Both the position numbers and the translations under genes were made by a program. From the NCBI RefSeq assembly GCF_040819555.1, contig NZ_CP161920.1, positions 509,501 through 573,500 on the forward strand: a stretch of 64,000 nt of DNA. The letters are read 5' to 3'. This stretch comes from Nitratireductor sp. GISD-1A_MAKvit. Its GTDB lineage: Bacteria > Pseudomonadota > Alphaproteobacteria > Rhizobiales > Rhizobiaceae. Shown here piece by piece: positions 1 to 64,000 of this stretch (position 1 is its first letter; each line of letters opens with the position of its first letter). The notes beneath the pieces were generated by a model. It was given only the letters and a program-made list of their open reading frames with translations, was not told where the DNA came from and searched no databases.

Positions 1-45
1 CAGGCGAAGCTTGAAGACTGCTGCGCCCGATAGGCGCGGCAGATC

Positions 46-1008
46 GTGAGAATGCAGTCTTCGGATAACAAGAGAAAGGGCGGGCGACTGGTCGGCAAGG
101 GCAGCGCTCTCGCCACTTTCCTGACAGAGGGAGGGGGCTTCCTTCTGATTATGCTCCTGCCCGCCCTGCTGGTCCTGGGGTTCGTGATCGGCCTGCCGAT
201 GCTGAAAGCGCTTGTGCTCAGCTTCGACACGATCAATTTCCGCAGGCCCGCAGCGGCGGGCACTTTTGGTTTTCACAATTACGAGAAGCTTCTGTTCGAT
301 GCGCAGGTCTGGAATTCTGTCTGGAGATCGGCGCTTTATATGGGTGGCACGGTGGTGGGGTCGATCGTGCTGGCACTCTCGGCCGCATTGCTGACGCGGC
401 GTATCGTGCGGTTCCGGGCGCTGGCGCGTCTCACCTTTCTCATCCCGTGGACGGTTCCAGCCGTGGTTACCGCGCTGGTCTGGGGGGTGATGTATGAAGG
501 CAATTTCGGTGTCATCAACCGGCTTCTGGAGCCTCTGCCCTTCATCGGGCGGGTCGACTGGCTGATTGACCGTCAGACCGCATTGCCGGCATTGATACTG
601 GCGCAGGTCTGGAACGAGTTTCCGGTCGCCTACATCTTCTTTCTGGCAGGGCTGCACTCCATTCCGGACGAACTCTACGAGGCCGCGCAGATCGACCGGG
701 CAAGTGCCTTCAATCAATTCCGCTACATCACGCTTCCGCAACTCAGAACGATTACGGCGGTTATCGTCATTCTGCTTATGATCATGGGGTTCAAGTCGTT
801 TCCCATCATTTTCATTCTGACCGGTGGCGGGCCGGCAGGAGCAACCGAGACCATGACCGTGCTCACCTACAACACTGCCTTCCGCAAGCTCGATTTCTCC
901 TATGCGGCCACGCTCGGCATTCTTGCGGTGCTGATTTCGCTGGCCATGGTGCTTGCCTATCTGCGCGTGATGAAAAGGGCTGAAAACGGCTCTGGCGGAG
1001 CTGTCTGA
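46..1008 (+). CDS. Sugar ABC transporter permease (MalF/UgpA type)
   Basis: Inner-membrane channel subunit of a carbohydrate ABC importer, 320 residues. A cytoplasmic N-terminus of about 30 residues is followed by roughly six hydrophobic segments. The EAA loop that docks on the ATPase is visible near residues 210-230 (EAAQIDRASAFNQF then ITLP). GTG at 46 or ATG at 52 could be the start; neither has a strong ribosome site. Only 2 bases separate its stop from the next permease, so the two are co-transcribed. The periplasmic binding protein is not in the window and is presumably upstream. Substrate is unknown; the nearby polyol PTS and catabolic genes suggest a sugar or polyol. Family assignment is firm, substrate is not. 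Confidence 0.9.
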   Translation: MRMQSSDNKRKGGRLVGKGSALATFLTEGGGFLLIMLLPALLVLGFVIGLPMLKALVLSFDTINFRRPAAAGTFGFHNYEKLLFDAQVWNSVWRSALYMGGTVVGSIVLALSAALLTRRIVRFRALARLTFLIPWTVPAVVTALVWGVMYEGNFGVINRLLEPLPFIGRVDWLIDRQTALPALILAQVWNEFPVAYIFFLAGLHSIPDELYEAAQIDRASAFNQFRYITLPQLRTITAVIVILLMIMGFKSFPIIFILTGGGPAGATETMTVLTYNTAFRKLDFSYAATLGILAVLISLAMVLAYLRVMKRAENGSGGAV

Positions 1009-1010
1009 CG

Positions 1011-1847
1011 ATGGCAAGGGCGACTGGAAAATCCATCGGAACCGAGGTTCTGCGTGCAGCAGCGCTGGTGCTGTTGGGCATGGTGGTGCTGTTTCCCGTC
1101 TACTGGATGGCGGTTATCGCGCTGACACCGACCGGGTTCAGCCGCAGCCTTTCAGGTCTTTTCCCCGAGCAGATCACGCTGGAGAACTTCGTGCTTCTCT
1201 TTTCGGAGCGTCCGATGCTGCGCTGGATAGGCAACAGCATCTTTGTCGCCTCTGCATCGTCGTTTCTTTCGCTTGCCTTCGGGGCTTCCTGTGGCTACGC
1301 GCTGAGCCGCATCCGGTTTCGCGGGTCGGGCCTGATCCTGATTCTGGTTCTCGCCACACAGATGATGCCGGCGACCAGCATCGTGGTGCCGCTCTACATT
1401 CTGTTCCGCGATTTCGGTCTTCTCGACACGATGCAGGGAATGGTGCTCGGTCACATATCGCTCGTTGCTCCCCTGGCCATCTGGATGAGCAAGGGTTTTT
1501 TTGACAGCATCCCTGCCGATCTTGAAGGGGCAGCGCGGATCGACGGCTGTTCTCGCCTTTCCGCCTATTGGCATGTGACCCTGCCTCTGGCGTTGCCCGG
1601 ACTTGCCGCCATCTTCATCTATGGTTTCGTGACAAGCTGGCACGATTTCCTGTTTGCCAAGACGCTTATCAACTCGCAGTCGCTCTGGACGGCGGCCACG
1701 GGAATCTCGTCCTTCAGGGGCGAGTATTTCACCCTGCACGAATTGCAGATGGCCGCAGCCCTCGTCTTCGCGTTTCCGGTCATCATCGTCTTTCTGGTCA
1801 TGCAAAGACGCATCGTTTCCGGCGCGCTGGCTGGCAGCGTGCGCTGA
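1011..1847 (+). CDS. Sugar ABC transporter permease (MalG/UgpE type)
   Basis: Second membrane subunit of the importer, 278 residues with about six membrane segments. The EAA-type loop is at about residues 168-195 ([17 protein letters not shown] followed by TLPLALPGL). It starts 2 bases after the first permease and is followed after 25 bases by the ATPase, forming one transcription unit. Length and layout are normal for the MalG family of carbohydrate uptake transporter 1. The transported sugar cannot be read from the sequence. Confidence 0.9.
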
Positions 1848-1872
1848 GCGAAAACACCCCTCGGAGGAAGCA

Positions 1873-3009
1873 ATGGCGACCGTTTCATTCTCGACAGTGG
1901 TCAAGAAATACGGAGAGGCAGCGGTCATACATGGGGCCGATATCGATATCGCAGATGGCGAGTTCGTGGTTTTCGTCGGACCATCGGGCTGCGGAAAATC
2001 CACCCTCCTGCGCATGCTGGCGGGGCTGGAAAGCATCTCTGGCGGAGAGATCCTCATAGGGGGTGAGCCGGTTGGCCACCTTCCACCAAAGGATCGCGAT
2101 GTCGCCATGGTGTTTCAGAACTATGCGCTATACCCGCATATGACGGTCGCGCAGAATATCGGGTTCCCCCTGAAGATGGCCGGGATGGCACGGGCCGAGC
2201 GCGCCCCGAAAGTGGCTGAAGCTGCAGCGCTTCTTGGGCTGGAAAACATGCTTGAGCGATATCCGCGCCAGCTCTCGGGCGGGCAGCGCCAGCGTGTGGC
2301 AATGGGCCGTGCGATCGTGCGCCAGCCCGCCGTGTTTCTGTTCGATGAGCCTTTGTCCAATCTGGATGCTGCCCTGCGGGTGCAGATGCGCCGGGAAATC
2401 AAGCTGCTCCACCAGCGGCTCGGTTCGACGATGATCTTTGTTACCCACGATCAGGTGGAGGCGATGACCATGGCGGACCGGATCGTCGTTCTGCGAAATG
2501 GGCGGGTTGAACAGGTTGGGACACCGGATGAGATCTACCAGAGGCCGCAAAACACTTTCGTCGCCGGATTCATCGGCGCACCGCCCATGAACCTGATCCA
2601 GGGATCCGTTGCGATGTCGCAAAATGGCCCTGTCTTCATACCGGAGGCGGATCCGGAACTGGGTATTTCCTTGCCGGATGGCGCGCAACAGCTCTCCAGC
2701 ACATCATTTCTGGGTATCCGCCCCGAACATTGTGCCGTTGTTGGCAGTGGAGTGGCCAAGAGCCTGCAGGCGCGGGTCACCTTCGTGGAACGCAGCGGTC
2801 CCGAAACCCACATGACCATGGCGCTTGGCTCAAACCAGAAGGTCTCGATCATTGCGGCTGGTTGGGAAGAGCGCAGATACGCCACGGGTGAATTGGTCCA
2901 GATGGGGTTGCCAGCCGAAGCGCTGTGCCTGTTCGACGCAAACGGTCGCTGCATTCTCGGAGCGCAGGGAGTGACCCCGAAACCCACGAGCGTACAGGCG
3001 CATTCCTGA
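1873..3009 (+). CDS. Sugar ABC transporter ATP-binding protein (UgpC/MalK type)
   Basis: Cytoplasmic ATPase that drives the importer, 378 residues. All motifs are present in order: Walker [11 protein letters not shown]-loop QNYALYPHM, signature [14 protein letters not shown], Walker [14 protein letters not shown] and the switch histidine in FVTHD. A C-terminal TOBE-like regulatory region follows from about residue 240. The ATG at 1873 is preferred over upstream in-frame starts because of the GGAGG at 1863-1867 and because upstream starts overlap the permease. In this family one ATPase can serve several permease pairs. Confidence 0.92.
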
Positions 3010-3066
3010 AGCCCTTGCCACCTCCGGTTTCGGTGCCTACCCTTCGCGCAAGGCGGAGTGGTTCTC

Positions 3067-3942
3067 ATGGTTTTGGCGCGGTCTGCAGTGTGGGCCTGGA
3101 CTTTCGCAATCGTCATCTACTTCGTGCTCGGCACGATTGCGGTGCGCGCGGAAGAGACTGCCGAAAAGCTGGGCAGGGCGACCCCGGTCGCCTCGATCTG
3201 CCGACTCATAAAGGCAGAATCCAAGAAGCACGGCCTTGCCCCGGAGTTCCTGGCACGACTTTTGTGGAAGGAAAGCCGTTTTGACCCGAACGCGGTCAGC
3301 CCGAAGGGTGCGGAAGGCGTGGCCCAGTTCATGCCGGGTACGGCCTTGCTACGCGGGCTTGACGATGCCTTCGACCTCCAGAAGGCGATACCCGCCTCTG
3401 CAGCCTATCTCGCTGAGCTGAGAAAGAAATTCGGCAATCTCGGTCTTGCGGCAGCGGCCTACAACGCGGGAGAGGCGAGGGTGGCACGCTGGCTTGCCAG
3501 AGGTGGATTTCTGCCGCTCGAAACCGAAAACTACGTGATGGCAATCCTCGGTGCGCCGGTCGATACATTTTCGGACCGCAGGCCGGTGGCGAAGGTTTCT
3601 CCGCTCGATCCGCACAAGCCATTCGAAGCGGCCTGTCTTGAATTGCCGGTCTCCGCACGGTCGGTCGCATCCATGTCCGGCGTTCACAGACAGCCCTGGG
3701 GTGTTCAGCTTGCGGGGCATTTTCGAAGAGATGTCGCGATCCGGCTCTGGCAGAAGGTCCTGCGTCGCCATCGGGGGCTTCTCAAGGATTATGAGCCGGC
3801 TGTGACGCGCATAAGATCGGCACGGGGCAGGCGCGGCATATTTGCCGTTCGTCTCGGGGCGGCAAGTCGCTCCGAGGCGGTGGCGGTATGCAGTCGGTTT
3901 CGGCGCTCCGGACTGCCTTGCGTCGTTCTGCGCAACAGATGA
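3067..3942 (+). CDS. Lytic transglycosylase, SLT domain
   Basis: Predicted exported enzyme of 291 residues that cleaves peptidoglycan glycan strands. The N-terminus has a hydrophobic signal segment ending near residue 30. The SLT fold spans roughly residues 45-170: the catalytic glutamate lies in LLWKESRF, followed by GVAQFMPGTA and AAYNAGEARV. The last 35 residues (FAVRLGAASRSEAVAV onward) look like half of a SPOR-type peptidoglycan-binding domain. AAGGCGGAG at 3050-3058 sits eight bases before the ATG at 3067, which decides the start. It lies 57 bases after the ABC ATPase without an obvious terminator, so it may share that transcript. The physiological link to sugar uptake is unclear. Confidence 0.85.
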   Translation: MVLARSAVWAWTFAIVIYFVLGTIAVRAEETAEKLGRATPVASICRLIKAESKKHGLAPEFLARLLWKESRFDPNAVSPKGAEGVAQFMPGTALLRGLDDAFDLQKAIPASAAYLAELRKKFGNLGLAAAAYNAGEARVARWLARGGFLPLETENYVMAILGAPVDTFSDRRPVAKVSPLDPHKPFEAACLELPVSARSVASMSGVHRQPWGVQLAGHFRRDVAIRLWQKVLRRHRGLLKDYEPAVTRIRSARGRRGIFAVRLGAASRSEAVAVCSRFRRSGLPCVVLRNR

Positions 3943-4006
3943 TGTGCCATTGCATTGTATGGTGTGAGGCGCGCAGGGACAAAGCATGCGAGAAAATCGA
4001 AACGAA

Positions 4007-4034
4007 GAGGGCCCGGATGGTTGTCCGGGCCCTC
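4007..4034. terminator. Inverted repeat between convergent genes
   Basis: A perfect 10-bp stem (GAGGGCCCGG and CCGGGCCCTC) with an 8-base loop lies between the ends of the transglycosylase gene (plus) and the small secreted protein gene (minus). Flanking bases are A/T-rich on the minus-strand exit side. It probably works as a shared, bidirectional terminator. Confidence 0.7.
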
Positions 4035-4056
4035 GTCAAATGTATTTCACGAGCTT

Positions 4057-4302
4057 TTAGCTATCGTTGGAGGCTGTACGGCTCACAAGCTCGGGGCGGC
4101 CATCGGCGCCAACAACATAGATTTCGCGATAATCCTTGCCGTTCGAAGTAAACTGGTGCTGAAGAACGGAGCCGGCTGGCGTTTTGTCGAGCGTCTGCTG
4201 AGAAGGACCATCAAAAGTGATGCTTCCCTTGATCGGCTCAATTGCAAAAGCCGGAGCGGCAACAAAAGAAGAAATAACGACTGCGGAAAGAACTTTTCTC
4301 AT
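4057..4302 (-). CDS. Small secreted protein of unknown function
   Basis: An 81-residue protein with a clear Sec signal peptide (MRKVLSAVVISSFVAAPAFA, cleaved after AFA), leaving a mature domain of about 60 residues without cysteines. CAGGAGT stands at a good distance before the ATG at 4302, which favours this start over an in-frame ATG 16 codons upstream. I do not recognise the family; similar short periplasmic proteins are common in rhizobia. It is transcribed away from the DRL operon, and the two share the 322-base intergenic region. Confidence 0.65.
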   Translation of the reverse strand: MRKVLSAVVISSFVAAPAFAIEPIKGSITFDGPSQQTLDKTPAGSVLQHQFTSNGKDYREIYVVGADGRPELVSRTASNDS

Positions 4303-4624
4303 TTTCAATACTCCTGAGAATTTCAAATAAGTGCGTCGCATTACCGTCATCGACTGGGTGATACGACTTTTCGCTTGGGTGTATTCCCTTGCTGGTTCCT
4401 CATCTAGTGAGCCGCGGCCCGTTTCGTCAGATCTCGGATCCGAAACAGATCGTTCACAAAAGCTGGAATGTTACGATCTCTCCTGGCCCCGGGTGGAAGC
4501 TCGCTGGCGCTGTCGTCGCAAAGCATCCCCAGATGGTGTTATTCTGGACATTCGTATTGACACATAAACAGATGTTCAATAAGCCTCGGTGTGAGGAAAC
4601 GTCCATCTGGGAGAGTGGTCAGAA
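4303..4624. other. Intergenic region upstream of the DRL operon
   Basis: These 322 bases separate the small secreted gene (minus) from the DRL gene (plus). The right half holds the candidate promoter and operator at 4557-4585. I see no convincing coding frame in the rest; the frames that exist lack ribosome sites and have no recognisable product. Confidence 0.6.
4557..4585 (+). promoter_or_regulatory. Candidate promoter with overlapping operator before the DRL gene
   Basis: A perfect -35 box TTGACA (4557-4562) is followed after 17 bases by a weak -10 TAAGCC. The spacer is part of an inverted repeat: TTGA-C-ACAT, six bases, ATGT-TCAA (to 4579). A second half-site-like GACATT lies at 4548-4553. 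A similar arrangement occurs before gutM (11061-11090), suggesting one shared repressor. The SorC-type regulator at 16826 is the natural candidate; that link is inference. Confidence 0.5.
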
Positions 4625-5941
4625 ATGTCTGCCAATGTTGCGCTTACCGGTCTTGCCCGGGATCTCGAAGATCGGGCCAAATCCGGCAAGCCGATCCGTA
4701 TCGGCCTTGTGGGGTCGGGCGAAATGGGCACCGATATCGTCACCCGTGTTGCACATATGCCGGGTATTGAAATCGGCGCCATTTCGGAGCTGAACCTGCC
4801 TGCGGCCAGCCGTGCCGTCGATATTGCCTATCAGGAAGAGGGGCACGCGAAAGAGGCTGACACGCAGTCGGCCATGACCGCGGCCATGGAAGCCGGCAAG
4901 GTGGCCGTGACCAACAATGCCGATCTCCTTTTGGAAAATGACCTGATCGATGTCGTGATCGATGCGACCGGTGTTCCTGCCGTAGGCGCAGAGATCGGCC
5001 TTCGTGCGATGGAGCACGGCAAGCACCTCGTCATGATGAATGTCGAGGCTGACGTCACCATCGGCGCCTATCTGAAGAGCGAAGCCGACCGGCTGGGTGT
5101 CACCTATTCGCTGGGTGCCGGCGACGAGCCGTCTTCCTGCATGGAGCTGATCGAGTTTGTCTCGGCCATGGGGCATCCCATCGTCGCTGCCGGCAAGGGC
5201 AAGAACAACCCGCTCAACATCGATGCGATCCCGGACGACTATGCTGAGGAAGCCGCGCGCCGCAACATGAATGTGCGCATGCTGGTGGAGTTCGTCGACG
5301 GTTCCAAGACCATGGTCGAGATGGCCGCCATTGCCAACGCCACGGGTCTCGTTCCCGACAAGCCGGGCATGCATGGTCCCAAGGCGACGCTGGACGAACT
5401 GTCCTCCGTGCTGGTGCCGGAGAAGGATGGCGGCGTGCTGTCGCGCGTCGGCGTGGTGGATTACTCCATCGGCAAGGGTGTTGCGCCCGGCGTCTTCGTC
5501 GTCGCCGACATGTCGCATCCGCGCGTTTCGGAGCGCATGGAAGATCTGAAGATGGGCAAGGGCCCTTACTTCACCTTCCATCGTCCCTATCATCTGACCT
5601 CGCTGGAAGTGCCGCTCACCTGCGCCCGCGTCGTCCTTTACGGCAAGCCGGACATGGTGCCGCTGGACAAGCCGGTGGCGGAAGTCTGCGCCGTTGCCAA
5701 GAAAGACATGCAGCCGGGCGACACGCTCGATGCGATTGGTGAATACTGCTACCGCGCGTGGGTCATGACGGTGCCGGAAGCACGCGCTTCCAAGGCGATA
5801 CCCTGCGGTCTTCTTCAGGGCGGCACGGTCACCAAGCCCATCAAGAAGGGCGAACTCATCACGTCCGACAACGCTGCACCGCCGGCCGGTTCCAAGATCG
5901 CCGAGCTGCGCGCGCGTCAGGACAAGCTCGTTTACGGCTAG
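4625..5941 (+). CDS. DXP reductoisomerase-like (DRL family) NAD(P)-dependent oxidoreductase with SAF domain
   Basis: Cytoplasmic protein of 438 residues. An N-terminal Rossmann fold shows GLVGSGEMG at residues 27-35. The middle region carries [16 protein letters not shown] (about 164-180) and GKGKNNPLN (about 190-198), and the C-terminus has an SAF-like domain (from about residue 350). From memory this matches the homoserine-dehydrogenase-like family that includes Brucella abortus DRL, which makes 2-C-methylerythritol 4-phosphate from 1-deoxyxylulose 5-phosphate, replacing classical DXR. It is the first gene of an operon with E1 and E2 subunits of an acyloin dehydrogenase type. That context fits a catabolic role running the isomeroreduction backwards better than isoprenoid synthesis. 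It could instead be the cell's only DXR activity, or act on another branched polyol phosphate. Confidence 0.7.
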
Positions 5942-5955
5942 ACAGGAGTACGAAT

Positions 5956-8001
5956 ATGTCGGCCACGGCCAAGAAGGGCGCCGCTAAGAAAGACGGCGCC
6001 AACCAGCCTTTCATCTACAGGCACTATGATCAGGAAAAGCTGCGCGATGCGCTGCGCAAGATGTATCTAATCCGCCAGTTCGAGGAAGGCGCTGAAGAAA
6101 GCTACATGCGCGGCCTGATCCACGGCACGATGCACCTGTCCATCGGACAGGAAGCAAGTGCTGTCGGCATTTGCCTCGGGCTTTCCGACGAAGACCAGAT
6201 CACCTCCACGCACCGTGGCCATGGCCACTGCATCGCCAAGGGTGCTGACGTTTCGCGCATGTTCGCCGAGTTCTTCGGCAAGACCACGGGTTATTGCCGG
6301 GGCCGTGGCGGCTCCATGCACATCGCCGATGTGTCGACGGGCAATCTCGGTGCAAACGGCATTGTCGGCGGCGGCCTGCCGATTGCTGTCGGTGCCGCGC
6401 TCACGGCCAAGAAGATGAAGACCGGCAATGTTGTCGTCTGTTTCTTCGGAGACGGTGCAAACAACGAAGGCGCGTTCCACGAGGCGCTCAACATGGCGGC
6501 CATCTGGAAGCTGCCGGTCATCTTCGTTTGCGAGAACAATGGTTACGGCATGTCCACGTCCGTCGCCCGCGCGACGGCGGTTCCCAACATTGCCGACCGT
6601 GCTTCCGCCTACGCAATGCCGGGCGTGATCGTCGACGGCAATGTCGTGTCCAACGTGGCCGAGGCCATGCATGAGGCGACCGAGCGCGCGCGCAATGGCG
6701 AGGGACCGACGCTCATCGAGTGCAAGACCTATCGCTATCGCGGCCATTCCAAGAGCGACCGCAACCGCTACCGCACGAAGGAAGAGATCGAAGAGTGGAT
6801 GACCGAGCGCGATCCGATCGAGGCGTATGAGGCCGAACTCGTCGAGTTCGGTGTCATCGACCAGAACGGCATCGAGGAAATCCGCGAATCCGTCCGCAAG
6901 GAGATCGAGGCCGGCATCGAGTTTGCCAAGGAAAGCCCGATGCCCGAAGTCGCCAATCTTGAGAAATACGTCTACACGGAGCAGGGCCTGATGGACGCGC
7001 AAGTCGAGACAGCCACGCGTGAACTGAGCTACGCGCAGGCCATCCAGGAAGCCATGGCGATTGCCATGGAGCGCGATGAGCGCGTGTTCCTGATGGGTGA
7101 GGATATCGGCGTTTATGGCGGTGCCTTTCAGGTCACCGGCGATCTGGTCGAGCGCTTCGGAACCGACCGTGTGATGGACACGCCGATTTCAGAGCTGGGC
7201 GGCGCAGGTGTGGCCGTCGGCGCAGCCGTGACCGGTATGCGTCCGATTTTCGAGTTCCAGTTCTCCGATTTCGCCACGCTCGCCATGGAGCAGATCGTCA
7301 ACCAGGCAGCCAAGATGCGCTACATGCTGGGCGGTGCCGTTTCGGTGCCGGTCGTGATGCGCTTTCCGGCTGGTTCCGGCACGGGTGCTGCCGCACAGCA
7401 CAGCCAGAGCCTCGAAGCATGGCTTGGCCACGTGCCCGGCCTGAAGGTCATCCAGCCGGCCACCCCGCACGATGTGAAGGGCATGCTGCTTGCAGCCATC
7501 GAGGATCCCGATCCGGTGATGATCTACGAGCACAAGCTCCTCTACAAGATGAAGGGCGAGGTGCCGGAAGGCTATTACACGGTGCCGATCGGCAAGGCCG
7601 AGGTTCGTCGCGAAGGCGCCGACCTCACCATCGTGGCCACGTCCATCATGGTGCACAAGTCGCTGGATGCTGCCAAGCAGCTTGCCGAAGAGGGCATCGA
7701 CGTCGAGGTCATCGATCTGCGCACGATTCGCCCGATGGATCGTCAGACGATCATCGACAGCGTGTGCAAGACATCGCGTCTGATGTGCGTTTATGAAGGC
7801 GTGAAGACGCTTGGTGTTGGTGCGGAAATTTCCGCCATGATCGCCGAGAGCGAGGCTTTCGATTATCTCGATGCGCCGGTTGTTCGTCTGGGTGGTGCGG
7901 AGACGCCGATCCCCTACAACCCGGAGCTGGAGAAGGCGACGGTTCCGCAGGTCGATGGCATCGTCAAGGCCGCCCGCGATCTCGTGACGGGAGCGCGCTG
8001 A
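5956..8001 (+). CDS. Fused E1 alpha/beta, thiamine-diphosphate dehydrogenase of acetoin-dehydrogenase type
   Basis: A 681-residue fusion. The E1 alpha half (about 20-345) has [22 protein letters not shown] and the ThDP motif [10 protein letters not shown] ending in CENN (about 165-195). The E1 beta half (about 350-681) has [14 protein letters not shown] and [20 protein letters not shown]. The [10 protein letters not shown] and [12 protein letters not shown] signatures resemble AcoA of acetoin dehydrogenase more than pyruvate dehydrogenase. That family cleaves alpha-hydroxyketones to acyl-ThDP plus an aldehyde, then hands the acyl group to lipoyl-E2. AGGAG at 5944-5948 fixes the ATG at 5956. 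It follows the DRL gene by 14 bases. A natural substrate here would be a 1-deoxyketose (phosphate); pyruvate or acetoin remain possible. Confidence 0.85.
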
Positions 8002-8002
8002 C

Positions 8003-9310
8003 ATGGCTGTTGAAGTCATCCTGCCCAAGGTCGACATGGACATGTCGACCGGCCGCATCTCTTCCTGGCTTGTCGAGGAAGGCGCGACCGTGAAGAAGGG
8101 CGAAGTCCTGTTCGAGATCGAGACCGACAAGGCGGCCATGGAGATCGATTCTCCTGCCGCCGGGATCGTTCGCAACATCACCGGCAAGGAAGGCGTCGAC
8201 ATTGCCGTCGGTGAGGTGGTCGCTTGGATCTATGAAGAAGGCGAAGCCGTTGCCGATGCGCCGGCTGCCGCGCCGGCCGAAGCCGTGGCCGAAACGCCGG
8301 CCAAGGCAGAAGCACCGACCCCGGTTGAGGCTACCGCGCCGGTTTCTCCTGCTCCGGCAGCAAATGCGGAAGCGTCGGCAGGCGTTCGCGCCTCTCCGCT
8401 TGCACGCCGTATGGCGAAGGAGGCCGGGCTCGATCTTTCGGCGATTTCGGGCTCCGGTCCGAAGGGCCGGATCGTCAAGGCCGATGTGGAAGCGGCTGAA
8501 AAGGATGGTGGCGCGAAAGCCGCCGAGTCAGCACCCGCTGCCGCTCCGGCACAGCCGGCCATGTCCGACGATCAGGTCATGAAACTGTTCGAGGAAGGCT
8601 CCTACGAACTGATCCCGCATGACAGCATGCGCAAGACCATCGCGCGCCGTCTGGTCGAGGCGAAATCCACCGTCCCGCATTTCTACCTGACGCTCGACTG
8701 CGAGATCGACGCGCTTCTGGCGCTGCGCAAGCAGCTCAACGATGCCGCGCCGAAGGTGAAGACCGAGGATGGCGAGAAGCCGGCTTACAGGCTGTCGGTC
8801 AACGACATGGTCATCAAGGCCCACGCGAAAGCGCTTGCCATGGTGCCGGAAGCGAATGTCTCCTGGACCGAGAGCGCCATGGTGAAGCACAAGAGTGCCG
8901 ATGTGGGCGTTGCCGTGTCGATCCCGGGCGGACTGATCACGCCGATCATCCGCCGCGCCGACGAGAAGACCCTGTCGGCCATCTCCAACGAGATGAAGGA
9001 TCTGGCCACGCGGGCGCGCTCGCGCAAGCTGAAGGCGGAAGAGTATCAGGGCGGCAACACGGCCGTTTCCAATCTCGGCATGTTCGGCATCAAGGACTTT
9101 GCCGCCGTCATCAACCCGCCGCATGCGACCATCCTTGCGGTTGGTGCTGGCGAGCAGCGGGCCGTGGTGAAGGAAGGCGAGGTGAAGGTTGCAACGGTGA
9201 TGTCGGTGACGCTTTCGACCGATCACCGGGCGGTGGACGGGGCGCTTGGCGCCGAACTCCTCGCCGCCTTCAAACAGGTCATCGAGAACCCGATGACCAT
9301 GCTGGTGTAA
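8003..9310 (+). CDS. Dihydrolipoyl acyltransferase (E2) of the acyloin/2-oxoacid dehydrogenase complex
   Basis: A 435-residue E2 subunit that receives the acyl group from E1 and transfers it to CoA. Domains in order: lipoyl domain (1-80; lipoylated Lys43 in ETDKAAM), an Ala/Pro-rich linker, a peripheral-subunit-binding domain (about 128-162, SPLARRMAKEAG), a second linker, and the catalytic domain (about 205-435) with the active-site DHRAVDG near 406-412. It starts one base after the E1 stop. No E3 (lipoamide dehydrogenase) is present in the window, so E3 must come from elsewhere, as is common. Confidence 0.88.
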   Translation: MAVEVILPKVDMDMSTGRISSWLVEEGATVKKGEVLFEIETDKAAMEIDSPAAGIVRNITGKEGVDIAVGEVVAWIYEEGEAVADAPAAAPAEAVAETPAKAEAPTPVEATAPVSPAPAANAEASAGVRASPLARRMAKEAGLDLSAISGSGPKGRIVKADVEAAEKDGGAKAAESAPAAAPAQPAMSDDQVMKLFEEGSYELIPHDSMRKTIARRLVEAKSTVPHFYLTLDCEIDALLALRKQLNDAAPKVKTEDGEKPAYRLSVNDMVIKAHAKALAMVPEANVSWTESAMVKHKSADVGVAVSIPGGLITPIIRRADEKTLSAISNEMKDLATRARSRKLKAEEYQGGNTAVSNLGMFGIKDFAAVINPPHATILAVGAGEQRAVVKEGEVKVATVMSVTLSTDHRAVDGALGAELLAAFKQVIENPMTMLV

Positions 9311-9349
9311 TCGGCATTCCCGGCTGGCTGAGGGGCTCGTGGCCGGGAA

Positions 9350-9567
9350 AGCAGGGGAGCGCAACGTTGTCTTTGAAGGCAGCGCACGCTTTTTGGGGAG
9401 TGGGGCAATTCAGGTTCCCCGACCAGATGAGGCAGGGAACCTGAAAGACAATACGCCGAAACGGGTGGCTTTGACCGATAGGTGTTGAGCCGGCCCCGTT
9501 GCGATCTCAGACTTTGACCGCGCAACTTGGCGCTGCCTGGATCATCACGGGCAGCGCCTTTTCTTTT
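9350..9567 (+). ncRNA. Candidate structured RNA or 3' UTR with nested long-range stems
   Basis: Between the E2 gene and the HAD gene several perfect complements nest inside each other. CGCAACG (9360-9366) pairs with CGTTGCG (9497-9503). TTGTCTTT (9367-9374) pairs with AAAGACAA (9444-9451). CAGGTTCCC (9411-9419) pairs with GGGAACCTG (9435-9443). The block ends in a Rho-independent terminator (9529-9567). I found no upstream promoter and no coding frame, so it may be processed from the 3' end of the DRL-E1-E2 mRNA. I could not match it to 6S, SRP, tmRNA or RNase P RNA by eye. Confidence 0.45.
9529..9567 (+). terminator. Rho-independent terminator
   Basis: Perfect 9-bp stem GGCGCTGCC / GGCAGCGCC with a 12-base loop, followed directly by TTTTCTTTT. 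It ends transcription from the DRL-E1-E2 side, 218 bases after the E2 stop codon. Confidence 0.85.
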
Positions 9568-9583
9568 GGTCGAGCTTTCGGCC

Positions 9584-10270
9584 TTAAAACTCGCCAACCG
9601 TCTCGTGGATGAAGCCGCGCTTCACCAGCTCCGCCTCGATGTCGTTCCAACTTGAGCAGATGGCGTGAGCACCCGCCGAAGCGAGTTTTTCAGCGTGACC
9701 ATCGAATGTGTGGCTCCCGCCGGTGAAACCGATCGCGGTCATGCCGGCCGCAACGGCGCCCTGCACACCGAATGGCGAATCCTCGATGACGACCGAGGAG
9801 GAAGGCTCGCCACCAAGCTTCTCTGCCGCGAATAGAAAAATATCAGGAGCCGGCTTGCCATTCTTCACCATCGATGTGCTGAACACATTGTCGGCAAAGA
9901 ACTCCGAGAGGCCGGTAACCGCGAGGCTGAGTTCAATGCGTTCCATGGACGACGACGACGCAACGCAACGCGCGGTTTCGAGATTGCGCAGGAATGGCAG
10001 GATGCCACGCGTCGGTTCCAGCTCGGTTTCAAGAAGCGCTCTGGTTTCGGGCCAGATGTCGTCGGACGCGTGCGGTGGGAACGCAAGACCGGTCAACTCT
10101 TCGATGCGGACAATGATGTCGGCCTGTTTCATGCCGATGCACTGGGTGACCGTCTCGCGGCCCAATGCCAGGCCGTGCTTGTTGTAGACGCGTTCATAAG
10201 CGATGGCTGCGAGCGGTTCGCTGTCGACGAGGACACCGTCGCAATCGAATATGATCAGGGGCTTGCTCAT
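9584..10270 (-). CDS. HAD-superfamily phosphatase (beta-phosphoglucomutase-like)
   Basis: A 228-residue cytoplasmic phosphohydrolase with all four HAD motifs: nucleophile Asp9 in FDCDGVLVDSE, motif II serine in VASSSS, motif III lysine in NGKPAPDIF, and the acidic motif VIEDSPFGV. An alpha-helical cap sits between motifs I and II, as in the YieH/YniC and GPH group of sugar-phosphate phosphatases. It is downstream of an unknown gene on the same strand (54-base gap), and that pair is divergent from the gutM-PTS operon. Being embedded in the PTS locus it may hydrolyse the PTS-made phospho-polyol or an overflow product; the exact substrate is unknown. Confidence 0.82.
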   Translation of the reverse strand: MSKPLIIFDCDGVLVDSEPLAAIAYERVYNKHGLALGRETVTQCIGMKQADIIVRIEELTGLAFPPHASDDIWPETRALLETELEPTRGILPFLRNLETARCVASSSSMERIELSLAVTGLSEFFADNVFSTSMVKNGKPAPDIFLFAAEKLGGEPSSSVVIEDSPFGVQGAVAAGMTAIGFTGGSHTFDGHAEKLASAGAHAICSSWNDIEAELVKRGFIHETVGEF

Positions 10271-10324
10271 GGAAACTCCGGAGTTCTGGGAGAAGGTTGA
10301 TTTCTGAGGGCGTTGCTGCCGCGC

Positions 10325-10972
10325 TCAGGCGACGGAATCAGGAAAGATGGAAGGTGCCTCGATGCTCCTGCGACCGGCTTCTATTGCGTTTCGCATGGCC
10401 AGTCGACCTTCAACCAGATCCGGCGCGATCCAGTTCGGCTCGGCTCCGAGAAACCGGTCGAGAAAGGCAACGGCATTTGAGGGCATTTCGCGCGTGTTCT
10501 CGCGATACGACCACCAGGTGCGCAGGTCGTCTGCACAGCGGTCGAGCTGTGGCGCCCTGCCGAACTCCTGCTCGAAGATCGCTGCAATCGCGCATACGCA
10601 GTAATTTGTATAGAGAAAGCCCTCTGGCCAAAACTCAACGATTTCAGCCTTGCCGGTGCGGTTTGTGGTACCGCGGCCGGGACCTGCCGTTGCCGGCCCT
10701 CGCAGGATCATTTCCTTGAGGGCAAGTCCCGCCGCATAGACGATGAAATCGGCGCGGTCGAGCCGGGCGAATGCCTTGCGGGCATCCACCATTTCAACCC
10801 AGTCGAGAAACACGCGGGTCAGCGTTTCCTCGCTGATCTCAAAGGTGACACCATAATGGTCGGAGACGGCCTTTGCGTTGGCGCGAAACGTCGCCCGAAA
10901 CCAGCGTAGCTGACGCAGCCGATGGCGCAGGTCGGGCATGACGGCAAGTTCGTTCTTGAAATCGAGATCCAC
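10325..10972 (-). CDS. Conserved hypothetical protein in the PTS locus
   Basis: A 215-residue, apparently soluble and mostly helical protein; I do not recognise a domain. It is rich in Arg and aromatic residues (RHRLRQLRWFRATF near the N-terminus, DLRTWWSYRENTREMPSNA near residue 150). There is no signal peptide or membrane segment. It is the first gene of a minus-strand pair with the HAD phosphatase and diverges from gutM across a 181-base region that contains the putative operator, so it may be induced together with the PTS. A role as enzyme or regulator cannot be decided from sequence alone. Confidence 0.6.
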   Translation of the reverse strand: MDLDFKNELAVMPDLRHRLRQLRWFRATFRANAKAVSDHYGVTFEISEETLTRVFLDWVEMVDARKAFARLDRADFIVYAAGLALKEMILRGPATAGPGRGTTNRTGKAEIVEFWPEGFLYTNYCVCAIAAIFEQEFGRAPQLDRCADDLRTWWSYRENTREMPSNAVAFLDRFLGAEPNWIAPDLVEGRLAMRNAIEAGRRSIEAPSIFPDSVA

Positions 10973-11060
10973 CGGTGAACTCCTTCGCCGGAACTATAGT
11001 ATGCTGCCGCCGGGTGCCAATCAAATTTGCGGTGGCGCGCTGGCGCGAAGGAATATACAA

Positions 11061-11090
11061 TTTGACATTTCAAAAAACAAATGTTCTTAG
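11061..11090 (+). promoter_or_regulatory. Candidate promoter and operator of the gutM-PTS operon
   Basis: A perfect TTGACA (11062-11067) is followed after 17 bases by TCTTAG as a weak -10. An inverted repeat ACATTT (11065-11070) / AAATGT (11079-11084) overlaps both. The stretch is AT-rich within a GC-rich neighbourhood. The combination TTGACA plus a downstream ATGTTC is also found before the DRL gene (4557-4577). Confidence 0.5.
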
Positions 11091-11153
11091 TTTTGGACTG
11101 ATGGTGTGTGAAGTGCGTACGCTCGGGATGAGCGTTTCGGGAGGAGTCGCCTG

Positions 11154-11591
11154 ATGGCACTGTGGCAGTGGGGGCTTCTGCTCCTCGCGGTCGTCTGGGC
11201 TTTGCAGTCCTACGGCGTGTGGATGCAGATGCGACACTATTCGGATGTCTTCAAGGGCATCACCGGGAAATACACGGACGGCTTTGTCGGAACGGGTGCG
11301 TTTCACGGCCGCTTCCTGAAGCGTGGAGCGATTGCGATTGTCGTGATCGCGCCGGATCTTTCCGTGCGCCGCATCCTCACCATGAGCGGACGCTCCGTGT
11401 TTGCTAAATTCAAGCGACATGAGGAATTCGAGGGCATGGCCCTTGATGCGCTGCGGGCTGAGCCGGCTATCTTCGGAGAAGACAAGCCCGGCCTTACTGC
11501 GGCAATCACGCAGGCGGTGGCGCAGATAGACCGTACGCGTGCGGGGGATGAACCGCCGCTGCGGGACTCTCTGGCCGCAACCAACGCATGA
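11154..11591 (+). CDS. gutM: GutM-type glucitol operon activator
   Basis: A 145-residue protein with one N-terminal membrane helix (LWQWGLLLLAVVWALQSYGV) followed by the conserved WMQMRHY, GKYTDGFVGTGAF and GRGA-like segment of the GutM family. In enteric bacteria GutM (SrlM) is a positive regulator of the glucitol PTS operon; its mechanism is poorly known. A strong GGGAGGAG precedes the ATG. It is the first gene of a five-gene run ending with the HPr-EI fusion. The C-terminal 35 residues extend beyond the usual roughly 120-residue family length. Confidence 0.82.
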   Translation: MALWQWGLLLLAVVWALQSYGVWMQMRHYSDVFKGITGKYTDGFVGTGAFHGRFLKRGAIAIVVIAPDLSVRRILTMSGRSVFAKFKRHEEFEGMALDALRAEPAIFGEDKPGLTAAITQAVAQIDRTRAGDEPPLRDSLAATNA

Positions 11592-11655
11592 CATTCGGGA
11601 CTGCACGCTCACCGGGGCTCAATTACGGGCGTGAGCAGAAGAGAGAGGGAGGACA

Positions 11656-12414
11656 ATGTCTGTCATTTCACTAATGGCCCAGCATGCCGACACGGCAGTG
11701 CAGGGGCTTCAAATGGCCGGGACGGTGGCAGGCGATGCCGCCCTCACCGGCAAGCTTGCTGCCAAGGCTGCAGCCAACGACCTCGTCGTGCTTGCACAGG
11801 CGGGCAGCGACATCTCCGTTGAAGAATTCCGGCAGAAGCTGGATTCCGTCGCCCAGGAAGAGCAGCTCGGCTGGCTCACTGCTGCCGGCAAATATTTCAT
11901 CGGAATTTTCCAGAAGGGCGGCGAGGTCTTTGCCGGCTTTGTCACCGGAATCATCCCGACTCTCGTTGTGCTGATGACGGCTTTCTATGCCATCACCGAA
12001 CTGGTGGGCGAGAAGCGCGTTCATGGGCTTGCCCAGAGCGCCGGCCGCATCGCTCTGACACGCTACACGGTTCTTCCCGTGCTGGCAGTCTTCTTCCTCA
12101 CCAATCCGATGGCCTACACGTTCGGATCGTTCCTCGAGGAAAAGCACAAGCCCGCATTCTACGACGCTGCGGTTTCCTATGTGCATCCGCCGCTTGGCCT
12201 GTTCCCGCACATCAACCCGGGCGAGTATTTCGTGTGGGGCGGTATCCTCGTCGCACTGCTTGAGCTTGAGAGCCAGGGCGTGGTGCCCGGTGGTTACCAC
12301 ATCACCGTGGCCATCTGGTACGCGCTGGTTGGCCTCGTTGTCATCCTGCTCAAGGGCATGCTGACCGAGAAGATCACCGCCATCATGGCACGCCGCCAGG
12401 GCGTTGAGCTCTAG
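11656..12414 (+). CDS. srlA: PTS glucitol/sorbitol-type EIIC component
   Basis: Membrane permease subunit, 252 residues. From about residue 73 onward it follows E. coli SrlA closely (YFIGIFQKGGEVF, FVTGIIPTLVVL, LFPHINPGEYFVWGGI, TEKITAIM), with about four to five membrane helices. The first 70 residues are an Ala-rich, soluble-looking extension absent from the E. coli protein. The ATG at 11656 has a good ribosome site (GGGAGGAC), so the extension seems real. It forms the transport channel with the C-part of the next gene. The transported polyol may differ from glucitol. Confidence 0.9.
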   Translation: MSVISLMAQHADTAVQGLQMAGTVAGDAALTGKLAAKAAANDLVVLAQAGSDISVEEFRQKLDSVAQEEQLGWLTAAGKYFIGIFQKGGEVFAGFVTGIIPTLVVLMTAFYAITELVGEKRVHGLAQSAGRIALTRYTVLPVLAVFFLTNPMAYTFGSFLEEKHKPAFYDAAVSYVHPPLGLFPHINPGEYFVWGGILVALLELESQGVVPGGYHITVAIWYALVGLVVILLKGMLTEKITAIMARRQGVEL

Positions 12415-12428
12415 GGGAGGGGCAGGAC

Positions 12429-13439
12429 ATGGCTAAAACATACAAAGCAGTAAAGATCTCGAAGGGCTCCTCCGGCTGGGGCGGTCCTCTGGTGATCGAG
12501 CCGACGGCTCAGCGCAACAAGGTGGTGTCCGTCACGGGTGGTGGCATTCATCCGGTCGCACAGCGCATAGCCGACATGACCGGCGCCGAGGTTGTCGACG
12601 GTTTCAAGAGCCCGCCCATCGAAAGCGAGATGGCAGTGGTTGTGGTCGATTGCGGTGGCACGGCGCGTTGCGGCGTGTATCCCCGCAAGCGCATTCCGAC
12701 CGTCAATCTCACGCCGGTCGGCCAGGCCGGGCCGCTTGCCCAGTTCATCACAGAAGACATCTATGTCTCTGGCGTCACGCCGGAGTCCATCGAGATGGCT
12801 GATGGCAGCGAAGTTGCGACGGTTGCCGGCGGCGCTTCAAGCGCCGGTGATGCCTCCGAACAGGCAAGTTCGGCCGCTGCGGCCGTGGAACCCACCAGCG
12901 AAGGTGGCCTTGTGGGGCTTATCAGCAGTGTCGGTCGCGTCATGGGGCGTGTTGTCGGCATCTTCTTCAATGCCGGCCGCCGGACCATCGACCAGGTGGT
13001 GCGCAACGTGCTGCCCTTCATGGCATTTGTGACGATGCTGATCGGCCTGATCCTCTACACGGGCATTGGCGACATTCTCGCCCAGCCCATGGGTCCGCTG
13101 GCCAACAACATCATCGGGCTGCTCATCATCTCGGCCATCTGCGGTCTGCCGTTCCTCTCGCCCATTCTCGGGCCGGGCGCGGTCATTGCGCAGGTGATCG
13201 GCGTGGCGATCATCGGTCCGCAGATTGCCAATGGCACGATTTCGCCAGCCATGGCTCTGCCGGCGCTGTTTGCCTACAACACGCAGGTGGGCTGTGACTT
13301 CGTGCCGGTGGGCCTCGCACTGGGTGAAGCGAAACCGAAGACGATCGAAATCGGTGTTCCGGCGGTTCTGATCAGCCGCCAGATCATGGGTCCTGTTTCG
13401 GTGGCGCTTGCCTGGGCGGTCAGCCTGGTGGTGCTTTAA
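12429..13439 (+). CDS. srlE: PTS glucitol/sorbitol-type EIIBC component
   Basis: A 336-residue EIIB plus second half of EIIC. The EIIB domain (1-130) has KGSSGWGGPLVI and the phosphorylated Cys75 in VVVDCGGTARCG, at the same position as in E. coli SrlE. A linker rich in Ala and Ser (about 130-155) leads to the membrane part (about 165-336), with LPFMAFVTMLIGLI, LSPILGPGAVIAQVIGVAI and NTQVGCDFVPVGLALGEA. It passes phosphate from EIIA to the incoming polyol. It lies 14 bases after srlA with a GGGAGGGGCAGG ribosome site. Confidence 0.92.
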   Translation: MAKTYKAVKISKGSSGWGGPLVIEPTAQRNKVVSVTGGGIHPVAQRIADMTGAEVVDGFKSPPIESEMAVVVVDCGGTARCGVYPRKRIPTVNLTPVGQAGPLAQFITEDIYVSGVTPESIEMADGSEVATVAGGASSAGDASEQASSAAAAVEPTSEGGLVGLISSVGRVMGRVVGIFFNAGRRTIDQVVRNVLPFMAFVTMLIGLILYTGIGDILAQPMGPLANNIIGLLIISAICGLPFLSPILGPGAVIAQVIGVAIIGPQIANGTISPAMALPALFAYNTQVGCDFVPVGLALGEAKPKTIEIGVPAVLISRQIMGPVSVALAWAVSLVVL

Positions 13440-13510
13440 AGATCGGGAATGGCGGTCGTCTTCCGGCGGCCGCCGCTCCCACAACAACAGTTTGCATGGA
13501 GTTTTCTTGT

Positions 13511-13894
13511 ATGTCGGTGTTTCTCAAAACGCGCATTACCGCGGTCGGTCCGGAAGTCGCGGATCTGGCAGAAGGCGGTGTCCTGATTCTTTTCGCTGAC
13601 GGTGCGCCGGAGGAACTTGCCGAGGTCTCGGTGCTTCATGCGGTGGAAGAAGGTCCGAGCGATGCCGGGCCCGTTGCCGGCACGCGTGTTTCCATCGGCG
13701 AAGCGGTGACCGCCGAGATTACTGCCATGGGCGAAGCCGCATGGAACAAGGTGCGCGAGATCGGTCATGTCGTGGTGAACTTCAACGGCGCGACGGCGGT
13801 TGAGCGCCCGGGCGAGATCTGCGCTTCCGTTGTGGAGCCGGACAAGCTTGTTGCCGCGCTCAAGGCTGACACCATCATCACAATCGGCGCCTGA
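13511..13894 (+). CDS. srlB: PTS glucitol/sorbitol-type EIIA component
   Basis: A soluble phosphocarrier of 127 residues. The phosphorylated histidine is His43 (AEVSVLHAVEEG), aligned with His43 of E. coli SrlB, and GHVVVNFNGATAVERPGEI matches the family C-terminal half. GGAG at 13498-13501 favours ATG 13511 over an in-frame ATG at 13496 that overlaps this ribosome site. It transfers phosphate from the HPr domain of the next gene to Cys75 of SrlE. Confidence 0.9.
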   Translation: MSVFLKTRITAVGPEVADLAEGGVLILFADGAPEELAEVSVLHAVEEGPSDAGPVAGTRVSIGEAVTAEITAMGEAAWNKVREIGHVVVNFNGATAVERPGEICASVVEPDKLVAALKADTIITIGA

Positions 13895-13927
13895 CGCCGC
13901 AACGAACTGAAAAGATACGAGATCGGT

Positions 13928-15914
13928 ATGGAACGCTCGACCATCGTCAGAGTGCAGGACGGCCTGCACGCCCGTCCAGCCACCCGCTTTGTGCGCCTCG
14001 CCAAGGGGTTTGAGAGCGACGTGGAAATCGTCAAGGGTGAAAAGGCCGTGAGCGCCAAAAGTTCGGTGAAGCTCATGTTGCTGGGCGTGAAGGAGAATGA
14101 CGAAGTCTCCATTCGTGCCGATGGCGCTGATGCTATCGAAGCTGTCGACGCACTCATTGCCTATCTGGAAAACCCGATGTCGGGAATCGAGGAAGGCGCT
14201 GCGGAGAGCGCGCCGCAGGCTGCAGCACCGGTCGAACCGGCACCCGCGCCCACCACGGTCGAGCAGTCAGAGGCCCCCGCCGATGGCAGTCTGCATGGCA
14301 TCGCGGCCAGCGCCGGTCTTGGGCTGGGCCCGATTTTCGCGCATTTTCCGCAGCAGATCGAGCCACGCAACGAGACCCTGCCCGCCAGTGAAATAGAGCC
14401 GGAGAAAAAGCGCTTCGAGGAGGCCATTCTGCGCCTTCAGGAGAAGCTCGATCACTCTCTGGCGTCCGATGGCATGCAGGAGAGCGATAGAGGGATTGTT
14501 GCCGCTCTGCGCGACATCGCTTCCGATGATGCGCTGCGCGACGAAACCCTTGCTTCGATCGATGGCGGTCTCGACGCGGTTTCCGCGGTGATTGCGGCCT
14601 CTTCGCGCCTGGCTGACGATTTCCGCAAACTGGAAGATGCCTATATGGCAGCCCGGGCCGAGGATATGGAATCCATTGCCCGGCAGATTTGCCTGACACT
14701 GCTTGGGCAGGAAGATGCACGCCTCGACGACATTCCCGAAGGTGCGATCCTTGTGGCCGAAGATATCGGTGCATGGGACCTGGCGCGTGCGCCGCTCAAG
14801 CGGCTTGGCGGCGTGGTCTGCGGTCATGGCGGTGCGACCTCCCATGTGGCGATCATCGCCCGCACCCATGGCATCCCTGCAGTGCTCGGTCTTGGTGAAG
14901 CAGTGAACCAGCTGCGCGATGCTCGTGAAGCGGCAATCGACGGCCACAGCGGTCAGGTCGTCGTCGAGCCGGACGAAGCAACCCGCGCACGCTTTGAGAA
15001 AATGATCAATGCGGCCACGCGCGAGAAGGAGGCGCTCAAGGGCCTACAAGGATGTGGTGCCGCGGCGGGCCGACGGCACGGTCATTCAGGTGGCGGCAAA
15101 TCTCGGTTCGCTCGAAGAGGTGGAAGCTGCTCAGGAAGCCGGCGCAATGGGCGTTGGCCTGTTCCGCACCGAGCTGCTGTTCATGCGCCACATGCATCTG
15201 CCTTCCGAGGACATGCAGGCGGAAACCTACGCCGAACTTGCACGCGCATTCCCGGAGTACCCGGTAATCGTCCGCACGCTGGACATCGGCGGCGACAAGC
15301 CAATTTCCGGCGTCGAATTCCCTGAAGAAGAGAATCCTTTCCTCGGCTGGCGCGGCATTCGCATGTGCCTCGACCGTCCGGACATCTTCAAGGTTCAGCT
15401 CCGGGCCCTTCTGCGCGCGTCAGTCCATGGCAATCTGCGGGTGATGCTGCCCATGGTTTCGGATGTCGAAGAGGTGCGCAGGACGCGCGCGCTCATCGAT
15501 GAATGCGCCGCCGAGCTCAAGGCCGAAGGTGTGGCATATGGCGAGTTTCCGCTAGGGGTCATGATCGAGACACCGGCTGCCGTCTTCGGTGCTGCGGCAT
15601 TGGCAAAGGAAGTTTCGTTCTTCTCCATCGGCACCAACGACCTGACACAATATGTGATGGCGGCGGACCGTCTCAACCCCGCAGTTGCCGGTTTGAACGA
15701 TGCCGCTCACCCGGCGGTGCTGGCGGCTGTCGAGCATGCAGCAAAGGCTGCCGTCGAGGCCGGCATCGAGATAGGCATGTGTGGCGAGGCGGCTGCGCGC
15801 GAAGACCTGATCCCCGAATTCGTGCGCATGGGGCTGACCGAACTGAGCATGAGCCCGGCATCCGTGCAGGCAACCAAGAAGCAGCTCTCGCAGATGTTTG
15901 ACAGCGCAGCCTGA
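13928..15914 (+). CDS. Fused HPr - PTS enzyme I (frame interrupted once)
   Basis: Energy-coupling protein for the adjacent EII, about 661 residues after correction. HPr domain: 1-85 with His14 in DGLHARPA. A Pro/Ala linker is followed by enzyme I from about residue 125: phospho-His in GGATSHVAI near 306, PEP-binding FRTELLFM, and GIEIGMCGEA with the catalytic Cys. No EIIA domain is fused. The frame breaks at 15040-15042, where GGG should be GG (LKAYKDVV across the join); the same type of error occurs in five other genes here, so it is probably technical. If real, the PTS would be dead. Most rhizobia have only the regulatory nitrogen PTS, so a dedicated HPr-EI makes this locus self-sufficient. 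Confidence 0.88.
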
Positions 15915-15935
15915 GGCCGGGCCGAAACTGCGGCC

Positions 15936-16736
15936 CTACGGCAGGTGTTCGAGCAGGCTGGCGAAAACGGCTGTCAGATCTTCGATGGGCTGATCTGCTT
16001 CGAGGCTGCGGGCCATTCGCCCGCAGCGCGCAGCGACGGCCATCACGGCTGTTTCGAGCAACTCGGCAGGTTCAAGGCTGGCATCAAGGTCAGACAGCGC
16101 CGATGCAACCAGCCCTGGAGCGAAAATGGCGACCGCGTCTTCCAGACTCTGCTTTGCCGGTGATGGTGCCGGCTCGTTTAGCGCATGACGGCAGAGTTCT
16201 TGCAGAAGTTCTGCAAGGAGGCCTGCAAACAGCGGTCTCAACGCATGCGGTCCCGTGGCCCTGCGCAGGCGAAACAGGATGTGCCCCTGCCGTAGACGGA
16301 TTGTTTCATGGGCCTGGGTGAAGGTCGTTTCGCGAAGGAGGTGTGATGCGGCGCTTTTTCGTCGCGCGGCCACACGTCTGGCGATCGGATACATGTGCTT
16401 GCGAAAAGCACGCTCGCCATTCTCGCCATTCGCGTTGAAATAGTCTGTTAATGGCAACAGGACCAGTTGGTCTTGAGTGTTTCCCGGACGCGCTGTGCGC
16501 GAAGCGGTTTCGGCCAGCGTCAGCGTGTCATCGACAACGCTGACAGCCCGTCCAAGCAATCCTTCCAGATCGGGTCGGTGTCGCTCACGGTCCAGTTGGT
16601 CATACTGGTCGTGGCGATGCGCCCGCATAAAATCGCGGATGTCTCTCAACCGGTCGCGAAGGTGTATAGTCAAGTCTTTCGAGGTATCGCGAAGCATTTG
16701 GCAGTCCCAGGAGATCAGTTTTCTACCGGCGGGCAT
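15936..16736 (-). CDS. Hypothetical helical protein
   Basis: Up to 266 residues from the ATG at 16736; an internal ATG at 16697 is an alternative and neither has a clear ribosome site. The protein is Arg/Leu/Ala-rich and appears all-helical, without membrane segments (KDLTIHLRDRLRDIRDFMRA near the start, LLAELLQELCRHAL and LLETAVMAVAARC near the end). I do not recognise the family. It converges on the HPr-EI gene (21-base gap) and diverges from the SorC regulator gene. Function unknown. Confidence 0.55.
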   Translation of the reverse strand: MPAGRKLISWDCQMLRDTSKDLTIHLRDRLRDIRDFMRAHRHDQYDQLDRERHRPDLEGLLGRAVSVVDDTLTLAETASRTARPGNTQDQLVLLPLTDYFNANGENGERAFRKHMYPIARRVAARRKSAASHLLRETTFTQAHETIRLRQGHILFRLRRATGPHALRPLFAGLLAELLQELCRHALNEPAPSPAKQSLEDAVAIFAPGLVASALSDLDASLEPAELLETAVMAVAARCGRMARSLEADQPIEDLTAVFASLLEHLP

Positions 16737-16825
16737 TGACCGGATGGCGACATCATTGTTTTGGTCTTTCCGGAAACCAAGCGCGATGCTTGAAACCGTC
16801 CAGGGGACATTAGCAGGAAAACCAA

Positions 16826-17857
16826 ATGAGCAAGGCGAAAATGCACAAGCAGCCTGCACGACGGCCTGCCGGTACGACCAGTTCCGGCGAGATCGCCGTT
16901 TCTCCCGCCAGGGGAAGTGTGACCAGCAAAACCGACCGGCTGCGCGTGCGTGCCGCATGGATGTATTTCGTCGAGCAGAAAACGCAGAACGAAATCGCCG
17001 AGATTCTGGGCATTGGGCGTGTCAGCGTGGTGCGCATGCTCGCGGACGCGCGCGCCCGCAACGAGGTCAAGATCACCATCGAGGGTGACCTTGCCGAAAT
17101 CACCAGCATGGAGCGCGCGCTTGAGGAGCGGTTCGGTCTGGAACGCGCTGTCGTGGCGCCGCTCTCAGACCCTGATGCCGACCCCATTCCCGCCATCAGC
17201 GCTGCTACGGGAAGCCATGTTTCGGATGTGATGTCATCCGATATGTCGGTGGGGGTGGGCTGGGGGCGCACTCTTTTCGGCTCGCTTCCGTTCATCCGGG
17301 CGCGGCCACTCGCCGATTTCAAGGTCATTTCGCTGCTTGGCGGTGTTGGCGTTGCTCGCCGATTCAACCCGGCCGAATTTGCCTGGCGGTTTGCGCGTGC
17401 GTTCCAGGGCGACGGGTATCTCATTCCTGCGCCTGCGGTGGTGGACAGTGTCGAGACCAAGGCAGCGCTGATCGAGCGTTGCGGTTTACACGAGATCCTC
17501 GCATTGGCCGACACGCTGGATGCGGTCATCATCTCTGTCGGCGGTCTGGCATCGGCCACCACATTCTACCGTGGGGGCTATCTCTCGGAGGCCGTGCGCG
17601 AGGCGCTGGAAAACCAGGGAGCCGTTGGAGACATTCTCTACCATTTCTATGACCGGGACGGGCAACTCGTTGACCACCCGATCAATGAGCGGGTGATGTC
17701 GGTCGATGTGGACCGGCTGCGCCGCGCGCCCATGCGCATTCTCACCTCTGGCGGTGAAGACAAGATCGAAGCGCTGATCGGCGCCATGAAACTGGTGGAG
17801 CCCACGGTTTTCATTACGGATGAAGAAAGTGCCCGCAGAATGCTGTCGTTGGCGTAA
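16826..17857 (+). CDS. SorC/DeoR-family sugar-binding transcriptional regulator
   Basis: A 343-residue regulator. After a basic N-terminal tail, the helix-turn-helix lies at about 50-85 (TQNEIAEILGIGRVSVVRML). A sugar-phosphate-binding SorC domain (about 95-340) follows with SVGVGWGRTL, VISLLGGVGVARRF and ILTSGGEDKIEALIGAMK. SorC proteins usually sense the phosphorylated substrate or an intermediate of the pathway they control. It is the only sugar-responsive DNA-binding regulator in the locus, so it is the best candidate for the repeats at 4557 and 11062. Start choice is uncertain, as no strong ribosome site is seen. Confidence 0.88.
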   Translation: MSKAKMHKQPARRPAGTTSSGEIAVSPARGSVTSKTDRLRVRAAWMYFVEQKTQNEIAEILGIGRVSVVRMLADARARNEVKITIEGDLAEITSMERALEERFGLERAVVAPLSDPDADPIPAISAATGSHVSDVMSSDMSVGVGWGRTLFGSLPFIRARPLADFKVISLLGGVGVARRFNPAEFAWRFARAFQGDGYLIPAPAVVDSVETKAALIERCGLHEILALADTLDAVIISVGGLASATTFYRGGYLSEAVREALENQGAVGDILYHFYDRDGQLVDHPINERVMSVDVDRLRRAPMRILTSGGEDKIEALIGAMKLVEPTVFITDEESARRMLSLA

Positions 17858-17998
17858 GACCGGGCGGGGGGTGCCGCGGTGACTGAAATCCTTCTCTGCT
17901 CTATGTGAAATCTTCTTCAAGCCGTCTATAAACGGTTGGGATTTCATGTCCTTTTGATTATGAGGCTGACAGGGCCCATGGGGAGAACGCAGTCAACG

Positions 17999-18892
17999 AT
18001 GGTAGACAGGTTTGCGCGGCGCTTTCTGCCTTCCTTTTCGGTCTTACGCAGCTTCGCTTCCGCAGCGCGTCACCAGAGCTTCACGCTTGCAGCGGAAGAA
18101 CTGAATCTCACGCAAAGTGCTGTCAGCCGCCACATACGAGACATGGAGACTGCGCTGGGCTTCAGTCTTTTCCGCCGCGTGGGGCGCCGGGTGGTGCTTA
18201 CGCCCGCCGGCAAGAATCTTGCCGATGCCCTCGACGATGATCTGAGCCGAATCACCCAGACACTGCACCGGGCAATCGCCGCCGGCATGTCGGGCGCCAC
18301 GCTCAATGTGGCCAGTCTGCCGACGTTTGCCGCACGCTGGCTCATACCGCGCCTTCCGGAATTCGAGAAGCTGCATCCCGGCATCGGGATCAATCTGACA
18401 GCCCGGATCAATCCCTTCGATCTCGCGCATGAGCGGTTCGATGTGGCGATCCATTTCGGGCGCGAAAACTGGCCCGATGCACGTCTTACAAAGCTGTGTG
18501 ACGAAGCGATGATCGCAGTTGCATCGCCGCGGTTCATTGAAACGCACAATGTGACGGGGGCGGAAAGCCTTCTCGATGCGCCGCTTTTGCACCTGCAAAG
18601 CCGGCCGGGGGCATGGTCGGACTGGATGCGCGAGGCCGGTGTTGGTGATGTGCCGGCGCTACCTGGCAAGCAGTTCGATCAGTTCACCATGGTGATTGCG
18701 GGCGCAATGGCCGGTCTTGGGGCAGGACTTGTTCCGGCCTATCTTATCGAGGAGGAGCTTCGCTCTGGCATTCTTGCGCAGATTGGCGATGCCGTACTTG
18801 CGACCCAGAACAGCTATTTTCTCGTGCAGCCTCTTGGCGTTGAGAACCCGTCTGCAGATGCTTTCGTGTCCTGGGTGATAGCGCAGGTCTGA
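17999..18892 (+). CDS. LysR-family transcriptional regulator (GcvA-like)
   Basis: About 297 residues from the ATG at 17999; longer in-frame starts (17960, 17978) exist. The winged helix-turn-helix is at about 10-65 (SFTLAAEELNLTQSAVSRHI) and the effector-binding domain follows with DVAIHFGRENWPDA, typical of the GcvA/AmpR branch. It lies 195 bases upstream of, and in the same direction as, an ALDH7-type aldehyde dehydrogenase, the likely target. The ligand may be an amino acid such as lysine or a breakdown product (inference). Confidence 0.85.
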   Translation: MVDRFARRFLPSFSVLRSFASAARHQSFTLAAEELNLTQSAVSRHIRDMETALGFSLFRRVGRRVVLTPAGKNLADALDDDLSRITQTLHRAIAAGMSGATLNVASLPTFAARWLIPRLPEFEKLHPGIGINLTARINPFDLAHERFDVAIHFGRENWPDARLTKLCDEAMIAVASPRFIETHNVTGAESLLDAPLLHLQSRPGAWSDWMREAGVGDVPALPGKQFDQFTMVIAGAMAGLGAGLVPAYLIEEELRSGILAQIGDAVLATQNSYFLVQPLGVENPSADAFVSWVIAQV

Positions 18893-19087
18893 GGCCCGAC
18901 GGCGACGCCGGATATGCTCAATCTGCAAGATTTTATGGGAGATACATGATCGTCGATCATGAATGCAGTCCGATTTTCCGTTTTCAATCGGCTTCGGCTC
19001 TTCCTACATTCCAGCCAGGGGCCGGTCCGGCCGCGCGGCATTCTGCTGCGATTTTCGTGATGAATATTATGAGGGAGCGAAGCACCC

Positions 19088-20602
19088 ATGAACGTCAAGA
19101 ATGAAACAAGCGAGCTTTTGAAGCGGCTCGGCGTCGACGAGAAAGCTTTTACGGGTGGCGATCTGACCGTGCGGACGCCGGTGACCGGCGAGGAAATTGC
19201 CGCAGTCACTTCGATTTCGGCTGACGCTGCGGGTGCTGCCATTGAACGTGCACACACGGCTTTCAAGGCATGGCGCAATGTTCCCGGCCCGCGCCGTGGC
19301 GAACTGGTGCGTCTGCTGGGCGAGGAACTGCGCGCCTCCAAGGACGATCTCGGCCGTCTGGTTTCCATCGAAGTGGGCAAGATTCGCTCCGAGGGTCTGG
19401 GCGAAGTTCAGGAGATGATCGACATCTGCGACTTTGCAGTTGGCCTTTCGCGTCAGCTTTACGGCCTGACCATCGCCACCGAGCGCCCCGGTCACCGTAT
19501 GATGGAGACCTGGCATCCGCTTGGCGTGGTCGGTGTGATCTCGGCCTTCAACTTCCCTGTCGCGGTCTGGTCGTGGAATGCGGCACTGGCGCTTGTCTGC
19601 GGTGACAGTGTGGTGTGGAAGCCGTCTGAAAAGACGCCGCTGACGGCACTCGCCTGCGAGGCCATCTTCAAGCGTGCCGTCGCGCGCTTCGGTGACGATG
19701 CACCCGCCGACCTGCTCACCGTGCTGATGGGCGACCGCGCCGTCGGTGAAGTCATGGTCGACCACCCGAAAGTGCCGCTTGTCTCGGCCACCGGCTCAAC
19801 CCGCATGGGTCGCGAGGTTGGTCCGCGTCTGGCCAAGCGTTTCGCCCGCGCGGTTCTGGAGCTTGGTGGCAACAATGCCGGCATCGTCTGCCCCTCGGCA
19901 GATCTCGACATGGCGTTGCGCGCCATTGCGTTCGGCGCCATGGGCACTGCGGGACAGCGTTGCACCACGCTGCGTCGCCTGTTCGTGCATGAATCGGTCT
20001 ATGATGAGCTTCTTCCGCGCCTGCGCAAGGCCTACGAATCGGTCTCCGTCGGAAGCCCGCTCACGACCGATGCGCTGGTTGGTCCGCTGGTCGACAAGGC
20101 CGCGTTCGACAACATGCAGAAGGCGCTCGAAGAGGCGAAGAAGCTCGGCGGCAAGGTTGTTGGCGGCGCGCGTTTCGACAGCGGCGATGCGGACGCCTAT
20201 TACGCGCATCCGGCTCTGGTCGAGATGCCGGAACAGGCAGGTGTCGTACTGGAAGAGACATTTGCCCCGATCCTCTATGTGATGAAGTACAGCGATTTTG
20301 ACGATGCGCTGGAGCAGCACAACGCCGTCGGTGCTGGCCTTTCATCCTGTGTGTTCACGACGGATATGCGCGAAGCCGAGGAATTCCTCAGTGCACGTGG
20401 CTCGGACTGCGGTATCGCCAACGTCAACATCGGAACTTCCGGCGCTGAAATTGGCGGCGCGTTTGGCGGCGAGAAGGAAACCGGCGGTGGCCGCGAATCC
20501 GGCTCGGATGCATGGAAAGCCTATATGCGCCGCGCCACGAACACGGTGAACTATTCCAAGGAACTGCCGCTCGCACAGGGCGTCTCGTTCGACATCGAGT
20601 AG
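19088..20602 (+). CDS. amaB: ALDH7-type aldehyde dehydrogenase, probable L-aminoadipate-semialdehyde/piperideine-6-carboxylate dehydrogenase
   Basis: An NAD-dependent aldehyde dehydrogenase of 504 residues, close to the antiquitin (ALDH7A1) pattern. Visible features are FNFPVAVWSWN, the cofactor loop ATGSTRMG, the general base glutamate in VLELGGNNAGIV, the catalytic cysteine in GTAGQRCTTLRR, and a C-terminal NVNIGTSGAEIGGAFGGEKE characteristic of this subfamily. Members oxidise 2-aminoadipate semialdehyde in lysine degradation; betaine aldehyde oxidation is an alternative. GGGAGCG precedes the ATG, and a terminator follows at 20621-20649. A LysR regulator lies upstream. Confidence 0.82.
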   Translation: MNVKNETSELLKRLGVDEKAFTGGDLTVRTPVTGEEIAAVTSISADAAGAAIERAHTAFKAWRNVPGPRRGELVRLLGEELRASKDDLGRLVSIEVGKIRSEGLGEVQEMIDICDFAVGLSRQLYGLTIATERPGHRMMETWHPLGVVGVISAFNFPVAVWSWNAALALVCGDSVVWKPSEKTPLTALACEAIFKRAVARFGDDAPADLLTVLMGDRAVGEVMVDHPKVPLVSATGSTRMGREVGPRLAKRFARAVLELGGNNAGIVCPSADLDMALRAIAFGAMGTAGQRCTTLRRLFVHESVYDELLPRLRKAYESVSVGSPLTTDALVGPLVDKAAFDNMQKALEEAKKLGGKVVGGARFDSGDADAYYAHPALVEMPEQAGVVLEETFAPILYVMKYSDFDDALEQHNAVGAGLSSCVFTTDMREAEEFLSARGSDCGIANVNIGTSGAEIGGAFGGEKETGGGRESGSDAWKAYMRRATNTVNYSKELPLAQGVSFDIE

Positions 20603-20620
20603 GGCGAAAACCACGGCAAC

Positions 20621-20649
20621 AAAAAGGGCGGCTCCGGGCCGCCCTTTTC
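20621..20649 (+). terminator. Rho-independent terminator after the ALDH gene
   Basis: AAAAAGGGCGGC, short loop, GCCGCCCTTTT. The stem is perfect and has A's before and T's after, so it can serve both the ALDH gene (plus) and the converging gapR gene (minus). Confidence 0.85.
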
Positions 20650-20670
20650 ATATTCGGCTGCTGGCCGGGA

Positions 20671-20934
20671 TCATTCCATGCCGAGCGCGGCCTTGTAGAG
20701 GTCGATCATTGCCTCTTCTTCCTGCCGCTCCGCCTGGTCTTTCTTGCGCAGCCGCACGATGCTGCGCACAGCCTTGGTGTCGAAGCCGTTCGCCTTCATC
20801 TCGGCATAGACTTCCTTGATGTCCTCGGCGATCGTCTTCTTGTCTTCTTCAAGACGCTCGACACGCTCTATAAAGGCGCGAAGCTGGCCCGCGGCCACTG
20901 TATCGGCGGTCTCGGTCGTGATGTCGTCGGCCAT
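20671..20934 (-). CDS. gapR: GapR-type nucleoid-associated protein (DUF2312)
   Basis: An 87-residue DNA-binding protein. It matches Caulobacter GapR over its length: [20 protein letters not shown], then [22 protein letters not shown] and [18 protein letters not shown]. GapR forms a helical clamp around overtwisted DNA and supports gyrase and topoisomerase IV ahead of forks. ATG 20934 is preceded by GGAG at a good distance, excluding longer frames. The next genes upstream on the minus strand are DUF1244 and an amidohydrolase. Confidence 0.9.
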
Positions 20935-21071
20935 GCAAAACTCCGGTCGATTGTTCGAAAGGCCCGCGAGTCGGGGCGTTTGATTATGGCAGGTTCGATG
21001 CCTCAGCTGCGCCCGGTGGTCAAGGCATTTGCTGTTCTGGAACCGTCTGCTGCTGCCAGCCGGGTGTTTCC

Positions 21072-21380
21072 TTAATGATCCTTCGGCCGGTTTTCCTCGA
21101 ATGCCGCCTTCTGCTGAGCCGTCGCTTCGGTCTGGTGTCTGGCGCGCCATTCGTCATACGGCATTCCATAGATGATCTCGCGCGATTCTTCCTTGGACAG
21201 TGCGATGCCCTCTGCCTCTGCCGCATCCCGATACCAGTTCGACAGGCAGTTGCGGCAAAAACCGGCCAGATTCATCATGTCGATGTTCTGGACATCGGTG
21301 CGTGCACGCAGATGCTCGACCAGACGGCGAAACGCGGCGGCTTCCAGGTCCCGTTTCTTTTCATCGTTCAGCGTGGTCAT
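21072..21380 (-). CDS. DUF1244 family protein
   Basis: A 102-residue small acidic-to-neutral protein with [18 protein letters not shown], then [15 protein letters not shown] (two cysteines three apart) and [12 protein letters not shown]. This is the conserved pattern of DUF1244, found across Alphaproteobacteria, with no assigned function that I know of. The CxxC could bind a metal. It starts 11 bases after the stop of the amidohydrolase gene, so the two are very likely co-transcribed. Confidence 0.82.
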
Positions 21381-21391
21381 GGCGTCCTCCT

Positions 21392-22189
21392 TTACGGCTC
21401 GTCGTTCCGCGATCCAAAATGCATGGTCCTGTGCATATCGGGCCGCGCGTTGATGGCTTCAAGCATGGGGGCGAGTTTCTCCGCCCAGGCCGCCGCGCCT
21501 GCCTCATCGGCAATCAGATCCTGACGGATCTCGATCAGCGCGTAGGGAAAACCTCTCATCGTCGCATGCGTGTGCATTGTGTCCCCGGGATAGGACCCGT
21601 CATAGGGCTCATTGTCCCCGACGGTGAGATCTCCCTGTGCCCGCAGCATCTCGATCAATGGTCCTGCCGCGCGGTCGTCCCTGTCCCACAGAACGCCCAC
21701 CTCCCATGGTCGCCACCGGCCGAGCAGGAAAGGCGTGAAAGAATGTATCGAGATGAGCACCGGGGCCTGTCCCGTGGCGTCCTCGACTTCTTTCGCTGCA
21801 GAAGCCAATGCCCTGTGATAAGGCAGGTAGTAGCAGTCGATGCGGGTTTGCCGTTCTGCGGCGCTCAGTGGATAGTTTCCTGGTATGATGGTCCCGTCAT
21901 AAAGCTGGCGGACGAGTGTCGGATCGTCGAGGCCGCGATTGGGATCGATCAGGAGACGCGAGAAACCACAAAGAATTGCCGGTACGTGCAGTTTCGCTGC
22001 GAGAATGCGCGTTACGGCCTCCACGCCGATATCGTAGGCGATATGGCGTTCCAGTTCGGTGGCCGGAATGCCCAGCGTGCCGTAATGGTCTGGCAGAGCG
22101 CGGCGGGCATGATCGGCGACAAGCAGGAGCCCTTTCGCCGAATCACCGGGCAGAAACTCGAATGGCGATGTGAAGGCGATGGCGCTCAT
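21392..22189 (-). CDS. N-formylglutamate amidohydrolase family protein
   Basis: A 265-residue zinc hydrolase of the FGase family (HutG-like). Supporting segments are ADHARRALPDHYGTLG, HIAYDIGVEAVTR, the ISIHSFTPFLLGR motif with likely metal ligand, and ALIEIRQDLI near the C-terminus. It hydrolyses N-formyl-glutamate or a related amide; no histidine-use genes are nearby, so the real substrate may differ. The start is set at the ATG at 22189 because the sequence upstream does not resemble the family. Confidence 0.8.
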   Translation of the reverse strand: MSAIAFTSPFEFLPGDSAKGLLLVADHARRALPDHYGTLGIPATELERHIAYDIGVEAVTRILAAKLHVPAILCGFSRLLIDPNRGLDDPTLVRQLYDGTIIPGNYPLSAAERQTRIDCYYLPYHRALASAAKEVEDATGQAPVLISIHSFTPFLLGRWRPWEVGVLWDRDDRAAGPLIEMLRAQGDLTVGDNEPYDGSYPGDTMHTHATMRGFPYALIEIRQDLIADEAGAAAWAEKLAPMLEAINARPDMHRTMHFGSRNDEP

Positions 22190-22351
22190 GAAATGAAACC
22201 GGACAGCCGGTGCTGTAATTAAATGCCGACTGATTGCCGGGTAACTCCGTAGTTTCACGATGCCGCCTGTCGCGCAAGTCTATCGATGAAATGATACGGT
22301 GGAAGCCGATGTCGCGTTGACAGGCGCCCGGACATTGCCGAAAAGGAAAAT

Positions 22352-22864
22352 ATGCTCAGGTCGAATTCAATGTTGTCAAAAATACTTCGACGGGCGTCGC
22401 TCGCAAAACACCGGATGGTTGGGCTGTCAGTCGTTTCGGCCGGTCTGGTGTTTGCGGTCCTGGCGCCAACACCTGCATTTGCCGATTTCCGGGTTTGCAA
22501 CTCGACCCAGAACCTCGTCGGTGTGGCGATCGGATACCGCACCGCTTCCGGCTGGATCAGTGAGGGGTGGTGGCGCATCGAGAAATCGAGCTGCAAGACC
22601 CTGATCGAAGGTCCTTTGGAATCCCGATATTATTACCTGTATGCGGAAGACGCGGCGAGCGGTGGACGCTGGGAAGGGGAGGTGCAGATGTGCGTTGCAC
22701 TGACCGAATTCAAGATTGCCGGCACCAATGATTGTTTTGCGCGGGGCTTCCAGCGTGCCGGATTCCAGGAATATGACACCCGCGAACAGGAAAACTGGAT
22801 GGTGGATTTGACCGACGGACCGGCAGAAAACAGCACGTTGACGAATTCGGATGCTTCGCAATGA
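22352..22864 (+). CDS. DUF1036 periplasmic protein
   Basis: A 170-residue exported protein with a signal segment (VVSAGLVFAVLAPTPAFA, cut after AFA near residue 44). The DUF1036 domain follows: DFRVCNSTQNLVGVAIGYR, GWWRIEKSSCKTL and CFARGFQRAGFQEYDT. Several cysteines may form disulfides. An internal ATG at 22370 (MLSKIL) is an alternative start. Its stop overlaps the start of pyk (ATGA), so the two are translationally coupled; this pairing is common in rhizobia. Function is unknown. Confidence 0.85.
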   Translation: MLRSNSMLSKILRRASLAKHRMVGLSVVSAGLVFAVLAPTPAFADFRVCNSTQNLVGVAIGYRTASGWISEGWWRIEKSSCKTLIEGPLESRYYYLYAEDAASGGRWEGEVQMCVALTEFKIAGTNDCFARGFQRAGFQEYDTREQENWMVDLTDGPAENSTLTNSDASQ

Positions 22865-24298
22865 GGCGCAATCGCAAGGTCAAGATTCTCGCCACGCTCG
22901 GTCCTGCCTCCTCCGAGGAAGAAAGCATTCAGCGGCTGTTCGAGGCAGGTGCAGACGTGTTCCGCATCAATATGAGCCATGCCAGCCATGATCTGATGCG
23001 CACGCTGGTGGGGCGAATCCGCTCCGTGGAAAAGAAAGTCGGGCACCCTATCGGCATCCTTGCCGATCTTCAGGGACCGAAACTTCGCGTCGGCACGTTT
23101 GCGGACAAGAGTGTCGAGCTTTCGGTTGGACAGGCTTTCACGCTGGATGCAGATCCTGCGCCCGGCAACGACAAACGGGTTCATCTGCCTCATCCCGAAA
23201 TTCTGAAATCCGTGGAACCCGGCCACCGCCTTCTGATCGATGATGGTCGGCTTCAGCTCAAGGCCGTCAAGAATGATGGCAAGGCAATCACCTGCGAAGT
23301 GGTTGCCGGCAACAGGATTTCTGATCGGAAAGGCGTGAGCCTTCCCGACACGGACCTGCCGATGGGCGCGCTGACCGCCAAGGATCGCAAGGATCTCGAT
23401 GCGGTCCTGTCTTCCGATGTCGACTGGATTGCGCTGTCCTTCATTCAAAGACCCGAGGATCTGGCCGAGGTGCGCAAGGTCGCACGGGGGCGTGCTGCGC
23501 TTCTTGCCAAAATCGAGAAGCCGCAGGCCGTGAAGCGTCTGGCGGAGATCATCGAGCTTTCCGATGCATTGATGGTTGCACGTGGCGATCTCGGGGTCGA
23601 GATGCCGCTTGAGGCCGTTCCGGGCATCCAGAAGCAGATCACGCGCGCCTGCCGCCGGGCGGGCAAGCCTGTCGTGGTGGCCACGCAGATGCTTGAGTCG
23701 ATGATCTCGGCTCCGGTTCCCACACGTGCCGAGGTTTCGGACGTCGCAACCGCCGTGTTCGAAGGCGCGGATGCTGTCATGCTTTCGGCAGAATCGGCGG
23801 CGGGCGAGTATCCCGTGGAGGCCGTTGCCACGATGGACTCCATTGCCACCAAGGTGGAGCAGGATCCGACATATCCGACGATAATCAACGGTCAACGCAC
23901 GGAGCCCGAGCCAACGGGTGCGGATGCCATTTCCATGGCCTCACGCCAAATTGCCGAGACACTCAATCTTTCGGCGATCATTTCCTACACCTCCTCAGGT
24001 ACAACGGGGCTGCGTGCCGCACGTGAGCGCCCACATGTACCGATCATCGCGCTTTCGCCGGTTGTGGAAACGGCCCCGCCGCCTGTCCCTGGTATGGGGC
24101 ACGCACTGCGTGGTTACGGAGGATGCTGCGGATCTCGATGACATGGTCAACCGTGCCTGCCGCATCGCCTACGAAGAGGGCTTTGCCAAACCGGGCAATC
24201 GCGTGATTGTGACCGCCGGTGTGCCGCTTGGAACCCCCGGCGCGACCAACATGCTGCGCATTGCCTATGTCGGATCGGACGGTCTGGGCGGGATCTGA
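22861..24298 (+). CDS. pyk: Pyruvate kinase (frame interrupted once)
   Basis: Glycolytic enzyme converting PEP and ADP to pyruvate and ATP, 478 residues after correction. It shows ILATLGPASSEEE, FRINMSHASHD, the catalytic-lysine region LLAKIEKPQAV, VARGDLGVEMPLE and the MLESMI/TRAEVSDVA segment. The frame breaks at 24074-24077, where CCCC should be CCC (ETARRLSLVWG across the join); the last 70 residues including GTPGATNMLRIAYVG are then in frame. This is one of six single-base insertions in a GGCC context. The upstream partner is a DUF1036 gene with an ATGA overlap. Confidence 0.93.
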
Positions 24299-24418
24299 AC
24301 CCTGTTGAGACATAAGCATGACCGGCGAGCCTGGCTCGCCGGTGGCTGCCGTGTGTAGAGCCCCCGCCTGTTCTCCCGCGTTCAGCTTGCGAGGGGGGAG
24401 AGGCGCCCCTGACGCCGG

Positions 24419-25012
24419 TCAGATGCCCTGGCCGTCCAGCTCGTCGGATATCTCGGCTATTGCGCTCTGTGCGCTTCGCAGCATGGGATAGATCTCCAGA
24501 ACCTTTTCATAGGCGGCAAGGGCCTGCTCATCGCGCCCGCTTTGTTGCAGAATGCGAGCCAGGCCTGCCAATGCTCCGAAATGGCGTGGCTCCAGCTCCA
24601 GGGTTCGCGAGATGTCGGCCATGGCGCGGGCATGGTCATTCATCATGAAGTGCACCGTGGCGCGGCGATTCCATCCTTCCGGGTATGTGGGAAACAGAAG
24701 GGTAACCTGATCGAGGAAATCCAGAGCGACGGAAAACTTCTCCGCCTTGATTGCATCGTTCGCCCAGCCCATCAGGAGATTGGCTGTGTCGCTGTCGGAA
24801 TCGGACAGGGCCCTGCCGATGCGCAGGGCTATGCGACGAGCGGCCTGCTCGTTTGGTTCTTTTTTGAGGGTTTGGAAAAGCGCATCAAGGCGCGTCTGAC
24901 TTTCCTCTGCCGCTTTAGGCAGTGATTCGCCAGGGCGAGGCTCGTCCTCGGCCTGAGCGGCCGCCAGACTCGCCAGAAAGGCAATCGAAAAGGCAATCAG
25001 GAATCGCACCAT
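24419..25012 (-). CDS. Exported tetratricopeptide-repeat protein
   Basis: A 197-residue protein with a signal peptide (MVRFLIAFSIAFLASLAAAQA). About three TPR units lie at roughly 80-190 (SVALDFLDQVTLLFPTYPEG, ARAMADISRTLELEPRHFGA, EQALAAYEKVLEIYPMLRSA). TPR proteins act as protein-binding scaffolds; this one would be periplasmic. It is the only gene between pyk and rpmJ and shows no specific partner. Similar short TPR proteins are widespread in Hyphomicrobiales. Confidence 0.82.
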   Translation of the reverse strand: MVRFLIAFSIAFLASLAAAQAEDEPRPGESLPKAAEESQTRLDALFQTLKKEPNEQAARRIALRIGRALSDSDSDTANLLMGWANDAIKAEKFSVALDFLDQVTLLFPTYPEGWNRRATVHFMMNDHARAMADISRTLELEPRHFGALAGLARILQQSGRDEQALAAYEKVLEIYPMLRSAQSAIAEISDELDGQGI

Positions 25013-25082
25013 GCCGCGATAATAAGCGCGGCTGGTGAAAAGGAAAACTGAATTTCGCGTGAGGTCCGCCGAAACCGGCGGA

Positions 25083-25208
25083 TCAGCCCTGCCGTGCCTT
25101 GAAGCGCGGGTTGGACTTGTTGATGATGTAGATGCGGCCCTTGCGACGAACCATGCGGTTTTCGCGGTGACGGGTCTTCAGCGCCTTGAGCGAGTTTTTG
25201 ATTTTCAT
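25083..25208 (-). CDS. rpmJ: 50S ribosomal protein L36
   Basis: A 41-residue protein starting [20 protein letters not shown] and ending [13 protein letters not shown]. This is the L36 variant without the zinc-binding cysteines, usual in rhizobia. It stands alone, as in many Alphaproteobacteria, rather than in the spc operon. Translation starts at ATG 25208; upstream in-frame codons do not resemble the protein. Confidence 0.95.
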
Positions 25209-25400
25209 CGTTCTTGTCCGTGGTTGGCCGTGCGGCCCGAAATGAGAAGGCGCGCTGTCATGCGCGCCACAAGTCGATGGGCTCATAGACGAGGATCGCT
25301 GTCCATGTCAACCTCCAGACCGGTCTGCGCCGCCACAAAGCGGCGGTTCGGGCCGGAGAATTCAGATTTTCAGGCAACGTCTTTCCCGAAGGAAACTCAC

Positions 25401-25814
25401 ATGGCACGACACGGATATCTTTTTTCCATCGCCCTCGCCGCGCTGGTTGGCCCGCTCTGGCTTGCTGGCGCTGCAGCCCAGGAGCCCGATTGCGGAAGTC
25501 CGCAGACACAGCTCGACATGACACAGTGTGCGAGTGAGGATTACCGCATCGCCGATGCCGAACTGAATGCGCGGTACGGCGCGGTCATGCGCCGCTACGA
25601 AAGCAACGAGGAGGGGCGTCGCATGCTGCAGGATGCGCAGCGTGCCTGGATCCGGTTTCGCGATGCGGAGTGCGCCCTGGCCACGCTCAGCGTGCGCGGC
25701 GGATCCATTGAGCCGATGATACGGGCGCAATGTCTTCAGGAACTGACCGAAACGCGTGCACGGCAACTGGAAGAACTTGCGCAGTGCGAAGAGGGAGATC
25801 TCAGCTGCCTGTGA
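25401..25814 (+). CDS. DUF1311 (LprI-like) secreted protein
   Basis: A 137-residue protein with a signal peptide (RHGYLFSIALAALVGPLWLA, cut after AAA/AQ). The mature part has the DUF1311 pattern: CGSPQTQLDMTQCASEDY, ADAELNARYGAVMRRY and LQDAQRAWIRFRDAEC, with cysteines likely in disulfides. The family is related to LprI, a lysozyme-inhibitor lipoprotein of mycobacteria, but this role is unproven for rhizobial members. ATG 25401 has an AAGGAAA ribosome site. Its end overlaps the minus-strand purK end by 14 bases. Confidence 0.82.
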   Translation: MARHGYLFSIALAALVGPLWLAGAAAQEPDCGSPQTQLDMTQCASEDYRIADAELNARYGAVMRRYESNEEGRRMLQDAQRAWIRFRDAECALATLSVRGGSIEPMIRAQCLQELTETRARQLEELAQCEEGDLSCL

Positions 25815-26878
25815 GCCGAGTGAAATGCCCCATCTTTCTGCCGGCCCGGATATCGCTCTTGCCATAGAGATGCAGCATCAGACCGGGTTCGGTGAGGAGG
25901 TCGGGTGCGCGTAGAACCTCGTCGCCGATCAGGTTTTCCATGATGCAGTCGGAGTGTCTTGCGGTGCTGCCCAGCGGCAGGGCCGGCCACCGCGCGGATA
26001 TGCTGGTCGAACTGCGAAACCACACACGCCGCTTCGGTCCAGTGACCCGAGTTGTGAACCCGGGGGGCGATCTCGTTGACCAGCACCTTGCCGTTGTCGA
26101 GAACGAAAAACTCGACACCCAGCACTCCGACATACTGGAGCGCGGAAAGAATGTCCCTTGCCGCCTGGCAGACTGCAGCCGAGGTTTCGCGATCAACCAT
26201 GGCAGGCACGGTGGAGCGATGCAGGATCCCGTTGCGATGTTCGTTCTCTGCGGGATCGTAGGTGGCCATGCTGCCATCCTGTGCACGCGCGGCAATCACG
26301 GAGACTTCCCTGCGAAAGGGAACAAGCGCTTCCAGGATCAGCGGAACATTGCCCATATTGGCATAAACGGGTTCGTCGCCGACCGATTGGTTGGGCCGAA
26401 AGACCCGCTGACCCTTACCATCATAGCCTAGGCGGCGCGTCTTGAGGACGCCGCCGGAAAAGCGTTTCAGGCCCTGAGCCAGGTCTTCGTCGTTGTCTAC
26501 CGATATGAAGGGGGCGGTGGAGATACCATTGGAATTCAGAAAGATCTTCTCCGCCAGCCGATCCTGCGCTGCTTCCAGTGCCTCGGGGGGCGGAAAAACG
26601 GGCACTTCTTCGGAGAGGGAAGAAACAGTTGCCACCGGCACGTTTTCAAATTCGTAGGTCACCACATCGCACGTTTCGGTGAGGCGGCTCAGCGCCTGTG
26701 CGTCGTCGTAGGCAGCGTGGATAAAGGTGTTGGAGACCTGTGCTGCAGGACTATCCGCCGAAGGGTCGAGCACGACAGTGCGGTATCCAAGTCGAGCTGC
26801 GGAAATTGCCAGCATCCGGCCGAGCTGGCCGCCACCGAGGATTCCGATGGTTGCGTCTTGTCGAAGTGGTCCTGCCAT
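25801..26878 (-). CDS. purK: 5-(carboxyamino)imidazole ribonucleotide synthase (frame interrupted once)
   Basis: Purine biosynthesis enzyme making N5-CAIR from AIR, bicarbonate and ATP, 358 residues after correction. The ATP-grasp fold shows IGILGGGQLGRMLA, KTRRLGYDGKGQ, EALVPFRREVSVIAAR and VNEIAPRVHNSGHWT. The frame breaks at 25980-25982 (plus-strand GGG should be GG): after it the family sequence AGLPLGSTARHSDCIMENL continues in the other frame to 25801. This is one of six insertions in a GGCC context, so probably a sequencing error. It starts 2 bases after purE. Confidence 0.92.
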
Positions 26879-26880
26879 GG

Positions 26881-27372
26881 TCAGTCCACCGGGTATTCTG
26901 CAACCTGCGCCGCCTGTTCGGCGCGCCAGGCATCCAGTCTTTCTGCGAGTTCGATATCCTGAAGTGCAAGCACCGCAGCCGAGAGAAGAGCGGCATTGAT
27001 TGCGCCAGCGCGACCGATGGCCAGTGTGCCGACGGGGATGCCGGCTGGCATCTGCACGATGGACAGAAGCGAGTCCTGGCCGGAAAGCGCCTTCGATTCG
27101 ACGGGCACGCCGAACACGGGAAGTGGTGTCATCGCGGCGGTCATGCCGGGCAGGTGCGCGGCCCCGCCCGCCCCGGCGATGATGGTCTGAAAGCCTTCAT
27201 CCCGCGCGCTCTTGGCAAACTCGTAAAGACGATCTGGCGTGCGGTGTGCCGAAACGATCCGCGCCTCATACTCGACACCCAGCTGGTCCAGCGTATCGGC
27301 GGCATGGCGCATGGTCGCCCAGTCGGATTGACTTCCCATGATAATCGCTACTCGAGCAGACCGGTCAGCCAT
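26881..27372 (-). CDS. purE: N5-CAIR mutase
   Basis: A 163-residue enzyme that rearranges N5-CAIR to CAIR in purine synthesis. Diagnostic segments are [14 protein letters not shown] (phosphate loop), [16 protein letters not shown] with the catalytic histidine, [11 protein letters not shown] and [12 protein letters not shown]. It has the length typical of class I PurE. GAGAGG precedes ATG 27372. It is followed after 2 bases by purK, the normal operon order. Confidence 0.95.
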
Positions 27373-27451
27373 CGAAACCTCTCGCAATCAAAAAACAGGC
27401 TGTAATCAAAAGCGAAGCCCATCGCAACCTTGAACGGGCGATCACCGGAGT

Positions 27452-27661
27452 TCAGGCGATGATGTCGGGTATGATGCTGTCTTCGAGTTCCTGAAGCCGG
27501 TCTTTCAGCGCCAGCTTCTTCTTTTTCATGCGCTGAATGCGAAGCGGGTCCGTACCCGTGGCGATCATTGCATTGATTGCGGCATCGAAATCCGCATGGT
27601 CCTGTTTGAGGCGGGCAAATTCCAGCCGAATTTCCGCCTGTTCCTGTTCAGATGTCACCAC
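27452..27661 (-). CDS. DUF465 (YdcH-like) small protein
   Basis: About 69 residues if translation starts at GTG 27661 (or GTG 27658); an ATG at 27781 would add 40 residues that do not look like the family. The DUF465 core is clear: IRLEFARLKQDHADFDAAIN, then DPLRIQRMKKKKLALKDR and ELEDSIIPDIIA. It forms a helical hairpin or coiled coil. It sits between purE and a divergent second DUF465 gene; the family's function is unknown. Confidence 0.7.
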   Translation of the reverse strand: MVTSEQEQAEIRLEFARLKQDHADFDAAINAMIATGTDPLRIQRMKKKKLALKDRLQELEDSIIPDIIA

Positions 27662-27915
27662 AGCCAGCCGACCCAAATGTGCGAAAACATTTTGCAAGCG
27701 TTCGGGAGAGCGCCCGGACAAACGTGCAAACCGCTCGATGCCGTAGGGGTTGTCCCGCCAGCGCGGGCGCTTATACCACATTTCGATGTTACGGGAAATG
27801 CTACTAGACTGCGTTCGACAAGCCACATTTGTAATGGCACACTGATTGGATCGCCGGTCCATGGGGCGGGTAAAAGGGTCGGCGAGTTCTCGAGGAAACA
27901 AAGGAGAACCCTATC

Positions 27916-28095
27916 ATGTCTCTTGAATCCCATCTTGCAGAGTTGAAACGCAAACATGGCGAACTGGAGCGTGAGCTCGACAATGCGAAGCTCCATCCCT
28001 CTGTTGATGAACTCGATGTGGCTCAACTCAAGCGGCGCAAGCTGGCCATCAAGGACGAGATGGAGAAGCTCAGAGCAGGTGTAACGCGTCATTGA
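27916..28095 (+). CDS. DUF465 (YdcH-like) small protein, second copy
   Basis: A 59-residue protein, short but well supported: AAGGAG stands before ATG 27916, and MSLESHLAELKRKHGELERE followed by LKRRKLAIKDEMEKL is the standard DUF465 coiled-coil pattern. It diverges from the other DUF465 gene at 27452-27661. The two differ in sequence, so this is not a recent duplication. Function unknown. Confidence 0.85.
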   Translation: MSLESHLAELKRKHGELERELDNAKLHPSVDELDVAQLKRRKLAIKDEMEKLRAGVTRH

Positions 28096-28259
28096 AATCA
28101 TGTGCGGTCAGGCGGTTGCCTGATAGCGCGACATACTGACAGCACAACTTGAGATGCATGGCCTCCGCCTCGGTATCTGGCCGGGTGCGGGGGCCTTTCC
28201 TTTGCATGATCACAAGGATTTCTCCCGCCGGCTCCCTACCCTGACCTGATTGTTGAAGC

Positions 28260-29522
28260 CTAACTGTCGGATTCGGACGCCGTGTCCTCGGCATCGCTGC
28301 GCGGGTCGAGCACTGCTGCCTGCGGTGTAACGGCACGCTCGGAGGGCAGGGTCTTGAAGGCTTCTCGCTCATCGGCCGGAATGGGCGCCCGTCGCGAGAT
28401 GCGCAGCAATGCATAGAGTCCAAGGCCAATATGCGCCACCGAGGTGGTCAGGAACAGGCTTTCAGGCTGCAAACTCTCCATCAGGAAACCGCCGATCAGC
28501 GGTCCCATCATGGTCCCGGCGCCGTATAGAAAGAGAAGCCCGCTGGCCACTTTCACGAAATCTTCCGGCGCGGCGTAATCGTTCGCATGGGCAACGATGA
28601 TGGAATACATCGTGTATGCGAAGGCGCCGTAGACCGCAGTCATGATGATCACATAGGTTCCATCGCGCGGGGCCGTCAGAAGAATGAGCAGGCCAACGAT
28701 ACCCGAGCCGAAGGCTCCGCCTGCGATCACGTAGCGCCTGTCCACACGGTCGGACAGCCGGCCGGCTGGAAGTTGCAGCGCGGCCCCTGCCAGAACGGCG
28801 ATGCTCATCATGGTGGCGATCTGCAAGGTTGAAATGCCGATCAGCCCGCCATAGACCGCGCCCAGCGTGCCCCAGGCGCCATTTGCCATTCCGATGAGCA
28901 GGCAGCCGACGAACGCAACCGGAGAATTGTGGTAGAGCGCTTTGAGATCAAGCGAGGCCTGAGCCAGCGGTTCGGGGCTTACAGCCTTGGAAACGGCCGT
29001 GGGAATGAGCGCCATGCAGAACAGGATTCCCGTGGTCATGAACAGGATCGTGCTCGACACATTGCCGAAGGCGACGGTCATTTGCCCGGCAGTCAATGAA
29101 GCATAGGTCAGCATCATGTAGATGCCGAAGACCGTACCGCGGTTTTCGTTGGTGGATTTTTCGTTCAACCAGCTTTCGATCACCATGAACGCGCCGGCCA
29201 TGGTGAAGCCGGTAAATATGCGAAGGATGATCCATCCGGCCGGATCCACCCACATGCCGGTCAGAAGCGCGATGATGGCGCCCGAGGCGGCGAAGGCGCC
29301 AAATGCGCGCACATGCCCGGCACGCCTTACAATGCGTGGTGCAATGAAGCAGCCGGCCACAAAACCCGCAGCCCAGGCGGCGCCGAGCGCGCCGAGCGAT
29401 GCGGTGGGAAAGCCCTCGATCTGGCCCCGTAGCGGCAGCAGGAGGCCGTGCAACCCCGAGCCGGTGAGCAAGAAAGCCGTACCGAGCAGTAATGCGATGA
29501 TGGACCCGAGTGGTGACAGCAT
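28260..29522 (-). CDS. MFS transporter (YcaD/UMF-like)
   Basis: A 420-residue integral membrane carrier with about 12 helices. It shows the motif-A-like LSDRVDRRYVIAGG between helices and RGTVFGIYMMLTYASLTAGQ in the N-half. It resembles the YcaD-type group of the major facilitator superfamily; the substrate is unknown. ATG 29522 has GGAAG five bases upstream and fits the first helix (GSIIALLLGTAFLLTGSGLHG); an earlier in-frame ATG lacks this. The C-terminal 40 residues are acidic and cytoplasmic. Confidence 0.85.
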   Translation of the reverse strand: MLSPLGSIIALLLGTAFLLTGSGLHGLLLPLRGQIEGFPTASLGALGAAWAAGFVAGCFIAPRIVRRAGHVRAFGAFAASGAIIALLTGMWVDPAGWIILRIFTGFTMAGAFMVIESWLNEKSTNENRGTVFGIYMMLTYASLTAGQMTVAFGNVSSTILFMTTGILFCMALIPTAVSKAVSPEPLAQASLDLKALYHNSPVAFVGCLLIGMANGAWGTLGAVYGGLIGISTLQIATMMSIAVLAGAALQLPAGRLSDRVDRRYVIAGGAFGSGIVGLLILLTAPRDGTYVIIMTAVYGAFAYTMYSIIVAHANDYAAPEDFVKVASGLLFLYGAGTMMGPLIGGFLMESLQPESLFLTTSVAHIGLGLYALLRISRRAPIPADEREAFKTLPSERAVTPQAAVLDPRSDAEDTASESDS

Positions 29523-29727
29523 TGGTGCTTCCGAAGAATTGCGTGAATGAAAGGGCGGGATGTCCGACACCATCCATGCCATCGCCATCCAATCATGGCG
29601 TCAGCAAGGCCGGCGCCTTGTCCTGAGAGCTTCTTCGAGACACGCGGATGACACTATGTGCGAATAAGCGGCGCGGCGGCATCGCAAAACCGTCTTTCCA
29701 GATCTCGTTTGCGCAGTCGGGCGCGTT

Positions 29728-29922
29728 TCAACTCCGGCGAAACAACGCTTCGGCCGCGGTCTTCGTTGCCCCCTTGCACTGGATCTCCTGTTCGAGCCGG
29801 ACAATCTCTTCCTTGAGCCGGGTCACGCGGTTCGTGAGTTCCTCCACCGAAAGCAGCGAAAGATCCTGCCCGATCTGATGTTCTGAAGCAGCTTTGACGT
29901 CGTCTTCGTCGAATATGCCCAT
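29728..29922 (-). CDS. DUF1192 family small protein
   Basis: A 64-residue protein with the DUF1192 pattern: MGIFDEDDVKAASEHQIGQD, then LSVEELTNRVTRLKEEIVRL and a short basic tail. The central part is a predicted coiled coil. It is divergent from the quinone oxidoreductase gene, a common arrangement in rhizobia. Function unknown. Confidence 0.82.
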   Translation of the reverse strand: MGIFDEDDVKAASEHQIGQDLSLLSVEELTNRVTRLKEEIVRLEQEIQCKGATKTAAEALFRRS

Positions 29923-30059
29923 CGCGCACACTCCCTCTGTCTCCCCGCGGCCAACGCTCCGAGTGCTGGCAATCGGTTCATCGCGGGTTCCCGCTCTTGA
30001 TCCGATTGCACCACTCGCCGATTGTGTTGGCGGTTGTTTCTCAAATCAACAGGGGCATG

Positions 30060-31067
30060 ATGAATAAAACAGCGCTTCCAGAAAAGATGACGGTGGTGGC
30101 AATCCAGGAGCCGGGCGGGCCGATGGTGTTGAAACCGGAGCATCGTGAAGTCCCGAAGCCGGGTGAGGGAGAAATCCTCATCCGGGTGCGTGCGGCAGGC
30201 ATCAACCGCCCCGACGTGTTCCAGCGCAAGGGGCTTTATCCCGCACCCCCCGGCGCTTCGGATCTGCCCGGGCTTGAAGCGGCCGGGGAAGTGGCAGCCG
30301 TCGGGGAGGGTGTCAAACGCTGGCAGGTTGGCGACCGCGTCACCGCACTGACGCCCGGCGGCGGATATGCAGAGTACTGCCTTGTGCATGAAACCAACGC
30401 CTTGCCGATACCGCACGGATTTACCTTCACCGAGGCGGCGGCCATTCCCGAAACCTTCTTCACCGTATGGCACAACGTTTTTCAGCGAGGCGTCCTGAAG
30501 GAAGGGGAGACCCTGCTTGTGCACGGCGGCTCCTCCGGCATCGGTACAACAGCCATTCAGGTGGCGACAGCGCTTGGATCCAGGGTGATCGCGACAGCGG
30601 GATCGGTGGAAAAATGTGCAGCCTGTTCTTCTCTTGGCGCGGTTCGTGTCGTGAACTATCACGAAGAGGATTTCGTCGAGGCCGTGAAGGAGGAGACAAA
30701 CGGGCACGGTGCCGATGTGATACTCGACATGATCGGAGGCGACTATATTGAAAGGAACCATTCCGCCGCTGCGATGGATGGGCGGATCGTGCAGATTGCC
30801 TTCCTCAGGGGCGCGCGTGCGACCGTCGATTTCTCTCAGATCATGCGCAAGCGTCTGACCCACACCGGCTCCACGCTGCGGCCAAGGTCAGTGGCGTTCA
30901 AGGCGCGCATTGCGACCGATCTGGAAGCCCATGTCTGGCCGCTTCTGGCGGCCCGCCGTGTCGCGCCGGTGATGGACATGATCTTCCCGCTTTCGGAAGC
31001 CTGGAGAGCCCATGAGCGTATGGAAGACGGCGCGCATATCGGCAAGATCGTGCTCGACGTGGCCTGA
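30060..31067 (+). CDS. NAD(P)H:quinone oxidoreductase, PIG3/QOR type (zinc-free MDR)
   Basis: A 335-residue medium-chain reductase. It has AAGINRPDVFQRKGLYPAPP and LPGLEAAGEVAAVGEGV at the N-terminus, the PIG3-like IPETFFTVWHNVFQRG, the cofactor loop VHGGSSGIGTTAIQ and GGDYIERNHSAAAMDGRIV. Structural-zinc cysteines are absent, as expected for quinone reductases. ATG at 30060 fits the AGGGG ribosome site better than the one at 30057; 30087 is also possible. It reduces quinones using NADPH; the physiological substrate is not known. A strong terminator follows. Confidence 0.88.
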   Translation: MNKTALPEKMTVVAIQEPGGPMVLKPEHREVPKPGEGEILIRVRAAGINRPDVFQRKGLYPAPPGASDLPGLEAAGEVAAVGEGVKRWQVGDRVTALTPGGGYAEYCLVHETNALPIPHGFTFTEAAAIPETFFTVWHNVFQRGVLKEGETLLVHGGSSGIGTTAIQVATALGSRVIATAGSVEKCAACSSLGAVRVVNYHEEDFVEAVKEETNGHGADVILDMIGGDYIERNHSAAAMDGRIVQIAFLRGARATVDFSQIMRKRLTHTGSTLRPRSVAFKARIATDLEAHVWPLLAARRVAPVMDMIFPLSEAWRAHERMEDGAHIGKIVLDVA

Positions 31068-31092
31068 TCGCAGGCCGAGTGCTGCTGAGAAT

Positions 31093-31124
31093 GGAAAGCC
31101 CCGGCACGAGCACCGGGGCTTTCC
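31093..31124. terminator. Bidirectional terminator
   Basis: A perfect 12-bp stem (GGAAAGCCCCGG and CCGGGGCTTTCC) with an 8-base loop lies between the ends of the quinone reductase gene (plus) and the phytase-like gene (minus). Confidence 0.85.
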
Positions 31125-31142
31125 CGCCCTGGGAGGCTGTTG

Positions 31143-33341
31143 TCAGTTCGTGGCTTCGAGTTTGCCCAGATTGACGAAGATGGTCTCGCCGGACGAGTCG
31201 TCCACCCCGTCATTGTCGGTCACGAAGAAGGCCGTTCCTTCCGCATCGATGGCGAAACCCTCGACCTTGTCGACCACATAGCCGTTGGTGGCGGCTCTCA
31301 TGTCGGGCAGCAGGTCACGCACGAGTGTCTTTTCGACCAGAGGCAGGTCTGCATCGAGCGCTGCCGGATGAAATCCGTGCAGCGAGACACTGTAGAGCTT
31401 CTTGATCTTTGCCGCAGAACCGATCTGGTTGTCCCGCTCGACGATATAAAGCTTCCCGTCATGGGCCGTGATTTCGGAGAGGCCGACCCAGCCCTTATCC
31501 GTCTGGTCTAGCGGATAGCGCACCGCAGCCCATTCTGCGGAGGCAGGTCTGTAGCTCAGCAGCTTGACCTGACCTTTCGGATCGTCTGCCCATTCCCGCT
31601 GAATGGCTGCTACGATCATCCGGTCATCGCCTTCGCCGACCACCGTGACACCTTCCATGCCAAAGCGTTTCTCCACAGCCAGAAGTTCGGATGGCAGCGC
31701 GATTTCTTCGGTGATCTCGCCGGCGGCATCGACGCGAAGAAGAGCGTGCGGAGTCAGGCGGTCGGTGCGTCCCTCCGAGGCGAGCCAGAACCCGCCTTCA
31801 CCGTCAAGGGCAATGCCTTCGAGATCAAGTTTCTGCGCGGGCTGGCTGTCTCGGGTCACAATGGTCTTGGCAATGATCCGGGCAGGGCGCTCCGTCGCGT
31901 CGATGGTGAAAATTGCCGGCTGACTGGCGTAGAATGAGTCCGACACGGCGTAGAGAATGCCCGGCTTCCCGGCATCGGCCACCAGTCCGGAAAGCGCGCC
32001 CCAGCCAAACGGCACGCCGTTCCCGTCCAGGGCAGATTCGATGGTCGGATAGACCGGTTTGCCATTGCCCAGCCGATAAACCATCACGTGGGAACGCGCA
32101 CCGCCATCTTCCACAAGGTCAGCCTCGTTTGCCGTAACGAGAAGGTTGCGTTCGGGTATGGCGACAAGACCTTCCGGCCCGATGCCCGAGGGCAGCACCT
32201 GAACGAACTCCGGCTGCCCACCCGTGTCGCGGTAAACCGCCACCAGTGATGCGCGCTCCAGGGCCACGAAAATGTAGCGCTGGTCGCCAAAGGTTGCCAC
32301 TTCCAGGCCTTCCGGCTCGGTGCCCTTGGCATCTGAGCGCTTGTCGGGGTAGTGGCCCACCGCGGCGGCGCGGAATTCGAGCTCATTGCCACTGTCGTAC
32401 AGCACATCGCCTGACCTGCTGAAGATCGTGAAGCCGCGTGAGCCACCTTCATAGTCGCCCTCATTGGCTGTCACGAAGCGATCATTGTCGAGCCATTTCA
32501 CGGCATCCGGTTCACGCTTCAGGTCGCGGACTGTTTGATCGAAATTGATGGCCCCATCGTCCAGCGTATCGATGTTTTCAAGTGTCACCTGACCCGCTGG
32601 GAAGTGACCTGTCACCTCGCCGCTATTGGCGGAGACCACAACGATGTGATTGTTTTCCTGGAGAGTGACGACGATCTCACCTGACTCGTTGAAATCCGCG
32701 AATTCCGGCTCGGGGTCTTCCGCCGCGATCTCGGACAGACCGTTTAGAGAAACGGTCTTCATGCTCTCGCAGTCAGGCGAGCCTTCGGTAAGATCGAAGA
32801 TTTTCAGGTCACCCGCAGGCAGTTGCGGGATCACACCGTCATTCAGGTCCTCGTCCCGTTCGTTTTCGATGGCAACGGCCAGCAAGCGCCCGTCGGGGCT
32901 TGCCGCGATCGAATCGGGCTGTCCACTCAGATCGCAGGATGCCGTGGCGGCCCTGGTCGCCATGTCGATTACCACGAGATGACCCGACGGGCTGGTGTAG
33001 CTCTTCGAGGTGTTTACGGCTGCGATGGCCTTGTCGCTGACCACGGTCACCGAAGTCGGTTCGCCCTCCAACTCAAGCATGCTGCCAGGTTTCGGATTGC
33101 GCGGATCGCTGATGTCGATGAAACCCACACCACCCAGAGGACTGTCGGAGTAGACCAGGGTCCTGCCATCCTCGCTACTCGCGATGATCTCCGAAGAGGT
33201 TTCGCTCGTTGCAGGGGCACCGGCCGGCAGGTTTTCTGCGACGGGAAATGTGGCGATACGGTTGAATGTCATATCCGCGTGTGCGGGCAGTATGGTGGCC
33301 GTGCCGGCAAGCAGGCCCACAATGAATGCTTGATGTCGCAT
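31143..33341 (-). CDS. Secreted beta-propeller / phytase-like esterase
   Basis: A 732-residue exported protein with a signal peptide (ends ATILPAHA near residue 23). The N-terminal two thirds form a beta-propeller of the choice-of-anchor-I type (SPLGGVGFIDISDPRNP, GHLVVIDMATR, RFVTANEGDYEGGSRGF). The C-terminal part, from about residue 470, matches the 'esterase-like activity of phytase' domain (LDLEGIALDGEGGFWLASEG, DKGWVGLSEITAHDGKLYIV, DKVEGFAIDAEG). It probably releases phosphate from organic esters in the periplasm or outside the cell. Three Pho-box repeats upstream (33403-33431) support control by phosphate starvation. Confidence 0.82.
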   Translation of the reverse strand: MRHQAFIVGLLAGTATILPAHADMTFNRIATFPVAENLPAGAPATSETSSEIIASSEDGRTLVYSDSPLGGVGFIDISDPRNPKPGSMLELEGEPTSVTVVSDKAIAAVNTSKSYTSPSGHLVVIDMATRAATASCDLSGQPDSIAASPDGRLLAVAIENERDEDLNDGVIPQLPAGDLKIFDLTEGSPDCESMKTVSLNGLSEIAAEDPEPEFADFNESGEIVVTLQENNHIVVVSANSGEVTGHFPAGQVTLENIDTLDDGAINFDQTVRDLKREPDAVKWLDNDRFVTANEGDYEGGSRGFTIFSRSGDVLYDSGNELEFRAAAVGHYPDKRSDAKGTEPEGLEVATFGDQRYIFVALERASLVAVYRDTGGQPEFVQVLPSGIGPEGLVAIPERNLLVTANEADLVEDGGARSHVMVYRLGNGKPVYPTIESALDGNGVPFGWGALSGLVADAGKPGILYAVSDSFYASQPAIFTIDATERPARIIAKTIVTRDSQPAQKLDLEGIALDGEGGFWLASEGRTDRLTPHALLRVDAAGEITEEIALPSELLAVEKRFGMEGVTVVGEGDDRMIVAAIQREWADDPKGQVKLLSYRPASAEWAAVRYPLDQTDKGWVGLSEITAHDGKLYIVERDNQIGSAAKIKKLYSVSLHGFHPAALDADLPLVEKTLVRDLLPDMRAATNGYVVDKVEGFAIDAEGTAFFVTDNDGVDDSSGETIFVNLGKLEATN

Positions 33342-33402
33342 GCCTGAAATCTCCCTCAAAACCCTTAGGCAGGGCACAATCGAGAGCCTTGATTTCAGGC
33401 TG

Positions 33403-33431
33403 ATGACAGTTCGGTTACGGTTTGGTGACGC
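33403..33431 (-). promoter_or_regulatory. Pho box (PhoB binding site) with three repeats
   Basis: On the minus strand, reading toward the phytase-like gene, three 7-base units GCGTCAC, CCGTAAC and CTGTCAT occur with exactly 11-base spacing (four-base A/C-rich spacers). This matches the known Pho-box design of CTGTNAY repeats every 11 bases. It ends about 60 bases before the start codon, a normal activator position. Confidence 0.65.
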
Positions 33432-33569
33432 CCCCCGTTTCCTGACTTGCGCATTCTGTTGCGTCAGACGGGCGTTTCAGTTTATAACGCGGTCGATATT
33501 TCCCAACATCGGTGGTTGCTACCACCGCCCGCGCCAGGGACGCGGGCGAAGGAAGAGGATTCTTGAAAA

Positions 33570-34286
33570 ATGGCCAACACGCTTCTCATGCCCAAGGCCA
33601 CCGCCGTCTGGCTGGTCGACAATACGGCGCTGACCTTCGATCAGATCGCCGAGTTCTGCAAACTTCACCCACTTGAGGTCAAGGCGATTGCCGATGGTGA
33701 CGCTGCACAGGGCATCAAGGGTATGGACCCGGTGTCGAACGGGCAGCTCACCCGCGAGGAAATCGCCATCGGTGAGGGCAATTCCAACCACAAGCTTCGG
33801 CTTTCGGAACCGAAGGTTCGGGTTCCGGAGACCAAGCGCAAGGGGCCGCGTTACACACCGGTCTCCAAGCGGCAGGATCGTCCCAACGCGATTCTCTGGC
33901 TGGTGCGCAATCATCCCGAACTCAAGGATGCGCAGATTTCGCGCCTTGTGGGCACGACGAAATCGACCATTGAAGCGATCCGCGAGCGCACGCACTGGAA
34001 TTCGCCCAATCTTGTTCCCATGGACCCGGTGACGCTGGGCCTGTGCTCGCAGATCGATCTCGATCTGGAGGTCCAGAAGGCTGCTCGTTATGCCCCGGCT
34101 CCGGAGGAAACCGGTGAAACGCTGCTGCCGGCGTCCCAGACGGAAGACCTTCCGCTCGGAGAGGGTGGAACCTACCAGTCCTCTTCCGATGATGAGGAAC
34201 TCGATGCAGATGCCGTCTTCGCAAAACTGTCGTCGATGAAGTCAAGCGACAGCGACAACGAGAATGAAGACGACGACAACAACTGA
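33570..34286 (+). CDS. trcR: Cell cycle transcriptional regulator TrcR (DUF1013)
   Basis: A 238-residue protein with the DUF1013 pattern: LLMPKATAVWLVDNTALTFD, then IAEFCKLHPLEVKAIADGD, PNAILWLVRNHPELKDAQIS (helix-turn-helix-like) and LVGTTKSTIEAIRERTHWN. In Caulobacter, TrcR binds RNA polymerase and DNA at GANTC-related promoters. The last 50 residues are strongly acidic and Ser-rich, ending in a run of Asp, Glu and Asn. The start is ATG 33570; a clear ribosome site is lacking (GAAGAGGAT lies about 14 bases upstream). Confidence 0.88.
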   Translation: MANTLLMPKATAVWLVDNTALTFDQIAEFCKLHPLEVKAIADGDAAQGIKGMDPVSNGQLTREEIAIGEGNSNHKLRLSEPKVRVPETKRKGPRYTPVSKRQDRPNAILWLVRNHPELKDAQISRLVGTTKSTIEAIRERTHWNSPNLVPMDPVTLGLCSQIDLDLEVQKAARYAPAPEETGETLLPASQTEDLPLGEGGTYQSSSDDEELDADAVFAKLSSMKSSDSDNENEDDDNN

Positions 34287-34329
34287 TTGAGTTTGGACGG
34301 GCTCGCCGGTATCCGGAGAGCCCTTTTGA

Positions 34330-35040
34330 TCAACTGGCGCAGGCCCTGCCGATCATTGCTTCGTGCATTTCCATCCGACGGTAGAAGTCGGTGAGCTGCT
34401 TGCCGCGTTCGGGGCGGAAGTTCCGTCCCGACGTGCTTATGTCCGCGATACGGTCTATGCGAAACGTGCGGAAGTCACCGCGCAGCTCGCACCATGCGAC
34501 CAGCGTCCACACCTTCCCCCAAAACCACAGGCCGAGTGGCCGGACATCGCGCTCTGACGAGCGTCCGGCCTCGTCGCGATAAACAAGCGTAAGCACGTCG
34601 CGCGTCTCTACCGCGCGCTCGAGCGCGTCGATGGTCTGACGGTCGGTGTCGCTCACCACCCAGCGGGGTGTATGAATTTCGGTTCTTGAGAGCCGGTCGC
34701 GCTCGGGTTCTGGCAGTACGGTGCCAATTTTGATCAAGGCTTCCTCGGCAGCGCGCGCCATAGCGGCGCCGCCAAAGGCACGCACCATGCGCGCGCCCGC
34801 AACCAGAGCCACGATCTCGTCCCGCGTGAACATGAGCGGAGGGAGTTCAAAACCTTCGCGCATGAGATAGCCGACACCTGCCTCGCCATCGATGGGCACG
34901 CCGGTCGACTGGAGGTCGGCTATGTCGCGGTAGATGGTGCGCTCGGAAACCTCGAGACGCTCGCTCAAAAGACGCGCCGTAACCAGGCGCCCGCCCCGCA
35001 AATGCTGGACGATCTGAAAAAGTCGGTCAGCACGGCGCAT
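34330..35040 (-). CDS. WYL-domain transcriptional regulator (YafY-like)
   Basis: A 236-residue regulator. The N-terminal HTH_11 winged helix (RLFQIVQHLRGGRLVTARLL, then SERTIYRDIADLQ) is followed by a WYL effector-binding domain (about 140-235: LTLVYRDEAGRSSERDVRPL, then LWFWGKVWTLVAWCELRGDFR). WYL proteins sense nucleotides or other small ligands. It starts 12 bases after the stop of a VOC-family gene on the same strand; the pair is common in Proteobacteria, and the regulator probably controls its own operon. Confidence 0.86.
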   Translation of the reverse strand: MRRADRLFQIVQHLRGGRLVTARLLSERLEVSERTIYRDIADLQSTGVPIDGEAGVGYLMREGFELPPLMFTRDEIVALVAGARMVRAFGGAAMARAAEEALIKIGTVLPEPERDRLSRTEIHTPRWVVSDTDRQTIDALERAVETRDVLTLVYRDEAGRSSERDVRPLGLWFWGKVWTLVAWCELRGDFRTFRIDRIADISTSGRNFRPERGKQLTDFYRRMEMHEAMIGRACAS

Positions 35041-35052
35041 GCGTATTTCTCC

Positions 35053-35427
35053 TCACGCAAAAATTCCGAAGCTGTTTCCGTCGGGGTCGAGACAATACAC
35101 GAAACGGCCGGCAGGAATAGTGATTATGGGGGATACCAGTTTGCCACCATTCGTTGTGACACGCTCCATGGCGTCTTCAAGCGGGGGTGGCACGGCAAGA
35201 TGGATCGTGGGGCCGGTTCCCTCGGGAGCAGGCCTGCCGGGATAGAGATGCCCTGCAATGGAATCTTCCGGGTTCCGCGTATCGAAAATGGCAAACGGGT
35301 TAGGGCCATCTTCGCGCAACACGAGATCATTCTGCACCACCGCGGCATAGAAAGCGCGGGCACGTTCAAGATCGGTCACCGGAATTTCTGCCCAGACCAC
35401 TGCATTCAGTGGCAACGTGTTCGACAT
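35053..35427 (-). CDS. VOC (glyoxalase/bleomycin-resistance fold) family protein
   Basis: A 124-residue protein of one VOC module pair: LNAVVWAEIPVTDLERARAF, then FAIFDTRNPEDSIAGHLYPG, TIHLAVPPPLEDAMERV and FVYCLDPDGNSFGIFA. Members are metal-dependent lyases, dioxygenases or antibiotic-binding proteins. ATG 35427 has GGAGGG upstream, excluding the longer frame. It is the first gene of a bicistronic unit with the WYL regulator, so it is probably that regulator's target. Substrate unknown. Confidence 0.82.
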   Translation of the reverse strand: MSNTLPLNAVVWAEIPVTDLERARAFYAAVVQNDLVLREDGPNPFAIFDTRNPEDSIAGHLYPGRPAPEGTGPTIHLAVPPPLEDAMERVTTNGGKLVSPIITIPAGRFVYCLDPDGNSFGIFA

Positions 35428-35643
35428 GTTTCTCAACCCTCCATTGTCCAGAAGGTGAGAATGACACAGCCCTCCTGACAACATTCCGTCAGGAGGGCTG
35501 CAAAAGCTTCGCTGAACTGCCGTGGTGGTGGAACAGGGCTTTGCCCCGCCCCGTTTCAAAGCGGCTTGCGGGAAGGTCTGGCACGTAACGGCCCCCTGTT
35601 CCTGGCAGGAGAATTATTTCTCCGTCGAGCTGACAGCGTGTTG

Positions 35644-36438
35644 TCAGGAAGTCTCGACTTTTGTTTCCACCGTGTAGTTCAGAGGCAGACGACCACCATC
35701 GGCATAGATGGTCTGTCCTGTCACATAGCTCGAATCGTCATCGGCCAGAAAGGTTGCCACCGATGCGATTTCGCCTGGTTCTCCGATGCGACCGAGAGGT
35801 GTTCGCGAGAGCATCCGGTTGCGGGCGGCCTGGTCGTTGTTGACGCTCGCGAGCATGTCGGTGGAAATCGAGCCGGGGCCGATGGCATTGACGCGGATTC
35901 CATAAGGCGCAAGGGCAAGCGCCATCACGCGCGTAAGCTGGTTTACACCGCCTTTGGATACCGAGTAGGCGATCTGTTCGGGGATGGCGAGAACCGCATT
36001 GATCGACGACATGTTGATGATCGTGCCTGCCGCGCCGCCTTCTTCCACCTTTTCAACCATATAGCGAGCCACGGCCTGTCCCGTAAGGAACGTGCCCTTG
36101 AGGTTTGTGTCGAGCACCCGGTTGAAATCCTCTTCCGTGAGATCGAGGAAGTCCGCCGCGTGTACGATACCCGCATTGTTGACCAGAATGTCGACATCGC
36201 CGAAGGCGTCGATTGTTTCGGCCAGAAGATTGTGAACGTCGAGCCGTTTGCTGACATCCGCTTTCACGAATCGCGCATCGCCCAGCTTCTCAAGATCGGA
36301 CAGTGCCTGGGCTCCCTTGTCCGAGCTCAAATCGGCAATGACGACCTTCACGCCGTGGCGCAGGAAGCGCTCGGCAATCGCATAGCCAATGCCGCCCGCG
36401 CCGCCAGTTACGATTGCCGTCTTACCGTCGAGTGCCAT
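35644..36438 (-). CDS. Short-chain dehydrogenase/reductase
   Basis: A 264-residue classical SDR. It has the cofactor motif TGGAGGIG (residues 11-18), NNAG (about 88-91), the catalytic Ser in IINMSSINAV, Tyr/Lys in YSVSK, and PG near 190. An Asp after the second beta strand (VVIADLSS) suggests NAD rather than NADP. Substrate is unknown; sugar, polyol or 3-oxoacyl reduction are common for such sequences. It has no tight operon partner; the next minus-strand gene upstream is the acyl-CoA synthetase 82 bases away. Confidence 0.84.
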   Translation of the reverse strand: MALDGKTAIVTGGAGGIGYAIAERFLRHGVKVVIADLSSDKGAQALSDLEKLGDARFVKADVSKRLDVHNLLAETIDAFGDVDILVNNAGIVHAADFLDLTEEDFNRVLDTNLKGTFLTGQAVARYMVEKVEEGGAAGTIINMSSINAVLAIPEQIAYSVSKGGVNQLTRVMALALAPYGIRVNAIGPGSISTDMLASVNNDQAARNRMLSRTPLGRIGEPGEIASVATFLADDDSSYVTGQTIYADGGRLPLNYTVETKVETS

Positions 36439-36520
36439 GTTGAAACCTCATGCAGAAATCGGGCGGACCCTGCGCCGGAGGCGCCGGAAGGTCAAGAGCG
36501 GCACGGCTGCCGGCCAAGGT

Positions 36521-38419
36521 TCAGGCTTCCGTTTTGGAAAGCGCCTCGCCGATTTCATCGAGAATTGCCGGGTCGTCAATCGTCGCCGGCATGGTCCATT
36601 CCTGGTGGTCGGCAATCTTCTGCATGGTCGCGCGCAGGATCTTGCCTGAACGCGTTTTGGGCAGGCGCGTGACCGACACCACCTTCTTGAACGCCGCCAC
36701 GGGGCCGATGCGCTCGCGCACCATGGCGATGAGCTCGCGCTCCACGGTGCCTATGTCGGTCTCGTGTTTTCCGTGCAGCACAACGAAGCCGCACGGCACC
36801 TGTCCTTTCAGCGGATCGGCGATGCCGATCACCGCGCATTCGGCGACGGCGGGGTGTTCGGCCACCACCTCCTCCATGCCGCCGGTAGAAAGCCGGTGGC
36901 CCGCCACATTGATAATGTCATCGGTGCGCGCCATGATGAAGAGATAGCCGTCTTCGTCTAGAAGGCCGGCATCCGCCGTTTTATAGTAGCCGGGAAACTC
37001 TCGCAGATAGGCATCGCGGAAACGCCTGTCGTCGTTCCAAAGAGACGGCAGTGCGCCCGGCGGCAGCGGCAGCCTCACAACCACATTGCCAAGTGTTCCC
37101 GCAGGCACCTGATGACCCGCATCGTCCAGTACCTGAACGTCGTAGCCTGGCATTGGCACGCCGGGCGAACCATGTTTTACCGGCAGCATTCCGAGCCCGA
37201 CTGGGTTCTGGCTGATCGGGGCACCGGTTTCCGTCTGCCACCAGTGATCGATTACGGGAACGCCGAGCGTCTTCTCGGCCCACTTCACCGTGTCGGGATC
37301 GGCCCTTTCTCCCGCAAGGAACAGCGTGCGGAAGCCGGTGAGATCGTGCGGTGCAAGCATTTTCGCGTCGGGGTCCGCCGTGCGAATGGCGCGAAAGGCG
37401 GTGGGGGCGGTGAAGAGCGCCGCCACGCTGTGCTCCGCAATCACGCGCCAGAACACGCCGGCATCGGGTGTGCCGACCGGTTTGCCCTCGAACAGGATCG
37501 TGGTGCAGCCGTGGAGCAGAGGCGCGTAGACGATATAGGAATGCCCCACGACCCACCCCACGTCCGAGGCTGCCCAGAACGTCTCGCCGGGTTTTATGCC
37601 GAACTCGTTTAACATCGACCATTTGAGCCGCACCATGTGCCCGCCATTGTCGCGCACCACGCCCTTGGGCCGTCCCGTCGTGCCCGACGTGTAAAGGATA
37701 TAGAGCGGGTCGGTGGCAAGCACCGGCTCGCATTCCACCACGCGGCCCGCTTTGCGTGCGGCCCCCACAAGCGCCGCATAGTCATGATCGCGGCCCTGCG
37801 TGAGGTCGCAGCGCTGTTCCTCTCTCTGTAGGATCAGGCACGCCTCCGGTTTGGCGGCGGAGAGGTTGATCGCTTCGTCGAGCAGCGGTTTGTAGGCGAC
37901 CACGCGGCCGGGCTCCAGTCCGCAGGAAGCCGAGATGATCGCCTTTGGCGCTGCATCGTCGATGCGTGCAGCGAGTTCGCGCGCGGCGAAACCTCCGAAG
38001 ACCACCGAATGCACCGCGCCAATGCGTGCACAGGCAAGCATGGCGAACACCGCCTCCGGCACCATGGGCATGTAGATGACCACACGGTCGCCCCTGCCGA
38101 CACCGAAATCTCTCAGGACGGCAGCCAGTGCCGAAATCTCGTCTTTCAGTTCACCATAGGTGAAACTCTTTTTCCGGCCGCTGATGGGACTGTCATGGAC
38201 GAGGGCGGGCTGATCTTTTCGCCCGCCCTCGACATGCCGGTCCACCGCATTGAAACACGTGTTGCAGGTCGCGCCGGGAAACCAGTGTCCATAGACACCG
38301 GCCTCAGCATCGAAAACCCTGTCCCAGGGGCTGAACCAGTCGATCCCGGCGGCAGCCTCTGCCCAGAATGCCTCGGGATCCTGTTGCCAGCTTCGGTAAA
38401 CCTCGTGATAGCGCGACAT
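36521..38419 (-). CDS. prpE: Propionyl-CoA synthetase type acyl-CoA ligase (PrpE)
   Basis: A 632-residue AMP-forming ligase. Core motifs are YILYTSGTTGRPKGVVRDNGG (20 residues of it diagnostic for PrpE), DHWWQTETGAPI, the AMP-binding YKTADAGLLDEDGYLFIMAR with the hinge Asp, VAGHRLSTG, and the catalytic lysine near the end in PKTRSGKILRA. The N-terminal YHEVYRSWQQDPEAFWAEAA is also typical. It activates propionate or other short acids. AGGAGGCGGGG before ATG 38419 fixes the start and excludes a 67-codon upstream extension. Confidence 0.87.
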   Translation of the reverse strand: MSRYHEVYRSWQQDPEAFWAEAAAGIDWFSPWDRVFDAEAGVYGHWFPGATCNTCFNAVDRHVEGGRKDQPALVHDSPISGRKKSFTYGELKDEISALAAVLRDFGVGRGDRVVIYMPMVPEAVFAMLACARIGAVHSVVFGGFAARELAARIDDAAPKAIISASCGLEPGRVVAYKPLLDEAINLSAAKPEACLILQREEQRCDLTQGRDHDYAALVGAARKAGRVVECEPVLATDPLYILYTSGTTGRPKGVVRDNGGHMVRLKWSMLNEFGIKPGETFWAASDVGWVVGHSYIVYAPLLHGCTTILFEGKPVGTPDAGVFWRVIAEHSVAALFTAPTAFRAIRTADPDAKMLAPHDLTGFRTLFLAGERADPDTVKWAEKTLGVPVIDHWWQTETGAPISQNPVGLGMLPVKHGSPGVPMPGYDVQVLDDAGHQVPAGTLGNVVVRLPLPPGALPSLWNDDRRFRDAYLREFPGYYKTADAGLLDEDGYLFIMARTDDIINVAGHRLSTGGMEEVVAEHPAVAECAVIGIADPLKGQVPCGFVVLHGKHETDIGTVERELIAMVRERIGPVAAFKKVVSVTRLPKTRSGKILRATMQKIADHQEWTMPATIDDPAILDEIGEALSKTEA

Positions 38420-38572
38420 CACCCCGCCTCCTCCCTGCGGTTTGAGCCTCTTTTGAAAGAGGTTAGCGGATGGGGAGGCTGCACGTAAATCAGACTTGCG
38501 GCGAAGGACGCTCTTTTGACACGAGGCAGGCGGGGAGGCACAACAGGGCATGTCTTCGCGAATCGGGCCTTC

Positions 38573-38734
38573 ATGACCAAGATCCTGCTTCTTCTCATCC
38601 TGGCGATGATGATCGTGCACATCATCAAACCGCTCGGGCTTCCGGGTCTTCGCCGGCGCGCCGATTTCTGGAAGCTGGCTTTGATCGCGCTCGCTGCGGT
38701 CTCACTCACCATCCTTCTGCGCGGGGGAGAGTAG
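38573..38734 (+). CDS. Small two-helix membrane protein
   Basis: A 53-residue protein from ATG 38573, with two hydrophobic helices (TKILLLLILAMMIVHII and FWKLALIALAAVSLTILL) joined by a basic loop. No strong ribosome site is visible; an upstream in-frame ATG at 38516 would add 19 polar residues. Similar short proteins occur next to fba in some rhizobia. Function unknown. Confidence 0.55.
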   Translation: MTKILLLLILAMMIVHIIKPLGLPGLRRRADFWKLALIALAAVSLTILLRGGE

Positions 38735-38759
38735 AGCTTCTCTCTCGCCGCAAAGAAAA

Positions 38760-38785
38760 GGCCCGCCGACAATTGCCGACGGGCC
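38760..38785 (-). terminator. Terminator after fbaB
   Basis: An imperfect inverted repeat (GGCCCG-CCG with CGG-CGGGCC) lies between the converging genes. On the minus strand it is followed by CTTTTCTTT, so it mainly serves the aldolase gene. Confidence 0.6.
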
Positions 38786-38813
38786 GTGACAGGCTTTGTC
38801 GATGCCTGATTGA

Positions 38814-39836
38814 TCAGGCCGCTTCGAGACCCTGCTTCCACTGGCCGGTGGCGGCGAGACTGTTCATCTTCGCGCGGTGTGCGAAGGCCTGTTGCGCGGC
38901 GGCGACGTTTTCCTTTTTGCCGCCCCATGCCTTCAGGCCGGCAGCCTGAAGCGCGCGGCCATAGGAGAAGGTCAGCGCCCAGGGCATGTCGAAGCCGGCA
39001 TTCATGAGCGAGAGGTGCGCAGTCGCCTCTTCATCCGACTGGCCACCGGAGAGGAAGGCGATGCCGGGCACGGCGGCCGGAACGGTTGATTTCAGGCAAC
39101 GCACGGTCTTTTCGGCCACTTCCTCGCGGCTTGCTTTGCGCGCGTTCTTGCCGTCGATCACCATGTTCGGCTTCAGGACCATGCCTTCAAGCGAAACGCG
39201 AGCGTCGTAGAGTTCCGCGAAAACGGTCTTGAGAACCCACTCCGTGACCTCGTAGCAGCGGTCGATGGAGTGATCGCCCGGCTTGCCGTCCATCAGCACT
39301 TCCGGTTCCACGATCGGCACGATGCCGGTTTCCTGGCAGAGCGCTGCATAGCGGGCGAGCGCCTGTGCGTTCTGTTTCACGGCACCCCAGTTCGGCAGGT
39401 CGTTCGAGATGGAGATCACGCCGCGCCACTTGGCGAAGCGTGCACCAAGTCCGTAATATTCGATCAGGCGATCGCGCAGGCCGTCGAGACCCTCGGTGAT
39501 GGTTTCGCCCTCGAAGCCGGCCAGCGGCTTGGCGCCGCCATCGACCTTGATGCCCGGCACTGCGCCGGAGGCCCTGATGACATCGACCAGCGGCGTGCCG
39601 TCGGCAGCCTTCTGGCGGATCGTTTCGTCAAAGAGAATGACGCCGGAGATGCAGTCCTTCATCGCCGCCTCGGCACGGAACATCATCTCACGATAGTCAC
39701 GCCGGTTCTCTTCCGTCGATTCCAGCCCGATCGTGTCAAAGCGCTTCTTGATGGTGCCGGAGCTTTCATCCGCCGCCAGTATCCCCTGTCCCGGGGTCAC
39801 CATGGCGGCCGCAATATCCTCAAGCCGTTCGCTCAT
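38814..39836 (-). CDS. fbaB: Fructose-bisphosphate aldolase class I
   Basis: A 340-residue Schiff-base aldolase splitting fructose 1,6-bisphosphate into dihydroxyacetone phosphate and glyceraldehyde 3-phosphate. Segments: LAADESSGTIKKRFDTIGLE, SGVILFDETIRQK, KVDGGAKPL, IVEPEVLMDGKPGDHSI and LKPNMVIDGK with the active-site lysine, then FLSGGQSDEEAT. This is the eukaryote-like class I form typical of rhizobia. AGGAGA before ATG 39836 sets the start. It is near pgk, gap and tkt on the same strand. Confidence 0.94.
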   Translation of the reverse strand: MSERLEDIAAAMVTPGQGILAADESSGTIKKRFDTIGLESTEENRRDYREMMFRAEAAMKDCISGVILFDETIRQKAADGTPLVDVIRASGAVPGIKVDGGAKPLAGFEGETITEGLDGLRDRLIEYYGLGARFAKWRGVISISNDLPNWGAVKQNAQALARYAALCQETGIVPIVEPEVLMDGKPGDHSIDRCYEVTEWVLKTVFAELYDARVSLEGMVLKPNMVIDGKNARKASREEVAEKTVRCLKSTVPAAVPGIAFLSGGQSDEEATAHLSLMNAGFDMPWALTFSYGRALQAAGLKAWGGKKENVAAAQQAFAHRAKMNSLAATGQWKQGLEAA

Positions 39837-39945
39837 TTCAGGTCTCCTGTCTGTACATGACCGGGCGATAGCAGATGCAGATGACAAACGGAATGCGCCC
39901 TGAAGACCCCTAATCGATTGAAATGACAGACTATTCACATTTTGC

Positions 39946-41148
39946 TTAACGGGCGTTCGAAAGCGCCTCCACACCGGGCAGTTTCTTGCCTTCCATCCAT
40001 TCAAGAAAGGCGCCGCCGGCCGTGGAGACATAGGTGAACTCGTCAGCCACCCCGGCATGGTTGAGCGCAGCAACCGTGTCGCCTCCGCCGGCCACGGAAA
40101 CGAGCAGCCCCTCGCCGGTTCGGTGACCTGCGTGTTTTGCCGCGGCAACGGTCGCCACGTCGAAGGGTTCGATCTCGAATGCGCCCAGCGGGCCGTTCCA
40201 GACCACCGTGTCGGCACGGTCAAGCCACTCTTTCACCTTTTCGATGCTCTTCGGGCCGACATCCAGGATCATCGCATCCGACGGGACGTTTTCGATCTCG
40301 ACCGTCTCGGTCTCTGCGCCTGCCTTGAATTCACGCGCCACGACAGCATCCACGGGCAGGACGATCGCACAGCCGCACTCGGCCGCCTCGATCATGATCT
40401 GCTTGGCGGTCTGTGTGAGATCGTGTTCGCACAGGGACTTGCCCACTTCGGTGCCGCGTGCTGCGAGAAACGTGTTGGCCATGCCGCCGCCGATTACCAG
40501 CGCATCCACCTTCTTGACGAGATTCATCAGGAGGTCGATTTTGGTGGAAACCTTTGCACCGCCGACAATCGCGAGCACGGGCTTGGCCGGTTTGCCGAGG
40601 CCTTTCTCCAGCGCTTCAAGCTCCGCCTGCATGGTACGGCCGGCATAGGACGGCAGCAGATGCGCAAGCCCCTCCGTGGAGGCGTGAGCCCGGTGCGCGG
40701 CGGAGAAGGCATCGTTCACATAAAGATCGCCATTCCCGGCAAGCGCCTTTGCAAAATCCGGGTCGTTCCTTTCCTCACCGGCATGGAAGCGGGTGTTCTC
40801 AAGGAGCAGAATGTCCCCATCGGCCATCTCGGAGATGGCGTCCGCTGCCGGAGCACCGATGCAGTCCCGGGCAAAGTGCACACGATGGTCGAGCACGCTC
40901 TCCACCGCATAGGCGATGGGTTCGAGTGAAGCTGCCGCATCGGGCTTGCCCCCAGGCCGGCCGAAATGTGCCATGAGGATCACCTTCGCACCCTTGCCCG
41001 ACAGTTCCTGAATGGTCGGCGCAACGCGCTCGATGCGGGTGGTGTCTCCGACCTTTCCGTCCTTTACCGGCACGTTCAGATCGACGCGCACCAGCACGCG
41101 CTTGCCTGCAATGTCGTTGAGATCGTCAAGGGTCTTGAAGTCCGGCAT
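39946..41148 (-). CDS. pgk: Phosphoglycerate kinase
   Basis: A 400-residue glycolytic kinase transferring phosphate from 1,3-bisphosphoglycerate to ADP. Supporting segments are [79 protein letters not shown] and [15 protein letters not shown]. The start is ATG 41148; a longer in-frame extension does not resemble the family. Encoded just upstream of fbaB, but 109 bases apart. Confidence 0.95.
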
Positions 41149-41284
41149 GGCGCTTGGCTGTCTCCTGTGAATGGTCCTGACAACGACGCGAGGTCGGCCG
41201 TCCGGGCCGCTGGTGGAAAGGTGATACAAGAATTCGCTGGCGACCATACAGCGCCGCGCGCCGCACGCAAGATGGAGCGAACAA

Positions 41285-43096
41285 TTATGAGCCGGCGTCC
41301 GGCCGTTGTTTCCTGCGAAACGCCCAGCGCAGCAGTTCTCGCAGGCTGAGCAGTCTGGGCAGGCGCGCTTCCGGCACCTGCGGCTCGACTGACAGGCCGA
41401 TAGCCGAAATGCGCCCGTCGTCATCGACGTCGCGAACGATCAGTTCGATCTGACCGAGTGTCGTCCGATCGCCATATTCCGCGCGTCCGCCAAGCCGTTC
41501 ACGCATCAGGTCGGCAATCCGCTTCTTCTGGTCTTCCTCGCTGAGGCCCGGTGCATAAGCCGCCTCGATATCGGAGGCAGGGCGCTCCGGGTCGACCGCG
41601 AATGCGCCGAAAAACTCCGCATCTTCCGGATCCATCTCAACGGGGCTGGCAAACAGGCGGTCGAGGAGACGCGGATAGCGGTCGGGCACGAAGATATAGA
41701 CGTGGTCACCAGCCACCAGCCTCCCCGCATATTGATAGGTCATGGAGCGCCCGTTGCGCACCACGAGCGACGGTTTCGCCCAGCGTGGTATGCGTTGACC
41801 GCGCTCGACAGGGCTTCCGGCCACCACGCGATAGGCCAGAAGTTCATGGCGGGCGGAGCCTGGCAGTTCCAGTTCGACCTTGTTGAGCGGTCCCATGCGC
41901 GGCGGCAGCGTCAGGCCCAGCCGGCGCGCCAGTGGCCCCACCGTCCAGCCCTGCACGATCAGCGAGACCAGAACGATGATGAACACGATGTTGAACAGGG
42001 GCCGGCCGTTGGGCAGTTCGTCGATCAGCGGCGTGATCGCGAGCAAGATGGAGACCGCGCCGCGCAACCCCACCCAGGAGACGAAAGCGCTTTCGGCCGG
42101 TGTAAACCGGAAGGGCATCAGGCACAGCGTTACCGCCAGCGGGCGGGCGACGAAGATCAGGAAGAGGCCGATGAACAGTGCGGGCAGGGCGATCTCGGCA
42201 AACTGCGACGGTGTTGCAAACAGGCCCAGCACGAGGAACATGATGATCTGGGCCAGCCATGTTACGCCGTCCTGAAAGCGCTTCAGCATGGCGGTCGAGC
42301 GCAGCTTGGCATTGCCGGCGATCAGGCCCGCCACGTACACGGCAAGAAAGCCCGAGCCACCTATGGCGCCGGCCAGCGCGAACACAAGCAGTGAGAGAGC
42401 GAGAACGAAAATCGGCAACAGCCCCTGTTCCAGCCGCAGCCGAATCACCAGCCGCACGATGCTCCAGCCGCCGACAAGCCCGGCCAGGAGGCCGATACCC
42501 ATTTGCTGGAGAAAGCCAAGTGCCACATCGGCCGCAAGTTCGCCCGTCTTGATGGCCTCGCCGCCGGCGATCAGCCCGACGAGCGAAAGTGTGAGAAAGA
42601 TGGCGATTGGATCGTTCGATCCGGATTCGACTTCCAGGGTCGAGCGAACCCGTTCGCGCACGGAAATGTTCCCAACCCGGAGCAGAAAGAACACTGCGGC
42701 GGCGTCTGTAGAGGCGACCGTGGCACCAAGCAGAAAGGATTCAAGCCAGCTGAAGCTGGTCACATAATATGCCGCGACGCCCACAAGGCCTGCGGTCAGC
42801 AAAACGCCGATGGTTGCAAGCGTGATGGCGGGGGCCGCAGCTTGCCTGAAGGCGGAAATGGAGGTGCCGAAGCCCGAATCGAAGAGAATCACAGCCAGCG
42901 CCAGAGAACCGATGAAATAGGCGATGGCGGCATTGTCGAAATCGAGTCCGAGACCATCCGTTCCCGCTGCCAGGCCGATTCCGAGGAAGATGAGAAGCAG
43001 CGGAGCACCGAAACGGAAAGCGATCAGGCTGGAAAACGCGGCAAACAGCACAAGGGTCGTGCCCACCAGCGTTATGAGATAAATGCCCTGATCCAT
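41285..43096 (-). CDS. nhaP2: Potassium/proton antiporter, CPA1 family (CvrA/NhaP2)
   Basis: A 603-residue membrane antiporter. About 12 helices fill residues 1-390 and include [37 protein letters not shown] and [14 protein letters not shown], the ion-transport aspartate region. A cytoplasmic part follows with a TrkA-C-like domain ([20 protein letters not shown]) and a CorC/HlyC-type C-terminal domain ([20 protein letters not shown]). This is the layout of the K+/H+ antiporter NhaP2/CvrA, which exports K+ for volume and pH control. Confidence 0.9.
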
Positions 43097-43185
43097 CCGC
43101 CTCTCGTGATCCCGCCTGCGTCAAGTGTCTGTTCTGTTTCCATAAAACGTGCGGCGGAAGTGAGACGCAAGAGCCACGCCAAAAG

Positions 43186-43212
43186 AAAAACGCCCGGCGT
43201 GGTGACCGGGCG
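43186..43212 (-). terminator. Terminator after the 43.2 kb operon
   Basis: CGCCCGG (43191-43197) pairs with CCGGGCG (43206-43212). On the minus strand the stem is followed by TTTTTCTTTT. Confidence 0.75.
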
Positions 43213-43235
43213 GTGCAACGCGCTGTCTGTGGTGG

Positions 43236-43841
43236 TTAGAACAGTTTGATGACCGCGGGTATGCGGCTGTAGTCTTCGTCGGCCCGCACCCGTATGAAGC
43301 CGGCAAGAACATTGTCGTCGGAGAGGATGAATTCACCGATGGTTTTGTCGTATCGAAACTCGGCCTTGTCGCCTTTCAAGACCAGGGAGTAACGGGCAAG
43401 ACACTCGTCGGTATTCCAGAAGCCGAGGCAACCATCTTTCTCGGAGCGATGCCTGACCTCCAGCGAATAAAGCCCGGAGTGCTCCTTTATGAACTTCTTG
43501 TCCTTTTCCGTAGCGGAGTTTCCAGCCACAAGCTCAATGTCGATGCGCATTTTCTGCATGATGGCGGTGAAAGCGATCTGCTGACGTACGAGAGGGTCGG
43601 TTGCAGAGCTCAAACCCTGCCGGATGGCATATGCGCGGATCGTGGGATTTTCGGAGCAGGATAGCTCCTCGAATGCGAAAAGACGATCGAGTGGATCTGC
43701 TCCGTCTTCTGCCAGCTTGTCGCGGAAATCCTTCATTTCCTGTGTTGAGAGGCTCTTGTACTCCTCGCAGGCTGAAGCGCCAGCGGCCCCCAGTAACACC
43801 ACACCGAAAGCCGCAATCAGACGGCCGATCCAACGCTTCAT
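43236..43841 (-). CDS. Secreted protein of unknown function
   Basis: A 201-residue exported protein with a signal peptide (KRWIGRLIAAFGVVLLGAAG, cut after ASA). The mature part begins with LSTQEMKDFRDKLAEDGADP and ends with a beta-rich lipocalin-like segment (GDKAEFRYDKTIGEFILSDD). Its ATG overlaps the stop of the upstream gene by four bases (ATGA), so the two are translationally coupled and probably work together at the envelope. I do not recognise the family. Confidence 0.7.
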   Translation of the reverse strand: MKRWIGRLIAAFGVVLLGAAGASACEEYKSLSTQEMKDFRDKLAEDGADPLDRLFAFEELSCSENPTIRAYAIRQGLSSATDPLVRQQIAFTAIMQKMRIDIELVAGNSATEKDKKFIKEHSGLYSLEVRHRSEKDGCLGFWNTDECLARYSLVLKGDKAEFRYDKTIGEFILSDDNVLAGFIRVRADEDYSRIPAVIKLF

Positions 43842-44641
43842 GTCTGTTTTCCTTCTACCACCGAAATGATCAGTCGATTTGCCGGTCCTTTGGTTTCCAC
43901 TTCGCCTATCGCAATGGAACAGCCCGACCATAACTCTGCCGCTTGTTTCAAAGGCAACCGTTTTTCATAGCCTCTGAAACCGGCCCCGGGGATATCCCGG
44001 TTGCGGCTGGAAAGTTGAACTGCGTCTCCGTGCCCGATCACGTCCGCTTTGAAATCCGCGTGGCCGCACAGCGTGAACAATTGGCCTTCAAAGACGCCGA
44101 AAACCTTTTCTCGTGTAGTGGCACTGTTTTTCGGGGCGGGGGGCTCTGCCATCGAAGGTGCAGCGTTCGATGCGGGCACTTCCTCGGGCCGCGTCGTGCT
44201 GGCCGGGGGCATGGGAAGCGTTCCAGGGGGCGGATCCGTCGGCTCGTCAAGGGAGGTTTCGGGCGTGGGCACGTTCACATCCTGTGGTGGGGGCGGTGTC
44301 TGTCGCAACCCGGGGGCTCGTGCAAGCGCATCGATTTCTTCGCGCATTCTTTGTTCCAGATTGGCCATGAGCTGGCGTTGTTCGCGAATCTTTTCGGCAT
44401 TCTGATCAATCGCCCGGGCGTTGCGGTCGGTTTCCCGAGCGCTTTTCTCGATCGCATCAATGCTTTTGTGAATGATCTCTGTCTGCTGACGTGCAAGTTG
44501 CGCCTGCTGTTGCTTCTCGCCGCTGCGCCACCAGTCCTCAAAGACCGTCTGGGCGACCATCAGCGCCAATGATGCAAGAGCACCGAAGACTGCCGATGCT
44601 TTCAGCCAACCGCGCCACATTTTCCGTTTCCCCGACGTCAA
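43838..44641 (-). CDS. Membrane-anchored coiled-coil protein
   Basis: Up to 267 residues (an internal ATG at 44620 is a possible start). One N-terminal membrane helix (WLKASAVFGALASLALMVAQ) is followed by a long coiled coil (about 40-105: QQTEIIHKSIDAIEKSARET onward). A Pro-rich linker (about 110-165) leads to a C-terminal globular domain with two cysteines (LFTLCGHADFK, LWSGCSIAIGEVE). It looks like a periplasmic spacer that positions a small domain. It is coupled to the downstream secreted protein. Family unknown. Confidence 0.7.
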   Translation of the reverse strand: MTSGKRKMWRGWLKASAVFGALASLALMVAQTVFEDWWRSGEKQQQAQLARQQTEIIHKSIDAIEKSARETDRNARAIDQNAEKIREQRQLMANLEQRMREEIDALARAPGLRQTPPPPQDVNVPTPETSLDEPTDPPPGTLPMPPASTTRPEEVPASNAAPSMAEPPAPKNSATTREKVFGVFEGQLFTLCGHADFKADVIGHGDAVQLSSRNRDIPGAGFRGYEKRLPLKQAAELWSGCSIAIGEVETKGPANRLIISVVEGKQT

Positions 44642-44707
44642 CCCCTGTGGAATTCAGCACAAGCGCGTAGAAGGTTCAACCGAAGATGGATGACGACGGA
44701 ACAAAAA

Positions 44708-44732
44708 AATCCCCGTCATTGGACGGGGATTT
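44708..44732 (-). terminator. Rho-independent terminator of gap
   Basis: AAATCCCCGTC (44708-44717 core) pairs with GACGGGGATTT around an ATTG loop. On the minus strand it ends in a run of seven T's, 29 bases after the gap stop codon. Confidence 0.88.
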
Positions 44733-44760
44733 GTCAGTCTCGGTGTTTTTCTGATGGATG

Positions 44761-45768
44761 TCAGATCGTCTTGCCGAAGGCCACGGCCGTATCGGCCATC
44801 CGGTTGGAGAAGCCCCACTCATTGTCGTACCAGGACATGACGCGAACCAGATCGCCCTCGATCACCTTGGTCTGGTCGAGCGCGAAGGTGGAAGAGGCGG
44901 GGTTGTGGTTCAGATCGATGGAGACGAGCGGTTCGTTGGTGTAGGCGAGGATGCCCTTCAGGCCGCCGTCGGCGGCGGCGACGAGCGCCTGGTTGACCTC
45001 TTCTACCGTGACCTTTTTCTTCGGCACGAATTTGAAGTCGATGACCGAAACATTCGGGGTCGGGACGCGGATGGAAACACCGTCCAGCTTGCCGTTGAGC
45101 TCCGGCAGGACGAGGCCGACGGCCTTTGCCGCACCGGTCGAGGTCGGGATCATCGAGACGGCCGCTGCACGGGCGCGATAGAGATCCTTGTGCATCGTGT
45201 CGAGCGTCGGCTGGTCGCCCGTATAGGCGTGAACCGTGGTCATGAAGCCCTTCTCGATGCCGAAGGCGTCGTTCAGCACCTTGGCGACCGGTGCCAGGCA
45301 ATTGGTGGTGCAGGAGGCATTGGAGACCACGCGGTGCTCGCTGGAGAGCTTGTCATGGTTGACGCCATAGACAACCGTCAGGTCGGCGCCGGAAGCCGGA
45401 GCCGAAACCAGCACGCGCTTGGCGCCGGCATCGAGATGCAGCGATGCCTTGTCCTTGGCGGTGAAGATGCCGGTGCATTCCATCACGATGTCGACACCAA
45501 GCTCGCCCCACGGCAGCTTGGAGGGGTCACGCTCGGCAAACACCTTGAAGGAATCGGAGCCGATGTTGATCGTGTCGCCGTCGACCTTCACCTCGGAAGG
45601 GAAGCGGCCATGGACGCTGTCATAGCGCAGAAGATGCGCATTGGTCTCGACAGGGCCGAGATCGTTGATCGCGACGATGTCGATGTCCTTGCGGCCCGAC
45701 TCGTAGATCGCGCGTACGACGTTGCGGCCGATACGGCCAAATCCGTTGATGGCAACTTTGACGGTCAT
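44761..45768 (-). CDS. gap: Glyceraldehyde-3-phosphate dehydrogenase
   Basis: A 335-residue NAD-dependent enzyme of glycolysis. The N-terminus [20 protein letters not shown] is the cofactor fold; the catalytic cysteine is in [13 protein letters not shown], with the histidine in [10 protein letters not shown], and the phosphate-binding [20 protein letters not shown] follows. The C-terminus [13 protein letters not shown] is invariant. It lies downstream of tkt (136-base gap) and has its own strong terminator. It would use the glyceraldehyde 3-phosphate made by the proposed catabolic locus. Confidence 0.97.
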
Positions 45769-45904
45769 GAACTTTCTCCGGCGAATGGGTGGTCGTGCGC
45801 TGGCACGGAAAGAGACGCCGTTTCATAGCGGCGTCAGCGTCAAGAATCCAGATGGCGGGGCAGGCATTTGCCCGTCCCGCACCCGGATTTGGCAGCAATC
45901 GGCC

Positions 45905-47899
45905 TCAGCCGAGATTTTCCAGCCGCTTCTGTGCGGCGTTGGCAGCAGCTTCGGCAGTGATGCCGAAATGCTGGTAGAGCTCCGGTGCTGGCGCACTTGC
46001 GCCAAAGCCGGTCATGCCAATGAAGATTCCATCCGAACCGATGATCGCATCCCAGCCCTGGCGAATGCCGGCTTCGATGGCGATTTTCACCGGGGCATTT
46101 CCGATCACGGCCCTGCGGTAGTCATCGCTCTGCTGCTCGAACAGTTCAAAGCAGGGCACAGAAACGACACGGGCCGGATGGCCGGCAGCATCCAGCGCCG
46201 CCTTGGCAGCCATTGCGACTTCCACCTCCGAACCGGTGGCAAAGAGCGTCACCCTGGCGTCGTCGTCGGAGCCGGCGAGCTCATAGGCGCCGCGGGCGCA
46301 CAGATTGTCGGCCTCGTGCCTGGTGCGCACCGGTGTCAGGTTCTGGCGCGAAAGGGCGAGCGTGGAAGGTGCCTTGCGGCTCTCGATCGCCACCTGCCAG
46401 CATTCCGCCGTTTCGATTGCGTCCGCCGGGCGGAACACGAGATGGTTGGGGATTGCGCGCAGCGCGGCCAGATGTTCCACCGGCTGGTGGGTCGGGCCGT
46501 CCTCGCCAAGACCGATGGAGTCATGCGTCATCACGAAGATGGAACGGATCTGCATCAGCGAGGCGAGGCGCATCGCCGGGCGGGCGTAGTCCGAGAAGGT
46601 CAGGAAGGTGCCGCCATAGGGGATGATACCGCCATGCAGCGTCATGCCATTCATGGCGGCTGCCATGGCGTGTTCGCGGATGCCGTAATGGGCATAGCGG
46701 CCGGAGAAATCCTCGGCGCTGATCGGTCCTGTCTGGCTCGTCTTGGTGTTGTTGGATCCGGTCAGGTCGGCAGAGCCGCCAATGGTTTCCGGCAGCACGG
46801 CGTTGATGGCCTCAAGCGCCATTTCCGATGCTTTTCTGCTGGCAACCTTGGGCGGCTCGGCAACCAGCTTTTCCCTGTATTCGAGCATGGCTGCCGAGAA
46901 GGTTTCCGGCAGATCTCCGCGCATGCGGCGCTCGAATTCGCCGCGCGTCTCCGCGTCAGCGGCAGCGAGGCGGTCCTCCCAGGCCTTGCGCTCCTTTGCC
47001 GAGTGCAGGCCGGCCAGACGCCAGTCGTCAAGAATGTCGGAGGGAACGACGAACGGCTCCGCGTCCCAGCCGAGTTCCTTGCGTGCTCCGGCAATTTCTT
47101 CCGCGCCAAGCGGAGATCCGTGCACTTTCGCAGTTCCGGATTTCGTAGGCGCACCGAAGCCGATGGTCGTGCGGCAGGCAATCAGCGTCGGTTTGTCGGA
47201 GGATCTTGCGGTTTCGATCGCTCCGGCAATCGCATCGGGATCGTGGCCGTCACAACGCAGCGTGTTCCAGCCCGAGGCCTCGAAACGGGCGCACTGGTCG
47301 GTGGAATCGGTGAGCGAGGTAGAGCCGTCGATGGAGATCTGGTTGTCGTCGAAAAGAACGATCAGCTTGTTGAGCTTGAGATGCCCGGCAAGTGTCAGCG
47401 CTTCCTGGCTGATCCCCTCCATGAGGCAGCCATCGCCGGCGAGCACGTATGTGTAGTGATCCACCAGGTCATCGCCGAAGCGTGCGTTCAGAATGCGCTC
47501 GGCGATCGCCATGCCCACGGAGTTGGCGAGACCCTGGCCAAGCGGGCCGGTTGTCGTCTCGATGCCGGCTGCATGGCCAAATTCCGGGTGGCCGGCCGTG
47601 CGCGAGCCGAGCTGGCGGAAATTCTTGATCTCGTCGATCGTGACGTCTTCGTAGCCCAGCAGATAGAGCAGCGAATAAAGCAGCATCGACCCGTGGCCGG
47701 CCGAAAGGACGAAGCGGTCGCGGTCGGCCCAGTTCGGATTCTTTGGATCGTGCTTCATGAAACGGGTGAAAAGGACGGTGGCGATGTCGGCTGCGCCCAT
47801 GGGCAGGCCGGGGTGGCCCGATTTGGCCTTCTCCACCGCATCCATGGAAAGGAAGCGGATCGCGTTGGCCATCCGGTCGTGTTTGTCGCGTGAGATCAT
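45905..47899 (-). CDS. tkt: Transketolase
   Basis: A 664-residue thiamine-diphosphate enzyme of the pentose phosphate pathway. Segments: [59 protein letters not shown], the ThDP motif [14 protein letters not shown] ending [10 protein letters not shown], and [19 protein letters not shown]-like [18 protein letters not shown]. Its length is standard. The order tkt-gap with pgk and fbaB downstream is the usual rhizobial arrangement. Confidence 0.96.
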
Positions 47900-48343
47900 G
47901 ATTGCTCGCTGGTCCGCTTAAGGCAGTTGTCGGGGCGACCGCTTGGGCAGTCGTGGCCCCTTGGAAAAAGCAGGCGACACATAGCAGTTGCGGCCTTGAA
48001 GTCAACAAAGGGACGGTTTCCGCCCAGGGCGTCGCCTTTGCGGAATGCCGGTTTTGCTTCCACTCGGTAACACCAATTTGGGGGATTAGCCGCGCTCGTT
48101 TGTTGACGTGACCTTCACACGGCGCCTAATCTTTTCCGCGTAACTGGTTAGTATGGCCAGCGATTCGCGACCGGGGCACTGCGGGATCTTCCCCATCATG
48201 TCTCGATGACACGTGTCGCAGCGTGGCGTTGGCCGAATGAGAGTAAGCAAGATTGCCTGTGTCAAAACATTTTCGGAGCCCGTTTCCCTGTGCCGCTTAT
48301 GCGGCTGGTGCGATCCGAGAATGCAGGACTGGGGTTGGCGGCC
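47900..48343. other. Intergenic region between tkt and the DUF4164-zapA operon
   Basis: 444 bases between divergent units. A likely plus-strand promoter for DUF4164-zapA is at 48103-48132: TTGACG, 18-base spacer, TAATCT. A GANTC site (GATTC) occurs near 48160, a possible CcrM methylation point. I see no supported gene; frames that cross the region lack ribosome sites. Confidence 0.55.
48103..48132 (+). promoter_or_regulatory. Candidate promoter of the DUF4164-zapA operon
   Basis: TTGACG (48103-48108) and TAATCT (48127-48132) with an 18-base spacer resemble the alphaproteobacterial housekeeping sigma consensus. It would give a 5' UTR of about 205 bases before the DUF4164 start. Confidence 0.4.
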
Positions 48344-48616
48344 ATGAGTGGTGAGAACACTCTCAAGGAGGTGATCGGGCGCCTGGACAAGGCCTTGTCC
48401 TCGCTTGAAGATGCCGTGGATTTTCGGCTGGAGCGGGATCGGCAGTTCGCCGATGCTGACGCTGAGGTGCAGCGCATGAACGCCGACCGGGCAAGACTTG
48501 CTCAGGAAATCGACAGATCCGAGGCGCGTGCGCAACGTCTCGAAGAGGTGAACCGCGAGGTCTCGCGGCGTTTGGTCACGGCGATGGAGACCATCCGCGC
48601 CGTGCTGGATCGGTAG
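48344..48616 (+). CDS. DUF4164 coiled-coil protein
   Basis: A 90-residue protein that is one long predicted coiled coil (LKEVIGRLDKALSSLEDAVD, then ADRARLAQEIDRSEARAQRL). It matches the DUF4164 pattern usually found directly before zapA in Hyphomicrobiales. ATG 48344 is chosen by family fit; earlier in-frame ATGs lack a ribosome site and add unlike sequence. A role with ZapA at the division ring is plausible but unproven. Confidence 0.78.
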   Translation: MSGENTLKEVIGRLDKALSSLEDAVDFRLERDRQFADADAEVQRMNADRARLAQEIDRSEARAQRLEEVNREVSRRLVTAMETIRAVLDR

Positions 48617-48624
48617 GGCGGGCG

Positions 48625-48999
48625 ATGGCACAGGTTACGGTCACGATCGACGGCAAGTCCTATCGAATGGCCTGCGACGAGGGGCAGGAAGAGCATCTTG
48701 TCAATCTCGCACAGCGCTTCGACCGCTACATAACCCATCTGAAAGATTCCTTTGGCGAGATCGGTGATCATCGGCTGGCGGTGATGGCCGGTATCATGGT
48801 GATGGATGAACTCACCGAGCTTCAGAAACGTGTTCGCGGCATGGAAGGGGAAATTTCCACGCTGCGCCGAACCCGCGATGAAGCCCTGAGCAAGGCGGAT
48901 CGGAGCGATTCTGCCGTTACCGGCGCGCTCGGCGATCTGGCTGTCCGTATGGAAACCCTTGCCGACAAGCTTGCCGGGAAACCCAAAAACGACGCATAA
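48625..48999 (+). CDS. zapA: Cell division protein ZapA
   Basis: A 124-residue FtsZ-ring stabiliser. The N-terminal ZapA core (VTVTIDGKSYRMACDEGQEE, then LVNLAQRFDRYITHLKDSFG) is followed by a coiled coil (ELTELQKRVRGMEGEISTLR). It starts 8 bases after the DUF4164 stop. In many Proteobacteria zapA is followed by 6S RNA and a formyl-THF cyclo-ligase gene; here rimM follows after only 39 bases, which is unusual. Confidence 0.9.
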   Translation: MAQVTVTIDGKSYRMACDEGQEEHLVNLAQRFDRYITHLKDSFGEIGDHRLAVMAGIMVMDELTELQKRVRGMEGEISTLRRTRDEALSKADRSDSAVTGALGDLAVRMETLADKLAGKPKNDA

Positions 49000-49038
49000 G
49001 CCTGTTTTTCCGATTATCGGTGCCGGCAGGTCGATCAG

Positions 49039-49602
49039 ATGAACAAAGCGAAAAACAGCGATACGCGCATCCAGCTCGCAACGGTGGGAGCGGCGCAGGG
49101 GCTGCGTGGCGAGGTGCGGGTCAAGACCTTCACCGGAGATCCGATGGCAATCGGCGATTATGGCCCGCTTTCGACACAGGACGGGCGCATGCTGACCGTC
49201 GACAACGTGCGCCCTGCCAAAAATGTCGTGGTGGTGCGCTTCGCCGAAATTGGCGACCGCGCGGCCGCCGAAGCGTTAAATGGCACTGCCCTCTTCGTGG
49301 AGCGGTCGGCATTGCCTGAGGATCTTGAAGACGAGGAATATTACCACGCCGACCTGATCGGCCTCGCCGTCGTCGAGGGCGAGGGCGGGCGCATTGGCAA
49401 AGTGCGTGCGCTGCACGATTTCGGTGGCGGCGACATTCTCGAAGTCGCGCTGGCGGCTGGCGGCTCGGTCATGATCCCGTTCACCCGCGCCGCAGTGCCC
49501 CAAGTGCGCATTTCGAAAGGCGAGATCGAGGTCGATCGCGTGGCGGCCGGTCTCGTGGAAGACGAAGACCCCGACATGCCGCAAGAGGGAGAGGGCACGT
49601 GA
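49039..49602 (+). CDS. rimM: 16S rRNA processing protein RimM
   Basis: A 187-residue 30S maturation factor. The N-terminal domain has [20 protein letters not shown] and TFTGDP; the PRC-barrel domain has [35 protein letters not shown] and [14 protein letters not shown]. It helps build the 30S head around S19 and S13. Its stop overlaps the GTG start of trmD. The usual upstream partners ffh and rpsP are absent. Confidence 0.93.
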
Positions 49603-50297
49603 CCTTTCGCGCAACGGTCCTCACTCTTTACCCGGAGATGTTTCCAGGTTCGCTCGATCTGTCTCTGGCAGGCAAGGCGCGCGATGCCGGGGCGTGGGCG
49701 CTGGAGACGATCCAGATCCGCGATTTTGCAACCTCCAGACACCGCAATGTGGACGACACGCCTGCCGGCGGCGGCGCGGGCATGGTCATGCGTGCCGATG
49801 TTCTGGCGCGCGCCATGGATCACGCTGCACCGGCGGACGATCCGCGGCCGCGTCTCCTGATGAGCCCGCGCGGCAGGCCGCTCGATCAGTCGCGTGTGCG
49901 AGAGCTGGCAGCCGGTCCGGGTGCGGTCATCCTGTGCGGTCGCTTCGAAGGCGTGGACCAGCGCGTCATCGATGCCCGCGACCTGGAGGAGGTCTCCATC
50001 GGCGACTATGTGCTGTCCGGTGGCGAGCCTGCGGCGCTGGTCCTGCTGGATGCGGTGATCCGGCTTTTGCCCGGCGTCATGGGCAATGATGCCTCGGGGG
50101 AAGAGGAGAGCTTTGAAGGCGGGCTACTGGAGCATCCGCAATACACACGGCCGCAGGTGTTTGAAGATCGACGGATTCCGGACGTGCTTCTGTCGGGCAA
50201 TCACGCAAAGATCGCTGCATGGCGACGCGCGGAAGCTGAAAGGCTGACACGGGAGCGCCGTCCGGATCTCTGGGAGCGCCATGAAAACCGCGATTGA
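49599..50297 (+). CDS. trmD: tRNA (guanine-37-N1)-methyltransferase
   Basis: A 232-residue SPOUT-class enzyme that methylates G37 of tRNAs reading CNN codons, preventing frameshifts. It has [40 protein letters not shown], the knotted SAM site [13 protein letters not shown] and [23 protein letters not shown] at 49599 overlaps the rimM stop (GTGA), so the two are coupled. Confidence 0.95.
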
Positions 50298-50494
50298 TGG
50301 GGCTCTCATGTTGATTCTGCCTCGAATGTCGTGTATGTGCGCCGCAAGTAAACGGCCATGGCCGGTTTGGATCCAACCAAAGAACACGTGAATTCGCTCC
50401 TGTTCCTCCTCGTGGAGGGCACTCTTCAGGCGGTCTTGAGACTGCCCCTGGGATGAGCGCTCTGACGGTTCGTGAAGAACAAGAGGACACAGAG

Positions 50495-51020
50495 ATGGAC
50501 ATTATCCGTCAGCTCGAGGCCGAGCAGGCCGAGAAGATCGCGGCACAGCGCCAGCTTCCCGAATTCCAGCCCGGCGACACGGTTCGCGTTCTGGTGCGCA
50601 TCACCGAAGGCACGCGCACCCGCGTTCAGGCCTATGAGGGCGTCTGCATTGCCCGTTCCGGTGCAGGCTTTCAGGAAAACTTCACCGTCCGCAAGATTTC
50701 CTACGGCGAAGGCGTCGAGCGTGTGTTCCCGGTCTACTCTCCGCTCGTCGAGGGCGTCGAGGTGGTCCGTCGCGGTAAGGTTCGCCGCGCGAAGCTCTAC
50801 TATCTGCGTGATCGCCGCGGCAAGTCGGCTCGCATCACCGAGAACACCAGCGTGCGCGCTCGCCGCCTGAACGACGCCGTGCGTCAGGGCCGCGGCCGAA
50901 GAGAAGGCTCGCATCGAGGCCGAGAAGGTTGCTGCGGCTGAGGCCCTTGCAGCCGAGAAGGCCGCAGAAGAAGCGGCCAAGGCGCAGGAAGCTGCTGCTG
51001 CCGAGAACAACGCCGAATAG
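50495..51020 (+). CDS. rplS: 50S ribosomal protein L19 (frame interrupted in the C-terminal extension)
   Basis: L19 sits at the subunit interface. The core is intact: [60 protein letters not shown] and [16 protein letters not shown]. After residue 131 the frame breaks at 50887-50889 (GGG for GG). Corrected, an Ala/Glu-rich charged tail ([19 protein letters not shown] onward) runs to 51020, about 174 residues; long tails are normal in rhizobial L19. This is another insertion in a GGCC context. ATG 50495 is chosen by family fit. Confidence 0.93.
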
Positions 51021-51045
51021 TCTCATTTGGCAGATCAATCAGAAA

Positions 51046-51071
51046 AAGGCGCGCTTCGGTGCGCCTTTTTT
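51046..51071 (+). terminator. Rho-independent terminator after rplS
   Basis: AAGGCGC, loop GCTTCGGT, GCGCCTT then a run of T's. It ends the rimM-trmD-rplS unit. Confidence 0.9.
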
Positions 51072-51192
51072 GCGTTGGCAGGCCTCTCACTGTCGCCATA
51101 GATTCGATCCTGCCCCTTTCACTGAAATTCGCTCTGCTTTAAGGAGAGACAATCACCCGGCCAAACACCGGCCTGCCACAGGGAGATTGTCC

Positions 51193-51999
51193 ATGACGTT
51201 GCGTACGTCCTTTCTGGCTGCATTCGTCGCAGCTACCAGCTTCACATTGTCCGGTTTTCACGCTTCTGCGGAGGATCTGCCAGACCTTCAGGGACGCGAA
51301 GTCGTGGTCGTTACCGAAAACGCCTATCCGCCGCTCCAGTTCATCGATCCGAATTCGGGCGAGCAGGTGGGCTGGGAATACGACGCGGTCAACGAGATCG
51401 CCAAACGGCTCAACGTCAAGGTCACGTACCAGAACACCAGCTGGGACGCGATGATCCAGTCGGTGGCCGACGGGCAGTATGATATGGGCATGACCGGCAT
51501 CACCATTCGCGATGACCGCAAGGAAAAGGTGGATTTTTCCGATCCCTATATGCGCTCGGAAATGTACATGCTCGTGCGCAGCGACGAGACAAATTTCACG
51601 GATGCCAAGAGCTTCGCCGCCTATGAGGATGGTCTTGTGGGCGCACAGCCGGGCACCTCGCCCTTCTACACTGCCGTCTATGAGGTGCTCGACGGTGATG
51701 AAGCCAATCCGCGCATCAAGCTGTTTGAGACCTTCGGGGCATCGGTTCAGGCGCTGCGTGCGGGCGATGTCGATGTGGTTCTCACAGACAGCACAGGCGG
51801 ACAGGGATATGTGGATGCCTCCGACGGTGCGCTGAAACTTCTCGGCGAGCCGCTTGGATCGGAAGATTTCGGTTTCATCTTCGCCAGGGGGTCCGATCTT
51901 GTCGCGCCCATCAATGCGGCCATTGCATCGATGAAGGCGGACGGCACGCTGGACGCGCTCAACAGGAAGTGGTTCCTCGAATACAAGATGGGTGAATAG
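51193..51999 (+). CDS. Amino-acid ABC transporter substrate-binding protein
   Basis: A 268-residue periplasmic binding protein of family 3. Its signal peptide runs to about residue 26 ([20 protein letters not shown], cut after ASA). The mature protein has [55 protein letters not shown] and [17 protein letters not shown], typical for polar amino-acid binders. GGGAGA precedes ATG 51193. A permease follows, but no ATPase gene is adjacent. The ligand (basic or polar amino acid) cannot be specified. Confidence 0.9.
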
Positions 52000-52025
52000 G
52001 GCGTGGCCGAACTGCGTTCTGCCGG

Positions 52026-52883
52026 TTGTCCCGGCTGCCTTTCTCTGCGTTACTGAAACCGATGGGGGCGTCCGGATCCAGACCCGCTGTCAGGCGCGAT
52101 TTTCCCTGGTGGCTTGTGGCCGCCGGGGTTATCGCGGTGGGTGTGGCCGTTCTCGTTGCCACAAGCGAACTCTACACCCAGGTCTTCACAATCGTTTCAA
52201 GGGGCATCGGCATCACTGTCTTCGTCACGGTGGTGGGTTTTGCGCTTGCCACTGCACTGGGCCTCGGCATCGCCCTGATGAGCCTTTCGGGCTCTTTGCT
52301 GCTTCGGCAGATCGCACGGTTCTATGTCGAGATCATTCGCGGTGTGCCGGTTCTCGTCCTGCTTTTCTGGATCGCTTTTGCCGGTGTACCCATCGTCGTG
52401 ACCGGTTGGAATGCGGTGACGGCATCATTGCAGGAAGCCGGTGTGCTCGCCGAACTCAGGGTTCGCGATATCTCGCTTCTGTGGCGCGCCATCATTGCTC
52501 TTACCATCGGCTATTCCGCTTTCATCGCCGAAGTGTTCCGCGCCGGCATCCAGTCGGTGGACGAGGGGCAGGTGGAAGCGGCCAAGGCGCTTGGGCTCTC
52601 GCGTTTCCAACGCTTCCGTCTCATTATATTGCCCCAGGCGATCCGCACCATCCTGCCACCACTCGGCAATGACTTCGTGGCCATGATCAAGGACTCTTCG
52701 CTCGTCTCGGTGCTCGGCGTGGCCGACATCACCCAAATGGGCAAGATCTATGCATCAGGCTCTTTCCGCTTTTTCGAGACCTATTCCATCGTTGCCTATA
52801 TCTACCTGATCCTGACGGTCGGTCTTTCTCTTGCCCTACGGGCACTGGAGCAGCGGATGCGAAAGAGCCAGATACAGCGGTAG
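52026..52883 (+). CDS. Amino-acid ABC transporter permease (HEQRo/HisM type)
   Basis: About 285 residues if translated from TTG 52026; ATG 52062 is a shorter alternative, and neither has a good ribosome site. There are five to six membrane helices, and the EAA loop is GQVEAAKALGLSRFQRFRLI with ILPQAIRTILPPLGNDFV, followed by KDSSLVSVLGVADI, all characteristic of polar amino-acid permeases. It is paired with the binding protein 26 bases upstream. A single permease gene implies a homodimeric channel and an ATPase encoded elsewhere. Confidence 0.85.
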   Translation: MSRLPFSALLKPMGASGSRPAVRRDFPWWLVAAGVIAVGVAVLVATSELYTQVFTIVSRGIGITVFVTVVGFALATALGLGIALMSLSGSLLLRQIARFYVEIIRGVPVLVLLFWIAFAGVPIVVTGWNAVTASLQEAGVLAELRVRDISLLWRAIIALTIGYSAFIAEVFRAGIQSVDEGQVEAAKALGLSRFQRFRLIILPQAIRTILPPLGNDFVAMIKDSSLVSVLGVADITQMGKIYASGSFRFFETYSIVAYIYLILTVGLSLALRALEQRMRKSQIQR

Positions 52884-52927
52884 GCGGGGCGCGGGGAACC
52901 ATCGGGCCCCGGGAGCATTCCTTTCTG

Positions 52928-53449
52928 ATGAATGCTCTGATCGCCGAATTCACGCCCGACACAACCCTGCCATGGCAGGTTATCGCCGTGCGGCTTTCGC
53001 TCGCGGTACTGCTTGGCGGCGTTCTGGGTTTCGAGCGCGAAATGGCCGACAGACCTGCCGGGCTTCGCACCCATATGCTTGTCTGCCTCGCCTCTGCCGT
53101 GTTTGCGATCATCGCACTCGAGATTGTCGCGATGCCCGTTTTCAGCGACGATCAGGTAAAGGCCGATCCGATCCGCCTCGTCGAGGCCATCACGGCCGGC
53201 GTGGCCTTCCTTGCGGCAGGTTTCATCATCTTCAAACGTGGCGAAATCCGTGGGCTGACCACGGGCGCCGGCATGTGGCTTGCCGCCGCTACCGGTCTTG
53301 CAGCCGGGCTGGGACTCTGGCTCATCGCGGGGCTTGCCTGTCTTCTCGGGGCACTTGTTCTGGCGCTGATGCGTCGGCTCGAAACACAGCTCGACCTGAA
53401 AGAGCCCAACAACGATGGCGAAGGTCAATCGAGCCCACAGGACGGATAG
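52928..53449 (+). CDS. MgtC/SapB family membrane protein
   Basis: A 173-residue protein with four to five membrane helices and the MgtC N-domain signatures: LSLAVLLGGVLGFEREMADR (the acidic ER pair), PAGLRTHMLVCLASAVFAI, and ITAGVAFLAAGFIIFKRGEI then GLTTGAGMWLAAATGLAAG. The C-terminal ACT-like domain of long MgtC forms is absent. MgtC proteins affect ATP synthase, Mg2+ and phosphate balance under low Mg2+. It lies 45 bases after the permease gene. Confidence 0.88.
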   Translation: MNALIAEFTPDTTLPWQVIAVRLSLAVLLGGVLGFEREMADRPAGLRTHMLVCLASAVFAIIALEIVAMPVFSDDQVKADPIRLVEAITAGVAFLAAGFIIFKRGEIRGLTTGAGMWLAAATGLAAGLGLWLIAGLACLLGALVLALMRRLETQLDLKEPNNDGEGQSSPQDG

Positions 53450-53486
53450 ATTGCCGATCCCATGAAAGGCTGGTATTAGCCCTCTC

Positions 53487-53603
53487 ATGGAAGCACTTTT
53501 TGGAAACCCGGCTTACAAGAGCTTTGTTCTGCAGGACATCAAGCGCCTGCCGAGCCGCTTTTTTGCGCGGGTTTCCGGCTCGCTTCTGAGCCGACTGCCT
53601 TAG
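53487..53603 (+). CDS. Possible 38-residue small protein
   Basis: A short open frame beginning MEALFGNPAYKSFVLQDIKR and ending SLLSRLP. Codon use resembles neighbouring genes, but no ribosome site precedes the ATG and no family is recognised. It fills part of the 253 bases between mgtC and leuC. It may be only a chance frame. Confidence 0.25.
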   Translation: MEALFGNPAYKSFVLQDIKRLPSRFFARVSGSLLSRLP

Positions 53604-53711
53604 GCGGACACGCCAACCGGCTCGACATTCCCACCTCAACTTTGCGGGAATGCAACGAGACACAAGATTAGCCGGCCAGCCTTCCATTTCGCTCCGCTAG
53701 GGATGAACAAA

Positions 53712-55130
53712 ATGACCAAAGCACGCACGCTCTACGACAAGATTTTCGACGACCATCTGGTCGACCAACAGGACGACGGCACCTGCCTGCTCTATATCGA
53801 CCGGCACCTGGTGCATGAGGTAACCAGCCCGCAGGCCTTCGAGGGGCTGCGCATGGCCAGCCGCGATGTGCGCCATCCGGAAAAGACACTCGCGGTGGTC
53901 GATCACAACGTTCCGACCTCGCCCGACCGCAAATTCGGCATCAAGAACCCCGAAAGCCGTATCCAGGTCGAAGCGCTGGCGAAGAACGCTGCCGATTTCG
54001 GCATCGAATATTATGACGCCAATGACGAGCGTCAGGGCATCGTGCACATTGTCGGCCCCGAGCAGGGCTTCACCCTGCCGGGCATGACCATCGTCTGCGG
54101 CGACAGTCACACCTCAACCCATGGCGCGTTCGGTGCGCTGGCGCATGGTATCGGCACGTCCGAGGTCGAGCATGTGCTCGCCACGCAGACGCTGATCCAG
54201 CGCCGCGCCAAGAACATGCTGATCGAGGTGGATGGCAAGCTGCCGGAAGGTGTGACTGCAAAAGACATCATCCTCGCCATCATTGGCGAGATCGGCACGG
54301 CCGGCGGCACGGGCCACGTCATGGAATATGCTGGTGAGGCGATCCGTGCGCTTTCCATGGAAGGCCGCATGACCGTCTGCAACATGTCGATCGAAGGTGG
54401 CGCCCGCGCCGGCCTCATCGCGCCGGACGAGACCACCTATGCCTATATCAAGGATCGCCCGCGCGCGCCAAAGGGCAAGGCCTGGGACATGGCGCTTGCC
54501 TACTGGGATTCCCTGCGCACGGATGAGGGCGCGGAGTTCGATCGCGTCGTCAAGCTCGACGCCGCCAATCTGCCGCCCATCGTCACCTGGGGCTCCTCGC
54601 CCGAGGACGTCATCTCTGTCACTGGAGCCGTTCCGAACCCGGATGACATTCCCGAAGAGACCAAGCGCCTCTCGAAGAAGCGCGCGCTCGAATATATGGG
54701 CCTTACGCCGGGCACGAAGATCACCGACATTGCCGTCGACCGTGTCTTCATCGGTTCCTGCACCAATGGTCGCATCGAGGATCTGCGCGAGGCAGCAAAG
54801 ATCGCCGAGGGCCAGAAGGTCAAGGACGGTCTGAACGCCATGATCGTGCCGGGCTCCGGCCTCGTGAAGGCACAGGCCGAGGCCGAAGGTCTCGACAGGA
54901 TTTTCAAGGCAGCCGGTTTCGACTGGCGCGAGCCGGGCTGCTCCATGTGCCTTGCCATGAACGACGACCGCCTGAAGCCGGGCGAGCGCTGCGCGTCCAC
55001 CTCGAACCGCAATTTCGAGGGCCGTCAAGGGTTCAAGGGCCGTACGCATCTCGTATCGCCCGCAATGGCTGCCGCTGCCGCGATTGCGGGGCATTTCGTC
55101 GATATCCGTGAGTGGCCGCGGCAGGGCTGA
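53712..55130 (+). CDS. leuC: 3-isopropylmalate dehydratase large subunit
   Basis: A 472-residue aconitase-family enzyme of leucine biosynthesis that isomerises 2- to 3-isopropylmalate with LeuD. Iron-sulfur cysteines are visible in [10 protein letters not shown] and in CSMCLAMN. Other segments are [40 protein letters not shown] and [16 protein letters not shown] at 53699-53702 suits ATG 53712 better than the ATG at 53703. LeuD and LeuB are not in the window. Confidence 0.96.
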
Positions 55131-55158
55131 GCCCCGCCGCTTCCTGCCTCACTGACAG

Positions 55159-55743
55159 TCAGGAATGGCTGCAAAGGGCACGCCGGCCCTGCCGGAAAAC
55201 GTCCGACAGTTTCATCGTGCCGGTCAAGGGGACCAGCGGGGCGTCTGCGCTGGCGCGCAGAAAGCCCTGCAGGGTGGCGACGGCAGGATCCAGAGGGCCT
55301 GTCTTGCAGCCTCCCGTCACAGCCACGCTGATCGATCCTTTTCCGTCGGTGGCCGCAGCTTTTTTCGCATCCCGCGCTTTCCTCAGCGCTTCCTTGAACC
55401 GGCTGCGGTCGGTTGGGGCAATCATTGCCAGTTCGTAGCGATCTGCCGATCCGGAATGGCTTGGGCCATTCGCATCCTGCTGGACCCTGGCGATGTCGAG
55501 AATGAAGGTCTCATCGATTGCCCATTCCCTGCGTTCGCTTGGAAGCTGCATCACCAGCACCGCATCGCCCTTCTGCAGACGCAAATTCCCATCGATTTTG
55601 ACTGCAATTCCGAGTGTGGCCGGATCGGCATTCAATGGATCAAAGTCTTCCGCGTTGGCCGAGCCTGCGACGAGACTCGTTGCAAGGGCGGCCAGTGCGC
55701 AGTGTCGCAGAGCGGCGCGGTTGATGAATTTTGGGGGAAACAT
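55159..55743 (-). CDS. Secreted protein divergent from the DUF2975 gene
   Basis: A 194-residue exported protein with a signal peptide (ALAALATSLVAGSANA, cut near residue 30). The mature part includes GIAVKIDGNLRLQKGDAVLV, then AIDETFILDIARVQQDANGP and RSRFKEALRKARDAKKAAAT, with two cysteines near the C-terminus. I do not recognise the family. AAGGA precedes ATG 55743. It shares an 82-base AT-rich divergent promoter region with the DUF2975-XRE pair and may be controlled by that XRE regulator. Confidence 0.65.
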   Translation of the reverse strand: MFPPKFINRAALRHCALAALATSLVAGSANAEDFDPLNADPATLGIAVKIDGNLRLQKGDAVLVMQLPSERREWAIDETFILDIARVQQDANGPSHSGSADRYELAMIAPTDRSRFKEALRKARDAKKAAATDGKGSISVAVTGGCKTGPLDPAVATLQGFLRASADAPLVPLTGTMKLSDVFRQGRRALCSHS

Positions 55744-55779
55744 GGAGATATTCCTTTCGAAAAATGTCGATACGGGATA

Positions 55780-55806
55780 AATAATTATTGTAATACAGTA
55801 ATTATT
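55780..55806. promoter_or_regulatory. AT-rich inverted repeat, candidate XRE operator
   Basis: AATAATTA (55780-55787) and TAATTATT (55799-55806) form a perfect 8-bp inverted repeat with an 11-base spacer; TAATTATTG also occurs twice as a direct repeat. It lies between two divergent genes and stands out as almost pure A/T in a GC-rich genome. Confidence 0.5.
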
Positions 55807-55825
55807 GCAAGCGGGAGAATATGGA

Positions 55826-56371
55826 ATGCACGACGTGGCCGAGTTGCGCCGTCTTGGGCGGCTGATGCAGCACATTGTCCTTGGTGTTGGTCTATTGATC
55901 GCTCTTGCGGTTATCTGGCTGGTGCTGGGCGTTTTCGGGGAGCAGGCTCGTTTCGAGGGACTCGTTCGAAATGGCCTTTCTCTTTCCGGTCCACTGACCT
56001 TTACGCCCTCGGCCGTGGGTGCCACGATAGTCCTGATGGCTGTTCAGTTCGGGTTGCTCGCCGCTGCGCTTTATTGCGTCTGGCGGATGTTCGGTGCTTT
56101 TGCAGCAGAGGAGCCGCTTTCGGTTGAATCGGCCCATTGGCTGCGTCGCGCCAGCCTTGCATTCGTGGCTGTAGCGGGAGGAAGCATCGTATTGCAGGCA
56201 TTGATGATCCTGGTTCTGACCCTTGGCAATCCACCTGGTCAGAAGGCCCTGTCGATAGGGTTCGGAAGTTCCGAACTGCTCGCGCTACTGATCGCCTGCG
56301 TCATGTATATGGCGGGGCGGCTCATGGCGGTCGCGGCAGAGGTGCGCGCTGAACAGCGCGACTTTGTGTGA
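55826..56371 (+). CDS. DUF2975 membrane protein
   Basis: A 181-residue protein with four membrane helices (IVLGVGLLIALAVIWLVLGV; ATIVLMAVQFGLLAAALYCV; LAFVAVAGGSIVLQALMILV; LLALLIACVMYMAGRLMA). It fits DUF2975, a family that almost always pairs with a small YozG-like XRE regulator; the next gene is exactly that. GGGAG at 55813-55817 suits ATG 55826. The pair may form a membrane-linked sensing switch, but the mechanism is unknown. Confidence 0.8.
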   Translation: MHDVAELRRLGRLMQHIVLGVGLLIALAVIWLVLGVFGEQARFEGLVRNGLSLSGPLTFTPSAVGATIVLMAVQFGLLAAALYCVWRMFGAFAAEEPLSVESAHWLRRASLAFVAVAGGSIVLQALMILVLTLGNPPGQKALSIGFGSSELLALLIACVMYMAGRLMAVAAEVRAEQRDFV

Positions 56372-56376
56372 TCGCC

Positions 56377-56595
56377 ATGCCGATAATCGTCAATCTCGAT
56401 GTCATGCTGGCGCGCCGCAAGATGCGTTCAAAGGAACTTGCAGAACAGATCGGCATCACCGAACAGAATGTCTCGCTGCTCAAATCCGGCAAGGTGCGCG
56501 GTGTCCGCTTTGAGACGCTGGAGAGGATCTGCCGGGTGCTCGATTGTCAGCCCGGCGATATTCTGGAGTATCAGCCTGAAGAGGATAAGGGCTGA
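56377..56595 (+). CDS. XRE-family HTH regulator (YozG/Cro-like)
   Basis: A 72-residue single-domain repressor from ATG 56377 (an ATG at 56368 overlaps the DUF2975 stop and is an alternative). The HTH is clear: MRSKELAEQIGITEQNVSLL, then KSGKVRGVRFETLERICRVL, with the YozG-type ending LDCQPGDILEYQPEE. It partners with the DUF2975 gene and probably binds the AT-rich repeat at 55780-55806. Confidence 0.85.
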   Translation: MPIIVNLDVMLARRKMRSKELAEQIGITEQNVSLLKSGKVRGVRFETLERICRVLDCQPGDILEYQPEEDKG

Positions 56596-56646
56596 CACCC
56601 TCCCGTCGGGGCGGCTGCCGGCCGCCCTGTCGCGGCACGTTTCTGC

Positions 56647-57474
56647 CTAGTACGGGGTCAGAGAACGGGTATCCGTGATGAGCCTATATGCGACCATCTG
56701 CTCAGGGGAGAGCACGTAAAGCGCGCGCGGCGGGGTATCGAGCGCATGCAGCCAGAGGGCCGGATCGACACCCATCTCGTCCAGGTGGCGGGAAATTCTT
56801 GCGGTCACCAACTGGGCATCCGAAAGGGCCTGCCGGGGATCGGAAAGGCTCCCGGGGCTGTGGAACTGATGAACGGCGATGGTCGCATCGCGGCTGACAT
56901 GGCGTTGCCTCCCCCCTGCCAGCACCAGTGGGCAGGAAGAGGCGCAGGTGGCGCCGGCCTCGACACGCGTCGACAACCCATACTGCCGAATCAGCTGCGC
57001 CATGGCCATGGCGTCGTTGAGCGCGCCCCCCGGAGAATCGAGTGTGACGGTGGTGACTGGATCAGCCGTTGCGGTCAGCACATCACGCAGGCGGCTGGCG
57101 CTTCCGGGCTGGATCACGCCTTTGAGCGAAAGAACGCCGTTTGAACCTGCCGTGAAAGTGAGGCTGGCGGCGGAGGTCTGTGCCGGACGTCGTTGCGGGG
57201 CCGTTTCCTCAACCGACCGCCGCCAGAGTGGGTGGCCGTTTCTCGCCCCATCCGAACCGTGAAGCCGCTGGACCGTGTGATCCATTGCCGCGTCCAGGCT
57301 GGCCTGTAAACCGCCATGCCGGTCGGTCAGCTCGCGCAGTTCCATGCCCAGCACAACCGCCGTGCCAAGCGCTGCGCCCACGACGGCGGCGCGCAGGACG
57401 GATCCGTCAAGGGGCGCAAATGCGCGTCTTCTGACGAACGTCCGATCGACGGATGCTGCAAGATGATTGGCCAT
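56647..57474 (-). CDS. Membrane-anchored ClpP/crotonase-fold protein (COG3904-like)
   Basis: A 275-residue protein with one N-terminal membrane helix (LRAAVVGAALGTAVVLGMEL) and a periplasmic-side domain from about residue 105: GVLSLKGVIQPGSASRLRDV, VTLDSPGGALNDAMAMAQLI and GATCASSCPLVLAGG, where the serine after SC is a candidate nucleophile. This resembles the ClpP-like fold of COG3904 periplasmic proteins. HQFHSPG could supply the histidine. Protease activity is not established. It lies 9 bases downstream of the next listed gene on the minus strand. Confidence 0.72.
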   Translation of the reverse strand: MANHLAASVDRTFVRRRAFAPLDGSVLRAAVVGAALGTAVVLGMELRELTDRHGGLQASLDAAMDHTVQRLHGSDGARNGHPLWRRSVEETAPQRRPAQTSAASLTFTAGSNGVLSLKGVIQPGSASRLRDVLTATADPVTTVTLDSPGGALNDAMAMAQLIRQYGLSTRVEAGATCASSCPLVLAGGRQRHVSRDATIAVHQFHSPGSLSDPRQALSDAQLVTARISRHLDEMGVDPALWLHALDTPPRALYVLSPEQMVAYRLITDTRSLTPY

Positions 57475-57483
57475 GGATCGCGA

Positions 57484-57849
57484 TCAATCGCAGGGGGACA
57501 CAAGAACCGGGAGTTCACCCTCCGAAAGGCCGTACATATAGCTGCGGCCCTTGATCAGAACGCCAGCGCTGCAGGGCGCCGCGCGGCGCAGATAGAGCTT
57601 GCCGCCGCTGCGTTCCAGATAGGCCGTCTGGCGGGGCGCCTCGATCCCGAGCGCGCGATAATCGTCAGCCAGGTGCCCCTTGCCGACCAGAATGCGCTTG
57701 AAGCCGGCGCGGCTGTGGATCACCAGATTGCCAAAGGCGTCGGAATAGACCCGGCCACCGCCTGCGTCATGAACGCCGCCGGCGAGTACCGGTGCTGTCG
57801 ATACTGCAGCCACAAGGGCCGCTGCCACGATGAGAGGTCGTAAAGGCAT
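57484..57849 (-). CDS. Small secreted protein of unknown function
   Basis: A 121-residue exported protein with a signal peptide (RPLIVAAALVAAVSTAPVLA). The mature sequence includes GGRVYSDAFGNLVIHSRAGF, KRILVGKGHLADDYRALGI and a Cys near each end of the last 30 residues. ATG 57849 is chosen for signal-peptide fit with GGAGC upstream. It precedes the ClpP-fold gene by 9 bases, so the two are likely an operon acting in the envelope. Family unknown. Confidence 0.65.
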   Translation of the reverse strand: MPLRPLIVAAALVAAVSTAPVLAGGVHDAGGGRVYSDAFGNLVIHSRAGFKRILVGKGHLADDYRALGIEAPRQTAYLERSGGKLYLRRAAPCSAGVLIKGRSYMYGLSEGELPVLVSPCD

Positions 57850-57983
57850 GCGCCATCGCTCCTTGAAACTTCGTGGCCTCCTCATTCTCTCTACATTAAT
57901 GTTTTCTTTACTATTGTCACGTGGAGCATGGTTCACAAACATGCCGATTGACAGACGTGGTTAATTTCGGGGAAGGGTGCTGC

Positions 57984-58475
57984 ATGGGCGAGAATCATCA
58001 GATCGACATCAATCCGCTGCGTCTCAAGGATGCGCATGTACTGGCACCCCTCTTGGCGGCCTACACCCAGTCGCTCAAGCGTGGCGCGCCGCGCCGCCCC
58101 GACGAATATTACGCCGAAACGCTCCTGCAGGACCGCGCGGTCGAGGTGGTCGGCGCCAGCCTCGACGGTGCGCTTGTGGGCTTTGCGCTGTTCTATGATT
58201 TGCCGGACCCGGTATCGGGAATGCGCCACGGCCTCGTGGACCATCTTTTCGTGCATCACGACCACCGCCGCAAGGGCATCGGCAAGGCCCTTGTCGATGT
58301 GATCGCGGACCAGGCGGAGGAGCGCGGCTGGGCGCGTCTTGCGCTCAATGCGCCGCGTCAGCCGGAAGAAGGGCGCAAGCTCTACGAGGCGCTCGCCGCC
58401 CCCGCCGACTGGACCACACACGTCATTCGTTTCGATCAGGCAAGCGATCGCTCTCCGGAATCGGAACCGCAGTAG
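57984..58475 (+). CDS. GNAT-family N-acetyltransferase
   Basis: A 163-residue acetyltransferase. The acetyl-CoA loop is clear: HDHRRKGIGKALVDVIADQA; it is preceded by GFALFYDLPDPVSGMRHGLV and LVDHLFVHHD and followed by RLALNAPRQPEEGRKLYEAL. It transfers acetyl to an amine on a small molecule or protein; the substrate is unknown. GGAAGGG before ATG 57984 sets the start. Confidence 0.87.
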   Translation: MGENHQIDINPLRLKDAHVLAPLLAAYTQSLKRGAPRRPDEYYAETLLQDRAVEVVGASLDGALVGFALFYDLPDPVSGMRHGLVDHLFVHHDHRRKGIGKALVDVIADQAEERGWARLALNAPRQPEEGRKLYEALAAPADWTTHVIRFDQASDRSPESEPQ

Positions 58476-58482
58476 AGGCATC

Positions 58483-58848
58483 ATGAACTTTCAGGAACCG
58501 ACCCTTCCGTGGCTGCGCAGGTGCGGCCTCGTCAGTCTTTTGTTTGCCGTTTGTGCCGCTGCGCTGGCTGGCTGTGTCGCCACACCGAATGAGCGGGCGG
58601 CAGGCAAGTCGAAGCTTGCCTTTACCGGTCCGGTAAAACTGTCATGCGATGACGGGATGCAGATGACCATCACGCCACGGAGTGGTGGCATATCCGTTGT
58701 CAGTCCGCGTGGCGTGGAGCTCGATCTGCCTGCTTCACCGCCGGGTCAGAGCGTGCGATTCGGTGAGGGGCTCTATGCCGTGGTGATAGAGGGTGGCGAG
58801 GCGCTCTGGATGGTCAGCGGCAAGGTGCCGATCACCTGCCGTCGCTGA
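58483..58848 (+). CDS. Small lipoprotein of unknown function
   Basis: A 121-residue protein with a lipobox (FAVCAAALAGC, lipidated Cys near residue 31) after a short basic N-terminus. The mature domain (KLSCDDGMQMTITPRSGGIS, then ELDLPASPPGQSVRFGEGLY and VPITCRR) resembles the small beta-barrel of MliC-type lysozyme inhibitors, but this is weak. It starts 7 bases after the GNAT gene and is probably in the same transcript. Confidence 0.65.
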   Translation: MNFQEPTLPWLRRCGLVSLLFAVCAAALAGCVATPNERAAGKSKLAFTGPVKLSCDDGMQMTITPRSGGISVVSPRGVELDLPASPPGQSVRFGEGLYAVVIEGGEALWMVSGKVPITCRR

Positions 58849-59074
58849 ATTTTCCGGCGTTTGGAAGATAAGCCCAACTTCAATCGTTTGAACCCGTGCA
58901 GTGCGGCTGGCCGAGTGTCGTGCTGGCGATATATTCCTGCCGAGGATCGCCTTTGCGGCTTTGACGCACTGCAAAAACCGCATTAGAAAGCCACAGCCGC
59001 AGGGCGCGAGTTCGGGACCCGATGTCGCTCTCGCAACAGCCACCCCGCCGCGCCGGTATCGAATTGGGGAAGCC

Positions 59075-59483
59075 ATGAGCAAAACCGCAACTGTAAAGGC
59101 AAGGCCGCTTTCGCCTCACCTTCAAGTCTATCGCCTCATTCCGACAATGCTTATGTCGATCGTGCACCGCATCACCGGCGGCGCGCTTTATTTCGGCATG
59201 GTGCTTTTCGTCATCTGGCTTGCCGCCGCTAGCGGCTCGAAGGAAACCTTCGACACCGTCAACGGCATTTATGGCTCCTGGTTCGGGCCGTCTCGTCCTT
59301 TTCGGTTTCACCTGGGCCATGATCCATCATCTGGTCGGCGGTCTTCGCCATCTCGTGTGGGACACGGGGCGCGGCCTTGAAAAGGCGACGGCCACGAAAA
59401 TGGCCAAGGCCACAATCGCGGTCTCCATCGTCTTGACCATTCTGGTCTGGATCATGGGCTATGCCGTTCGCGGAGGGTTTTGA
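59075..59483 (+). CDS. sdhC: Succinate dehydrogenase cytochrome b556 subunit (frame interrupted once)
   Basis: Membrane anchor of complex II, about 135 residues after correction. It has [32 protein letters not shown] (heme-ligand region) and the [15 protein letters not shown] signature. The frame breaks at 59285-59287 (GGG for [14 protein letters not shown] across the join) and is another insertion in a GGCC context. A possible promoter TTGACG with a short spacer lies near 58961. It is the first gene of sdhCDAB. Confidence 0.92.
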
Positions 59484-59485
59484 TC

Positions 59486-59869
59486 ATGAGTGACATGCGC
59501 ACACCGCTTAACCGCGTTCGCGGTCTTGGCTCCGCAAAAGAAGGCACGGATCACTTCTGGCGCCAGCGCCTTACGGCCATCGCCAACATTCCGCTTGTCC
59601 TCTTCTTCATCGGCTTCGTCATCGCCAACAATGGCGCATCCTATGAAGAGGTTCGCGCGACCATCGCCAATCCGGTCGTCACCGTGCTTCTGGCGTTTGC
59701 GGTCCTGTCGGTGCTCTATCACATGAAGCTCGGCATGCAGGTCATCATCGAGGATTATGTCCACGCTGAGGGCAGCAAGGTCGCGCTCCTGATCGGCAAC
59801 ATCTTCTTCACTCTCATTCTGGGCGTCGTTTCTCTCTTCGCCCTCGTCAAGATCGCCCTCGGAGGCTGA
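59486..59869 (+). CDS. sdhD: Succinate dehydrogenase membrane anchor subunit
   Basis: A 127-residue membrane subunit with three helices. Diagnostic segments are [20 protein letters not shown], then [15 protein letters not shown] and [20 protein letters not shown], which hold quinone and heme b contacts. GGAGGG at 59472-59477 sets ATG 59486. It follows sdhC by 2 bases and precedes sdhA. Confidence 0.93.
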
Positions 59870-59877
59870 ACCCGGTT

Positions 59878-61729
59878 ATGGCAAAGGCAACAGAAAAGAA
59901 GGCGGCAGACGCCTACACCTATGTCGACCACAAGTTCGACGTCGTCGTCGTCGGTGCCGGTGGTGCCGGCCTGCGCGCCACGCTCGGCATGGCCGAGCAG
60001 GGGCTGAAGACGGCCTGTATCACCAAGGTCTTCCCGACCCGCTCGCACACGGTCGCCGCACAGGGTGGCATCGCCGCTTCGCTCAAGAACATGGGCCCCG
60101 ACCACTGGCAGTGGCACCTTTACGACACGGTGAAGGGCTCCGACTGGCTCGGCGATGTCGACGCCATGGAATATCTCGCCCGTGAGGCGCCCGCCGCCGT
60201 CTACGAGCTCGAGCATTACGGCGTGCCCTTCTCGCGCACCGAGGAAGGCAAGATCTATCAGCGCCCCTTCGGCGGCCACATGCAGAACTTTGGCGACGGC
60301 CCGCCCGTGCAGCGCACCTGTGCGGCGGCAGACCGCACCGGCCACGCCATCCTGCACACGCTCTACGGCCAGTCCGTCAAGAATCACGCCGAATTCTTCA
60401 TCGAGTATTTCGCGCTCGATCTCATCATGTCCGACGATGGTGTGTGTACCGGTGTCGTGGCGTGGAATCTTGAAGACGGCACGATCCACCGCTTCTCCGC
60501 CAAGATGGTGGTGCTGGCGACGGGCGGTTATGGACGCGCCTATTTCTCCTGCACCTCCGCCCACACCTGCACGGGCGACGGCAATGGCATGATTGCCCGC
60601 GCCGGCCTGCCGCTGCAGGACATGGAGTTCGTGCAATTCCACCCGACCGGCATTTATGGGGCGGGCTGCCTCATCACCGAGGGTGTGCGCGGCGAGGGTG
60701 GCTATCTGGTCAACTCCGAGGGCGAGCGCTTCATGGAGCGTTATGCGCCATCGGCCAAGGACCTTGCCTCCCGCGACGTGGTTTCGCGCTGCATGACCAT
60801 GGAGATCCGCGAGGGCCGCGGCGTTGGCAAGAACAAGGACCACATCTTCCTGCATCTCGACCATCTGGACCCGGCGGTCATTCACGAGCGCCTGCCCGGC
60901 ATCGCCGAATCGGCCCGCATCTTCGCCGGTGTCGATGTGACGCGCGAACCGATCCCGGTCCTGCCGACCGTTCACTACAATATGGGCGGCATCCCGACCA
61001 ATTACTGGGGTGAGGTGCTGAATCCGACGAAGGACGATCCCGACAGGGTCGCGCCGGGGCCTGATGGCCGTCGGCGAGGCGGCCTGTGCCTCCGTGCATG
61101 GTGCGAACCGTCTTGGCTCCAACTCGCTGATCGACCTCGTGGTCTTCGGTCGCGCTGCCGCCATCCGCGCCGGTGAGGTTGTCGACCGTGAGGCTCCGGT
61201 GCCCGCACTCAACGAGGCTGCCTGCGAAAAGATCATGGAGCGCTTCGACCGTCTGCGTCATGCTTCCGGCTCCACGCCCACGGCGGAGCTGCGCGAAAAG
61301 ATGCAGCGCGCCATGCAGGAAGACGCCGCCGTGTTCCGCACGCAGGAATCGCTGGAGCAGGGTTGCGAGCGCATCACGCAGGTCTGGGGCGAACTCCCCG
61401 ACGTCAAGGTTTCGGACCGTTCGATGATCTGGAACTCCGACCTCATGGAGACGCTTGAGCTGGAAAACCTGATGGCCAACGCCATCACCACGGTCTACAG
61501 CGCCGAAGCGCGCAAGGAGAGCCGTGGCGCTCACGCCCGCGAGGACTACAAGGACGGTGCAATGGGCGGCCGCAATGACGAGGACTGGCGCAAGCACACG
61601 CTGTCCTGGGTCGATGAGAGCGGCAAGGTCACGCTCGATTATCGTCCCGTCCACACCGACCCGATGCTGAAGCCGGAAGACGGCGGCATCGATCCCAAGA
61701 AAATCGCGCCCAAGGCGCGGGTATACTGA
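59878..61729 (+). CDS. sdhA: Succinate dehydrogenase flavoprotein subunit (frame interrupted once)
   Basis: Catalytic subunit with covalent FAD oxidising succinate to fumarate, about 616 residues after correction. Features are [38 protein letters not shown] (FAD-linked histidine), [40 protein letters not shown] and, in the second frame, [20 protein letters not shown]. The frame breaks at 61056-61059 (GGGG for [15 protein letters not shown] across the join). Complex II is central to respiration, so a true null here is unlikely. Confidence 0.95.
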
Positions 61730-61743
61730 TAGCTGAGGAAGTC

Positions 61744-62526
61744 ATGGTTGAAATCACCCTTCCCAAGAATTCCCGCGTCAAGGAGGGCAAGGTCTGGCCG
61801 AAGCCCGAAGGCGCGACCAATCTGCGCGAATACAAGATCTATCGCTGGTCGCCGGACGACGAGGAAAATCCCCGTCTCGACACCTATTATGTCGACGCGG
61901 ACGATTGCGGGCCGATGGTTCTCGACGGGCTGATCTACATCAAGAACAAGATCGATCCGACGCTGACCTTCCGCCGTTCCTGCCGCGAGGGCATCTGCGG
62001 CTCCTGCGCGATGAACATCGACGGCACCAACACGCTGGCCTGTACCAAGGGCATGGATGAGGTGGCGCAGGATGCGGTCAAGATCTACCCGCTGCCGCAC
62101 ATGCCGGTGGTCAAGGATCTGGTGCCGGATCTTTCCGTGCCCTATGCGCAGCTTTCGTCCATCGAGCCCTGGCTGCAGACCATCACGCCGGAGCCCGCGA
62201 CCGAGTGGAAGCAGAGCCATGAGGACCGCACCAAGCTCGACGGGCTGTACGAGTGCATCCTGTGCTTCTGCTGCCAGACCTCGTGCCCGAGCTACTGGTG
62301 GAATGGCGAACGTTATCTCGGCCCTGCCGTGCTTCTTCAGGCCTATCGCTGGCTGATCGATTCGCGCGATGAGAAGACGGGCGAGCGTCTCGACAATCTG
62401 GAAGACCCCTTCCGGCTCTATCGCTGCCACACGATCATGAACTGCACGCAGGCCTGCCCCAAGGGGCTGAACCCGGCAAAGGCCATCGCCAACATCAAGA
62501 AGATGATGGTCGAGCGCCGCGTCTAG
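61744..62526 (+). CDS. sdhB: Succinate dehydrogenase iron-sulfur subunit
   Basis: A 260-residue subunit passing electrons from FAD to quinone through three iron-sulfur clusters. Ligand motifs are [14 protein letters not shown] (2Fe-2S), [16 protein letters not shown] and [17 protein letters not shown] (4Fe-4S, 3Fe-4S). Its stop codon TAG lies inside TCTAGAGCA, the left end of a repeat element (62522-62628), suggesting the element joined exactly at the gene end. Confidence 0.97.
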
Positions 62527-62628
62527 AGCAAATCCAGGAAAAGTGGGAACCGGTTTTCCGTCCGGAATTGCATAAAAACAAAGAGATAGGGCAGTTTCGC
62601 TTTCGGGGAAAAGCGGAACTGCTCTAGA
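62522..62628. repeat. Palindromic intergenic repeat element
   Basis: A 107-base element bounded by a perfect 9-bp inverted terminal repeat (TCTAGAGCA at 62522-62530, TGCTCTAGA at 62620-62628). Inside are an internal hairpin (GCAGTT-CGCTTT with AAAGCG-AACTGC, about 62591-62622) and an AAAGTGGGAACCGGTTTTCC segment. That segment resembles the small intergenic repeats scattered through Rhizobiales genomes. No coding capacity. It overlaps the sdhB stop codon. Confidence 0.75.
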
Positions 62629-62782
62629 ACACTCTCGTTCCTCCCTGCTCGTCGATACGCCGAGCAGGGAGGATTGCTGGTCCCTCTCTCCAGTTTCAAT
62701 CACCTCACGCAAGCGTGTAGCGGCTTGATTTGAATTTGGCGCCCGGCGCGGTAGCTCTGTGGCGAACACAGGAGAGACATTG

Positions 62783-63424
62783 ATGTTGCGACGTTCCCTT
62801 TTGGCCGCGGCCTTTTCCCTCACTGCCATGGTGGCGGTTTCACAGCCGGCGATGGCTGAAAAGCGGTCCGCCATTTTCGCCGGCGGCTGCTTCTGGTGCG
62901 TCGAGGCCGATTTCGACAAGGTTCCAGGCGTGCTGGATACGGTGTCGGGCTATGCCGGCGGACGCACCGAAAACCCGACCTACCGCAACCACACTTCTGG
63001 CGGGCACCGCGAGGTGGTCAAGATAGACTTCGATGACTCGGTCGTCAGTTATGACCGGCTGTTGGAGATTTTCTTTCGTTCCGTGGACCCCACCGATGCC
63101 GGTGGCCAGTTCTGCGACCGGGGCAACAGTTACACCACCGCAATCCATGCCCTTGACGATGCGCAGAAGGCTGCTGCCGAGAAAGCAAAACAGGAAGCGA
63201 ATGCCGCACTCGGCGGCAAGGTCGTCACACCGGTTCTGGGGTCCGTCAAATTCTGGCCTGCAGAGGATTACCACCAGAACTATTATAAGAGCGACGAGCG
63301 CATCCTCTCCCGCTTTGGGCTGGTGAAAAAGAAGGATGCCTACAAAGGCTACCGCAAAGGCTGCGGCCGCGATGCGCGTGTTCGCCAGGTCTGGGGCGAG
63401 GCGGCGTTTACGGGGATCAAGTGA
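62783..63424 (+). CDS. msrA: Periplasmic peptide-methionine (S)-S-oxide reductase
   Basis: A 213-residue MsrA with a signal peptide (RRSLLAAAFSLTAMVAVSQ, cut after AMA). The catalytic Cys is in FAGGCFWCVEADFDKVPGV; YAGGRTENPTYRNHTSGGHR and EDYHQNYY complete the active site. It repairs oxidised methionine in exported proteins using periplasmic reductants. No MsrB domain is fused. GGAGAG precedes ATG 62783. Confidence 0.92.
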   Translation: MLRRSLLAAAFSLTAMVAVSQPAMAEKRSAIFAGGCFWCVEADFDKVPGVLDTVSGYAGGRTENPTYRNHTSGGHREVVKIDFDDSVVSYDRLLEIFFRSVDPTDAGGQFCDRGNSYTTAIHALDDAQKAAAEKAKQEANAALGGKVVTPVLGSVKFWPAEDYHQNYYKSDERILSRFGLVKKKDAYKGYRKGCGRDARVRQVWGEAAFTGIK

Positions 63425-63531
63425 TCTGTGAGCTATACGGACTTGCAACTCCCGGTTTAATTTATCGATTTTTCGCAGGAAACTATGGATAATAAGCCTT
63501 AGAGCGCCCATTTGATTCGGGGGAGAGGTAG

Positions 63532-63930
63532 TTGGCGTCGCTTCAGGAGATGAGAGACGAGCTTAAAGTCCTTATTGAAAGAGCTAGAGAGGCTGCTGAG
63601 TACGCGGAAAAGCAGAGCGTGCTGGATGCTGTGGCTGTCGCTGCTCAGACGCACCGGCTGGATTTCGCATCGGTTTTGCTTTCGATTGTTGGTATTCTAC
63701 TGGCAGTGGGAGGGCTATTTGCGTTTTTTGAAATTCGATATCGCGCAAAGATCGCCGCCGTAGAGACCGCGCGCATAGAGTGCCGAACTATCGCAAAAAG
63801 CTTGCTGAAGGGATATGTTAACGACGAACTGCCGAGCGAAGTACGCAGGCTCGTTGAGTTGATAAAGCAAGAAAGCGACGGAGAAGGTGACGACTATGGA
63901 GAACAAGATACGGATACAGTCCAATCTTGA
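63532..63930 (+). CDS. Membrane-anchored protein of unknown function
   Basis: A 132-residue protein starting at TTG 63532, supported by a strong GGGGGAGAGG at 63519-63528. A short amphipathic region (QEMRDELKVLIERAREAAEY) is followed by one membrane helix (ASVLLSIVGILLAVGGLFAF) and a charged C-terminal tail. Codon use is more A/T-rich than in neighbours. Its end overlaps the start of the next gene (63896). Family unknown; it may be part of a two-gene accessory module. Confidence 0.65.
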   Translation: MASLQEMRDELKVLIERAREAAEYAEKQSVLDAVAVAAQTHRLDFASVLLSIVGILLAVGGLFAFFEIRYRAKIAAVETARIECRTIAKSLLKGYVNDELPSEVRRLVELIKQESDGEGDDYGEQDTDTVQS

Positions 63931-64000
63931 TGTCCTACAGAAGTTCGCTTCATCCTATCCAGTTAATGTGGAAGGTGCGGCAAACGCTATCGGCGTGCGT
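63896..64000 (+). CDS. N-terminus of a possible ImmA/IrrE-type metallopeptidase (cut by the window end)
   Basis: Only the first 35 residues are present, starting MENKIRIQSNLDVLQKFASS and continuing YPVNVEGAANAIGVR. The pattern YPVNVEGAANAIGV resembles the start of ImmA/IrrE peptidases, which cleave repressors; the HExxH motif would be beyond the window. GGAGAAGG precedes the ATG. It overlaps the upstream membrane-protein gene by 35 bases, so the two are coupled. Confidence 0.4.
   Translation, partial: MENKIRIQSNLDVLQKFASSYPVNVEGAANAIGVR

Follow-up and report, generated by a model that had tools for sequence, protein, structure and literature searches.

Why should a DXR type II protein (DXR-II, also called DRL), whose relative in Brucella serves isoprenoid biosynthesis, be encoded among genes for sugar-alcohol uptake and for a pyruvate dehydrogenase (PDH)-like complex? 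This question is raised by a locus of Nitratireductor sp. GISD-1A_MAKvit, contained in a stretch of 64,000 nt, hereafter the window, whose positions serve as coordinates throughout. The cluster is a recurring one and, judging from its genes, appears to reverse the first committed step of isoprenoid synthesis, with methylerythritol as food. Specifically, we favour, with some reserve, the view that it is a catabolic gene set for 2-C-methyl-D-erythritol, which would be converted to MEP, then to DXP, and finally to acetyl-CoA and glyceraldehyde 3-phosphate.

Gene content and proposed route

The locus comprises the following genes:

4625-5941, +: DRL / DXR type II (438 aa), Pfam DRL_cat 1.6e-68
5956-8001, +: ThDP-dependent E1 alpha and beta, here in a single frame, beta start near 6991
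8003-9310, +: E2 dihydrolipoamide acyltransferase (lipoyl, E3-binding and catalytic domains)
9584-10270, -: HAD phosphatase of the beta-phosphoglucomutase/sugar-phosphatase type
10325-10972, -: orphan conserved protein X (215 aa)
11154-11591, +: GutM
11656-12414, +: PTS gut-type IIC (SrlA)
12429-13439, +: PTS gut-type IIB/C2 (SrlE)
13496-13894, +: PTS gut-type IIA
13928-15914, +: HPr-EI, frameshifted (frames 13928-15325 and 15009-15914)
15936-16715, -: hypothetical ORF adjoining SorC, of uncertain cluster membership
16826-17857, +: SorC/DeoR-type regulator with sugar-binding domain

Every gene named by the first-pass annotation is present, about where it had been placed; the gene for protein X had been overlooked. 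Two of its descriptions were misleading. The E1 is there, but its fusion comes down to a short run of Gs near 6984-6986 that differs in length by one base; in two close relatives (L147 and L073), E1-alpha and E1-beta are encoded separately, by genes that overlap. Likewise, of the "complete" PTS with its own HPr-EI, SrlA, SrlE, IIA and GutM are found, but HPr-EI is split by a frameshift, so that the gut-type PTS is not intact as sequenced; in the same two relatives HPr-EI is open, in frames of 650 aa and 701 aa, respectively.

In general, the transport part resembles the glucitol/sorbitol PTS operons (srlAEB, gutM), with which it shares IIA, IIB, IIC and GutM, SrlA, SrlE and SrlB all being found in the window. 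In contrast to those operons, the place of the dehydrogenase is filled by DRL, and an HPr-EI gene is included, as in several alphaproteobacterial clusters. No sorbitol-6-phosphate dehydrogenase (SrlD) occurs among the window genes scanned, in which DRL and the E1/E2 complex are the only dehydrogenases. By eye, the ORF at 15936-16715 looks like a conserved hypothetical protein (Y) of other clusters, with no BLAST link between the two.

From this set of genes we infer the following route. The gut-type PTS would import methylerythritol and phosphorylate it to MEP, a task that in other strains would fall to a CUT1-type ABC transporter and a PfkB kinase. The cluster DRL would then oxidise MEP to DXP with NAD+, that is, the isoprenoid step in reverse, and E1/E2, together with E3, would split DXP between C2 and C3 into acetyl-CoA and glyceraldehyde 3-phosphate, with formation of NADH. 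SorC probably senses a phosphate of the pathway, and the HAD phosphatase and protein X may have roles of their own in it. The first-pass annotation knew of no described pathway of this kind, and none for methylerythritol catabolism was found among the papers listed by the literature searches, largely ones available without subscription.

Recurrence of the cluster and exchange of its modules

E1 lies directly 3' of DRL in 82 of 130 DRL rows, window included, and E2 is present in 79 of the 81 E1-adjacent loci that were fetched. The order sample of genomes gave 46 DRL matches; with the window and five distant ones (35-38% identity) set aside, E1 was directly downstream in 13 of the remaining 40 loci. 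On a hand-chosen DRL tree of 58 rows, E1 linkage requires at least nine changes. Clustering by chance was rejected, since the same gene set recurs; the 13 linked loci and the changes on the tree both make it look like something other than chance. In 15 of 80 named loci (L101, for example), the DRL is 82-88% identical and no E1 lies in the flanks examined.

The module for uptake and phosphorylation alternates between the gut-type PTS and the ABC transporter with PfkB kinase. Among E1-adjacent loci with at least 9 kb on each side (n = 54), 30 have the PTS, nine have PfkB and 15 have neither. Plasmids of S. meliloti Rm41 and A. tumefaciens CFBP7129 carry a set consisting of kinase, ABC transporter, SorC, DRL, E1a, E1b, E2, E3 and lipA. 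Outside the Alphaproteobacteria, a Priestia plasmid holds PTS, E1, E2, E3, SorC and DRL in one stretch, in a different order, its DRL being 44% identical and not adjoining E1. DRL and PTS without E1/E2 were seen in three of the four Bacillota genera examined; in Ligilactobacillus the pair stands alongside transaldolase/transketolase genes.

Properties of the DRL and of the E1/E2 complex

The window DRL belongs to the same family as the Brucella DXR-II of isoprenoid biosynthesis (3upl, 3upy), with which it aligns over 435 residues without gaps (phmmer E = 1.8e-219); it also matches NAD_binding_3 (1.1e-07) and, weakly, SAF (1.2e-04). Ten Brucella positions taken from PMC3847144 (121, 174, 178, 191, 193, 229, 250, 320, 322 and 351) are all identical between the window DRL and 3upy, and K191, K193, T229, R320, E174 and H250 are retained in all 14 cluster DRLs aligned. 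DXP/MEP activity of DXR-II has been published by others, including for paralogues in two species from cluster-carrying genera: in M. loti and O. anthropi, additional paralogues were reported functional by complementation (PMC3847144).

Three features set the window DRL apart from its Brucella relative: its place in a transport/PDH-like cluster, the presence of a further, stand-alone DRL in the same genome, and the residue at position 55. Here Brucella has Ala55 followed by Arg, whereas the window DRL has, by alignment, a Glu. An acidic residue closing beta-2 is a mark of NAD-dependent Rossmann oxidoreductases, and by alignment the window DRL conforms to this NAD-type rule. Asp or Glu occupies the position in all 82 E1-adjacent DRLs, as against 29 of 48 other rows, which suggests use of NAD+ and hence oxidation; an independent-pairs test of residue against E1 linkage offers at most one informative pair, and kinship may thus lie behind the association. 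We propose from these alignments that the cluster DRL is a MEP:NAD+ oxidoisomerase yielding DXP, working in the direction opposite to that of the Brucella enzyme.

As for the complex, the window holds two parts comparable to those of the acetoin dehydrogenase complex (AcoAB, AcoC, AcoL), namely E1 of the same alpha/beta superfamily and a lipoyl E2 with E3-binding domain, to which some DRL clusters add E3 and lipA. A Thr-His-Arg motif is shared by the cluster E1 and an acetoin-operon E1, and recurs in two E1s of unknown role (L172 and L174); the genome's own PDH-type E1, encoded at a separate locus, has Gly-Tyr-Arg instead. The closest solved structures to the window E1 are pyruvate dehydrogenases. 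In the E1 tree, which includes a single acetoin-operon E1, the forks between acetoin, PDH and cluster E1s are either weak or left open and the branches are long, and the cluster E1 shares no clade with that acetoin-operon E1. Acyloin cleavage to acetyl-CoA and an aldehyde, the reaction of acetoin dehydrogenase, is the chemistry we propose for the cluster E1/E2; unlike acetoin dehydrogenase, this complex is encoded together with DRL and the genes for sugar-alcohol uptake, and its substrate would be DXP. In other words, E1 is a candidate DXP-cleaving, acetyl-transferring dehydrogenase. A chemical precedent is the formation of 1-deoxyxylulose by purified PDH (PMC3424233), and acetoin dehydrogenase is likewise named in the title of a 1986 paper cited there. 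By annotation, none of 13 annotated DRL plasmid regions contains an acetoin reductase or butanediol dehydrogenase. The stretches from S. meliloti and A. tumefaciens do contain an unnamed zinc/alcohol dehydrogenase.

Direction, substrate and origin

It had been reasoned that a classical dxr gene (DXR-I) elsewhere in the genome would leave DRL free for catabolism. This argument is rejected, as no such gene was found in the window genome; its place is taken by the stand-alone DRL at C2:3411580-3412887, beside a proC-like gene, which could serve isoprenoid synthesis. The family sample has 15 genomes in which DRL adjoins E1; DXR-I (four genomes) or a second DRL occurs in 11 of them, and the other four have neither. 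IspF is present in those four and in two genomes of the order sample, G085 and G188, making six genomes over two samples in which no MEP synthase other than the cluster DRL was found. Redundancy of the cluster DRL thus does not hold as a strict rule: in these six genomes it probably handles DXP/MEP and is not purely catabolic. In G183, each of the two DRLs is linked to E1, and no DXR-I was found.

These six genomes, the fact that no DXR-I was found in the window genome and the role of Brucella DRL would all suit a cluster DRL that is simply the isoprenoid enzyme, the PDH-like complex and the PTS being unrelated or a loosely linked operon. We consider this improbable, given the second DRL of the window genome, the four genomes with DXR-I, a DRL-E1 linkage that recurs alongside two transport modules unrelated to each other, the Priestia plasmid with its matching gene set and an orphan protein X that follows the cluster-type E1. 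That the cluster produces methylerythritol in vivo is very improbable. A mutant E. coli PDH E1 does support DXP formation in vivo (PMC3424233) and the window has a HAD phosphatase, but the HAD gene, present in the flanks of some clusters, was not seen in those examined of many; PTS and ABC-kinase modules are systems of import and phosphorylation, E2, E3 and lipA would be superfluous, and the acidic residue speaks against NADPH.

DRL and E1/E2 might also act as proposed on a related substrate, such as 2-C-methylthreitol, 1-deoxyxylulose or another 2-C-branched polyol oxidising to a 1-deoxyketose phosphate, an alternative that is unlikely and yet carries appreciable weight. FGGY kinases, the class to which XylB belongs, adjoin DRL in Priestia and are some 12 kb away from it on a Phyllobacterium plasmid; in Nitratireductor OM-1 and Arthrobacter they occur close to E1/E2 genes that have no DRL with them. 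XylB phosphorylates 1-deoxyxylulose (PMC3424233). Moreover, the Ligilactobacillus arrangement would suit conversion of a hydroxymethyl-branched polyol to an ordinary pentulose phosphate. On the other side, the six IspF genomes and the paralogues reported as functional in M. loti and O. anthropi indicate that DXP/MEP are probably accepted. Methylerythritol catabolism itself, with its sequence of uptake and phosphorylation, DRL and E1/E2, was not contradicted by the genome tests run, and gained comparative evidence from the swapping of PTS and ABC-PfkB modules, the Bacillota example, the acidic residue of all E1-adjacent DRLs, the separate PDH-type E1 and a second DRL potentially available for isoprenoid synthesis.

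Free methylerythritol is found in plants. In addition, 2-methylerythritol and 2-methylthreitol are described in PMC12177631 as isoprene photooxidation products, mainly in the condensed phase. If working, the reverse-MEP pathway would be a named sink for methylerythritol carbon, would supply engineering with a natural complex that cleaves DXP and forms acetyl-CoA, and would bear on how a functionally redundant DXR-II could arise in DXR-I strains, a question posed in PMC3847144.

A broader reading is possible, if rather doubtful: the DXR-II family would be at root a catabolic MEP oxidoisomerase tied to sugar-alcohol uptake, later recruited to isoprenoid synthesis in lineages losing DXR-I, with a switch of the cofactor residue between acidic and arginine, and protein X would have a dedicated, hitherto undescribed part in the reverse-MEP pathway. 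A catabolic root would explain both the coexistence of DXR-II with DXR-I and its activity in bacteria without the MEP pathway. The reversed step of the cluster, if confirmed, may itself help to explain the puzzlingly scattered distribution of DXR-II, an alternative terpene-making enzyme. The D-apionate oxidoisomerase (ApnO) pathway is a catabolic parallel, in that a branched-sugar derivative is oxidised with rearrangement of its carbon skeleton; there, in contrast, the substrate is an acid and the later enzymes differ. DXR-II with confirmed activity is known from Finegoldia and from Chloroflexus, which has only the mevalonate route (PMC3847144). Protein X, which has no Pfam, NCBIfam or PDB match, tracks the cluster-type E1, being present in 16 of 17 genomes with such an E1 and in none of 104 others.

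Gene content and proposed function

The cluster most likely encodes a methylerythritol catabolic pathway. In the proposed route, methylerythritol would be taken up and phosphorylated, the resulting MEP would be oxidized to DXP by an NAD-linked reverse DXR step operated by the cluster DRL (a type II DXR, DXR-II), and CoA-dependent cleavage would then release acetyl-CoA and glyceraldehyde 3-phosphate. The components belong to known families; a literature search, with most subscription papers outside its scope, did not find their arrangement described.

The window corresponds to C2:509501-573500 of a 4.1 Mb genome in two contigs (G000). The gene set proposed in the first-pass annotation is indeed present, namely DRL, E1 alpha/beta, E2, HAD, GutM, gut-type IIC/IIB/IIA, HPr-EI and SorC, together with a conserved gene that had been overlooked. 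Three genes need to be specified:

5956-8001: E1, alpha and beta parts in a single frame
10325-10972, minus strand: conserved protein X, 215 aa
13928-15914: HPr-EI, frameshifted as sequenced

The E1 described as fused is a single frame in the window, but the close relatives L147 and L073 encode E1-alpha and E1-beta in two genes that overlap. What joins the two parts in the window is a single-base difference from both relatives, located in a short run of G near 6984-6986. The genes of the PTS with its own HPr-EI are all there, but HPr-EI is split in the window, whereas L147 and L073 have uninterrupted reading frames of 650 and 701 aa. Either a sequencing error or a real mutation may lie behind the joining and the split. 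Nitratireductor aquimarinus (L147) carries the closest named DRL (99% identical) among the best 80 of 547 relatives in a contig scan.

Recurrence of the cluster and its accompanying protein

DRL matches (E<=1e-60) occur in 35 of the 199 order-sample genomes, and E1 lies directly downstream in 13 of the 40 loci opened, a set that omits the window and five distant matches. Among the best 80 of 547 relatives, whose top rows are biased toward near kin, E1 was seen in 65 and was absent from the viewed flanks in 15. Altogether, 82 of 130 DRL rows (128 fetched loci, the window and Brucella DXR-II, 3upy) have E1 directly downstream, window counted. Of the 81 fetched E1-adjacent loci, 79 contain E2, 31 a gut-PTS, 14 a PfkB kinase and 36 neither PTS nor PfkB; restricting the set to the 54 loci that extend 9 kb or more each way gives 30, 9 and 15 for the last three. 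Close relatives recur within all these counts. An annotated Aminobacter locus (L157) scored as neither has GutM and IIC starting 11-12 kb downstream. In the ABC-type clusters a PfkB kinase, along with a transporter and its solute-binding protein, stands in for the PTS.

The 15 named loci without E1 in the viewed flanks (Phyllobacterium sp. 628, a single record fetched as L101 and L156, plus 14 more) have DRLs 82-88% identical; in Phyllobacterium (87%) a sugar ABC transporter and an aldose epimerase lie beside DRL. A DRL with 83% identity to the alphaproteobacterial protein also turns up under the title Bacillus subtilis SK6B4, where mislabelling or a mixed assembly is the probable cause.

On plasmids, 87 records gave a DRL match; 17 of these were opened and 13 had gene annotation, 8 of the 13 having DRL, E1 and E2 together. 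S. meliloti Rm41 and A. tumefaciens CFBP7129 show kinase, ABC, SorC-type regulator, DRL, E1a, E1b, E2, E3 and lipA. Priestia aryabhattai shows PTS, GutM, E1a, E1b, E2, E3, regulator, MFS transporter, regulator, DRL and FGGY kinase, its DRL being just 44% identical and about 5 kb past E3. Listeria, Ligilactobacillus and Enterococcus combine gut-PTS and DRL with no E1 seen in the viewed stretches, so that, with Priestia, a gut-PTS accompanies DRL in all four Bacillota genera opened. The Deinococcus DRL (36% identical) has neighbours other than cluster genes. Two Ligilactobacillus salivarius plasmids (L161, L180) carry DRL-PTS-GutM-regulator followed by fructose-6-phosphate-aldolase/transaldolase and transketolase, with no E1/E2; a different branched polyol is possibly the substrate there. 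DRL-E1-E2 on a plasmid of Rhizobium sp. L51/94 is followed immediately downstream by an operon for thiamine biosynthesis; E1 requires thiamine diphosphate, whose thiazole is made from DXP.

The protein X of the window has no Pfam or NCBIfam match at E up to 1 and no PDB match. Of the fetched loci that span 19 kb or more, 34 of 54 E1-adjacent ones encode X vs 0 of 44 others; in the family sample X occurs in 16 of 17 genomes with cluster-type E1 (at least 70% identity to window E1) and in none of the remaining 104. It is found beside PTS and ABC versions alike, and its invariant residues in a 20-row alignment include Trp58, Trp115, Trp153 and Trp181.

Substrate and cofactor of the cluster DRL

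The window DRL aligns gaplessly with Brucella DXR-II (3upl/3upy) over 435 residues (E=1.8e-219). It equals 3upy at positions 121, 174, 178, 191, 193, 229, 250, 320, 322 and 351, described in passages of PMC3847144 as important or family-specific. A classical dxr elsewhere in the genome, which had been envisaged as leaving DRL free for catabolism, was not found with PF02670 and PF08436, the Pfam domains of DXR-I; IspF is present, and the genome instead encodes another DRL, 75% identical, whose surroundings include genes that by eye are proC-like and Lrp-like.

In the family sample of 121 genomes, DRL (E<=1e-120) occurs in 80, DXR-I in 44 and both in 6. By coordinates, DRL lies beside E1 in 15 genomes: DXR-I is found in four, a second DRL match in seven (surroundings viewed for G000 and G069) and neither in four (G282, G286, G264, G216). 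The order-sample genomes G085 and G188 likewise have the cluster DRL only, with no DXR-I found, and all six sole-cluster-DRL genomes possess IspF. G183 has two DRLs, each E1-linked, and no DXR-I found. Genomes in which no other candidate was found probably rely on the cluster DRL for MEP synthesis, and its substrates would then be DXP and MEP; where it is redundant, it would be free for another task.

According to PMC3847144, M. loti and O. anthropi possess further DXR-II paralogues that are functional. As related Mesorhizobium and Ochrobactrum strains have the cluster, we infer that one paralogue of each is probably of cluster type. The same text reports confirmed DXR-II activity in Finegoldia, with no other MEP or mevalonate genes, and in Chloroflexus, with the mevalonate pathway only, and raises the question of how a redundant enzyme could evolve. 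A catabolic origin of DXR-II would suit both this distribution and the redundancy question.

The end of beta-2 is the usual site distinguishing NADP from NAD binding. There, Brucella DRL has Ala at position 55, then Arg, and in many stand-alone alphaproteobacterial DRLs Arg follows Thr or Val; the stand-alone DRL of the window genome reads Asp-Thr-Arg. Position 55 is Asp or Glu in all 82 E1-adjacent DRLs vs 29 of the 48 remaining rows (Fisher p=4e-10, kinship among rows ignored). On a 58-row tree built with the cofactor-residue columns left out, at least 9 changes are required for E1 linkage and at least 5 for the acidic state; an independent-pairs test had at most one informative pair, too few to establish that the two traits evolve together. 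The acidic residue is consistent with NAD+-linked oxidation.

The E1/E2 complex

The closest solved sequences to window E1 are PDH E1. The genome also has a separate E1 pair (51% and 40% identical); its adjoining frames look by eye like enolase and E2, and on that ground it is taken as the housekeeping PDH. Six alphaproteobacterial cluster E1s group firmly (100/100) in a tree of 15 rows and join the Priestia and Clostridioides E1s weakly (80/87), with the own PDH-type E1 apart (open fork). The Gly-Tyr-Arg of the genome's own PDH-type E1 is replaced by Thr-His-Arg in cluster, Priestia and Clostridioides E1s; Thr-His-Arg also occurs in an acetoin/butanediol-operon E1 (L177) and in two E1s of unassigned role (L172, L174). 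The excerpted text of PMC3424233 states that purified PDH makes 1-deoxyxylulose out of pyruvate and glyceraldehyde, and the title of a 1986 paper that it cites names acetoin dehydrogenase too; by analogy, DXP cleavage by the cluster-type E1 would be chemically reasonable.

On plasmids of Nitratireductor sp. OM-1 (L176) and Arthrobacter (L174), in stretches with no DRL annotated, E1 and a lipoyl protein (an alpha/beta-hydrolase-type E2 in OM-1) accompany a sugar ABC transporter, FGGY kinase and SorC-type regulator, which hints at acyloin-cleaving complexes in other sugar pathways. A Clostridioides difficile plasmid record, with no DRL annotated in the stretch, encodes an E1 54% identical to window E1 together with E2, E3, a SorC-type regulator, PTS, class II aldolase and lipoate ligase, adjoining ispD.
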